Shown: positions 1 to 39,343 of the stretch, one piece after another | Layout: each line of letters begins with the position of its first letter | Numbering within the stretch: position 1 is the stretch's first letter | DNA from: Gammaproteobacteria bacterium | GTDB taxonomy: Bacteria; Pseudomonadota; Gammaproteobacteria; Xanthomonadales; Wenzhouxiangellaceae | Assembly: GCA_009908385.1 (NCBI GenBank) | Contig: JAAAPE010000146.1 | Location: 1-39,343 of the forward strand | Length of the DNA stretch: 39,343 nt | Direction of reading: 5' to 3' | Notes under the pieces: generated by a model | Seen by the model: only the letters and a program-made list of their open reading frames with translations | Told to the model about the DNA's origin: nothing | Databases searched by the model: none | Position numbers and translations under genes: made by a program

Positions 1-121
1 AGGGTCTCGCTACTGCCACCGGAGAATCAGACCGGATCAGAACAACGCCGCAGTCGGGATTCTGGAGCCACCACCATTTCGACTCCTGCGGCCCCTCCGG
101 CATCTTTCAAGAGCCCTTTTG

Positions 122-151
122 CTTACTTTTTTGGTAATTGAAAAAAGTAAG
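122..151. repeat. Stem-loop with 11 bp perfect arms
   Basis: CTTACTTTTTT and AAAAAAGTAAG flank an 8-base loop. The same hairpin occurs at 27628-27657 on the opposite strand, with the complementary loop. It is a conserved internal part of the repeat family. The run of T in the arm could also let it act as a terminator. Confidence 0.85.
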
Positions 152-286
152 TCGCCGCAAGACCCCGCGAAGCGGGCCCGGGCGAAATCGCAGTTGACTT
201 GTCGAGGCCAGCACAGCGACCGGCGTCGCAAACCCCCGATCTACGGCAGGGAGAAATAAGCCAAGACACTGCCATTTTGCGAAAAG

Positions 287-318
287 GTCCCGGATCTCCG
301 CTTCGCTCCGTCCGGGAC
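287..318. repeat. 32 bp stem-loop GTCCCGGA...TCCGGGAC
   Basis: Perfect 8 bp arms around 16 bases. The same 32 bp module recurs at 27376-27407, 27461-27492 and 28132-28163, always inside the repeat family. Confidence 0.85.
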
Positions 319-419
319 TACAGTGGGGTGAGCCCCATGGGCCCCGCGGCGCAGCCGCCCGCCGCAGATGCCGAACCAAAAAACCAATAAACCGGAAAAC
401 GCAACGTCCCGGACGCTGC

Positions 420-2927
420 TCAGCCTTCCTCGCCGGTCAGTTCGAGCAATTCGGGCGTCACCTGGATAATGGCATGCCGGATTTCCTTGCCCAGCACCAG
501 CTTGGCGTCCTGGGCGAAGTTCTCGAGCTTGCGGCCGAAGACCAGGCAGTTGTCGTCGTCGCGGGACAGGAAGCCGCTGTCGAACATGGACTGGATGAAC
601 TGCCTGAAAAGCGTTCGATCGTAGAACTCCGGTGCCTCGAACTCGTGCAGCAGGGAGATTCGCTGCGCGGAGAGGATGCAGAGCTGCTCGAGCTGACGCC
701 GGTTGAGCTTGCCCGAACCGTTCTTGACCAGGACGGACATGGTGATGAAGTAGCGCTCGAAGGTTTGCAGCAGGGAATGACCGAGCAGGCGCAGGTAGTA
801 GCTCTGGTCGCTGCCGCCCTGGGCGCGCTGCAGGTAGTCGCCCGAACCGCGCAGCAGCTCGAGTTCGGTCAGGGCCTCGATACAGCGTTCCACGACGGCG
901 TCGATCTCGTCTTCCGGCCAGGGCAGGAAGAGCTCCTGGCGGATGAAGGGGTAGACCGTGCGGCTGAGCCCGTGAAGGCGCGAGCGTCGCACGCGCTGGG
1001 CATTGAGGAAGCAGCAGGCGATCCAGGCGCTGATCGCCAGAAGGTGGGCGGTGTTGTTGCGGAAATAGGTCAGCAGCACTGCCCGGGTGGCGTCGGTGCG
1101 AATGATGTTACCCAGCCGGTGTTCGTGGCGCTCGATGATGCCGAGCTCCAGGCCGTACTCGATCACCTGCCCCGCCGTCATCCGGGTCACCGTGATGCGG
1201 TCGGAGTAGCCGGTCAGCTTGACCAGGCGACGCAGCATCTCGATAGTGCGCTCGAGGTCGTCCTCGTCGAGCGCGTGCTTACGGCTGGCCAGCAGGGCCG
1301 TGGCCAGCAGGTTGACCGGATTGACGTCGGCCGAACGATTGATGTTGACCATGATCCGCCGCGCCAGCGAATCGACCGCGTCGCCGAGCCAGGGCGGTTT
1401 GGCGCCGTTCTCGATGTTCTCCTCGCGCCAGTCCGGGTTGTGCTCGTCGAGAAGCTCCCCGAGCCGGATCGGTTCCCCGAAACTCACCGACACCTCGCCG
1501 TAATTGCGCCGCAGAATATTGATCACGTTGCGCAGGTCGGAGAGCGATTCGGGCTTCTTTTGCTGACCTGACAGCTCGGAAATGTAGGAATTGCCCTCCG
1601 CCAGCCGCTCGTAGCCGATGTAGACCGGCTGGAACAGGACGGGCCGCGACGGATCGCGCAGGAAGGCACGCACCGTGATCGAGAGCATCCCGCCGCGCGG
1701 CGGCAGTAGACGACCGGTGCGCGATCGCGTGCCCTCGATGAAATACTCCATCGCGACGCCGCGGTCGAGGATGAGCGTGACGTACTGGTTGAACACCGCC
1801 GCGTAAAGCGGCTGCGAGCGGAACGACCGCCGCAGGAAAAAGGCGCCGCCGCGTCGAAGCAGGGGGCCGATGAACGGCATGTTGAGGTTGACCCCGGCAG
1901 CGATGTGCGGCGGCACGAAGCCGCGGTGGTAGAGCAGGTAGGACAGCAGCATGTAGTCGATGTGGCTGCGGTGGCAGGGCACGTAAACGATCTCGTGGCC
2001 GTCCTGCGCCTCCCGGAACTGGCTGAAGTGGTGCACGGCGATGCCGCGATAGATCCGGCTCCAGAACCAGCTCAGCAGGATGTCGGCGATGCGGATGAAG
2101 GCGTAGGAATAGTCGGCGGCGATTTCACGCGCGTACTTGCGCGCGATGAGCTCGGCCTTTTCCTCGCTCATGTCGTCGCGCCGGGCCTTGGCGGCAATGG
2201 CCTCCTGCACGCTGTCGGATCGCACCACGCGATCGACCAGGGTGCGCCGGTGCGAGCGGTCGGGTCCGATCGCCGCGGTGCGCACCCGCTTGAAGTGAAC
2301 CCGCAGCACGCGGCTGATCCGTCCGAGTGCCTGCTTGTCGTCGCTGGTTTCCTCCAGGATCTGTCCGACCTTGACCGGCTTGCCGAACTGAACCATCGTC
2401 GCGCGGCCGTTCACCAGGGTCGAGAACAGGCGCCTGATCCGGCCGGCGACGCCCCAGTTCTCGGAGAACAGGATCTTGAAGATACTGTCTTCCTTGTCCG
2501 GCGCGCGCCCGATCAGGACGGTGACGGGCACGATCTGGACCTGGCCGAGTTCCTCGACGCTGGTGCGCTCGAGCAGCTGTCGAAGCATCTGGGGATGGCG
2601 TCGTCTCTGGGGGCGCCGGATGATGAATCCGCCGTAGCGACGAGAGGCGCTGTAGGAGCGCGGCAGCATGCCGTCGCCGACGCGGAAGGTGTCTCCCGGA
2701 CGCGGCCAGCCGAGTTTCCGGCACACCTCGTCGACGATCAGAAGCGAGGTGAGCGCGTAGGTGTCGAGCACGTAGAACACCGGCCGGTCGGGATCGACGC
2801 CCAGCTCGGAAAGATCCTCGGGCAGGACCGTCGACCGTACCCACCAGTGGAGCACACGCCCGAGCAGAGTCAACCACGCGCGATAGATGCGGGCCGGGAG
2901 GCCGGATGCGGTCGAAGAATGCGGCAT
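420..2927 (-). CDS. plsB: Glycerol-3-phosphate 1-O-acyltransferase PlsB
   Basis: 835 residues, close to the usual length of about 800-850 for the membrane-bound sn-glycerol-3-phosphate acyltransferase. This enzyme makes lysophosphatidate, the first step of phospholipid synthesis, at the inner membrane. The acyltransferase HX4D motif is clear at about residues 319-324 (HRSHID). It is followed by the GGAFFLRR glycerol-phosphate-binding block, the FIEGTRSR motif and the later PVYIGYE region. The start is the ATG at 2927. The gene follows pyrF on the same strand but is separated by 233 bases holding a strong terminator and a candidate promoter, so it is probably an independent unit. Its 3' end abuts the repeat copy at 1-398. 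Identification is from motifs and length and is secure. Confidence 0.97.
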   Translation of the reverse strand: MPHSSTASGLPARIYRAWLTLLGRVLHWWVRSTVLPEDLSELGVDPDRPVFYVLDTYALTSLLIVDEVCRKLGWPRPGDTFRVGDGMLPRSYSASRRYGGFIIRRPQRRRHPQMLRQLLERTSVEELGQVQIVPVTVLIGRAPDKEDSIFKILFSENWGVAGRIRRLFSTLVNGRATMVQFGKPVKVGQILEETSDDKQALGRISRVLRVHFKRVRTAAIGPDRSHRRTLVDRVVRSDSVQEAIAAKARRDDMSEEKAELIARKYAREIAADYSYAFIRIADILLSWFWSRIYRGIAVHHFSQFREAQDGHEIVYVPCHRSHIDYMLLSYLLYHRGFVPPHIAAGVNLNMPFIGPLLRRGGAFFLRRSFRSQPLYAAVFNQYVTLILDRGVAMEYFIEGTRSRTGRLLPPRGGMLSITVRAFLRDPSRPVLFQPVYIGYERLAEGNSYISELSGQQKKPESLSDLRNVINILRRNYGEVSVSFGEPIRLGELLDEHNPDWREENIENGAKPPWLGDAVDSLARRIMVNINRSADVNPVNLLATALLASRKHALDEDDLERTIEMLRRLVKLTGYSDRITVTRMTAGQVIEYGLELGIIERHEHRLGNIIRTDATRAVLLTYFRNNTAHLLAISAWIACCFLNAQRVRRSRLHGLSRTVYPFIRQELFLPWPEDEIDAVVERCIEALTELELLRGSGDYLQRAQGGSDQSYYLRLLGHSLLQTFERYFITMSVLVKNGSGKLNRRQLEQLCILSAQRISLLHEFEAPEFYDRTLFRQFIQSMFDSGFLSRDDDNCLVFGRKLENFAQDAKLVLGKEIRHAIIQVTPELLELTGEEG

Positions 2928-2998
2928 GACAGGCTTCTGATTCGGGGCGGCAAGTTTACCACTTGCCTCGTTCGGTCAAGCTCGCGCCCGCAGGCAAG

Positions 2999-3032
2999 AA
3001 AAAGCCGGGCGGCTCGAGACGAGCGGCCCGGC
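2999..3032 (-). terminator. Intrinsic terminator between pyrF and plsB
   Basis: On the minus strand GCCGGGC-C-GCTCG, loop TCT, CGAGC-C-GCCCGGC is followed by TTTTTC. The stem is 12 bp with one C-C mismatch. It lies 129 bases past the pyrF stop and 72 bases before the plsB ATG. It could end the pyrF operon, end a small RNA, or act as an attenuator in a plsB leader. Confidence 0.8.
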
Positions 3033-3103
3033 AACCGGAGCGAACCGAAAAGGACTGTTTTGCTGGTTGATCGCGGGACGCGAAACTCGTTCACCTCCCT
3101 CGA
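2999..3103 (-). ncRNA. Candidate small RNA or plsB 5' leader
   Basis: A candidate promoter (3109-3138) and the strong terminator at 2999-3032 would bound a transcript of about 105 bases with no convincing ORF. Inside it are a small TCGCG/CGCGA hairpin and a GGGAGGTGA purine-rich stretch near the 5' end. Nothing here matches an RNA family I recognise. It may simply be the pyrF 3' UTR or the plsB leader. Confidence 0.3.
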
Positions 3104-3108
3104 GCAGA

Positions 3109-3138
3109 ATCATACCCTAACGCGGGTTAATTAATCAA
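3109..3138 (-). promoter_or_regulatory. Candidate sigma70 promoter upstream of plsB
   Basis: Minus-strand -35 TTGATT (3133-3138), 18 bp spacer, -10 TATGAT (3109-3114). It sits in an AT-rich gap that stands out from its GC-rich surroundings. The predicted start is near 3102. Confidence 0.45.
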
Positions 3139-3160
3139 TAGCTTCACTAGAGCGCTATAT

Positions 3161-3877
3161 CTAACTGAATATCCGAGCTATTTCCGACTGAATCCCCGCC
3201 GCGGCACTGGCCGGATCGCCGGCGTCCCGGATCGGTCGCCCGACCACGATGTAGTCGGCGCCGGCGTCGAACGCTTCGGACACCGACAGGGTCCGCTTCT
3301 GCTCGTCGATGTTCGCGACCGGGCGAATCCCGGGGCAAACGGCGACGAGGCGGTCGTCGACTTCCCGCCGCAACGCCGCGACCTCCAGGCCGGAGGAAAT
3401 CACGCCAGTGCAGCCGAGCGCCAGGGCCCGGCGGGCCCTCGACAGGACCAGGGCCTCGACGTCGCAGGCGAAACCGAGGTCGTCGAGGTCGCCCCGGTCG
3501 AGGCTGGTCAGCGCGGTCACCGCCAGGATGCCCATCTCGCCGCGGTTGGCTACCGCCTCGGCCAGCATGCCGTCGTTGCCGTGCACGGTCAGGAAGTCGA
3601 CGTCGCGACGGGCCAGCTGAGCGGTGGCGCGTCCGACCGTCGGTGGAATGTCGAACAGCTTGAGGTCGGCGAAGACCCGCTTGCCCGACTGCTTGAGTTC
3701 GTCGGCAAGTTCGAAGTAGTGACCACTCAGGAAGAACTCGAGTCCGAGCTTGTAGAAACGCACGTGATCGCCGAGCCGGCGGATCAGCGTCCTGGCCCGG
3801 TCGAGGTCGGGCACGTCGAGCGCGAAGATCAGGCGCTCCTCGGCGGGGATCTGTCTGCGGTTCTCAGGCAGGGTCAT
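3161..3877 (-). CDS. pyrF: Orotidine 5'-phosphate decarboxylase
   Basis: 238 residues from the ATG at 3877. It converts OMP to UMP, the last step of de novo pyrimidine synthesis, in the cytoplasm. The catalytic DxKxxD motif is present (D71, K73, D76 in ADLKLFDIPPTV), with the N-terminal ALDVPD strand, K43 in the FYKLGLE strand, and the C-terminal phosphate-binding DYIVVGRPI. I chose the ATG at 3877 over a codon 27 bases further out because GGAG lies 7 bases before it and because family members begin near this point. The start overlaps the upstream hydrolase gene by 14 bases, which suggests translational coupling. pyrE lies in the same minus-strand run. Confidence 0.96.
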   Translation of the reverse strand: MTLPENRRQIPAEERLIFALDVPDLDRARTLIRRLGDHVRFYKLGLEFFLSGHYFELADELKQSGKRVFADLKLFDIPPTVGRATAQLARRDVDFLTVHGNDGMLAEAVANRGEMGILAVTALTSLDRGDLDDLGFACDVEALVLSRARRALALGCTGVISSGLEVAALRREVDDRLVAVCPGIRPVANIDEQKRTLSVSEAFDAGADYIVVGRPIRDAGDPASAAAGIQSEIARIFS

Positions 3878-4697
3878 GAAAATGCTCCAGGATGTTCGCG
3901 GCAATGCGGTCGGGATGCACCATGTGAAGGTGATGGCCGCCGGGGCAGCTGACGCTCTCCCGGCGATGGCGCAGGGCGGCCAGGCGCAGCTGGTACAGGC
4001 GGCTGCCCATCAGCCCGGAGTGCGGCTCGGAGTGGATATTGAGCACCGGCGCCTCGATGTGGGCGAGCAGGTCGACGACCTGCGGCTCGGTATAGCGATG
4101 CGCGGTGGGCCAGGTCAGGCGCAGGTCGTGGCCCCACTGCCAGCCGCCGTCGACCTCGATCAGGCCGCGCTCGGCGAGCAGGCGTGTCGATTCGTCGCTC
4201 AGGTCGCTGCCCTGCTGCCGGGCCGCGATGGCACCGTCGCGGTGCTCGTGAACGCGACGCCGACGGGGTTTCGAGCGCGCCACCGCCTTGCGCCAGCCCT
4301 CGGCCGTCCTGTCCGCGGGCGCGGCGAGCGGGCCGAGTCCCTCGATCAGGACCATCGCGCGGACGCGTTCCGGGGCGGCGGCCGCGACCAGCGTCGACAC
4401 CGCGCCGCCGAGGGAATGTCCGAGCAGGTTCGCCCGTTCCCAGCCGAGCGCATCGAGAACCTCGAGTACGTCGAAGCTGTAGTCGTCGAAGTGGTAGCGC
4501 ACGTTTTCCGGGCGCGGCGCCGACCGGCCATGGCCGGGAAAGTCGATGGCGACCAGGTCCAGGCCGTCGAGGTGGTCGCTGAGCGGCATGAAGGAATGCG
4601 CGTTGTCGAGCCAGCCGTGCAGAGCCAGGACCGGCAGATCGCCCCGGCGCCAGCGCAGGCCGGAAATCCGGCCGCCGAGCAGCTCGACGGCCTCCAT
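3864..4697 (-). CDS. Alpha/beta-fold serine hydrolase (SERHL/YfhR-like)
   Basis: 277 residues. The fold is recognised by the HGWLDN oxyanion region (H27-G28), the DFPGHGRS loop and the nucleophile elbow GHSLGG (S95). A C-terminal GGHHLHMVHPDRIA supplies the likely catalytic His. This last motif resembles the serine-hydrolase-like (SERHL) group. The substrate is unknown. There is no signal peptide, so it is probably cytoplasmic. The ATG at 4697 overlaps the uvrD stop as TGATG, and the 3' end overlaps the pyrF start. It is therefore embedded in the uvrD-hydrolase-pyrF run, which says nothing specific about its substrate. Confidence 0.88.
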   Translation of the reverse strand: MEAVELLGGRISGLRWRRGDLPVLALHGWLDNAHSFMPLSDHLDGLDLVAIDFPGHGRSAPRPENVRYHFDDYSFDVLEVLDALGWERANLLGHSLGGAVSTLVAAAAPERVRAMVLIEGLGPLAAPADRTAEGWRKAVARSKPRRRRVHEHRDGAIAARQQGSDLSDESTRLLAERGLIEVDGGWQWGHDLRLTWPTAHRYTEPQVVDLLAHIEAPVLNIHSEPHSGLMGSRLYQLRLAALRHRRESVSCPGGHHLHMVHPDRIAANILEHFHDPA

Positions 4698-6865
4698 CAG
4701 TCGAGTCGCTCCAGGTTGGCGTAGGAGAGCACCAGCCATTTCTGGCCGGCGGATTCGAAGTTGATCTGCACCCGCGCGTTGGCACCGCTGCCCTCCAGGT
4801 TGACCACGGTGCCGATCCCGAAGCGCTCGTGGCTGACCGTCGAACCGAGCGAGAAGTCGTGTTCCGGAGCGGGCTGCGACATGCCCCTACCGAACGCCGT
4901 GCCGGCGTAGCGCGCGGCCTTGGGACGCACTTCCTCGGTCAGTTCCTCCGGCAGTTCGTCGAGGAAGCGCGAAGGGTAGGTGGTCGAGGTCTGGCCATGG
5001 AGCATGCGCGACTCCGCGTAGGTCAGATAGAGGCGTTGCATGGCGCGCGTCATCCCGACGTAGCAGAGCCTGCGTTCCTCCGACAGCCTGCCCGGCTCCT
5101 CGGTCGATTTGTGGTGGGGAAACAGGCCCTCTTCCATGCCCGAGAGGAACACCAGGGGGAACTCCAGGCCCTTGGCCGAGTGCAGGGTCATGAGCTGCAC
5201 GCAGTCCTGCCATTTCTCGCCCTGGTGCTCGCCCGCTTCCAGCGCGGCCTGCGACAGGAAGGAGGCGAGCGGGCTCAGGCCCGACTGTTCGTCTTCGAGC
5301 GGCTGGTCGAAAGTCTCGGCCGCGCGGATGAGCTCGGTGAGGTTCTCCTCGCGGGTTTCGGCCCGGTCGGGCGCCTCGCGCTGCCGGTACCAGCGCGCCA
5401 GGTCGGCGGTCTCGACCACGGCCGACATCAGCTCGCCGAGCGAGGCTTCGCGGGTGCGGCGGTCGAGGTCGTTGATGATCTCCAGGAACTGGGCCACGGC
5501 ATTGCCCGCCCGGGCGGCGAAGGCGCCGTCCTGCAGCATGGCCGTGGCGGCGGCGAACAGCGAGGTGGCGTCGGTCCTGGCGCGCTCGCGGATGGCGGCC
5601 ACGGTGCGCTCGCCGATGCCGCGCGCCGGCACGTTGACCACGCGCTCGAAAGCCGGGTCGTCGTCGCGGTTGTGCACGAGGCGGAGGTAGCCCATCGCGT
5701 CCTTGATCTCGGCGCGCTCGAAGAAGCGCTGGCCGCCGTAGACGCGATAGGGAATGCCTTCGGCCAGCAGCTGGTGCTCGAACAGCCGCGACTGGGCGTT
5801 GGAGCGGTAGAGCACCGCGGCTTCGGAAGCGGCGTTGCCCTGCTCGAGCCAGTCGCGGATGCGCGCGACGACGAAATCGGCTTCCTCTTCGGCGCTGAAG
5901 GCCGAAAAGACCCGGATGGGTTCGCCCTTCTCGCCTTCCGTCCAGAGGTTCTTGCCCATGCGCTCGGCATTGTTGGCGATGACCCGGTTGGCGGCCTCGA
6001 GGATGGTGGCCGTCGAGCGGTAGTTCTGCTCGAGCCGGATCACGGTCGGCTCGAAGTCGCGCGCGAAATCGGACACGTTCTCGACCCGGGCGCCGCGCCA
6101 GCCGTAGATCGACTGGTCGTCGTCGCCGACCACGAACAGGCGGGCGCGGTCGCCGGCGATGATGCGCACCAGCGCGTACTGCAGCTTGTTGGTGTCCTGG
6201 AATTCGTCGATCAGGATGTGACCGAAGCGATCGCGGTACTGCTGCTGGCGCGCGGGGTTGTCGCGCAGCAGCTCGAGCGTGCGAAGCAGCAGCTCGGCGA
6301 AGTCCACCAGGCCCGAGCGCTCGCAGTAGTCCTGGTAGTTGCGATAGATGGCGACCTGGGTCAGCGCGTGCGCATTGTCGAAGGGCTCGATGTGTTCGGG
6401 GCGTCGCCCTTCGTCCTTGTGGTGATTGATGAAGCCCTGCATGGGGCGGGCCGGGAACTCGCCCTCGTCGAGTTCCATGTCGCGGATCACGCGGCGGATG
6501 AGCCGGTACTGGTCCTCGCTGTCGAGGATCTGGAAGGTGTCGGGCAGTCCGGCGTCGGCGGCGTGCATGCGCAGGATGCGGTGGCAGATCCCGTGAAAGG
6601 TGCCCACCCAGAGCCCGTCGGGCCGGATGCCGAGCAGCTTGCCGACGCGGCCGCGCATCTCCCCGGCCGCCTTGTTGGTGAAGGTCACGGCCATCAGGCC
6701 CATCGGGCTGACGTGATGCACCTGGATCAGCCAGGCGATGCGATGCACCAGCACGCGCGTCTTGCCCGACCCGGCGCCGGCCAGCACCAGCACGTGCCCG
6801 TCCTCGGCCGTGACGGCCTCGCGCTGCGCGTCGTTCAGTTCCTCGAGCAGGTGGCTGACGTCCAT
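4697..6865 (-). CDS. uvrD: DNA helicase II UvrD (superfamily 1)
   Basis: 722 residues, the usual size. It is a 3'-5' DNA helicase for nucleotide-excision and mismatch repair. Motifs in order: Q-motif LNDAQREAV, Walker A AGAGSGKT (29-36), VTFTNKAAGEM, the DEFQDTN Walker B, GDDDQSIYGWRGA, QNYRS, TLHSAKGLEF, and YVGMTRA near the end. The C-terminal 55 residues (SHERFGIGTVVNLEG) look like the Tudor-like tail of UvrD/PcrA. It starts 6 bases after the purD stop and its stop overlaps the next gene as TGATG, so it is probably co-transcribed with purD. UvrD rather than Rep is favoured by the C-terminal tail. Confidence 0.95.
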   Translation of the reverse strand: MDVSHLLEELNDAQREAVTAEDGHVLVLAGAGSGKTRVLVHRIAWLIQVHHVSPMGLMAVTFTNKAAGEMRGRVGKLLGIRPDGLWVGTFHGICHRILRMHAADAGLPDTFQILDSEDQYRLIRRVIRDMELDEGEFPARPMQGFINHHKDEGRRPEHIEPFDNAHALTQVAIYRNYQDYCERSGLVDFAELLLRTLELLRDNPARQQQYRDRFGHILIDEFQDTNKLQYALVRIIAGDRARLFVVGDDDQSIYGWRGARVENVSDFARDFEPTVIRLEQNYRSTATILEAANRVIANNAERMGKNLWTEGEKGEPIRVFSAFSAEEEADFVVARIRDWLEQGNAASEAAVLYRSNAQSRLFEHQLLAEGIPYRVYGGQRFFERAEIKDAMGYLRLVHNRDDDPAFERVVNVPARGIGERTVAAIRERARTDATSLFAAATAMLQDGAFAARAGNAVAQFLEIINDLDRRTREASLGELMSAVVETADLARWYRQREAPDRAETREENLTELIRAAETFDQPLEDEQSGLSPLASFLSQAALEAGEHQGEKWQDCVQLMTLHSAKGLEFPLVFLSGMEEGLFPHHKSTEEPGRLSEERRLCYVGMTRAMQRLYLTYAESRMLHGQTSTTYPSRFLDELPEELTEEVRPKAARYAGTAFGRGMSQPAPEHDFSLGSTVSHERFGIGTVVNLEGSGANARVQINFESAGQKWLVLSYANLERLD

Positions 6866-6871
6866 GCGGCG

Positions 6872-8152
6872 TTAGCTCCGCTCGATCGCCCGAAAACCGA
6901 TATCCGACCGGTAGAACGCGTCCTCGAAGCCGATCTGGGCGATCCACTGGTAGGCGCGGGCCTGGGCTTCCCGGACGGTGTCTCCCAGGGCGCAGAAAGC
7001 CAGCACGCGGCCGCCGCTGGTGACCACGCGCCCGTCCTCGTCGAGCTCGGTGCCGGCGTGGAAAATCTTCACGTCGTCGGGGAACGCCGCGTCCAGGCCG
7101 GTGATCGGGTGTCCCTTTTCGTAGCTTCCCGGGTAGCCGCCGGCCGCCATGACCACGGCCAGGGCCGTGCGCTCGTCCCATTCGAGTTCGATCTCGTCGA
7201 GCCTGCCGTCCAGGGCGTGCTCGATCAGCTCGACCAGGTCCGACTTCAGCCGGAGCATGATCGGCTGTGTTTCGGGATCGCCGAAACGGACGTTGAATTC
7301 CAGCACCTTCGGCCCGGTGGCGGTGAGCATCACGCCGGCGTAGAGGAAGCCGGTAAAGGCCGCGTCGTCGTCGGCCAGGCCCTCGAGCGTCGGCTCGATG
7401 ACCTGCTCGACGATCTGCCGATGGAGGGTCTCGTCGACCACGGGCGCCGGCGAATAGGCCCCCATGCCGCCGGTGTTGGGGCCGCGGTCGCCGTCGTCGC
7501 GCCGCTTGTGGTCCTGGCTCGACGCCATGGACAGGAACTGCCTGCCGCTGGCGACCACGATAAAGCTCGCCTCTTCGCCGACGAGAAATTCCTCGATCAC
7601 CACGCGCCGGCCCGCCTGCCCGAAGGCTTCGCCGGAGAGCATGTCCTCGAGCGTGGCCCGGGCCTCGTCTTCGGTCTCGACGATTACGACCCCCTTGCCG
7701 GCGGCCAGCCCGTCGGCCTTGAGCACGATCGGCAGGCCGATGCCGTGGATCATCTCCATGCCTTCCTCGACGTCGTCGACGACGCCGAAGGCGGCCGTGG
7801 GAATGTCGTGGCGCGACATGAAGTCCTTGGCGAAGGCCTTGGAGGACTCCAGCCGGGCGGCGTCGGCGCCCGGGCCGAAACACTTCAGGCCGGCCGACTC
7901 GAAGCGGTCGACGATCCCGGCGGCCAGCGGTGCCTCGGGGCCGACGACGGTCAGCCCGACGGACTCCGAGCGGGCCAGATCGATCAGCCCGTCGATATCC
8001 TCGGCGGAAACATCCACGTTGCGCATGCCGGCCTCGGAGGCCGTCCCGGCGTTGCCGGGCGCGACGAGGACTTCGCTGACCTTCTCCGACTGCGCCAGCT
8101 TCCAGGCCAGCGCATGCTCACGACCACCGCCGCCGACGACCAGGATCTTCAT
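6872..8152 (-). CDS. purD: Phosphoribosylamine-glycine ligase
   Basis: 426 residues, the typical length for GAR synthetase, an ATP-grasp ligase for the second step of purine synthesis. The N-terminal domain opens [19 protein letters not shown]. Next come the PEAPLAAGI turn, the ATP-grasp [11 protein letters not shown] strand-loop, [12 protein letters not shown] and [10 protein letters not shown]. The ATG at 8152 follows a 260-base gap that holds a foldback repeat. A TACAAT -10-like hexamer on the minus strand (8185-8190) lies 32 bases upstream, but no good -35 is seen. Because of the gap, purD may have its own promoter and not depend only on purH read-through. Confidence 0.96.
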
Positions 8153-8224
8153 TTGTGTGCTATCCGGGAGGAATGTGCCGTCCTATTGTAGCGCGGCACT
8201 CTGGTGCTTCTGTGGGCTTTCGGG

Positions 8225-8369
8225 AAAGCGAAACCTGAAATTCGAAGATCGAAATTCGAAACAAGCACGAAGCACGAAATTCGAAACGGCGGACTTCCAG
8301 ACCGCAGTGTTTCGTATTTGGGTTTTCGAATTTGTTTCGGATTTGGTGCTTCGGATTTCGAGTTTCCGG
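8225..8369. repeat. AT-rich foldback repeat between purH and purD
   Basis: Two arms are imperfect inverted copies rich in GAAATTCGAA-type words. The left arm begins GAAACCTGAAATTCGAAG, and the reverse complement of the right arm begins GAAACTCGAAATCCGAAG. They flank a short GC-rich centre with a GCGG/CCGC stem. The stretch is markedly poorer in GC than its neighbours and has no credible ORF. Similar GAAATTCGAA-type intergenic sequences occur in unrelated bacteria, to my recollection. Confidence 0.7.
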
Positions 8370-8412
8370 CATCGCCATGAAGCCGTTGCGGCTGATGCGC
8401 CACCGACTGCTG

Positions 8413-9954
8413 CTAGTGTCGAAAGTGCCTCTTCCCCGTCAACACCATCGCGATGTCGTGTTTGTTGCAGGCGTCGATGACTTCCTGATCGCGTTTCGAG
8501 CCGCCGGGCTGGATGACCGCGCGGATGCCGCGTTCTGCGGCGGCCTCGATACTGTCGGCGAAGGGGAAGAAGGCGTCGGAGGCCATGACCGCGCCGTCCA
8601 GCGACAGGCCGGCCGCCTCGGCCTTCAGGGCGGCGAAGCGCGCCGAGTCGACGCGGCTCATCTGGCCCGCGCCGATGCCCACCGTGGCCCGGTTCTTCGC
8701 GTAGACGATGGCGTTCGAGCGCACCAGGCGGACCGCCGCCCAGGCGAATTCCAGGTCCTCCAGTTCGGCCGAATCGGGCGCGCGCTCGGTCACCGTTTCC
8801 AGCTCCGGCGCCGTGTCCCAGTCGTCGCCGGCCTGGACCAGCCAGCCGCCGTCGACGGCCCGCAGCTCGAACGCCTGCGGCGCGGCGTCGCCGGGGGTGA
8901 GGATGCGCACGTTCGGCTTGGCGGCCAGCGCCTTGCGGGCCTCGTCGCTCAGCGCCGGGGCGATGAGCACTTCCATGAACCGTTCGAGCAGCCGGCCGGC
9001 CAGGTCGCCGTCGACTTCCCGGTTGACCGCGACGATGCCGCCGAAGGCCGAGGTGGGGTCGCAGGCCAGTGCCTTGTCGTAGGCCTCGGCGACGCTGCCG
9101 CCCCGGGCCGCGCCGCAGGGATTGGTGTGCTTGACGATCACGCAGGCCGGCGCTTCGCCCAGGCTTCGCACGCCGGCCCAGGCGGCGTCTGCATCGAGCA
9201 GGTTGTTGTAGCTCAGCGGCTTGCCCTGAAGCGGCCGGCAGCCGGCCAGGCCCCGCGCCCGCTGGCCGCGAACCGCGTAGACACCGGCGGCCTGGTGCGG
9301 GTTCTCGCCGTAGCGGAGCGGCTCGATGGCGTCGAGGGCCAGGTTGATCTTCGGCGGCAGCGCGCCGTCGCTGTCCCGGGCCGACAGCCACTGGCTGATC
9401 TGCCCGTCGTAGGCGCAGGTGTGGGCGAACCCCTTGGTGGCCAGTTCGCGCCGGCCCGCCTCGCCCGGCAGCTCGGGCAGGGACTCGATGAACGCCGGGT
9501 AGTCGTCGGGGTCGCACAGCAGGCAGACGTCGCGATGGTTCTTGGCCGCGGCGCGCAGCATGGCGGGCCCGCCGATGTCGATGTTCTCTATCGCCTCGGC
9601 CAGCGTGCAGTCCGGCCGGGCGACGGTCTCGGCGAAGGGGTAGAGGTTGACCACGACCACGTCGATCCGGTCGATGCGGTGTTCGGCCATGACCTCGGCG
9701 TCGGTGTCGCGCCGGCCGAGAATTCCGCCGTGGATCTTCGGGTGCAGGGTCTTGACCCGTCCGGCCATGATTTCCGGAAACCCGGTCAGTTCGCTGACCT
9801 CGGTGACGGCGAGCCCGGCGTCGCGAAGCGCACGCGCGCTGCCCCCGGTGGAGAGCAGCGCGAACCCGGCGTCGGCCAGGGCGCGGCCGAGTTCCGACAG
9901 GCCACGCTTGTCGGACACGCTCAGCAGCGCCCAGCGGCGGTTCGAATCGTTCAT
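8413..9954 (-). CDS. purH: Bifunctional AICAR formyltransferase / IMP cyclohydrolase
   Basis: 513 residues, standard length. It catalyses the last two steps of IMP synthesis. The N-terminal MGS-like IMP cyclohydrolase domain has [23 protein letters not shown] and [15 protein letters not shown]. The AICAR transformylase domain has RYGENPHQ, the catalytic KHTNPCG and a C-terminal [13 protein letters not shown]. The ATG is at 9954, 7 bases after the fis stop, so it is likely co-transcribed with fis. fis-purH adjacency is common in gammaproteobacteria. The 3' end is followed by the foldback repeat at 8225-8369. Confidence 0.97.
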
Positions 9955-9961
9955 GGCGGGA

Positions 9962-10213
9962 TTACTCCAGGCCGTAACGCCTGATGCGGTTTCGCAGGGT
10001 GGTGCGGGTAATACCCAGGATTTCGGCCGCGCGCGACTGGTTGCCGCCGGTGTGATCGAGCACGGTGCTCACCAGCGCGCGTTCGGCTTCGCCCATGATC
10101 ACGCCGTTGAGGTTGTCGGGCGGCGTGTCGCCCATGTCGTCCAGGTAGCGCTGGACGACACAGCGAACGAATTCGTTCAGGCAAAGACCCTGATCGGCGC
10201 GCTTTTCAGACAA
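9962..10213 (-). CDS. fis: Fis family DNA-binding protein
   Basis: 83 residues, slightly short for Fis (about 98 in E. coli). The C-terminal helix-turn-helix is typical: LVSTVLDHTGGNQSRAAEILGITRTTLRNRIRRYGL. It is a nucleoid-associated regulator. The start appears to be the rare codon TTG at 10213: an in-frame stop lies just upstream, no ATG occurs until about codon 27, and a GAGGG stretch lies 9 bases before the TTG. dusB, which precedes fis in E. coli, is absent; a DUF3426 gene lies upstream instead. purH follows after 7 bases. Confidence 0.92.
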   Translation of the reverse strand: MSEKRADQGLCLNEFVRCVVQRYLDDMGDTPPDNLNGVIMGEAERALVSTVLDHTGGNQSRAAEILGITRTTLRNRIRRYGLE

Positions 10214-10300
10214 GCTTCAAAACCCTCGGCCAGCTCGGAAACACACTGCCCTCGCAGCGGACCGATAACGATATCACAACTGGGTCCGGGTCATGGATCC

Positions 10301-11050
10301 CTAGTGGAAGCGCATCTGGAAGCCGGCCGGTCGGCTGGTGCCGACCACGAACTCGAGCAGTAGCGGCATCATCAGGCCGGAAGCCAGGCCGCGCTCGATG
10401 CGATCGGGATCGCCCAGATACTCCTCTGGCGTGACCCGCCGAACGCCCAGGACCTGCTGGCTGGCGTCGAAGAAACGGACCTCGATGATCGGGAACGGCA
10501 CGGTCGCCTCGGCCTGGTTGCGGAGACTCGCACTGATGACCACCGCGTCGTCGAGGCTGGGGTGGGCGTGCAGATCGCGCGAGACGATCTGGATGACCTG
10601 GTTGGGATCGAGGTTGCCCACCGGCTGGCTCGACCCGCCCAGCCAGCGATCGACGATCGATCCCGGCGTTTGCCACAGCAGCCAGAACTGGACCAGCAGG
10701 AGCAGCAACAGGGCCGCGCTGGCGGACGGCCAGAGCAGCCGGCGGGCATCAGCGGCGCGCGACGAGGGCTCGCTCTCGAGCCAGTCGAGGGGTGCTGCCT
10801 CGGAGCCTTCATCGTCATCGAAGGTGTCGACGGGCAGTTCCGCCTGCACCATGTCGGGGTGTTCGAGCATCGGCGGCATGCCCTTGCCGCGAAGCGGCTC
10901 GGCATCCGATTCGGGGTGTCGTTCGAACAGTTCCGAGAGGCTGTTGAAGGTCTTGCCGCAATTGCCGCAGCGCACCACGCCGGAGGCTTCGGCCAGCAGG
11001 CCGGCGCGCAGTTCGTAGACGGCCTGGCAGGCGGGACAGCGGGTGTACAT
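10301..11050 (-). CDS. Zinc-ribbon (MJ0042-type) membrane protein with DUF3426
   Basis: 249 residues. The N-terminus has two CxxC pairs (MYTRCPACQAVY and VVRCGNCGKTF), as in the MJ0042/zinc_ribbon family. An acidic linker leads to one membrane segment (ASAALLLLLLVQFWLLWQ). The C-terminal extracytoplasmic domain resembles DUF3426, with DDAVVISASLRNQAEATVPFPIIEVRFFD. Function is unknown. Members of this family commonly sit near fis and prmA in related genomes; prmA is not here. The ATG at 11050 has AAGGGA upstream and lies 7 bases after the DUF4124 stop, so the genes are probably in one transcript. Confidence 0.85.
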   Translation of the reverse strand: MYTRCPACQAVYELRAGLLAEASGVVRCGNCGKTFNSLSELFERHPESDAEPLRGKGMPPMLEHPDMVQAELPVDTFDDDEGSEAAPLDWLESEPSSRAADARRLLWPSASAALLLLLLVQFWLLWQTPGSIVDRWLGGSSQPVGNLDPNQVIQIVSRDLHAHPSLDDAVVISASLRNQAEATVPFPIIEVRFFDASQQVLGVRRVTPEEYLGDPDRIERGLASGLMMPLLLEFVVGTSRPAGFQMRFH

Positions 11051-11057
11051 CGTCCCT

Positions 11058-11693
11058 TCAGCCGCCGTCGCTGCCGTCGCCGCCCGTGTCGGTCAGCTCC
11101 CGGTAGCGGGCGAGGTCGGCCATGAAGCGCTCGCGGGTCTGTGCCTCGCGCTCGTCGAGGCGATCCAGGTCGGCGCGGAGTCGCCGCAGTTCGGTGCGCG
11201 TTTCCTCGATCGACTCCTGCAGCCGGCCGGGTACGGGGCGGCCTTCGCGCGACAGCCGGGCGGCCCGGCCGATCTGCGTCTCGAAGCGGTTCTCGACCAG
11301 CTCCACGGCCATGCGCGTCGAGGCTCTCTGGCTCTCGAGACCCTGCAGCTGCATCTTCATGGCGTCGCGCAGGTCCTCTTCGCTGCCGTAGGTCGCCAGC
11401 AGCATGCGGTCGCGCGTTTCCTGGTTGCGCTCCTCGGCCTCGCGCCGTTCCTGCTCGGCGCGCTGCTGCCTGCGCTCGGCGATCTCCTCGGGGGACAGCT
11501 GCGGCTCGACGCGTTCGCGCACGGTGCCGTCGGGGCCGAGCCGCTCGTAACCGTAGGCCGCGTACTCGGGCGGAACGGACTGGCCGTAGTGCACCTCGCC
11601 CGAGTCGTCGACCCAGCGGTAATAACTCTGGGCGACGGCCGTGGACACGGCCAGCGCGGACAGAAGCAGGAATGAGGCAATCAGGCGCAACAT
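11058..11693 (-). CDS. DUF4124 domain periplasmic protein with coiled coil
   Basis: 211 residues from the ATG at 11693; a GTG three bases earlier is an alternative. A signal peptide (LRLIASFLLLSALAVSTAVAQ) precedes a DUF4124 motif (YYRWVDDSGEVHYGQSVPPE). A long Glu/Arg/Gln-rich predicted coiled coil follows, from about residue 70 to the end. Function is unknown; DUF4124 proteins are common exported proteins in gammaproteobacteria. The start region GTGATG contains the pyrE stop TGA, giving a 1 or 4 base overlap and likely translational coupling to pyrE. Confidence 0.85.
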   Translation of the reverse strand: MLRLIASFLLLSALAVSTAVAQSYYRWVDDSGEVHYGQSVPPEYAAYGYERLGPDGTVRERVEPQLSPEEIAERRQQRAEQERREAEERNQETRDRMLLATYGSEEDLRDAMKMQLQGLESQRASTRMAVELVENRFETQIGRAARLSREGRPVPGRLQESIEETRTELRRLRADLDRLDEREAQTRERFMADLARYRELTDTGGDGSDGG

Positions 11694-12346
11694 CACGGGG
11701 ATCGGGTGCCGTATCGGCTCCTGTAGTTGATCATGGATTCGAGACTGGCCGGTGGTCGGTCGTGCGTCTCCAGCCAGGCGATCAGGTCACCCAGGCCGGC
11801 GACGGATACCACCTGCAGGCCTCTCGCTTCGACTTCCTCGACCGCGGAGTGTTCCCGCTCGCTGCCGCGTTCTTCGCGGTCGAGCGCGATCGCCACACCG
11901 CAGGGCCGGGCGCCCGCGGCCTCGATCAGTTCGATCGATTCGTTGACCGAGGTGCCCGCCGAGATCACGTCGTCGACGATGAGCACGCGGCCGGTAATCG
12001 GGGCGCCCACGGTCACGCCGCCCTCGCCGTGGGTCTTGGCTTCCTTGCGGTTGTAGGCGAAGGGCAGGTCGCGGCCGTGGTCGCGGGCCAGGCACATCGC
12101 CACCGCCGTCACCAGGGGGATGCCCTTGTAGGCCGGCCCGTAGAGCAGGTCGAATTCCATGCCGGATGCCTCGATGGCCTCGGCATAACAGCCGGCCAGG
12201 GTGGCCACGGCGGCGCCGGAGCTGAACTCGCCGGCATTGAAGAAATACGGGCTGACCCGGCCCGACTTGAGCGTGAATTCGCCAAAGCGCAACGCCTCGC
12301 GTTCGAGCGCGAGCTTGAGGAAACGTTGGGTCCACGGCTTGATCAT
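11693..12346 (-). CDS. pyrE: Orotate phosphoribosyltransferase
   Basis: 217 residues, the usual size. It transfers ribose-5-phosphate from PRPP to orotate to give OMP. The PRPP-binding loop is clear (VLIVDDVISAGTS), and the N-terminal FTLKSGRVSPYFFNAG and the GPAYKGIPL loop are typical. The ATG is at 12346. A -10 TAGAAT with a 17 bp-spaced -35 ATGACC on the minus strand ends only 6 bases before the ATG. No Shine-Dalgarno sequence is seen, so the message may be leaderless. It heads the long minus-strand run; pyrF lies further down the same run. Confidence 0.96.
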   Translation of the reverse strand: MIKPWTQRFLKLALEREALRFGEFTLKSGRVSPYFFNAGEFSSGAAVATLAGCYAEAIEASGMEFDLLYGPAYKGIPLVTAVAMCLARDHGRDLPFAYNRKEAKTHGEGGVTVGAPITGRVLIVDDVISAGTSVNESIELIEAAGARPCGVAIALDREERGSEREHSAVEEVEARGLQVVSVAGLGDLIAWLETHDRPPASLESMINYRSRYGTRSP

Positions 12347-12352
12347 GTGCTC

Positions 12353-12381
12353 ATTCTAGGCGATGCGTTGATCGAGGTCAT
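12353..12381 (-). promoter_or_regulatory. Candidate pyrE promoter giving a leaderless mRNA
   Basis: Minus-strand -35 ATGACC (12376-12381), 17 bp spacer, -10 TAGAAT (12353-12358). The -10 ends 6 bases before the pyrE ATG, so the predicted start is at or next to the start codon. Confidence 0.5.
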
Positions 12382-12440
12382 GCGGTCGATGCGCCGTTGC
12401 CCTATGCTTGGCGCGAGCGTGCAACCGGAGCAAAGGCGCC

Positions 12441-13166
12441 ATGAGCCGGCCCGACCATTCCGAGCAGGCGGTATTCGAAGCGCGCGGCATCACTCGCGTC
12501 TATCACATGGGCGAAGTCGACATCCACGCCCTGCGCGGCGTCGACCTGGATCTCTATGCGGGCGAGCTGGTCGTCATGCTCGGCGCATCCGGATCGGGCA
12601 AGTCGACCCTGCTCAACATTCTCGGCGGCCTCGACGCGCCCACGGCGGGCAGCGTCAGCTATCTCGGCCGCCGCCTGGATACCGGCGGGGAGCGCGGGTT
12701 GACCCGCTTCCGGAGAGAGCATGTGGGCTTCGTCTTCCAGTTCTACAACATGATTCCCAGCCTCACGGCCCTGGAGAACGTGGCGGTGGTTACCGACATC
12801 GCGCGCGACCCGATGTCGCCCCTGGAAGCGCTGCGCCTGGTCGGGCTCGAGGATCGCGCCGATCATTTTCCCTCCCAGCTTTCCGGCGGCGAGCAGCAGC
12901 GCGTGGCGATCGCCCGGGCGGTGGCCAAGCGGCCGGCCGTGCTGATGTGCGACGAGCCCACCGGGGCGCTCGACTCGAAGACCGGTATCCGCGTGCTCGA
13001 AGTCATCGAGCAGATCAATCGCGAGATCGGGACCACCACCGTCGTGATCACCCACAACGCCGTCATCGCCCGGATGGCCGACCGGGTCGTGCGGCTGCGT
13101 GACGGCCGGATCGACGTCATCGACCGCAATACCGAGCGGGCCGAGCCGGCCTCACTGAGCTGGTGA
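12441..13166 (+). CDS. ABC transporter ATP-binding protein (LolD/MacB type)
   Basis: 241 residues. The complete nucleotide-binding set is present: Walker [10 protein letters not shown] (48-56), Q-loop FVFQFYNM, signature LSGGEQQR, Walker [13 protein letters not shown], and the switch His in VVITHN. The GALDSKTG turn is typical of the MacB/LolD/DevA class that pairs with FtsX-like permeases. The ATG at 12441 is preferred over an in-frame codon at 12408 because family members begin near here. The stop overlaps the permease start as GTGA. With the next two genes it forms a three-gene unit, diverging from pyrE. The substrate is unknown. Confidence 0.93.
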
Positions 13167-15532
13167 GCGTGCGCGCACTCCATCGCAAGCTCTGGCGCGA
13201 CCTGTCGGCCCTGAAGGGCCAGGTCGCCGCGATCGCCGTGGTGATCGCCGCCGGCGTGATGACCCTGATCATCGCGGTGACCTCGCTCGACGCCATTCGC
13301 TACAGCCAGCAGGATTTCTATCGCGATCATCTGTTCGCCGACGTCTTCGCCGGGCTCAAGCGCGCACCCGAACACCTCGCCGGGCGAATCGAGCGCATCG
13401 ACGGCGTCGACCGGGTTCACGCGCGCGTGGTCGCGCCCGTGCGGCTGGAGGTGGCCGGCTTCGACGACCCGGTCAGCGGCCAGTTGATCAGCATTCCCGA
13501 CGGCAGGCAGCCGCCGGTCAACAGCCTGCACCTGCGCGAAGGGCGCCTGCCGGAATCCGGTCGGGCCGACGTCGTCGCCATCAGCGAACCCTTCGCCGAA
13601 GCGCACGGCCTGCGCGCCGGCGACGGCTTCGAGGCCGTCATCAACGGCCGCCTCGAGCACCTGACCGTCAGCGGCGTGGTGCTCTCGCCGGAATTCATCT
13701 ACCAGCTCGGGCCGGCCGACCTGATTCCCGATCACCAGCGCTTCGGCGTGCTGTGGATGAACCGCCGCGCCCTGGCCCGTGCCTTCGACATGGACGGCGC
13801 GTTCAACAGCGTTGCGCTGACGCTGCAGGCCGGTCGCTCGCCGCAACCGGTGATCGCCGAGCTCGACCGGCTGCTCGACGACTACGGCGGACTCGGCGCC
13901 CATGACCGGGGCGAGCAGGTCTCGCACCGCATCCTGTCGCAGGAAATCGACCAGCTGCGCGTCATGGCGGTCATCCTGCCGGGCATCTTCCTGGGCGTTT
14001 CGGCCTTCCTCCTCAGCGTGCTGATGGGGCGGATCGTGCGCACCCAGCGCCAGCAGATCGCCCTGCTCAAGGCCTTCGGCTATGGCAGGGGAGAGCTGGT
14101 CGGGCATTACGCGGCGCTGACCGGCCTGATCGTGTGCGTGGGCGTTGCCGTCGGTGTGATTCTGGGCGCCTGGGCGGCCGACTGGGTCGCCGCGCTCTAC
14201 ATGCAGTACTTCCGCTTTCCCGAAACCCGCTTCGAACTTCGGCCGCAGATCATCGTCCTCGGCGCGGCGGTGTCCGGCGGCGCGGCCCTGCTCGGTACCT
14301 GGCGCGCCGTCAGCGAGGCCGCGGGCCTCGCGCCGGCGGTCGCGATGCGGCCGCCCTCCCCGGCCGTGTTCCGCAGCGGGTGGATGGATCGAGCCGGTCT
14401 GCGGCGATGGCTCGACCAGCCCACGCGCATGATCCTGCGCAATCTCGGGCGGCACCGGCTCAAGGCCTCGCTGTCGGTGCTGGGTATCGCGCTGTCCGTC
14501 GCCCTGCTGCTGGTCGGCAGCTACCAGTTCAACGCGATCGATCAGCTGCTCGATACCCAGTACGGCAAGGTGCTCCGGATGGATGCGATCGTGCATCTCA
14601 ACGACGCGACCTCTGAGCGGGCCGCGGCCGAGCTGCGCCACTACCCCGGCGTCCGGCACGTCGAGGCTTTCCGAAGCGTGCCGGTTCGGCTGGTCCACGG
14701 CCTGCACGGCTACCGTACCGCCATCGAGGGCATGGACGCCCGCCCCGGGCTGCGCGGGTTGATCGACCGTTCCGGCGCCGACCAGAGCCTGCCTGCCGAG
14801 GGGCTGGTGCTGACCGACTATCTCGCCGAACACCTGGCGGCGCGTCCCGGCGACCTGATCGATGTCGAGATCCAGGTGGGCCACCGGCGTCGGGTGGCGG
14901 TGCCGCTGGCCGGTGTGGTGGCCGAGCCCCTCGGCGTGGGCGCCTACATGGCGCGACCGGCGCTCAACCGCCTGATGCGTGAAGGACCTGCCGTGTCGGG
15001 GTTCTGGCTGTCGCTCGACCGGCAGCGGGAATCGGCGCTGTATCGCGAGCTCTGGGACGTGCCGCGGGTGGCCGGCATCGGTTTGATCAGCCGCTCCGAG
15101 GAAGAAATCCGCGCCTACATCGAGGATACGGCTTTGGGCATGATGAGCGTGATGCTGCTGCTGGCCGCCTCGATCGCCTTCGCGGTGGTCTACAACAGTG
15201 CCCGTATCGCCTTCGCCGAGCGCGAGCGCGAACTCGCTACCCTGCGCGTGCTCGGTTTCCATCGCAGCGAGGTGGCCTGGATCCTGATCGGTGAGATGGT
15301 CGTGCTCACGCTGCTGGCCGTGCCGCTCGGCTGGCTGCTCGGCACCGGCCTGGCCTGGATGCTGACCGAGGCGATCGAAATGGACCTGTTTCGCATCCCC
15401 TTCGTGATCACCCGGCAGGCCTACGCCTTCTCGGCTGCCGGTGTCCTGGCCGCGGCCGTGCTGTCGACCGTCCTGATCGCTCCGCGGCTGCTGCGCCTGG
15501 ACATGGTCACGGCGCTCAAGTCGATCGAATAG
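13163..15532 (+). CDS. ABC transporter permease with two FtsX-like modules
   Basis: 789 residues starting at GTG, which overlaps the ATPase stop (GTGA). One N-terminal membrane segment ([21 protein letters not shown]) precedes a periplasmic MacB-like core domain and three segments around residues 270-395. A second module repeats the plan: [22 protein letters not shown], a periplasmic domain, then three segments at the C-terminus. This doubled FtsX layout with about eight segments is seen in large ABC permeases that handle lipids, peptides or lipoproteins. Whether it exports, extracts or is mechanotransmissive cannot be told from sequence. Confidence 0.9.
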
Positions 15533-15542
15533 AGTGAAGCCC

Positions 15543-16736
15543 ATGAAGACATCGAGGAAAATCCTGCTCGCCGTGCTCGCCCTGTTGCTGCTCGCGACGC
15601 TGGTCTGGGCGCTGCGGCCCGCGCCGGTCGAGGTCGAAGTCGAGCCGGCCCGACGCGGGCCGTTGGTGGAAACGGTCGAGGACGAAGGGCGCACCCACCT
15701 GCGCAACACCTACGTGGTGTCGGCGCCCATCGGCGGTTACCTGCACCGCGTGGCGCTCGAACCGGGTGATGCCGTTGCCGCCGGCGATACGGTCTTCGAA
15801 CTGGAGCCGCCGCCGGCGCCGGCGCTGGATGCGCGCACCCGGGGCCAGGCGCGCGAGACCCTGGCCGCCGCCCGGGCCCGGCTGGAGGCCGCCCGGGCCG
15901 AGCGCGCCAACCGGGAAGCCGACCTGGCCCTGGCACAAAGCGAGCTGCGCCGCCTGGGCGAACTTCACGAACGCTCGCTGGTCGCCGAGAGCGACATGGA
16001 ACGGGCCGAGTCCGCCGTGGCGCGGGCCGAATCCGCGTTGGCGGCGGCGCGCGCCTCTGTCGAGGCGGCCGGATTCGAGGTCGAGAACGCGCGGGCGGTG
16101 CTCGAGATCGCCGAAGGCGAGCGCAGCGGAGACAGCGGCCGGCTGCTGAGCGTGTCGGCGCCGGTCGGCGGCGTCGTGCTCTCCAGGGACCGCTGCTGCG
16201 AGGGGGTGATCCAGTCCGGCACGCCGGTGCTCGAGATCGGCCGCCTCGACGAGTTGGAAGTGCGGGTGGATCTCCTGAGCATGGACGCGGTGCGCGTGGC
16301 TTCCGGCACCCGCGTGATCATCGAGGGCTGGGGTGGCGACCAGCCGCTCAAGGGCCGGGTGCGTCGCGTGGAGCCCGCCGGCTTCACGCGGGTGTCCGCC
16401 CTCGGCGTCGAGGAGCAGCGGGTACCGGTGCTGGTCGAAATCATCTCCCCGCGCGAGCAATGGCCGGCACTCGGCGCCGGTTACCGGGTGGAGGCGACGT
16501 TCATCGTCTGGCAGGGAGAGGACGTGCTACAGGTACCCGGCAGCGCGCTGTTCCGCGTCGACGACCGCTGGCACGTGTTCGTCGTGTCGGATTCAAGGGC
16601 GGCGCTGCGGGCGGTGTCGCCGGGCCGGCGAAGCGGTCTGCGGGTGCAGATCCTGGAAGGGCTCGAAGCCGGAGAGAATGTCGTGACCCACCCGGGCGAC
16701 CGCCTGGCCGACGGCGCCCGGGTGAGCTTACCCTGA
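15543..16736 (+). CDS. HlyD/MacA-type periplasmic adaptor
   Basis: 397 residues from the ATG at 15543; a GTG 9 bases earlier is possible. One N-terminal membrane anchor (ILLAVLALLLLATLVWAL) is followed by a biotinyl-lipoyl half motif (VSAPIGGYLHRVALEPGDAVAAGD). An Ala/Arg/Glu-rich coiled-coil hairpin spans about residues 95-190. The second lipoyl half (VSAPVGGVVLSRD) and beta-barrel/membrane-proximal domains follow. It begins 10 bases after the permease stop, completing an ATPase-permease-adaptor unit. No outer-membrane channel is encoded nearby, so any tripartite pump would need a TolC-like partner from elsewhere. Confidence 0.9.
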   Translation: MKTSRKILLAVLALLLLATLVWALRPAPVEVEVEPARRGPLVETVEDEGRTHLRNTYVVSAPIGGYLHRVALEPGDAVAAGDTVFELEPPPAPALDARTRGQARETLAAARARLEAARAERANREADLALAQSELRRLGELHERSLVAESDMERAESAVARAESALAAARASVEAAGFEVENARAVLEIAEGERSGDSGRLLSVSAPVGGVVLSRDRCCEGVIQSGTPVLEIGRLDELEVRVDLLSMDAVRVASGTRVIIEGWGGDQPLKGRVRRVEPAGFTRVSALGVEEQRVPVLVEIISPREQWPALGAGYRVEATFIVWQGEDVLQVPGSALFRVDDRWHVFVVSDSRAALRAVSPGRRSGLRVQILEGLEAGENVVTHPGDRLADGARVSLP

Positions 16737-16737
16737 C

Positions 16738-17274
16738 TTACCGAACCCCGCCGGGGTTCGGGTCTTCGGGCATCATCGAACGCATGCTGCCGCGCATCCA
16801 CTGCTGGGCGCGGTCGCGTTCCTCGCGCCACTGGGAGACGGTCTTGCAGCGCGTGTTGCGGAAGTGGCTGCCGGTGACGCGCTCGCGGCGGCAGATCACC
16901 TGCTGCTCGCGGTCGCCGATGACGATCGACTCGAGCTCTTCGTGCAGGTTGTAGACTTGCTCGCGCTGAGTCTGGCTCATCGTGTCGATGGAGTCGTGCT
17001 GGGCGAGCAGCAGGTCGAGGCGGCTGTAGGCCGCGCGGTACTGTTCCATCTCCTCGTCGTTGAGCGGGCGCGGTTCGCCTTCGGCCACGGCCTGGTCGAG
17101 CTTGTCGAGGAACTGGCGGTAGGCGGCGACGCCTACGACGGTCGGTGAGCGAGACTCGTGGTCGACGCTTTCCTCGGCCATGTTGCTGCTGCCGCCGGCG
17201 TTCGGCGAGCTGGCACAGGCGACCAGGAAACAGGTTGCCGACAGGGTCAGCAGCGATTTGATCAGGGTTTGCAT
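16738..17274 (-). CDS. Predicted lipoprotein, paralogue of the gene at 17524
   Basis: 178 residues with a lipoprotein signal peptide ending in a lipobox (LVAC, C20). The mature part has a VVGVAAYRQFLDKLDQAV region, a SIDTMSQ segment, and a C-terminal ICRRERVTGSHFRNTRCKTV motif with two Cys. The whole layout aligns with the neighbouring lipoprotein at 17524-18042, so the two are tandem paralogues. The Cys-x-x-x-x-TGS-Cys tail resembles small exported proteins I recall from xanthomonads and sphingomonads, but I know no function. AAGGAG precedes the ATG. It converges with the adaptor gene, stop to stop, with 1 base between. Confidence 0.8.
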   Translation of the reverse strand: MQTLIKSLLTLSATCFLVACASSPNAGGSSNMAEESVDHESRSPTVVGVAAYRQFLDKLDQAVAEGEPRPLNDEEMEQYRAAYSRLDLLLAQHDSIDTMSQTQREQVYNLHEELESIVIGDREQQVICRRERVTGSHFRNTRCKTVSQWREERDRAQQWMRGSMRSMMPEDPNPGGVR

Positions 17275-17293
17275 GAGGGGCTCCTTGGATTAA

Positions 17294-17333
17294 CTACGAT
17301 TCAAACCGTACTAAGATTTTCGTGGGATGTCAA
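17294..17333 (-). promoter_or_regulatory. Promoter with overlapping palindrome, lipoprotein 1
   Basis: Minus-strand -35 TTGACA (17328-17333), 17 bp spacer, -10-like TACGGT (17305-17310). The -10 is part of an imperfect palindrome TACGGTTTGAATCGTA (17295-17310). The same arrangement precedes the paralogue at 17524, with only one base change in the palindrome block. Confidence 0.65.
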
Positions 17334-17523
17334 CGATTCTTTCCATCACTCGCCGGGGCGGGCGGAAGACGAAATGCAGGGGATCGGGCCAGCCGATGCG
17401 GGTGCCGGGCCGCTGCCCGGTTCTGGTCGGCAAAGTCGACGGCCTGGCTGTCGCGCGGAGCCGAAACGTCCCCTTACGGTCACGCATAGTGGCGCCTGTG
17501 CCTCGCGCGCGTCAAGTCCGGAC

Positions 17524-18042
17524 TCAGGGTCCTCCGCCACCACCCGGCGCGCTCGGCATGATGCCGCGGAACGTGGACCGCTTCCAGTCCTGGGTCAGTT
17601 CGCGCAGCCGTCGGCGTTCGGCGACGGACCGGCATTGCGTGATCGGAAAGTTCGTGCCCGCGGCGCGATCGATGCGGCAGATGATCTGGTCGTCGTAGTT
17701 GCCGACCACGATGGCCTGAAGCTCCTGGTGCAGGTTGAACGCATCGACGCGATCGCGCTGACTCATGTCGTCGATCGACTCATGACGCGCCAGCAGGGTG
17801 TCGAGCCGGTCCGACGCGCTGCGGTAGCTCTGCCGTTCTTTCGCTTCGAGTGGCCGCGCCGCGCCACGGGCGACGGCCTGGTCGAGTCGGGTCAGGAACT
17901 CCCTGTATGCGGGAATGCCGACCAGGACCGGCTGCTGTTCGTCATTGCCTGCGCCGGGCGGCGTGGTTGTTTCGAGAGAGCTCGCGCAGCCGGCCAGCAA
18001 CAGCGCGGTCGCGACGGACAAGGCTTTCGGGAGGGTGCGCAT
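17524..18042 (-). CDS. Predicted lipoprotein, paralogue of the gene at 16738
   Basis: 172 residues with a lipobox (LAGC, C19). The region VLVGIPAYREFLTRLDQAVARG and the SIDDMSQRDRV and NLHQELQAIVVG segments match lipoprotein 1 position for position. The C-terminal ICRIDRAAGTNFPITQCRS keeps both Cys. It ends in a Pro/Gly-rich tail. GGAG lies upstream of the ATG. A GC-rich gap of 249 bases separates it from lipoprotein 1; that gap holds only the promoter of lipoprotein 1. The role is unknown; tandem duplication with retained promoters suggests selection for joint control. Confidence 0.8.
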   Translation of the reverse strand: MRTLPKALSVATALLLAGCASSLETTTPPGAGNDEQQPVLVGIPAYREFLTRLDQAVARGAARPLEAKERQSYRSASDRLDTLLARHESIDDMSQRDRVDAFNLHQELQAIVVGNYDDQIICRIDRAAGTNFPITQCRSVAERRRLRELTQDWKRSTFRGIMPSAPGGGGGP

Positions 18043-18060
18043 GACGATTCTCCAGAATTT

Positions 18061-18101
18061 CTACGATTCCAACCGTACTAATTCTCCCGTTATCATGTCA
18101 A
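18061..18101 (-). promoter_or_regulatory. Promoter with overlapping palindrome, lipoprotein 2
   Basis: Minus-strand -35 TTGACA (18096-18101), 18 bp spacer, -10-like TACGGT (18072-18077). The -10 lies within the palindrome TACGGTTGGAATCGTA (18062-18077). The block lies 19 bases upstream of the start codon, versus 20 bases in the paralogue. Confidence 0.65.
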
Positions 18102-18182
18102 ATGCGCGGCCCGGGTGCGGCCGGCCACGTGCGCTGGCGGCCGCGGTAAGATGACGCGCCTGATGAACTTCCGGTCTGTCCA

Positions 18183-18950
18183 ATGCGAGTGATTTCCCTC
18201 AACGCCAACGGCATCCGAGCCGCCCATCGCAAGGGCTTCTTCGACTGGCTCAGGAAGCAGGATGCCGATTTCGTCTGCATCCAGGAAACCAAGGCGCAGC
18301 ACTGGCAGTTGGCCGACCGGGACTTCTTTCCCGTCGGCTACCACTGCTATTACCACGACGCCGAGAAGAAGGGCTACTCGGGCGTGGCGCTCTACTCGAA
18401 GCACCAGCCGGTGCGGGTCGTCTACGGCCTGGGCTGGGACGAGTTCGATCGCGAAGGCCGCTGGCTGCAGGCCGACTTCGAGAACCTCAGCGTGGTCTCG
18501 CTCTACCTGCCCTCGGGCACCTCCAAGGACGAGCGCCAGCAGTTCAAGTACCGCTGCATGGAGCGCCTGCACCCGCATCTCGAGGAGCTCGCCGGCCACG
18601 ATCGCGACTACGCCATCTGCGGCGACTGGAACATCGCCCACAAGGAAATCGACCTCAAGAACTGGAAGGCCAACCAGAAGAACTCGGGGTTCCTGCCCGA
18701 AGAGCGCGCCTGGCTCGACGAAGTCTTCGGGCCGGTCGGCATGGTCGACGCCTTCCGCAGGATCGATCCCGAGCCCGATCGCTACACCTGGTGGTCGCAG
18801 CGCGGGCGCGCCTACGAGAACAACGTGGGGTGGCGCATCGACTACCAAGTCGCCACGACGGGGCTGGCCGAGCGGGCGCGCTCGGCCGAGATCTACACCG
18901 GGGAGAAGTTCTCCGACCACGCCCCGCTGATCCTGGATTATGACGACTGA
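18183..18950 (+). CDS. xthA: Exodeoxyribonuclease III
   Basis: 255 residues. This is an AP endonuclease/3'-5' exonuclease of base-excision repair, in the EEP nuclease fold. Key motifs are SLNANGIRAA at the start, the metal-binding Glu in IQETKAQ (E35), GDWNIAHKEIDLKNWK (Asp/Asn of the active site), WRIDYQ and the catalytic FSDHAPL. The ATG at 18183 gives the normal N-terminus. The 3' end overlaps ampG by 11 bases, so the two are probably co-transcribed, although their functions are unrelated. Confidence 0.95.
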   Translation: MRVISLNANGIRAAHRKGFFDWLRKQDADFVCIQETKAQHWQLADRDFFPVGYHCYYHDAEKKGYSGVALYSKHQPVRVVYGLGWDEFDREGRWLQADFENLSVVSLYLPSGTSKDERQQFKYRCMERLHPHLEELAGHDRDYAICGDWNIAHKEIDLKNWKANQKNSGFLPEERAWLDEVFGPVGMVDAFRRIDPEPDRYTWWSQRGRAYENNVGWRIDYQVATTGLAERARSAEIYTGEKFSDHAPLILDYDD

Positions 18951-20316
18951 CACCTCCACCGGGGGCCGCTGGAGCCAGGCCTGGGCCGTCTACACGCGTC
19001 CGACCGTGCTTCGCATGCTGCTGCTGGGCTTCTCCGCCGGGCTTCCATTCCTGCTGGTCTTCTCCACGTTGACCGCCTGGCTGCGCGACGAGGGTGTATC
19101 GCGCACCGCCATCGGCTTCTTCGCGTGGATCGGAATCACCTATTCGATCAAGGTCTTCTGGTCGCCGGTGGTCGATCGCGTGCGCCTGCCCGTGCTCACG
19201 CGCGCGTTCGGCCAGCGGCGCGGCTGGATGCTGCTCGCCCAGGTAGGCATCATGGCCGGCCTGGCGGGGATGGCGTTGACCGATCCGGTCGCCGACCTCA
19301 CCTGGGTCGCCCTGCTGGCGCTCCTGGTGGCCTTTGCGGCCGCGACCCAGGACATCACCATCGACGCCTTCCGGATCGAGTCCGACAGCGACGAGTTCCA
19401 GGCCGCGCTCGCCGCGACCTATGTGCTCGGCTACCGCATGGCCATCCTGGCCACCGGCGCCGGCGCGCTCTATATCGCCGACTACGCCAGCTGGACCCTG
19501 GCCTACCTGTGCATGAGCGCGCTGACGCTGGTCGGCATCTTCGCCGCGCTCATCTCCCCGGAACCGACCTCGCCCGAACGCCTGGATATCGAGCACGATC
19601 CGCTGGTCCAGCGCTACCGCGAACGCTCCCGGCTGCGCGGCAGGTTGCAGGACGCCGGTGCCTGGATCGCCGGTGCCGTCGTCGCGCCGCTGGTCGACTT
19701 CTTCCGCCGCAACGGCTGGCTGGCGCTGCCCGTTCTGGCGCTCATCGGCCTGTTCAAGGTCTCCGACCTCTCGATGGCGGCCATGGCCAACCCGCTTTAT
19801 CTCGACCTCGGTTTCACGCTCAGCGAGATCGCCACGGTCACCAAGATCTTCGGCATTGCCATGACCATTACGGGCGGGCTGCTGGGGGGCGTGCTGGTGG
19901 CCCGGTTCGGCATTCTGCCCATGCTGCTGGCCTCGGCCATCATCGTGGCGGTCACCAACCTGCTGTTCGCCTGGCTGGCGACCATCGGGCCGCAATTGTG
20001 GGCGCTGTTCATGACCATCGGCGCGGACAACCTCGCCAACGGTCTGTCGGCGACGGTGTTCATCGCCTGGCTTTCCTCGCTGGTGAGCCGCCGCTACACC
20101 GCGACGCAGTACGCGCTGTTCAGCTCCTTCATGACCTTGCCGGGCAAGCTGCTGGGCGGGCCTTCGGGCTGGATCGTCGACAACGCCGGCTACGTGTTCT
20201 TCTTCGTCTATGCCTCGGCGCTCGGCATCCCGGCCATCCTGCTGATCATCTGGCTGATGAGCCGCCGCTACACCGCGGCGGCGGTGCGCAACCACGACGA
20301 GGCCGCCGCCGACTGA
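18940..20316 (+). CDS. ampG: AmpG-type muropeptide permease (MFS)
   Basis: 458 residues with about 12-14 predicted membrane segments. The opening [31 protein letters not shown] matches the AmpG family, as do [11 protein letters not shown] and the [13 protein letters not shown] loop. AmpG imports anhydromuropeptides from the periplasm for recycling and indirectly affects beta-lactamase induction where AmpR/AmpC exist; neither is seen here. Its stop converges on anmK, the kinase of the same recycling route, which supports the assignment. Confidence 0.92.
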
Positions 20317-20333
20317 GCGGCCGCCGATACGCC

Positions 20334-21458
20334 TCAGGCCGGGATGACGGCGCCGAGGTGGACCGGGTGGCGAGCGCCGGTCAGGCTGCGCGTGTCCACG
20401 GCTTCGCCCGCCAGGCGGCGCTGCGCCAGCCAGGCGAACAGCACGGCTTCGACCAGGTCCGGGTCGAGCCCGTGCTCCGCGGTCGATTCGATGCCCACCC
20501 CGGGCAGGTGGCGCCGCAGCCGGTCGAGCAGGTCGTCGTTGTGCACGCCGCCGCCGCAGACCAGCAGCCTGGCGCCCGACGGCGGCGCGACGCGCGCGAC
20601 CGACTGCGCGAGGCTCTTCGCGCTGAATTCGGCCAGGGTGGCCTGCACGTCGGCCGGGCGCTCGCCGGCCCATTCGGGCAGCCGCGCTTCGAGCCAGGCC
20701 GGACTGAAATATTCGATGCCGGTGCTCTTTGGCGGCGCCTGCTGCAGGTAGGGGTCGTCCATCAGTGCGTCGAGCCAGCCTTCATCGACTCGGCCGCTGG
20801 CGGCCCAGACGCCGGAGCGATCGTAGCGGGCGTCGAAATGATGGCGCCGGTACCACAGGTCGAGCAGGCAGTTGGCCGGCCCGCTGTCGAAGCCGCCGAG
20901 GTCTTCGCCCGGCTGGAGGACGGTGAGGTTGGCGATGCCGCCGAGGTTGGCGACCAGCCGCGTCTCGCCGGAATGCCGGAACACGGCGTCGTGGAGCAGC
21001 GGCGCCAGCGGCGCGCCCTGCCCGCCGGCGGCCAGGTCGGCGCGCCGGAAGTCGGCCACGGTGGTGATGCCGGTTTGCCGGGCCAGGCGCCAGGGGTCGC
21101 CGATCTGCAGCGTGAAGGGCGGCCTTGCCTCGGGATGGTGGACCACGGTCTGGCCGTGCGAGCCCACGGCACTGATCTGCGCCGGTTCGAGACCGCCCCG
21201 GTCCAGCACCGCGAGGGTCGCTTCGGCCAGCGCGTCTCCCAGGGTGGCGTCGAGCTTGCCCAGTGCGGCCACGGGGAAGCCATCCGGATCGCGCCGGACG
21301 GCGTCGAGACCGTCGGTCAGGTCGGCGTCGAAAGCATGGGTCAGCGCGGCCAGGACGGCCGGCTCAGAGCCCGAGAAATCCACCGCGACGGCGTCGATGC
21401 CGTCCATGCTGGTGCCGGAGATCAGTCCGACGTATCGCTCGCCGGATGGGCGTTCCAT
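20334..21458 (-). CDS. anmK: Anhydro-N-acetylmuramic acid kinase
   Basis: 374 residues. It phosphorylates and opens 1,6-anhydro-MurNAc to MurNAc-6-phosphate in cell-wall recycling. The N-terminal ATP-binding [20 protein letters not shown], the [11 protein letters not shown] motif, [11 protein letters not shown] and [13 protein letters not shown] are all characteristic, as is the C-terminal [15 protein letters not shown]. The ATG at 21458 is immediately next to the mepM stop, so the pair is one transcript. It converges with ampG, leaving 17 bases between the stops. Confidence 0.96.
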
Positions 21459-22940
21459 TCAGCAGCTGTTTTCCACGGCCTTGCAGCCGTCCTCGTCGTC
21501 GCGGCGCGCCAGCATGGCGCCGGTCGGCACCAGGCTGTCGAGGCGGGCCAGGTAACGTTCGCCGACCCGTCCGAACGCGTCCATGTGCTCGGCCGGCAGC
21601 GGTTCGGCCGGCGGCAGGTCGACCGTGCGCGGGTTGCGGTGTACGCCGTTGAGCAGGAACTCGTAGTGCAGGTGCGGCCCCGTGGCCAGGCCGGTCGCGC
21701 CCACCTGGCCGATGGTCTGGCCCTGGCGCACGCGATCGCCGCGGCTGACCACCTTGCGGGACAGGTGCAGGTAACGGGTGACGATGCTGTTGCCGTGCTG
21801 GATGAAGATGTAGTTGCCGTTGGCGCGGGTGTAGCCGGCTTCGATCACCTTGCCGTCGCCGGACGCCCAGACGGGCGTACCGGTGGCCGCCGCGTAGTCG
21901 GTGCCGTTGTGCGGCCGCACGCGCCTCGTGACCGGGTGCAGCCGGCGGGGATTGAAATTGGAGGACACGCGCGCGAAGTTCAGCGGCGTGCGCAGAAAGG
22001 CCTTGCGCATGGGCCGGCCGTCGGGCGCGAAGTAGTCGGGGCCGTTGCCGGCGTCGAAGCGGATGGCCTCGAAGGCGTCGCCCTGGTTGACGAAACGGGC
22101 GGCCAGAATCTCGCCGTCGCGCAGGTACTCGCCCTCGCGCCAGACTTCCTCGTAGACCAGGGCGAAGTGGTCGCCGTCGCGGATGTCGAGCGCGAAGTCG
22201 ATGTCCCAGCCGAAGATTGCGGCCAGGCGCATGATCATGCCGTCCGACAGGCCCGCTTCGCGCGCGTCGTTGTAGAGGGAGCTGTTGATGGTGCCCGAGG
22301 CCTCCACGATCCGGCGCTCGACCACGCGCGGTTCTGTCCGAGTGGCGAGGCCGTCGTCCTGGCGTTCGACGAACAGCCAGGCGTTTTCGTCCAGTTCGGT
22401 GCGCAGGGCCCGGAAGCCTTCCTCGGGGTCGATGTCGAAGGCGAACTCGTCGCCCGGCCGGATGCGGGCCAGGTCGCGCGTTTCACGCGTGGCGCCGACG
22501 ATCTCGTGAAGCAGGCCGGCGCTCAGCCCCAGGTCGCGGAAGACCCGCTCGAGGGTCTGGCCGGGGCGGATCTCGACGATCTGCCAGGATCGCCCGGTTG
22601 CCGCGGGCTCGGCGTCGGTTGCCAGGACCGGATTGGCGCCGATCGAGGCGGTGAGCACGCGCGGTTCGGGTGCGGGCGCTCCGGACTCGGCCAGGCGCGG
22701 CAGGTCGACGGGCCGGACGCTGGCCGCCGGCGAACCCCCGGGGCCGCTGGGAATCAGCGAAATCACTACGCCCAGCGCGATCAGGCCGACGGCGGCCAGG
22801 CTCACGTGCGGGCGCTCGCGCAGGGCGCGAGCACAGTGACGGCTCAGGCCACGGGCGGCCGTTGTGACGGTTTCCGCCAGGGCGCCGATCGAACGATGCG
22901 GCCTGGAACGGCCGAATGTCGCCATGGATTTTCTGTTCAT
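21459..22940 (-). CDS. mepM: M23 family murein endopeptidase (MepM-like)
   Basis: 493 residues. One N-terminal membrane anchor ([18 protein letters not shown]) precedes a periplasmic region with a LysM/OapA-like stretch ([20 protein letters not shown]). A C-terminal LytM/peptidase M23 domain carries the zinc motif [14 protein letters not shown] and HLHYEF. The family cleaves peptidoglycan cross-links to allow wall expansion. It is adjacent to anmK on one side and divergent from tyrS on the other, an order also known in Pseudomonas. The gap to tyrS (22941-23051) must hold both promoters; none was clear. Confidence 0.93.
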
Positions 22941-23051
22941 GCACCACGAATAGGCGTTGCAAACCCGTTAACATTACCGACTTCCGGCCGGACAAGTCAA
23001 CGAGTACGTGCCGGCACCCGCACGCCAATCCAGCATGGACACGACGATAAA

Positions 23052-24233
23052 GTGACGGACATCAACGAACTCATTCGCGGCGCCGCCGAGGTGATCCAGG
23101 CCGACGAGCTCGCCCGGCGGCTCGATGAAGGTCGCCCGCTTCGCGTCAAGGTCGGCTTCGATCCCACGGCACCCGACCTGCATCTGGGGCACACCGTCAT
23201 CCTCAACGCCATGCGCCGTTTCCAGGACGCCGGCCACGAGGTGATCTTCCTGATCGGGGACTTCACCGGCATGATCGGCGACCCGACGGGCAAGAACGTC
23301 ACGCGCAAGCCGCTTACCGAGGATGATGTCCGCTCAAACGCGCAGACCTACCGCGAACAGGTCTTCAAGATCCTCGATCGCGAGCGCACCGAAGTGCGTT
23401 TCAACTCCGAGTGGTTCTCGGACATGAGCGCGGCCGACATGATCCGGCTGGCGTCGCAGCACACCGTGGCGCGCATGCTCGAGCGCGACGACTTCGAAAA
23501 GCGCTACCGGGCGAACCAGGCGATCGCCATCCACGAATTCCTCTACCCGCTGGTTCAGGGACACGATTCGGTGGCGCTGAAGGCCGACGTCGAAATGGGC
23601 GGCACCGACCAGAAGTTCAACCTGCTCGTCGGTCGCCAGCTGCAGCAGCAGGCCGGACAGCCGCCGCAGATCATCATTACCTGGCCGCTGCTCGAAGGTA
23701 CCGACGGGGTCCAGAAGATGTCGAAGTCGCTGGACAACTATGTCGGCATCGACGAATCGCCCGACGACATGTTCGGCAAGCTGATGAGCATCTCCGACGA
23801 ACTGATGTGGCGCTACTTCGAGCTGCTCAGCTTCCGGCCCATCGAGGACATCGAGGCACTCCAGCAGGCGGTGGCCGACGGCGGCAATCCGCGCGACGCC
23901 AAGTTCGCCCTGGCGATGGAGATCGTCGACCGCTTCCACGGCAGCGGCGCCGGCGAGAAAGCGCGCGATACCTTCATCGCCCGCTTCCGCCGGGGTCAGA
24001 TGCCCGAGGACATCGACGAGCACGAACTCGACGGGCCGATCGGCCTGCCCGCGGCGCTGACCGCCTGCGGTCTGACCGCTTCCAACTCCGAAGCCTTCCG
24101 CATGCTCAAGCAGGGCGCGGTCAAGATCGACGGGGACAAGGTCGACGATCGCGATCGCGAACTCGAGTCCGGCTTCGAGGGCGTGCTTCAGGTCGGCAAG
24201 CGGCGATTCGCCCGGGTCCGGGTCAGGGGCTGA
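23052..24233 (+). CDS. tyrS: Tyrosyl-tRNA synthetase
   Basis: 393 residues. The class I signatures are HLGHTVIL (HIGH-like) and KMSKS in [13 protein letters not shown]-terminal S4 RNA-binding domain follows ([21 protein letters not shown]). The reading frame remains open far upstream, so the start is a judgement: GTG at 23052 gives the expected N-terminus ([14 protein letters not shown]). A six-codon ORF (ATG at 23035, encoding MDTTIK) ends with a TGA that overlaps this GTG as GTGA, and no strong ribosome-binding site is seen before the GTG. Confidence 0.94.
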
Positions 24234-24248
24234 TCCCGGCGCGCCGGA

Positions 24249-24857
24249 TCACTGGCCGTAGGTCGGACCGTCCTCGAGAAACGCGCGTTCTTCCGCGGTG
24301 CTCTCGCGACCCAGGGCCTTGTTGCGATGCGGGTATCGGCCGAAGCGCTCGATGATGTCGGCGTGTTCGCGCGCGAACTTCAGGAAGCCCTCGGCCACGC
24401 CCGCGTGCTCCGGAAAGTCGGCTGCGAGCGTTTCGTACTGCCGCACGGACTGTTCCTGGACCAGCGGGTCCTCGCTGTGCTGCAGCGGCATATAGAAGAA
24501 AGCGCGTTCGGCCAGCCCCAGCGACCGGTCCACGTCGCCGCCGATGCCCGCCAGGGTCAGCGCCAGGGCCTGGCCGTCATGGGCGAAGGCCTCGGGCTTG
24601 CGCCGAAAGACCACGCGCGGCGCCTGGTCCAGGGCCAGGATGAGCGCCAGGCGCCCCTCCGCGCTGTCCATCCAGTCGGTCAGCAGGCCGGCCGCCGCCT
24701 CGCGCATGGTCGGCTCGAGGCGCTCCTGCACGGCCCGGTCGTCCGATGCGCTCGGCTTGAACCAGAACCCCATGCGCTCGCCGATTCGCTCGGGCGCGTT
24801 GCGGGCCGCTCCGAACCAGAAGTCGAGTACGGCGCCGGGCTCGCTCGACCGGCCCAT
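24249..24857 (-). CDS. DUF924 family protein
   Basis: 202 residues from the ATG at 24857; a GTG at 24872 is possible. Typical DUF924 landmarks are VLDFWFG near the start, the FKPSASDDRAVQERL region, LILALDQAPRVVFR, FFYMPLQHSED and the C-terminal RFGRYPHRNKALGRES. The fold is helical and TPR-like in known members; the function is not established. It converges with tyrS, with 15 bases between the stops. Confidence 0.88.
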   Translation of the reverse strand: MGRSSEPGAVLDFWFGAARNAPERIGERMGFWFKPSASDDRAVQERLEPTMREAAAGLLTDWMDSAEGRLALILALDQAPRVVFRRKPEAFAHDGQALALTLAGIGGDVDRSLGLAERAFFYMPLQHSEDPLVQEQSVRQYETLAADFPEHAGVAEGFLKFAREHADIIERFGRYPHRNKALGRESTAEERAFLEDGPTYGQ

Positions 24858-24903
24858 TATCGGAGGCACCAATGCCGGCGCGGCGATTCGAGCAGCAACG
24901 ATG

Positions 24904-25083
24904 CTAACCTTTGGGTCCGAGCAACAGCCAGAGAATCAGGCCGAGCAATGGCAGGAACAGCAAGAGCAGGATCCACAGGACCTTGGCACCGGTGCCGGCG
25001 GAACTCGATGCGGTCTTGACGATGGCCCAGATGATGATGATCAGCCAGATCAGGCTCAGGATGCCGGTGACTTCGATGCCCAT
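24904..25083 (-). CDS. Small PLDc_N-domain membrane protein
   Basis: 59 residues from the ATG at 25083, which has AAGGAGA just upstream; an in-frame start 42 bases earlier lacks this. Two hydrophobic segments (GILSLIWLIIIIWAIVKTA and VLWILLLLFLPLLGLILWLLL) end in GPKG, the pattern of the short phospholipase D-nuclease N-terminal (PLDc_N) membrane domain. No nuclease domain follows. It is probably an inner-membrane peptide of unknown role. Confidence 0.82.
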   Translation of the reverse strand: MGIEVTGILSLIWLIIIIWAIVKTASSSAGTGAKVLWILLLLFLPLLGLILWLLLGPKG

Positions 25084-25173
25084 GGGGGTCTCCTTCGGTT
25101 CGGGATCCGGGTTGGTGGTGAACAAGCATCGGCGCTTCGATCATCGCCGTCAAGCGCTCCTCCGGCAGCCTGC

Positions 25174-26217
25174 ATGAATCGCCGGCAAAGGGAACGATTC
25201 GGCCCGCCGCGCAAGTCGGCCGCCGGAGGACACTGGCGCCAGAGGCTGCGCGCGGACTTTCGCCTGGCCATCATCAGCCTTTTCGGGGTAAGCGTTATGG
25301 CCGGGATCCTGCCCCTGGCCGCCTATCGCTTCTACGTGGGCGACTGGCTGACAGGAACGGGCGATCTGGTGCTGGTGGCGGTCTTCGCTGCGCTGGTGGC
25401 GTATGCCTGGTCGAGCGGACGTGCCGGACGGGCCGCGCGCCTGATCGCGGTCACCATGACCGGCGGTTACCTGGCACTGGTGATCTTCGGCAGCATCAGC
25501 GTGATGTGGGCCTTCCCGATCCTGGGCGCCGGATTCCTGCTGGCCGACCGCGTGTTTGCTTCGCTCAGCGCCGTGGGAACGCTGGCGATCACGGCCCTGT
25601 TCGCCGACCGCTTCGACGCCGCGGTCGATATCTGGAGTTTCCTGATCACCGGCCTGCTCGTCAGCGTCTTCGGCCTGATCTTCGCCACGCGCACGGAAAT
25701 CCAGCAACGCCAGCTCAGCGAGATCGCCAGTCGCGACCCGCTGACCCGCGCGGGCAATCGCCGCGCCCTGCGCTATGCGCTCGACGAAGCCGCGGCCTTG
25801 AAGGTCCGTTACGACAGCCCGACCAGCCTCATCCTGCTCGACCTCGATCACTTCAAGTCCATCAACGACGTCCACGGCCACGAGGCGGGGGACCAGGTGC
25901 TGGTCAGCCTGGCCGAGCTCGTCACCTCGAGGCTGCGGGGGCAGGACAGCCTTTTCCGCCTGGGGGGCGAAGAGTTCGTGGTCCTTCTGGCCGGAACGCA
26001 TGCCGGCGAGGCCGAACGCCTGGCCGGCATCATCAGGCGCACGCTGTCCACGCAGCTCGACGGACCGGGCGGCTCGGTCACGGCGAGCATGGGCGTTGCC
26101 GAGCTGGCGCCGAGCGAGCCGGTCCGGGAATGGCTGGCACGCGCCGACGAGGCGCTCTACGAGGCCAAGCGCAGCGGTCGCGACCGGGTCGTGACGGCCC
26201 GCCCTCCCGACGCCTGA
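25174..26217 (+). CDS. Membrane diguanylate cyclase (GGDEF)
   Basis: 347 residues from the ATG at 25174. Five or six hydrophobic segments fill residues about 30-180 (for example LVLVAVFAALVAYAW and FLITGLLVSVFGLIFA). A GGDEF domain with the active-site variant GGEEF follows, consistent with catalytic activity. An inhibitory-site motif RGQD lies five residues before it, suggesting product inhibition by cyclic di-GMP. DPLTRAGNRRAL and DLDHFKSINDVHGHEAGD are also typical. It ends 46 bases before argF' on the same strand, so argF' may share its transcript or have a promoter in that gap. Confidence 0.92.
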   Translation: MNRRQRERFGPPRKSAAGGHWRQRLRADFRLAIISLFGVSVMAGILPLAAYRFYVGDWLTGTGDLVLVAVFAALVAYAWSSGRAGRAARLIAVTMTGGYLALVIFGSISVMWAFPILGAGFLLADRVFASLSAVGTLAITALFADRFDAAVDIWSFLITGLLVSVFGLIFATRTEIQQRQLSEIASRDPLTRAGNRRALRYALDEAAALKVRYDSPTSLILLDLDHFKSINDVHGHEAGDQVLVSLAELVTSRLRGQDSLFRLGGEEFVVLLAGTHAGEAERLAGIIRRTLSTQLDGPGGSVTASMGVAELAPSEPVREWLARADEALYEAKRSGRDRVVTARPPDA

Positions 26218-26263
26218 TCAAACCTGCTATCGTCGGGTTTCCCAACCGCTCGACGACCCAGCC

Positions 26264-27259
26264 ATGCGCCATTTCCTGACGACTCTCGACTGGTCGCGCG
26301 CCGAACTGCAGGCCCTGCTCGATCGCGCCCGCCTGTGGCGCGACGGCGAGTCGGGCCGGCCGCTTGCGGGCCGTTCCGTCGCCTTGCTGTTTCTCAACCC
26401 CTCGCTGAGGACGCGCGCCTCGTTCGAAGTGGGCATCTACGAACTCGGCGCCCACGCCGTCGTGCTCGAGCCCGGACGCGGCGCCTGGGGCATCGAATTC
26501 GAGCCCGGCGTGGTCATGGACGGCGACGCCGAGGAGCACATCGCCGAGGTGGCGGGCGTGCTCTCGCGTTACTGCGACGCCATCGCGCTGCGGGCCTTTC
26601 CGCTGTTCCGGGACTGGCAGGAAGACCGCCAGGACAAGGTGATCCGGTCGCTGGCGCAGTACGCGCGCGTGCCCGTCATCAACATGGAAACCATCGTGCA
26701 CCCCTGCCAGGAACTGGCCCTGATGCGCACCATCCAGGACCACATCGGCGAGCCCGACGGCAAGACCTTCGTGCTGACCTGGACCTGGCACCCGCGGCCG
26801 CTCAACACCGCCGTGGCCAATTCCGCTCTGTTGATCGCGAGCAAGTTCGGCATGAACATCCGCATGCTGATTCCCGACGAGGCCTATCGCCTCGACGAGC
26901 AGTTCATGGACGCCGCCGACCGCCAGGCCAACGACTCCGGCGGCTCGCTGGAGGTCACCACCGACATCGAGTCCGCCTACTCGGGCGCGGACTTCGTCTA
27001 CGCCAAGAGCTGGGGCGCGCTGCCCTTCTACGGCCGGCCCGAAGAAGAAGCGAAGCTGCGCGAGCCCTTCCGCCACTTCATCGTCGATGAGGCCAAGATG
27101 GCGCTGACCGACAACGCCCGATTCAGCCACTGCCTGCCGCTCAGGCGCAACATCAAGGCCACCGACGGCGTCATGGACGCCGACTACTGCGTCGCCCTCG
27201 ACGAGGCCGAGTATCGGCTGCACTGCCAGAAGGCCTTGTTGGCTGAATTGATTGGTTAG
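26264..27259 (+). CDS. argF': N-acetylornithine carbamoyltransferase
   Basis: 331 residues. It resembles the Xanthomonas acetylornithine transcarbamylase far more than ordinary OTCase: LNPSLRTRASFE (44-55) for carbamoyl phosphate, VMDGDAEEHIAEVAGVL, VPVINMETIVHPCQELA, TWHPRPLNTAVANSAL, AKSWGALPFYG, VDEAKMALTDNARFSHCLPLRRN. The Glu-rich GDAEEH segment fits acetyl- over succinylornithine forms, which to my recollection have Pro there. The product would be N-acetylcitrulline, later used by argE and argG. No arginine leader peptide is seen in the 46-base gap upstream. A repeat begins 5 bases after the stop. Confidence 0.95.
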   Translation: MRHFLTTLDWSRAELQALLDRARLWRDGESGRPLAGRSVALLFLNPSLRTRASFEVGIYELGAHAVVLEPGRGAWGIEFEPGVVMDGDAEEHIAEVAGVLSRYCDAIALRAFPLFRDWQEDRQDKVIRSLAQYARVPVINMETIVHPCQELALMRTIQDHIGEPDGKTFVLTWTWHPRPLNTAVANSALLIASKFGMNIRMLIPDEAYRLDEQFMDAADRQANDSGGSLEVTTDIESAYSGADFVYAKSWGALPFYGRPEEEAKLREPFRHFIVDEAKMALTDNARFSHCLPLRRNIKATDGVMDADYCVALDEAEYRLHCQKALLAELIG

Positions 27260-27264
27260 TTGGC

Positions 27265-27304
27265 TGCTTCGTTGTTTCGTTCTTTCGTTTTTTGGTTTTT
27301 TGGT
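27265..27304 (+). repeat. Left period-8 array (five degenerate octamers)
   Basis: TGCTTCGT, TGTTTCGT, TCTTTCGT, TTTTTGGT, TTTTTGGT. These mirror the exact octamer array at 28236-28275 and start 5 bases after the argF' stop codon. Confidence 0.8.
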
Positions 27305-27375
27305 TCGGCATCTGCCGGGCGTTGCGGGGCGGCTGCGCCGCGGGGCCTATGGCGCTTTCTGCACTCGGCACCGTA

Positions 27376-27407
27376 GTCCCGGACGGAGCGCAACGCCGAT
27401 CCGGGAC
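27376..27407. repeat. 32 bp stem-loop module
   Basis: GTCCCGGA and TCCGGGAC arms; the second of four copies in the window. Confidence 0.85.
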
Positions 27408-27460
27408 CTTTTCGCCGAATGGCCGCGCGTCCTACTGCGCTGACTGCACTCGGCACTGTA

Positions 27461-27492
27461 GTCCCGGACGGAGCGAAGCGCCGATCCGGGAC
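27461..27492. repeat. 32 bp stem-loop module
   Basis: The same arms as at 27376; here the module is locally duplicated, 85 bases from the previous copy. Confidence 0.85.
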
Positions 27493-27627
27493 CTTCTTGC
27501 CGAATGGCAGTGTCCCGGCTTATTGCTCCCTGCCGTAGATCGGGGGTTTTCGCCACCGGCCGCTGTGGCGTCCTCGACAAGTCAACTGCGATTTCGCCCG
27601 GGCCCGCTTCGCGGGGTCTTGCGGCGA

Positions 27628-27657
27628 CTTACTTTTTTCAATTACCAAAAAAGTAAG
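27628..27657. repeat. CTTACTTTTTT stem-loop
   Basis: Perfect 11 bp arms and an 8-base loop; reverse-strand counterpart of 122-151. Confidence 0.85.
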
Positions 27658-27860
27658 CAAAAGGGCTCTTAAAAGATGCCGGAGGGTCCGCAGGTGTCGT
27701 GTCATCCGAAAGCCCAGAAGCCAGACCAGGGTCACTTTCGGCTTGTGCCGAAGTCCCGGCGAATCCAGCCGGGCTCGAACAACGTCGTAACCGGAGTTCT
27801 GGAGCCCCCACTCAGCCCAAGTCCCGAGACATTCAACGGCGTCTTTTAAGAGCGTTTTTG

Positions 27861-27890
27861 GTGACTTTTGTCGCGATTGACAAAAGTTAC
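27861..27890. repeat. Diverged 12 bp stem-loop
   Basis: GTGACTTTTGTC and GACAAAAGTTAC pair at 11 of 12 positions around a 6-base loop. It occupies the place in the inverted half that the CTTACTTTTTT hairpin holds in the other half. Confidence 0.7.
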
Positions 27891-28131
27891 CCGGCGCAAG
27901 AGCCTGCGAAGCAGGCCGGCCGGAACGCCTTTGACTTGTCGAGGGCGCCCACGCGCCCGGCGCCCCATGCCAGCTAGAGACCAAGTCATCGACGAACCAC
28001 CGCAAGACCCCGCGAAGCGGGCCCGGGCGAAACAGACTTTGACTGGTCGAGACCTCCACGGAGTTCGGTGGCGCAAGCCCACGATCCACGGCGGGGAGCA
28101 ACAATCCGATGCCCTGCCATTCGGCGAAAAG

Positions 28132-28163
28132 GTCCCGGATCTGCGCTTCGCTCCGTCCGGGAC
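28132..28163. repeat. 32 bp stem-loop module
   Basis: Fourth copy of the GTCCCGGA/TCCGGGAC module, in the inverted half of the element and oriented as at 287-318. Confidence 0.85.
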
Positions 28164-28235
28164 TACACTGGAGTGAGTTCCATAGTTCACGCGGCGCAGC
28201 CGCCCCGCCACGCCCAGCGGATGCCGAACCTAAAA

Positions 28236-28275
28236 ACGAAGCAACGAAGCAACGAAGCAACGAAGCAACGAAGCA
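28236..28275 (+). repeat. Right period-8 array (five exact ACGAAGCA units)
   Basis: Five perfect tandem copies of ACGAAGCA. The reverse complement TGCTTCGT is the outermost unit of the left array, and both arrays span 40 bases. Confidence 0.9.
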
Positions 28276-28286
28276 AAGAAACCGAC

Positions 28287-28315
28287 TTGTCTTGCCCGCC
28301 AACCTGTGGCAACTT
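28287..28315 (+). promoter_or_regulatory. Candidate promoter of the argG leader
   Basis: -35 TTGTCT (28287-28292), 17 bp spacer, -10-like CAACTT (28310-28315). It is weak by consensus, but the argB/A leader has the same geometry. The block TGTGGCAACTTTCAACCC just before the ATG is shared with it. The predicted start falls at the leader ATG, giving a leaderless message. Confidence 0.45.
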
Positions 28316-28322
28316 TCAACCC

Positions 28323-28430
28323 ATGATGATCGAAGCCACCACCGCCCCCATCGTCGACACCCCGCGTCCCGGCCGGCTGCCGCGACGTCCGCGTCGTCGT
28401 GTCCGACTTTCGGGCCGGGGTGTGCACTAG
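28323..28430 (+). CDS. Arg-rich leader peptide of argG (argGL)
   Basis: 35 codons plus TAG. The peptide begins MMIEATTAPIVDTP, and residues 15-32 hold nine Arg codons, including RRPRRRVR at 21-28. The ORF is followed by a terminator and then argG, as in classical amino-acid attenuators. No Shine-Dalgarno sequence is present; if transcription begins at the ATG this would be a leaderless start. Segment CCCGGCC (28368-28374) can pair with GGCCGGG (28413-28419), which in turn can pair with the terminator 5' arm. I infer that ribosome stalling at the Arg codons would favour argG expression. Translation is unproven. Confidence 0.7.
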   Translation: MMIEATTAPIVDTPRPGRLPRRPRRRVRLSGRGVH

Positions 28431-28478
28431 TCGTCTTCGAGCTTCAAGCAGACGATTCAGCGCGAGAAACCCGGCCCG
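28411..28478 (+). promoter_or_regulatory. Antiterminator pairing of the argG attenuator
   Basis: CGGGCCGGG (28411-28419, near the end of the leader ORF) is perfectly complementary to CCCGGCCCG (28470-28478), which includes most of the terminator 5' arm. The two hairpins are mutually exclusive. A ribosome at the leader stop (28428-28430) would mask the first segment. A ribosome stalled at the CGT run (28392-28400) would leave it free. A small TCGTCT/AGACGA stem (28431-28455) lies between. Confidence 0.7.
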
Positions 28479-28495
28479 GCAGCCGGGTTTTTGTT
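28467..28495 (+). terminator. Intrinsic terminator (attenuator) before argG
   Basis: AAACCCGGC, loop CCGGCA, GCCGGGTTT, then TTGTTTT. Perfect 9 bp arms with a T-rich tail, 46 bases before the argG ATG. A terminator just upstream of a gene on its own strand is the mark of an attenuator. Confidence 0.88.
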
Positions 28496-28540
28496 TTGCA
28501 CGAGACACATCGATGACATCGAATACGGGAAGATCGAATC

Positions 28541-29737
28541 ATGAATGAACGGGTCGTACTCGCCTTTTCCGGCGGACTGGATACCAGCTACTGCGTGCTG
28601 GCCCTCGAGCGGCAGGGTTACGAGGTGCATACCGCCTTCGTCGACACCGGCGGTATCCCCTCCGACCAGAAGGCCTGGATCGCCGAGCGCGCCCGGGCCC
28701 TGGGCGCGGCCGAGCACCACGAGCTCGACGCGAGCGAGCCGCTTTGGGACAAGTTCGTCGTGCCGCTGTTGTGGTCGGGGGCGCGCATGCTCGAGCAGTA
28801 CCCGATGCTCTGCTCGGATCGCTACGTCATCGTCGAACAATGCCTGAAGCTGGCCGACGGGCTCGGCACGACGCACTTCGCGCACGGTTGCACCGGCATG
28901 GGCAATGACCAGCTGCGTTTCGATCAGTCGGTGCGGTCATTGGGCGACTACGTCATCCACGCGCCCATCCGCGACCTGCAGCGCGAGACGAAGAACGTCC
29001 GCGCCCACGAACTCGAGCTCATGGCCGAGGCCGGCGTCGAGGTGCCGCAGTCGTCGAGCCGCTACTCGATCAACGAGAACCTGCTCGGCGTGACCCTCTC
29101 GGGCCAGGAGATTGACGAGTTCGGGGTGCCCGGAGACGACACCTACGTGTGGTGCAAGCCGCGCGAGCAGTGGCCGGCCGGCCGGCTGGAACTGACGATC
29201 GGTTTCCAGGGCGGTCGCGCCGTGAGCCTCGACGACGAATCCATGGACGGGCCGCGGCTGCTGGCCGAACTGAATCGTCGGCTCGGCGCCTACGGCGTCG
29301 GGCGACACGTCTACACCGGGGACGTCTCGATCGGCCTCAAGGGCCGGATCGTGTTCGAATGCCCGGGGATCGACGGCCTGCTGGTGGCCCAGCGTGCGCT
29401 GCGCGAGGCCGTCAATACCAAGCTTCAGAACCAGTTTCACCAGACCATCGCCCAGCGCTGGGCCGAGCTGGTCTATACGGGCTTCTTCTTCGAGCCGCAC
29501 AAGGCCGACCTGGAGGCCTACCTGGAATCGGCCAACGAGTACGTCACCGGCGTGGTGCGCCTGGCCACCGACGGCGGCAGCGTCCAGGCCGTCGCGCTGG
29601 GCTCGCGCTACCTGCTCAAGGACCCCGACGCCGTCTACGCCCAGTCGGCGGCCTGGACGCCGGAAGAAGCCGAGGGTTTCGTCAAGCTCCTCGGCCAGTC
29701 GTCGACCCTGGCGGCCCGCATTCGAAACAAATCGTGA
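28541..29737 (+). CDS. argG: Argininosuccinate synthase
   Basis: 398 residues. It joins citrulline and aspartate using ATP. The PP-loop AFSGGLDTS is at the N-terminus, and AFVDTGGIPSD, CTGMGNDQLRFDQ and SSRYSINENLLG follow as expected. GGAAG lies 8 bases before the ATG. It is preceded by the Arg-leader attenuator and followed by argE after 232 bases, so arginine supply probably controls argG and perhaps argE through the same attenuator. In the acetylated pathway argE removes the acetyl group from N-acetylcitrulline to supply citrulline to this enzyme. Confidence 0.97.
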   Translation: MNERVVLAFSGGLDTSYCVLALERQGYEVHTAFVDTGGIPSDQKAWIAERARALGAAEHHELDASEPLWDKFVVPLLWSGARMLEQYPMLCSDRYVIVEQCLKLADGLGTTHFAHGCTGMGNDQLRFDQSVRSLGDYVIHAPIRDLQRETKNVRAHELELMAEAGVEVPQSSSRYSINENLLGVTLSGQEIDEFGVPGDDTYVWCKPREQWPAGRLELTIGFQGGRAVSLDDESMDGPRLLAELNRRLGAYGVGRHVYTGDVSIGLKGRIVFECPGIDGLLVAQRALREAVNTKLQNQFHQTIAQRWAELVYTGFFFEPHKADLEAYLESANEYVTGVVRLATDGGSVQAVALGSRYLLKDPDAVYAQSAAWTPEEAEGFVKLLGQSSTLAARIRNKS

Positions 29738-29770
29738 AAACAGGAGTACGCGAGGCCGCCACGAAACAAT

Positions 29771-29913
29771 GGAACCACCGAAATCACCGAATACACCGAA
29801 GAAGGGGAAGTGTGGGTGGACCCGTTGGAGGCCCGGCCATGGTCGTTACGACCCATCGGCTGTAATCGAATCGAGCGTGCTTTTTCGGTGAATTCGGTGC
29901 CTTCGGTGGTTCC
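29771..29913. repeat. 143 bp inverted-repeat element between argG and argE
   Basis: The 33-base ends are inverted copies with 29 of 33 positions matching. The left begins GGAACCACCGAAATCACCG; the right ends CTTCGGTGGTTCC. Each arm is itself built of CACCGAA-type units spaced 9-10 bases apart. The centre has no recognisable gene; a 40-codon frame across it is likely fortuitous. The shape suggests a MITE-like insertion or a large RNA hairpin that could shield or process the argG-argE message. Confidence 0.75.
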
Positions 29914-29969
29914 CCTTGTTTTCTCTCGTAACGCCATCGCGTCTTCGCGTTGAACAGGGATCAAGGACG

Positions 29970-31040
29970 ATGTCCGAACGAGTTCTAGAACACCTGGGAA
30001 GGCTGATCGAATGCGACAGCCAGAATCCGCCGCGTGCCATCACGCCCGGTGACGGCATGTTCGTGCATGCGCGGACGGTGCTCGAGGCCGCGGGTTTCGA
30101 GGTCGAGATGACTGACTACGGCGAGGGGCACGTCAACCTGTTCGCGGTTCGCGGCGATCCGGCCGTGCTGTTCAACTGCCATCTCGACACCGTGCCCGTA
30201 GGCGAGGGCTGGACAAAGCCGGCCTTGGCGCTCAGCGTCGAGGACGGCAAGGCCTATGGCCGCGGCGCCTGCGATATCAAGGGGGCGGCGGCGGCGCTGC
30301 TGGCGGTCGCCGAATCGACGGACGCGGCCATGGCGATCCTCTTCTCCTCCGACGAGGAGGGAGCGGGCGGTTGCTGCGTGCGCAACTTCCTGGAAGACCC
30401 GGATCACTGCCGCTTCGAGCAGGTCGTGGTCTGCGAGCCGACCGGGTGCCGGGCCGTACTGGCCCATCGCGGTTATCTCTCGGTCAAGGGGCGGTTCCAC
30501 GGCATCGCCGGTCACTCCTCGGAGGGCCGGGCCCTGGCCGACAGCGCGATTCATCGCATGGCGCGCTGGATCGACGCGGCGCTCGACTACTGCGCGGCGG
30601 AAAGGGCCGAAGGGCGACCGACCTGTTTCAACGTCGGCCTGGCCGCCGGCGGCACCAAGTCCAACGTGATCGCCGGCGAGGCCAGCCTGCACTACTCGGC
30701 CCGGCTCGGACCGGGCGCGTCCAACGAGCGCCTGCTGGCCCATCTCTCCTCGCTCGGCGGGGCCGAGGAGCACGCCAACTGGCACGTGCCCTTCTCGGGA
30801 CCGCCGCTGCCGGCCACCGGCCAGGACGATGCGCCGGTGCGGGCCTTCTGCGAGCGACACGGGATCGCCGTCGGCGAACCGGTGGACTTCTGGACCGAAG
30901 CCTCGCTGTTCTCCGCCGCCGGCATGCCGGCGATGGTGCTCGGCCCGGGCAGCATCGCGCAAGCGCATACCGCCGACGAGTGGGTGGCGCTCGAACAGCT
31001 GGAACGCGCGTTCGAGCTCTACGCACGCCTCATCGAATGA
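29970..31040 (+). CDS. argE: Acetylornithine/acetylcitrulline deacetylase (M20 family)
   Basis: 356 residues from the ATG at 29970, which follows AAGGACG; an upstream in-frame start would only add repeat-derived residues. Metal and catalytic motifs: NCHLDTVPVGEGW, GRGACDIKGAAAALL, SSDEEGAGG with the catalytic Glu pair, CEPTGC, and a C-terminal His in AQAHTADEW. Because the carbamoyltransferase here acts on acetylornithine, the probable substrate is N-acetylcitrulline, as shown for Xanthomonas ArgE'; this is inference. The dimerisation domain is at about residues 160-270. Confidence 0.92.
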   Translation: MSERVLEHLGRLIECDSQNPPRAITPGDGMFVHARTVLEAAGFEVEMTDYGEGHVNLFAVRGDPAVLFNCHLDTVPVGEGWTKPALALSVEDGKAYGRGACDIKGAAAALLAVAESTDAAMAILFSSDEEGAGGCCVRNFLEDPDHCRFEQVVVCEPTGCRAVLAHRGYLSVKGRFHGIAGHSSEGRALADSAIHRMARWIDAALDYCAAERAEGRPTCFNVGLAAGGTKSNVIAGEASLHYSARLGPGASNERLLAHLSSLGGAEEHANWHVPFSGPPLPATGQDDAPVRAFCERHGIAVGEPVDFWTEASLFSAAGMPAMVLGPGSIAQAHTADEWVALEQLERAFELYARLIE

Positions 31041-31189
31041 GTGGGTTCGATGGACAATCTTTGGCTTTTCGAGAGGTTTCCGAGAGGCGCTCGGCGGCCT
31101 CCGCGAGCAAGACTTGAGGGTGTGAGGTACGGCGATTCGAGCGAATCCGCTGTGCCGTGCAAACCCAACTTGCAACCGCGGAGGGAAAG

Positions 31190-32542
31190 ATGACCAATAT
31201 TCATCGCAGGCTGCTCGCGGCAGCCTTTGTGTCTGCGCTCAATCCAATGAACGCTGCGGCCGAGTTTTCCGAAACGTCCATGGAGCCGTTCGGGAATTTT
31301 GGGGGAACCGAGTACGTCCGCTACTCGGGCCGGTTCCAGGGCGAGACCGAGCTGGGCGAATTCGACGTGCCGTTCCGGTTCGTTGCCCCGGCCGATCCGG
31401 CCCTCGGCAACGGAACCGTACTGGTCGAGCCGTCCCATTTCGCGTTGGGCACCGGTGTTCGGGATTTGGTTCTGACACCTCGTTTTCTGTTCAATCGAGG
31501 ATTCGGCTACGCAACGCTCGGCTTCGGTGCCAACGGTTTGAACGTGCTCGATCCCGCCGCCGCACCGATCATCGTCGCGGGCGAGCCGGTCGAGAATCCG
31601 GGCGAAGCCGATCAGGCGGCGGTCACCGATCGCGGTATCGTCGTGCAGTTCGGCGAGATGATGCGCAACTCGCCCTTCGCCGAAGCGCACTTCGGCCCAA
31701 TCGAGCGCGTCTATGCCACCGGGGTGTCGCAGACTGCAGAGGTGCTCGAGGGCATCCTGCTCGGCCCCGATGCGCAGGGCCTGTTCGACCAGTATCTGCT
31801 GGTGGCCTCGTTGTGGGAGCCGATCTTTGCGGCGCAGGAAATCGGTGCACCTTCGCTGTTCCCGAACACCCGCGGGACTTTCGAGCAGCCAGAGGGCGTC
31901 GGCAAGATCATCTGGGTGCAAGCCGAAGGCGATCTGCTGATCAGCAATGCCGTGCAGTTCTTGAACTCGGTCGGCGAGGCGGATTCGAGGCTCTATCAGG
32001 TCGCTGGCGGTGCTCATCAGCCGTTAACCGGCGCGCTGGGTATCCGCGACGGGCTTCCCTTTCGCGCCAACGGGCTGGACTGGACGCCGATGGCGCGCGC
32101 GGCGTTCTTCGCCGGCGACCGCTGGGTCCGATTCGGCACCGAGCCGCCGCCGGATCAGCTGTTCGAGACCACCGACGAGGTGGATCCGGTCTACGGGGTC
32201 GTCACCGGCATCGCGCGCGACGAAAATCTCAATGCGCGCGGCGGCGTGCGACTACCCGCTGTCGAAGCCGGTCGGTTTCAGTTCATTGCCTCTGAGCTGG
32301 AGATCGAAGTTCCTGGTCTGACCGGCTTGATCGGTCGGGAAATCGATCTCGAGTGCGAGCCGCTACCTGACGGTTCTGAGCGGTTTCCGTTCTCCCAAGT
32401 TTACGACTGGTACGTTGCCATGCAGGCGGCTCGTTTGTACAAGCAGGACCTGCTTCTGCTGGGTGACGCGATTCCAATGATGCTTGAAGCGCGCGACTCC
32501 AATGTCGGTGGTCCTGGCAGATGCTCCGATTCACCGGAGTGA
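31190..32542 (+). CDS. Secreted alpha/beta hydrolase domain protein
   Basis: 450 residues from the ATG at 31190, which has GGAGGG just upstream. A signal peptide ends near NAAA-EF (residue 24). The nucleophile elbow is probably YATGVSQTAEVL; a late His in GGAHQP may complete the triad. The pattern resembles the Alpha/beta hydrolase domain family of large exported proteins (PF20091-like), but no substrate is known. It is separated from argE by about 150 bases and is followed by two stem-loops. It is one of two exported hydrolases flanking the CadC-like regulator. Confidence 0.75.
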   Translation: MTNIHRRLLAAAFVSALNPMNAAAEFSETSMEPFGNFGGTEYVRYSGRFQGETELGEFDVPFRFVAPADPALGNGTVLVEPSHFALGTGVRDLVLTPRFLFNRGFGYATLGFGANGLNVLDPAAAPIIVAGEPVENPGEADQAAVTDRGIVVQFGEMMRNSPFAEAHFGPIERVYATGVSQTAEVLEGILLGPDAQGLFDQYLLVASLWEPIFAAQEIGAPSLFPNTRGTFEQPEGVGKIIWVQAEGDLLISNAVQFLNSVGEADSRLYQVAGGAHQPLTGALGIRDGLPFRANGLDWTPMARAAFFAGDRWVRFGTEPPPDQLFETTDEVDPVYGVVTGIARDENLNARGGVRLPAVEAGRFQFIASELEIEVPGLTGLIGREIDLECEPLPDGSERFPFSQVYDWYVAMQAARLYKQDLLLLGDAIPMMLEARDSNVGGPGRCSDSPE

Positions 32543-32552
32543 TGATGGTCGT

Positions 32553-32637
32553 GAATCCGGTGTCGGGCGGGATATCCACCGCCCGGATTCCTGGATTCGA
32601 TCGCTCAGCGGGCCCCGGCGAAATCGGTCGGGGCCCG
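32553..32637 (+). terminator. Two stem-loops after the hydrolase gene
   Basis: First stem: GAATCC...GGGCGG, 8-base loop, CCGCCC-GGATTC (32553-32590), with a 6-base bulge. Second stem: CGGGCCCCG, 11-base loop, CGGGGCCCG (32609-32637). Neither has a T run, so termination may be Rho-assisted or they may only stabilise a 3' end. Confidence 0.5.
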
Positions 32638-32695
32638 AGGGTGGTCCAGAAGGCGGGAGGATGATCCTTCTACGGCGGTTTGATATCGTTACCCC

Positions 32696-34945
32696 ATGCG
32701 ATGGCGGGGGCCAGAACGACAAGCGGCCGAGCAGTCAGGACTGTACCTGGGCCCGGTTGCGGTCGATCTCGAACGGAGCCGGCTGGAGGGTGGTGGCGAG
32801 TCACTCGAGTTGGAGCCGCGTGTTCGCGATCTGCTCGCGCTGCTCATCGAGCGCCGGGGAGAGGTGGTCTCACGTGACGAACTGGTCGAAGAGGTCTGGT
32901 CGGGGTTTCCCGGAGCCGATCAATCACTGACCAATGCGGTTTCCAAGCTGCGCGCCGCACTTCAGAAGACCGGCGGCGACCCCGGGATCATCAAGACGCT
33001 TCCCAAGCGGGGTTACTGTCTCGTCGCCGAAGTTCCCGGGCGGGCGCCGCAGGTCGCCCCCGCCCCTTACCGGGCCTGGATCGCCGGGCTGGCCGTCGTG
33101 CTGATCGGCCTGGTGATCGCCATGAGTATTTTCGACGCGAGGTCGAGTCCGCCGCGCGTGGCGATGCTGCCCTTTGCGGCTGTCGACGATCGTTCCGATA
33201 CCGACCTCGTTCGCGGGATCGGCCAGGCCATCGGCAGTCGCCTGGCGTCCTACGGCGGCTTGGAGCTGGTCCATGGCGATCGGGCATTGCTGCCGACCGG
33301 GGATGCCGGCGCCATTGCCGATGTCGCCGAAGCCCTGGATGCCGAGCTGGTGCTGACCGGATCGGTGCGCGTCCACCCATCCGGACCCGACGCGGTCGAG
33401 CGGTTCGATCTGTCGGTCCAGTTGCTGCGCGCCTTCGACGGGGCCAGCGTATGGGGCGATTCCACGCAGGTTCCCCTGTCCGGACTCTTTACGCTGGAAG
33501 ACCGGATCGCCCGCAGCGTCGCCGCGGCCGTCCCGGGTGCCGAGTATCGACTCTCGGAACTCCGTGTGGCCGAGACCCCGACGGACAGTCAGGCGGCCTA
33601 CCGCCTGTATCTGCGCGCGACCGGCCTGTCCCGGCGCGCCTTGCCCACCGCCAGCGAAGTGAGGGACGCCTACCTGAACCTGCAGCGTGCGGTCGAGCTC
33701 GACCCCGAGTTCGCCCAGGCCTGGGCCGAGCTGTCGGTGGTGCTGCAGCGCCAGGAGCGTTACGAGCTCGACGACGTCGCATGGACGGCGGCCGAAGCCC
33801 TCACGCGGGCGCAGTCGCTCGCGCCGGACGATCCCGACGTGCTGATTGCGCAAGGCATCTATCGAACGCTCAATGCCGATCCTGAACAAGAAGACCCGCT
33901 GGCCGGGGATCCCATCGCGCCCCTGCTTCGCGCGCTGGAGCACCGCCCCAACTCCGCGCGCGCGCTCGTGGCGCTGGTGCCTGCGTTGCAGCATCGCGGC
34001 CTGTTCGACCTGGCAATCGATGCCGGCGAGCTGGCCGCCCGCCGCGCGCCCACCGATCCGTCGGCGCTGCGCGCGGCAACGGACAGCCACAACTCGATGC
34101 GGCACTGGGAACGCGCCGAACAGTTGGCCGGGCGGCTGGCCGAGCTCGAGCCCGCCCGCTACGTACACTGGCACGGTCGCGCTCGAATGCGCCTGATGGC
34201 TTCCGGCGATCCGGTTGCCGTGCGCGAGTGGCTGTCCGGGGCGCCGAAAGGCCTCGTGCCCGAAAAGGTGTTCGCCGAACTGGATGCCTATGCCCGCGAC
34301 CCCGAGGCGACGCTGGCCCGGGCGCGGCCGATGATCGAAGAGCTGGGCGTCGGTGCCTTCGTCGCCCGGCACTGGTTACTGGCCTTGTATACGGGCTTCG
34401 CCGCTCGCACCACGGGTGACGACCGCTTGGCCGATCGGATCGCGAGCATCGCATTGCGCCAGTCCCGCGGGATGCTGGCCGATCACCCCGATCACCCCAG
34501 CCTGCTGACCGGTCTCGCCTATGCGCATGCCCTGGCCGGTCGCCATTCCGAGGCCGTCAACGTTCTCTGCCGGCTGCGCGACTTGCAGCCATCCAACATC
34601 GCGCTGACCCGCGCGCGGACCGAAGAGCTGGCCGGAATGCTCGCCCTGGCCGGTCGCGCGGAAACCGCCATGCCGCTCGTCGAGCAACTGACGCAGCTGG
34701 ATTACGGCCTGACGCCGCTCAGCCGCCACGAACTGGCGCTGCACCCGCGCTGGAATTCCCTGCGCGAACGACCCGGATTCGAGGCCCTGGTCGAGAGTGC
34801 GCCCGTTGCGGAAAGCTGGGATGGAACCGTTCCCTCCACGACCGAGAAGCTGGTGGATCGTATACGCAGGGCGGAGCGCCATGATGATCAGGCGATCGTC
34901 GGGATAAAAGCGGCGTGCTCAGGCGGGCGAAGAGAAAACCGTTAG
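32696..34945 (+). CDS. CadC-like membrane transcription regulator with TPRs
   Basis: 749 residues. An OmpR/PhoB-type winged helix fills residues about 15-112 (PRVRDLLALLIERRGEVVSRDELVEEVWSG, then NAVSKLRAAL and the wing LPKRGYCLV). One membrane segment at about 128-146 (WIAGLAVVLIGLVIAMSIF) follows. The large periplasmic part has a TolB/adenylate-cyclase-like stretch (VAMLPFAAVDDRSD, LVLTGSVR) and TPR-like repeats from about residue 330. There is no receiver domain. It probably binds DNA while anchored in the membrane and senses a periplasmic signal; plausible targets are the flanking exported hydrolases, by proximity only. Confidence 0.85.
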   Translation: MRWRGPERQAAEQSGLYLGPVAVDLERSRLEGGGESLELEPRVRDLLALLIERRGEVVSRDELVEEVWSGFPGADQSLTNAVSKLRAALQKTGGDPGIIKTLPKRGYCLVAEVPGRAPQVAPAPYRAWIAGLAVVLIGLVIAMSIFDARSSPPRVAMLPFAAVDDRSDTDLVRGIGQAIGSRLASYGGLELVHGDRALLPTGDAGAIADVAEALDAELVLTGSVRVHPSGPDAVERFDLSVQLLRAFDGASVWGDSTQVPLSGLFTLEDRIARSVAAAVPGAEYRLSELRVAETPTDSQAAYRLYLRATGLSRRALPTASEVRDAYLNLQRAVELDPEFAQAWAELSVVLQRQERYELDDVAWTAAEALTRAQSLAPDDPDVLIAQGIYRTLNADPEQEDPLAGDPIAPLLRALEHRPNSARALVALVPALQHRGLFDLAIDAGELAARRAPTDPSALRAATDSHNSMRHWERAEQLAGRLAELEPARYVHWHGRARMRLMASGDPVAVREWLSGAPKGLVPEKVFAELDAYARDPEATLARARPMIEELGVGAFVARHWLLALYTGFAARTTGDDRLADRIASIALRQSRGMLADHPDHPSLLTGLAYAHALAGRHSEAVNVLCRLRDLQPSNIALTRARTEELAGMLALAGRAETAMPLVEQLTQLDYGLTPLSRHELALHPRWNSLRERPGFEALVESAPVAESWDGTVPSTTEKLVDRIRRAERHDDQAIVGIKAACSGGRRENR

Positions 34946-35012
34946 GTGTTCGTGAGGATCTCGCTCGCCACCCAGGCGCAGGCTGGGCGCAGGTTCATTC
35001 CCGGAGATCATG

Positions 35013-36350
35013 ATGTATCGCAAGCACTCCTTTTTCGGATGTCTCGCCGGCCTCGCACTGCTGGCCGCACCTGGTCCTGCACTGTCGCAGTCGCTTCCGG
35101 ACGGTCTCACCACCGGTCTGTCCATGCAGCACGGTGGTGAGACACGCACCTTCGACGTGTACCTGCCCGACCGGTCCGGGATGGTTCCGCTGGTGGTCGA
35201 CCTGCACGGCACCTTCGCAAGCGGGGATCAGCAGAGAGCCGACTCGGGTTTTCTCCAGTTGGCACAGGCGGAGGGCTTCGCGGTGGCGTGGCCCGATTCG
35301 CTGGGAAGCGAGTGGGCGTCGTTTCCGGGATTCGGTCCGGAGGTTGACGATGTGTCGTTCCTGCGTGCCCTGGTCGATGAACTGATCGTAAGCGGTGGCA
35401 TCGACCCGCTGCGCGTCTACGCCACGGGCCAGTCCAACGGCGCTGCGATGGCGCAGCGTCTCGCTTGCGACGCAGCCGACGTGTTTGCCGCTTTCGTGGC
35501 CCTGGCCGCAGCGACTCCGTCGGACCAGCTGACGCAGGCAACGTGCAATCCATCCCGCCCCGTGCCGATGCTCACCATGCGCTCCACCAGCGATATGGTG
35601 CTTCCATACGAGGGTGGGCAGACGCCTCCGCAGGCGCCGGCCGTGATTCCGATTCGAGGCGCCGAAGAGGAGCTGGAATGGTGGCGCAATCTCGCCGGCT
35701 GCCCCGGCGAGGCGCCGCCCGTCGTCGAGTCGCTGGGCGAAGACAGCGAGTGCAGCCGCTATGTCGAGTGCTCCGCTGATGTAGAGGTCGGCATGTGTTC
35801 AGTTCGCAGCACCAGCCAGTTCGGACACGTGCTTTATCAGAATTCGGACGGGCTCGACCTCGCTCAGCGGGCATGGTCGTTCATGGAAGCCTACTCGCTT
35901 CAGGATGTTCCGGGCGATGACGTGACGATCGACGAGACGATAGAAGGCAACTGGGTGGGTCCGGAGGCGGACGATCAGGGGCTGATGTTCGACTACATCG
36001 CGGGTCCGGACGTGCTCTTCGTGGCCTGGTTCACGTATTCCGAGCAAGCCGTCTCTCCGATCAATCCGCCCGAGCCGGTAGTCGGTGCGCCGGGCCAACG
36101 ATGGCTGGCCGCGACGCTCGAAATCGATGGCGCGACGGCCACCGGCGATCTGGTGGCACCGGCCGGAGGCGCCTTTCTCCAGTCGGCGATGCCTGAACAG
36201 GTCAGTCCCGTCGTGGGAACGATCACGATCGAGTTCAGCGACTGCGACCAGGCGCAGGTCAGCTACGACCTGAGCACGGCGGATCGTGCCGGAAGTTTCC
36301 CGATCGAGCCGCTTGGCGCGGTGGTGGCCGGTGAGGATTTTTCCTGTTAG
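35013..36350 (+). CDS. Secreted PHB-depolymerase/feruloyl esterase-like protein
   Basis: 445 residues from the second of two adjacent ATGs; this one has GGAG at 6 bases, while the first (35010) is too close. A signal peptide ends near ALSQ. The catalytic domain has LVVDLHGTFASG, the nucleophile YATGQSNGAAMAQ and a late FGHV. This is the LpqC/esterase_phb pattern. Residues from about 308 on form a separate C-terminal domain (IEGNWVGPEADDQGLMFDYI...WFTYSEQ). It resembles a beta-rich GxWxxPxxxGxGf repeat domain I recall in secreted proteins of xanthomonads. The substrate is unknown. Confidence 0.82.
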   Translation: MYRKHSFFGCLAGLALLAAPGPALSQSLPDGLTTGLSMQHGGETRTFDVYLPDRSGMVPLVVDLHGTFASGDQQRADSGFLQLAQAEGFAVAWPDSLGSEWASFPGFGPEVDDVSFLRALVDELIVSGGIDPLRVYATGQSNGAAMAQRLACDAADVFAAFVALAAATPSDQLTQATCNPSRPVPMLTMRSTSDMVLPYEGGQTPPQAPAVIPIRGAEEELEWWRNLAGCPGEAPPVVESLGEDSECSRYVECSADVEVGMCSVRSTSQFGHVLYQNSDGLDLAQRAWSFMEAYSLQDVPGDDVTIDETIEGNWVGPEADDQGLMFDYIAGPDVLFVAWFTYSEQAVSPINPPEPVVGAPGQRWLAATLEIDGATATGDLVAPAGGAFLQSAMPEQVSPVVGTITIEFSDCDQAQVSYDLSTADRAGSFPIEPLGAVVAGEDFSC

Positions 36351-36394
36351 GTGTTCCGGCCCCCTCGGCTCACCGGCTTGGTCATGCGGGCCGA

Positions 36395-37045
36395 CTAGCG
36401 GGTCCGGGCGAGCCCGGAGAGGATCGCGCGCACGATGAAATGCCCCGGCAGGTAGAGCAGCAGCGCGGTCGCCACGCACAGCAGCGGAATCCAGAGGATG
36501 TCGGGCAGCCAGACCTGTTCGATGCCGAAGGGTGCGTGCGCGTAGTTGAGGTTGCGCGACGGATCCCCGAACATCCAGCCCCCGACGATCAGGAACGAGC
36601 CGATGCCGCACTGCAGCCAGGGGCCGCGCCGGTCGTAGCCGCGGCGATGGCAGATCCAGATGATCAGGGCCGGCAGCCACAGGTGGTAGGTCGAGCTCAG
36701 GCGGTGGGCCAGGGTCAGGTCCGGGTTGTGCATGTAGGCGGTAACGCCGGTCGGGCTCTCACCCAGGAACAGGCCGGCGAACAGGTCGAGCGCCCAGATC
36801 AGCCCGACCACCGTGACCGTGCCGGCCTGGCTGGAGACGAGCAGCCGGTCGCGGGTCCACACCGCGTAGAGGACGATGAACTGGGCCAGGTTGCACAGCC
36901 ACCAGAAGTTCTGCGGGCCGGCGTTGCTCACGATGATGGTCACCCACACCGCCATCCAGAGGGTGAAGGCGACGGGGACGATCAGGGGCAGGCGCCGGTC
37001 GCCCTGGTCGCGCGGCTTCGGATCGCTGAGCATGTTCGCCAACAT
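36395..37045 (-). CDS. Conserved multi-pass membrane protein, unknown function
   Basis: 216 residues from the ATG at 37045, which has AAAGGGA upstream; an earlier in-frame start would run into the argB/A leader. About six hydrophobic segments carry landmarks such as AGPQNFWWLCNLAQF, LFLGESPTGVTAYM, LSSTYHLWLPALIIW, RRGYDRRGPWLQ and GDPSRNLNYAH. A widespread family with GPENFLWF...LGYDRRA...NINW landmarks is similar, but its role is not known to me. It is divergent from argB/A; the 268-base gap between them contains the leader described below. Confidence 0.7.
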   Translation of the reverse strand: MLANMLSDPKPRDQGDRRLPLIVPVAFTLWMAVWVTIIVSNAGPQNFWWLCNLAQFIVLYAVWTRDRLLVSSQAGTVTVVGLIWALDLFAGLFLGESPTGVTAYMHNPDLTLAHRLSSTYHLWLPALIIWICHRRGYDRRGPWLQCGIGSFLIVGGWMFGDPSRNLNYAHAPFGIEQVWLPDILWIPLLCVATALLLYLPGHFIVRAILSGLARTR

Positions 37046-37081
37046 AGCGCATTCCCTTTGGGACGTAAGTTCGCGGCCTTG

Positions 37082-37110
37082 TTGCGCCGCCGGGGGCGTT
37101 GTGGCACATT
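37082..37110 (+). promoter_or_regulatory. Candidate promoter of the argB/A leader
   Basis: -35 TTGCGC (37082-37087), 17 bp spacer, -10-like CACATT (37105-37110). The block TGTGGCACATTTCGACC just before the ATG matches that before the argG leader. The predicted start lies at the leader ATG. Confidence 0.45.
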
Positions 37111-37116
37111 TCGACC

Positions 37117-37230
37117 ATGAATCACGCATTCGCCCGTCATGCATTCCTGCCGATCACCGCGCTCGTGGCCGTTCGCCCGTGCCCGCGACGCCCGCGACCT
37201 GCGTGGGAAAACGGCTGGGATCCGCGTTAG
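37117..37230 (+). CDS. Arg-rich leader peptide of argB/A (argBAL)
   Basis: 37 codons plus TAG. The peptide begins MNHAFARHAFLPITALVAV and has an Arg cluster VRPCPRRPRP at 19-28, four Arg in eight residues. A segment GGCTGGG (37213-37219, codons Gly33-Trp34) is complementary to the 5' arm of the following terminator. No ribosome-binding site is visible. The upstream block shared with the argG leader ends exactly at the ATG in both cases despite a one-base length difference. This argues that the block is untranslated and that the ATG is the start. Translation is unproven. Confidence 0.7.
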   Translation: MNHAFARHAFLPITALVAVRPCPRRPRPAWENGWDPR

Positions 37231-37272
37231 CGTGAAATAGAAGACTCGATTCGAACGCGACCGAACCCAGCC
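37213..37272 (+). promoter_or_regulatory. Antiterminator pairing of the argB/A attenuator
   Basis: GGCTGGG (37213-37219) is perfectly complementary to CCCAGCC (37266-37272), the inner part of the terminator 5' arm, so the two pairings exclude each other. A further hairpin, CCCGCG/CGTGGG with one G-T pair (37191-37207), overlaps the last Arg codons and could act as the pause or protector stem. Confidence 0.65.
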
Positions 37273-37290
37273 CCGCCGGCTGGGTTTTTT
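37264..37290 (+). terminator. Intrinsic terminator (attenuator) before argB/A
   Basis: AACCCAGCC, loop CCGCC, GGCTGGGTT, then TTTT. Perfect 9 bp arms. It ends 23 bases before the argB/A ATG and lies 33 bases after the leader stop (36 in argG). Confidence 0.88.
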
Positions 37291-37313
37291 CGTTCTGGCC
37301 ATCCGGAAGTGAT

Positions 37314-38636
37314 ATGGACAACGACATGCCCGAGGTAAGAAGAACCGTCATCGAATTGCTCGGCCAGCTTGGGTCGAGCCGGGAGGCGCGGCAGTACCTC
37401 AAGCAGTTCTCGCGCATCGAGGAGTCGCGATTCGCCGTGGTCAAGGTCGGCGGCGCGGTGATGCGCGACCAGCTCGACGAAATGGCCGCCGCGCTGGCCT
37501 TCCTGCAGCGCCTGGGCCTGACGCCCATCGTGTTGCACGGCGCCGGGCCCCAGCTCGACGAGGCGATGGAAGCCGCCGGCGTGCCGATCGAGAAGCGCGA
37601 CGGTCTGCGGGTGACCACCGAGGACGTCATGGCGGTGGCGCGGCCGGTGATCTACCGCGCCAACGCCGCGCTCGTTGACGCGCTGGAAGCCCGCGGCGTT
37701 CGCGCCCGGGGGATCCTGCACGGTGTGTTCGAGGCACAGCTGGCCGACCGCGAGCGGCTCGGCCTGGTCGGCGACATTCAGGCCGTCGAGCTCGAGCCGG
37801 TGCGCAACGCCATCAGCGCGGGCACCCTGCCGGTGGTTGCCTGCCTGGGCGAATCGCCCGCCGGACAGGTCATGAATATCAACGCGGACATTGCCGCGCG
37901 CGAGCTCGTCTGGGCGGTCGAGCCCTACAAGGTGATTTTCCTGACCGGCACCGGCGGGTTGCTCGACGGCAGCGGCCGGGTGATCTCGGCGATCAGCCTG
38001 CGCACCGACTACGACCACCTGCTGGCCCAGGACTGGGTGCACTCGGGCATGCGCCTGAAGCTGCAGCAGATCCGGGAGATGCTCGAGCGCCTGCCCGCGG
38101 AGACCTCTGTGTCGATCACTTCGGCGGAAAATCTCACCCGCGAGCTGTTCACGCATACCGGGGCGGGCACCCTGATCCGGCGCGGCGAGGCGATCGACTG
38201 GTTCGAGACGGTCTCGCCCGAGCACCGCGAGGAACTGCAGATCCTGCTCGAAAGCAGCTTCGGGCGCAGCCTGCGGCCGGACTGGCTGGAGCGGCGTGAG
38301 CTGGTGGGGCTCCTGTGGGCCGAGAGCGGCCGCGCGGCCGCCTTGATTACCGCCGGCGTCGACGGCGTGCCCTACCTCGACAAGTTCGTGGTCACGCCCG
38401 AAGCGCAGGGCGAGGGGCTGGGCGCGGCGCTCTGGCAGGCCCTTCGCCAGCGATTCCCGCGGCTTTACTGGCGCGCCCGCGCCGGCAATCCCATCGCCGG
38501 GTGGTATTTCCAGCAGGCCCACACCACGAGCAGGCACGGCGAGTGGATCGTCTACACCGTCGGCGTCGAGGACTTCGAGTTGCTGGGCCGGCTGACGGCC
38601 GACGCCGAGCGGCGCGATTCCGGCTGGGTCGCTTGA
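37314..38636 (+). CDS. argB/argA: Fused N-acetylglutamate kinase / N-acetylglutamate synthase
   Basis: 440 residues. An amino-acid-kinase domain (about 35-285) has AVVKVGGAVM with K44 and the Gly pair, VLHGAGPQLD, and VMNINADIAARELVWAV. A C-terminal GNAT domain has LITAGVDGVPYLDKFVVTPEAQGEGLGAALW as the acetyl-CoA loop. This is the bifunctional NAGK-NAGS type known in Xanthomonadales and related to the vertebrate synthase. It would make both the first intermediate and its phosphate, and is the expected feedback-inhibition point for arginine. GGAAG precedes the ATG. Upstream is the Arg-leader attenuator. argC and argH are not in the window. Confidence 0.95.
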   Translation: MDNDMPEVRRTVIELLGQLGSSREARQYLKQFSRIEESRFAVVKVGGAVMRDQLDEMAAALAFLQRLGLTPIVLHGAGPQLDEAMEAAGVPIEKRDGLRVTTEDVMAVARPVIYRANAALVDALEARGVRARGILHGVFEAQLADRERLGLVGDIQAVELEPVRNAISAGTLPVVACLGESPAGQVMNINADIAARELVWAVEPYKVIFLTGTGGLLDGSGRVISAISLRTDYDHLLAQDWVHSGMRLKLQQIREMLERLPAETSVSITSAENLTRELFTHTGAGTLIRRGEAIDWFETVSPEHREELQILLESSFGRSLRPDWLERRELVGLLWAESGRAAALITAGVDGVPYLDKFVVTPEAQGEGLGAALWQALRQRFPRLYWRARAGNPIAGWYFQQAHTTSRHGEWIVYTVGVEDFELLGRLTADAERRDSGWVA

Positions 38637-38648
38637 GCCGGGCCAATG

Positions 38649-38668
38649 ATTGCTCTTTAAAGAGCAAT
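38649..38668. promoter_or_regulatory. Perfect 20 bp palindrome upstream of satD
   Basis: ATTGCTCTTTAAAGAGCAAT is a perfect palindrome with no loop, so it looks like a DNA operator more than a terminator. It overlaps a candidate promoter: -35 TTGCTC (38650-38655), 17 bp spacer, -10 TAAAAA (38673-38678). Autoregulation by the SatD-like protein, which has a helix-turn-helix, is a plausible inference. Confidence 0.6.
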
Positions 38669-38709
38669 TTGATAAAAATGCATTTCATGAAGCAACAAGA
38701 GCGTCCCTG

Positions 38710-39343
38710 ATGGCCGATCATGCCGCCCTCATTGCCGACGTGGCCGACTCGCGGCGGATTACCGATTTTCCGGAGCGCCGGGATCGCTTGCTGGCCGAGC
38801 TCTCCCGCTCGCATCGCGAGCAGGGCTGGACCGACTTCGACTACGCGGTGACGGCCTGGGACGAGTTCCAGGGCCTCATCGGCGATCCGGCGCAGCTGCC
38901 GCACGTGATCTGGTCGCTGTGGCGCGCGTTCCGGCCGTGGTCGCTGCGGGTCGCCGCGGGTATCGGTGCGGTCGAGCGCGCGGCGGATCCGGAACCCGGG
39001 CGGCCGCTCAATCAGTCGGTCACCGGCGAGGCGTTCTACCGGGCCCGCTCGGCGATGGACGATCTCGATTCGCCGCGGCACGGAATGAGCCGGGTTCGCC
39101 TGCGCGTCGGGGCGGCCGACGAGGAGCGGATCCTGGCCTGCAACGCCGTACTGCGGCTGGCCGATGCGCTCGCCCAGGACATCACCGACCGGCAGTGGCA
39201 GGTCATCGAGGTCTACGAGCGCCGGGGCAAGCAGGCCGACGTGGCCGCGGCGCTCGATGTCGCCGAGTCGACCGTGTCGCGCAGCCTGGCAAGCGCCCGC
39301 TACTGGGAGCTGCAGGCCAGCCTGTCGGAGCTGGGTGAGTTGC
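38710..39343 (+). CDS. SatD-family protein, 3' end outside window
   Basis: 211 codons are visible, from the ATG at 38710, and the frame stays open to the last base. The start MADHAALIADVADSRRITD matches the SatD family, and a C-terminal helix-turn-helix is visible (KQADVAAALDVAESTVSRSLASARY). SatD is named from the Streptococcus mutans sat locus; its biochemical role is unclear. A partner SatE-like (DUF3307) membrane protein often follows in other genomes and may lie beyond the edge. A tiny ORF (ATG at 38688, encoding MKQQERP) ends in TGATG overlapping this start. Confidence 0.8.
   Translation, partial: MADHAALIADVADSRRITDFPERRDRLLAELSRSHREQGWTDFDYAVTAWDEFQGLIGDPAQLPHVIWSLWRAFRPWSLRVAAGIGAVERAADPEPGRPLNQSVTGEAFYRARSAMDDLDSPRHGMSRVRLRVGAADEERILACNAVLRLADALAQDITDRQWQVIEVYERRGKQADVAAALDVAESTVSRSLASARYWELQASLSELGEL

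Follow-up and report, generated by a model that had tools for sequence, protein, structure and literature searches.

Bacterial arginine synthesis is usually described via ArgR, and attenuation by leader peptides is familiar in Proteobacteria from the trp, his, thr, leu, ilv and phe genes, with a 1:2 hairpin that is found in trp and his and is not required in all such systems. To our knowledge, textbooks do not name arginine among the amino acids whose genes are controlled by leader-peptide attenuation. The stretch of DNA analysed here (39,343 nt, hereafter the window) raises the question of whether a short Arg-rich ORF and a terminator ahead of argG form such an attenuator for arginine. We consider it very likely that the argG element attenuates transcription in the trp/his manner, by way of a translating ribosome, and does so specifically for arginine; the transcription start, the stalling, the read-through and the response to arginine are inferred. 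As hallmarks we looked for a leader ORF with clustered Arg codons, an intrinsic terminator between the leader and the first gene, an antiterminator pairing that competes for the 5' terminator arm, a geometry in which the antiterminator strand is free when the ribosome stalls and masked when it terminates, and downstream genes that make the sensed amino acid.

We call the genome Wenzhouxiangella-like (Lysobacterales) because its argG shares 92% identity with the W. sediminis gene (locus L001). The arginine genes of the window are as follows.

26264..27259, + strand: argF', N-acetylornithine carbamoyltransferase (NCBIfam NF003384, above cut-off)
28541..29737, + strand: argG, argininosuccinate synthase, the putative regulated gene (Pfam; best NCBIfam match PRK04527, 540 bits, below its cut-off of 603)
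29970..31040, + strand: argE', acetylornithine deacetylase (NCBIfam NF006439, above cut-off)
37314..38636, + strand: argBA, acetylglutamate kinase with a fused N-acetyltransferase domain (Pfam; NCBIfam NF003387, above cut-off)

Judging from its position, argE' could possibly share the transcription unit of argG. The argF' of the window has no attenuator-type terminator within the 450 nt upstream that were scanned. The genes found 3' of attenuators (argG, argF' and argBA) are makers of the sensed amino acid, and the last of the hallmarks is thereby met.

The leader and terminator ahead of argG

The elements between argF' and argG are listed below.

28287..28315, + strand: putative promoter (-35 TTGTCT at 28287-28292, 17-nt spacer, -10 CAACTT at 28310-28315), a weak match by itself
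28323..28430, + strand: leader peptide ORF MMIEATTAPIVDTPRPGRLPRRPRRRVRLSGRGVH, 35 codons with 9 Arg (ATG at 28323, TAG at 28428-28430)
28368..28374, + strand: CCCGGCC, strand 1 of the earlier note (sequence present, functional pairing unsupported)
28383..28406, + strand: Arg control codons R21, R22, R24, R25, R26 and R28 (read from the sequence; masked folding)
28411..28419, + strand: antiterminator strand CGGGCCGGG, ending 8 nt ahead of the leader stop codon
28467..28497, + strand: intrinsic terminator, arms 28467-28475 and 28482-28490, T-rich tail to 28497 (sequence, folding)
28470..28478, + strand: partner of the antiterminator CCCGGCCCG, overlapping the 5' terminator arm; exact complement of CGGGCCGGG

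An earlier note, made from the sequence alone, had claimed an ORF of 35 codons with nine for Arg inside a stretch of 18, a 9 bp terminator with a T tract ahead of argG, and a 9 bp alternative pairing of 28411-28419 with 28470-28478. The ORF held when recomputed at base level: all nine Arg codons (5 CGT, 2 CGA, 2 CGG) lie inside codons 15-32, and with 9 Arg in 35 codons the clustered-Arg hallmark is met, translation being inferred. The terminator held in its position as well, and consists of AAACCCGGC (28467-28475), the loop CCGGCA and GCCGGGTTT (28482-28490), giving 9 bp at -14.8 kcal/mol followed by the T tract. A separate terminator scan reports a shorter form of the same hairpin. The alternative pairing also held, and the best antiterminator duplex (-23.7 kcal/mol) was reached by 0 of 200 dinucleotide shuffles (shuffle mean -13.4). 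The ORF and these pairings are shown. The full 255-nt fold is by itself only moderately unusual (z -2.36, equalled by 5 of 200 shuffles), and the strength of the case comes from conservation.

One further claim did not hold. CCCGGCC is located where it was described, at 28368-28374, but its proposed role in sequestering the antiterminator strand, which would have given the full 1:2, 2:3 and 3:4 set of pairings, failed. In the window the upstream leader pairs with the antiterminator strand no better than shuffled sequence does (-20.0 against a shuffle mean of -18.2, with 17% of 500 shuffles equalling it), and across homologous loci it reached p<=0.05 in just 2 of 78. We rejected the 1:2 arm as a conserved element, and the argG element is therefore described as a two-state switch.

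In the folding analysis a ribosome was taken to cover about 12 nt past the start of the A-site codon, and this footprint set the edges of the mask. With the A site at R22, R24 or R26 the antiterminator forms (-44.6, -39.0 and -37.4 kcal/mol, respectively), and with a ribosome parked on the stop codon the terminator forms, so that in masked folding the window meets the hallmark that stalling frees and termination covers the antiterminator strand. As a stall at R28 or R32 would partly cover this strand, we infer that the effective control codons are R21-R26.

There are no transcript or translation data, and the transcription start, translation, stalling, termination, read-through and arginine response of the following scheme are all inferred. 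RNA polymerase would start at the leader ATG or a few bases off, and a ribosome would follow it, translating the Arg-rich leader. With ample Arg-tRNA the ribosome would get to the stop codon and mask the antiterminator strand at 28411-28419, upon which hairpin 28467-28490 would form and the transcript would end at about 170 nt. When Arg-tRNA is short, especially the isoacceptor for CGU, CGC and CGA, the ribosome would stall within 28383-28406 and leave 28411-28419 free to pair with 28470-28478, no terminator would form, and argG would be transcribed. The inference of the earlier note that scarcity of charged Arg-tRNA turns argG on is supported as the best reading, with the expression response itself inferred.

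Recurrence in relatives and across the order

In the Wenzhouxiangella family (f1), the leader is found directly 5' of argG in four genomes, namely the window, G011 (locus L002, Wenzhouxiangella sp. 15190), G024 and G027. The leaders measure 108, 108, 96 and 105 nt, respectively, so that they differ in length only by whole codons. Among them Arg codons swap synonymously (CGG/CGC, CGT/CGC and CGA/CGT/CGC), the N-terminal part is variable, and the antiterminator duplex is significant in all four argG-type loci. The scan covered 22 argG upstream regions of the family (20 fetched, the window and L002; L236 gives just 97 nt and L235 315 nt). Besides the window and L002, a terminator was found in 2 of 20 regions, with the leader present in both, and the other 18 of the 22 have neither a terminator nor a leader of the attenuator kind. 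No leader or terminator was found in the 450 nt scanned before argF' or argG of W. sediminis (L001), which has the closest argG in the sample. Upstream of argF', a leader attenuator is present in 9 of 23 regions of the family, one of which (L117) is doubtful. The argF'/argG leader is thus labile within this family and often absent. The earlier note had held that lack of conservation of the Arg codons and pairing in close relatives would refute the proposal; here three relatives keep the leader, and the closest argG is without it.

A second attenuator is found before argBA in the window.

37117..37230, + strand: second Arg leader ORF MNHAFARHAFLPITALVAVRPCPRRPRPAWENGWDPR, with homologues in L001 (W. 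sediminis) and G010
37264..37290, + strand: terminator of the second attenuator, AACCCAGCC/GGCTGGGTT and T tract (hairpin 37264-37286)

The antiterminator strand GGCTGGG lies within the end of this leader, and a similar TGTGGCACATT motif is found ahead of its ATG. Such an attenuator was present in 3 of the 23 argBA upstream regions examined (window, L001/G003 and G010). As argBA starts far from argG in the window (about 9 kb after it) and in G003 (about 5 kb), we infer that the attenuator may arise where the operon has split. Against a strict rule of this kind, G025 has argBA 9 kb from argG and yet no such terminator.

On one rival reading the element is a constitutive terminator of an upstream unit or an unused relic in this genome, with the argF'/argG leader decaying in Wenzhouxiangella. 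In favor of this, the leader is missing from L001 and many other genomes of the family. Against it, the strands, the leader frame and the Arg codons are all intact in four genomes, and an intact second copy lies before argBA within the same window. We regard this explanation as very unlikely and retain the attenuator.

In most named loci argF' and argG are adjacent, and any leader found there precedes argF'. Three loci (L051, L056 and L059) hint that such leaders may also occur in Gammaproteobacteria beyond the order. We obtained a carbamoyltransferase match (E<=1e-40) in 143 of the 160 genomes sampled from the order; eight of these matches belong to family f11 and are only 35-42% identical. 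We fetched 120 argF' upstream regions, two of which (L147 and L186) run into a contig end and are short; the set leaves out part of the f2, f12 and partial hits as well as the eight f11 regions, which were collected afterwards. A terminator was found in 104 of the 120 regions, and the window too has one between the leader and the first gene, as the hallmark asks. The 16 without one comprise 12 from f1, 1 from f12, 2 from f4 (one truncated) and 1 from f6.

Among 103 scorable regions, an ORF ending 15-60 nt 5' of the terminator has at least 3 Arg in 12 codons in 101 and at least 4 in 87, a score of 4 being reached by 10% of 10,300 dinucleotide shuffles used as background. GC-rich DNA readily yields Arg-rich ORFs. 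The f2 and f12 leaders are singly unremarkable by Arg count, with 5-32% of their own shuffles getting there. As a control on real sequence we took 27 other terminators from 80 named loci and the window: 3 have at least 4 Arg, two of them being the argBA leader, whereas that number is reached at 34 of the 46 target terminators of these loci. Loci were located by position relative to argF', argG or argBA. A DNA pattern for Arg runs was tried as a locator in 61 genomes, matched in 33 with the reversed control about equal, and was dropped as unspecific.

The antiterminator duplex reached p<=0.05 against shuffles in 70 of 105 loci (f12 18/20, f8 18/23, f2 13/20, f9 6/14, f1 5/9, argG type 4/4, f5 3/3, f7 2/2 and f10 1/1), and was no better than shuffles in f3 (0/3) and f4 (0/6). 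In f9 a strand with CTCTTTGG, in most of 14 loci, pairs with the terminator loop, and a target restricted to the arm misses most of this family. When the target was widened to the terminator loop and a longer stretch of the leader, f9 rose to 14/14, f2 fell from 13 to 7 of 20, f12 fell from 18 to 11 of 20, and the total was 64 of 101. The strands themselves change in step: GCTGGG stands at the leader end in 18 of 18 f2 loci with a CCCAGC terminator arm, and GCCGGG in 19 of 19 f12 loci with a CCCGGC arm, counted from 30 nt before the stop codon to 9 nt beyond its first base. The f2 and f12 loci left without an exact hexamer match are L175, L215 and L217. Over all 94 loci with either arm, the matching hexamer was found in 55 and the other hexamer in 12. 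The antiterminator and terminator strands thus change jointly between f2 and f12. The antiterminator ends at a median of +1 relative to the stop codon in f2 and f12 and at -9 to +12 elsewhere (families with at least 3 loci; 78 loci).

Conservation and distribution are thereby shown within the sample. The comparative check in related genomes that the earlier note had proposed is largely passed, with the Arg codons, the leader ORF and the 2:3 and 3:4 pairing recurring across the order. The element is not peculiar to argG: elsewhere it precedes argF', and a second copy precedes argBA in the same window.

Alternatively, the terminator could be governed by another sensor (a protein, a small RNA, Rho or a riboswitch), with the Arg-rich ORF being incidental. 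A GC-rich genome does make Arg-rich ORFs by chance, and the single-window fold is just at z -2.36. On the other hand, the leader ORF is kept in frame, in most families the antiterminator strand is placed close to where the leader ORF stops, and searches of the window and 14 loci for a riboswitch, T-box or other Rfam family gave 0 matches at gathering score. The best sub-threshold Rfam hit was rnk_pseudo (24.7 against 55 bits), spanning hairpins only. We find this option very unlikely, and favor a ribosome translating the leader as the sensor.

Leader classes and the nature of the signal

Three classes of leader are found among the argF' regions. The first has Arg runs within otherwise variable peptides (f1, f5, f7, f8 and f10, together with the window). 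The second, in f9, reads VVVRRRRP...MELFG, VVVRRNRRR and similar. The third contains the peptide MTSRARR, found in 20/20 regions of f2, 21/21 of f12 (a family that includes Luteibacter), 3/3 of f3 and 7/8 of f4, the eighth being truncated, and in 0 of 68 other regions.

Arg codons in the leaders lean to CGA and CGT. CGA accounts for 135 of 476 leader Arg codons as against 103 of 1520 in 74 argF' genes (from the named loci and the window), and CGG and AGR together are rarer in leaders (37/476) than in argF' (427/1520). The p-values of these comparisons are not independent tests, because the genome sets differ and the loci are related. In most bacteria one tRNA (ICG) reads CGU, CGC and CGA, and we therefore suggest this isoacceptor as the signal.

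The leaders also share features at their starts, for which start codons were picked by rule. For 38 leaders of f1, f5, f7, f8 and f10, the highest -10 score falls 7 nt 5' of the start with a mean of -0.82, the best of 200 shuffle sets being -2.89. In f2-f4 a weaker peak falls at 6 nt, in f9 the peak lies at 25 nt, and f12 leaders have no -10 peak beyond shuffles. A Shine-Dalgarno-like tetramer precedes 1 of the 38 leader starts as against 23 of the 38 argF' starts; the corresponding counts are 0/14 and 11/14 in f9, 4/29 and 13/29 in f2-f4, and 0/20 and 2/20 in f12. Many leaders appear to be leaderless, for which the leaderless trpL of Sinorhizobium is a precedent. In the window TTGTCT-17-CAACTT is absent from the list of the consensus promoter scan, and we propose it as the promoter of the argG leader by inference from the -10 spacing recurring in other leaders. 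Its -10 ends 7 nt ahead of the ATG of the leader, and a transcript from this promoter would be leaderless or nearly so.

The third class raises the possibility of nascent-chain sensing, in which the leader peptide, perhaps together with free arginine, arrests the ribosome, as fungal arginine attenuator peptides do, and this arrest, not hungry Arg codons, sets the RNA fold. In favor of this option, 49 distinct leader sequences of f2, f3, f4 and f12 encode a near-invariant A-x-x-A-[AS]-G-M-T-S-R-A-R-R, while the third base of several of its codons varies. When f2 genomes were searched with a DNA pattern for this peptide, 57 of 60 had exactly one match and the reversed control had none; placement before argF' was checked only in genomes whose upstream region was fetched. 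In the 49 sequences, A is found at -6 and -3 and G at -1 (47/49), and M-T-S-R-A-R-R is fixed, this motif itself, and not its flanks, having been the selection criterion. Conservation of the third base ranges between 0.55 and 0.73 in the codons for T, both first R, the A that follows and the G at -1, and some codons are nearly fixed: TCG in 48/49, CGA for the last Arg in 46/49 and GCC at -6 in 47/49. From sequence alone we infer that this class is under selection on the peptide beyond the need of codon sensing, with some selection on codons. Against the nascent-chain option, the class of the window and f1, f5, f7 and f8 retain Arg runs in otherwise divergent peptides, the bias to CGA and CGT suits sensing at the codon level, and the near-fixed TCG and CGA codons are unexplained by selection on the peptide alone. 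We consider this option unlikely, and prefer codon sensing.

Relation to known systems and to ArgR

The Arg element meets the features of the trp/his type that we tested, save the 1:2 hairpin. Like the trp, his, thr, leu, ilv and phe attenuators it has a short ORF rich in the amino acid of its own pathway, a terminator before the first gene, a mutually exclusive antiterminator, and a stop codon that lets a terminating ribosome cover the latter. Unlike them it is specific to arginine, has no supported 1:2 protector hairpin, and has many leaders without a Shine-Dalgarno-like motif and with a -10 box 7 nt before the start.

The nearest published sensor of Arg codons that we found is orf34 of Salmonella speF, a leader ORF in a gammaproteobacterium in which two consecutive Arg codons sense arginine (PMC6386406). 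It differs in having two control Arg codons and in governing ornithine decarboxylase and polyamine synthesis via Rho and RNase G (PMC6386406), whereas the Arg leaders would act through an intrinsic terminator before arginine biosynthesis genes. Membership of the argG leader in the orf34 family (DUF2618) was rejected: the HIRRT core (PMC6386406) is missing, by reading only, and the downstream gene is argG. In Pseudomonas, a leader peptide or attenuation has been proposed before carA, a gene common to arginine and pyrimidine synthesis; there attenuation is described as serving pyrimidine control and arginine as acting transcriptionally, and no Arg-codon leader was described (PMC4997734). In the fungal arginine attenuator peptide (arg-2/CPA1), control of arginine synthesis likewise rests on a short leader peptide, but the system is eukaryotic and translational, with arginine sensed by nascent-chain arrest and no terminator. 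In the open-licence literature searched we found nothing earlier on Arg leader peptides that attenuate arginine biosynthesis genes.

The ArgR/AhrC regulon is alike in the kind of target gene and in physiological purpose, and differs in using a protein repressor. The earlier note had taken arginine genes to be usually controlled by ArgR. A search for the ArgR N-terminal domain (PF01316) gave 0 matches in the window's own genome, which is 85% complete; of the 160 genomes sampled from the order, 8 were found to carry it, and every one belongs to family f11. The argF regions of these eight have an attenuator-type terminator in 0 of 8 cases. In one of them (G063), which has ArgR and no terminator, an ORF nevertheless packs 5 Arg into 12 codons. 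The attenuator and ArgR are thus mutually non-overlapping within the sample, and the attenuator, which precedes argF' in most sampled genomes of the order, seems to stand in for ArgR.

A bolder reading, which we regard as no more than possible, is that nearly all Lysobacterales have swapped ArgR for an attenuator, and that in f2, f3, f4 and f12 the sensor is the peptide AxxA[AS]GMTSRARRP, acting by arginine-dependent arrest. If true, this would be a bacterial arginine-sensing arrest peptide tied to a transcription terminator and derived from the plain Arg-codon type of the window. On the codon-sensing reading that we prefer, the prediction is that the isoacceptor reading CGU, CGC and CGA is the real signal. 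The Arg-run, VVVRRRRP and conserved-peptide types would form a natural series for asking when codon sensing becomes nascent-peptide sensing, and, if confirmed, Arg attenuators before argF', argG and argBA would supply the missing arginine regulator of the order.

A probable second attenuator, before argBA

The window contains a second arginine attenuator, inferred from sequence and located before argBA, which encodes acetylglutamate kinase fused to an N-acetyltransferase domain:

37117-37290, + strand, second arginine attenuator, precedes argBA

An attenuator of this type is also present in the W. sediminis locus (L001) and in genome G010. argG and argBA are separated by ~9 kb in the window and by ~5 kb in the W. 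sediminis genome (G003); in G010 an argG close to argBA was looked for and not found. One relative carries a second argBA-like gene (G022:C1:22815-24044), 41% identical.

The gap between argF' and argG

The 1.3-kb gap separating argF' (N-acetylornithine carbamoyltransferase) from argG is occupied by a nested, imperfect inverted repeat, ~1 kb long (window 27248-28276), with 81-84% complementary arms and 8-bp tandem repeats close to both ends:

27260-27363/28169-28272, one arm pair
27454-27624/28000-28170, other arm pair

The repeat is apparently non-coding and lies immediately upstream of the proposed argG-leader promoter.

Variation among leaders and terminators

The leader peptide AxxA[AS]GMTSRARRP is near-invariant in loci L162-L185, L187-L191 and L199-L220 (families f12, f3, f4 and f2), with several third codon positions free, and could be an arrest peptide. 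In f9 leaders L148-L152, L155, L159 and L161, the antiterminator strand, which contains (C)TCTTTGG, pairs with the terminator loop and not with the 5′ arm alone. L107 and L109 have terminators (AGCCCAGC/GCTGGGTT) upstream of argF' with no Arg leader ORF in front of them; these may represent decayed attenuators.

Loci possibly outside Lysobacterales

A small ORF before argF' was sought in Nannocystis loci L042, L043 and L048 and none was found; L047 has one Arg-rich small ORF of unclear meaning. As ORFs with an Arg run precede argF' in L051, L054, L056 and L059, from MAGs labelled Woeseiaceae, Chromatiales or Gammaproteobacteria, the attenuator family possibly extends outside the order.
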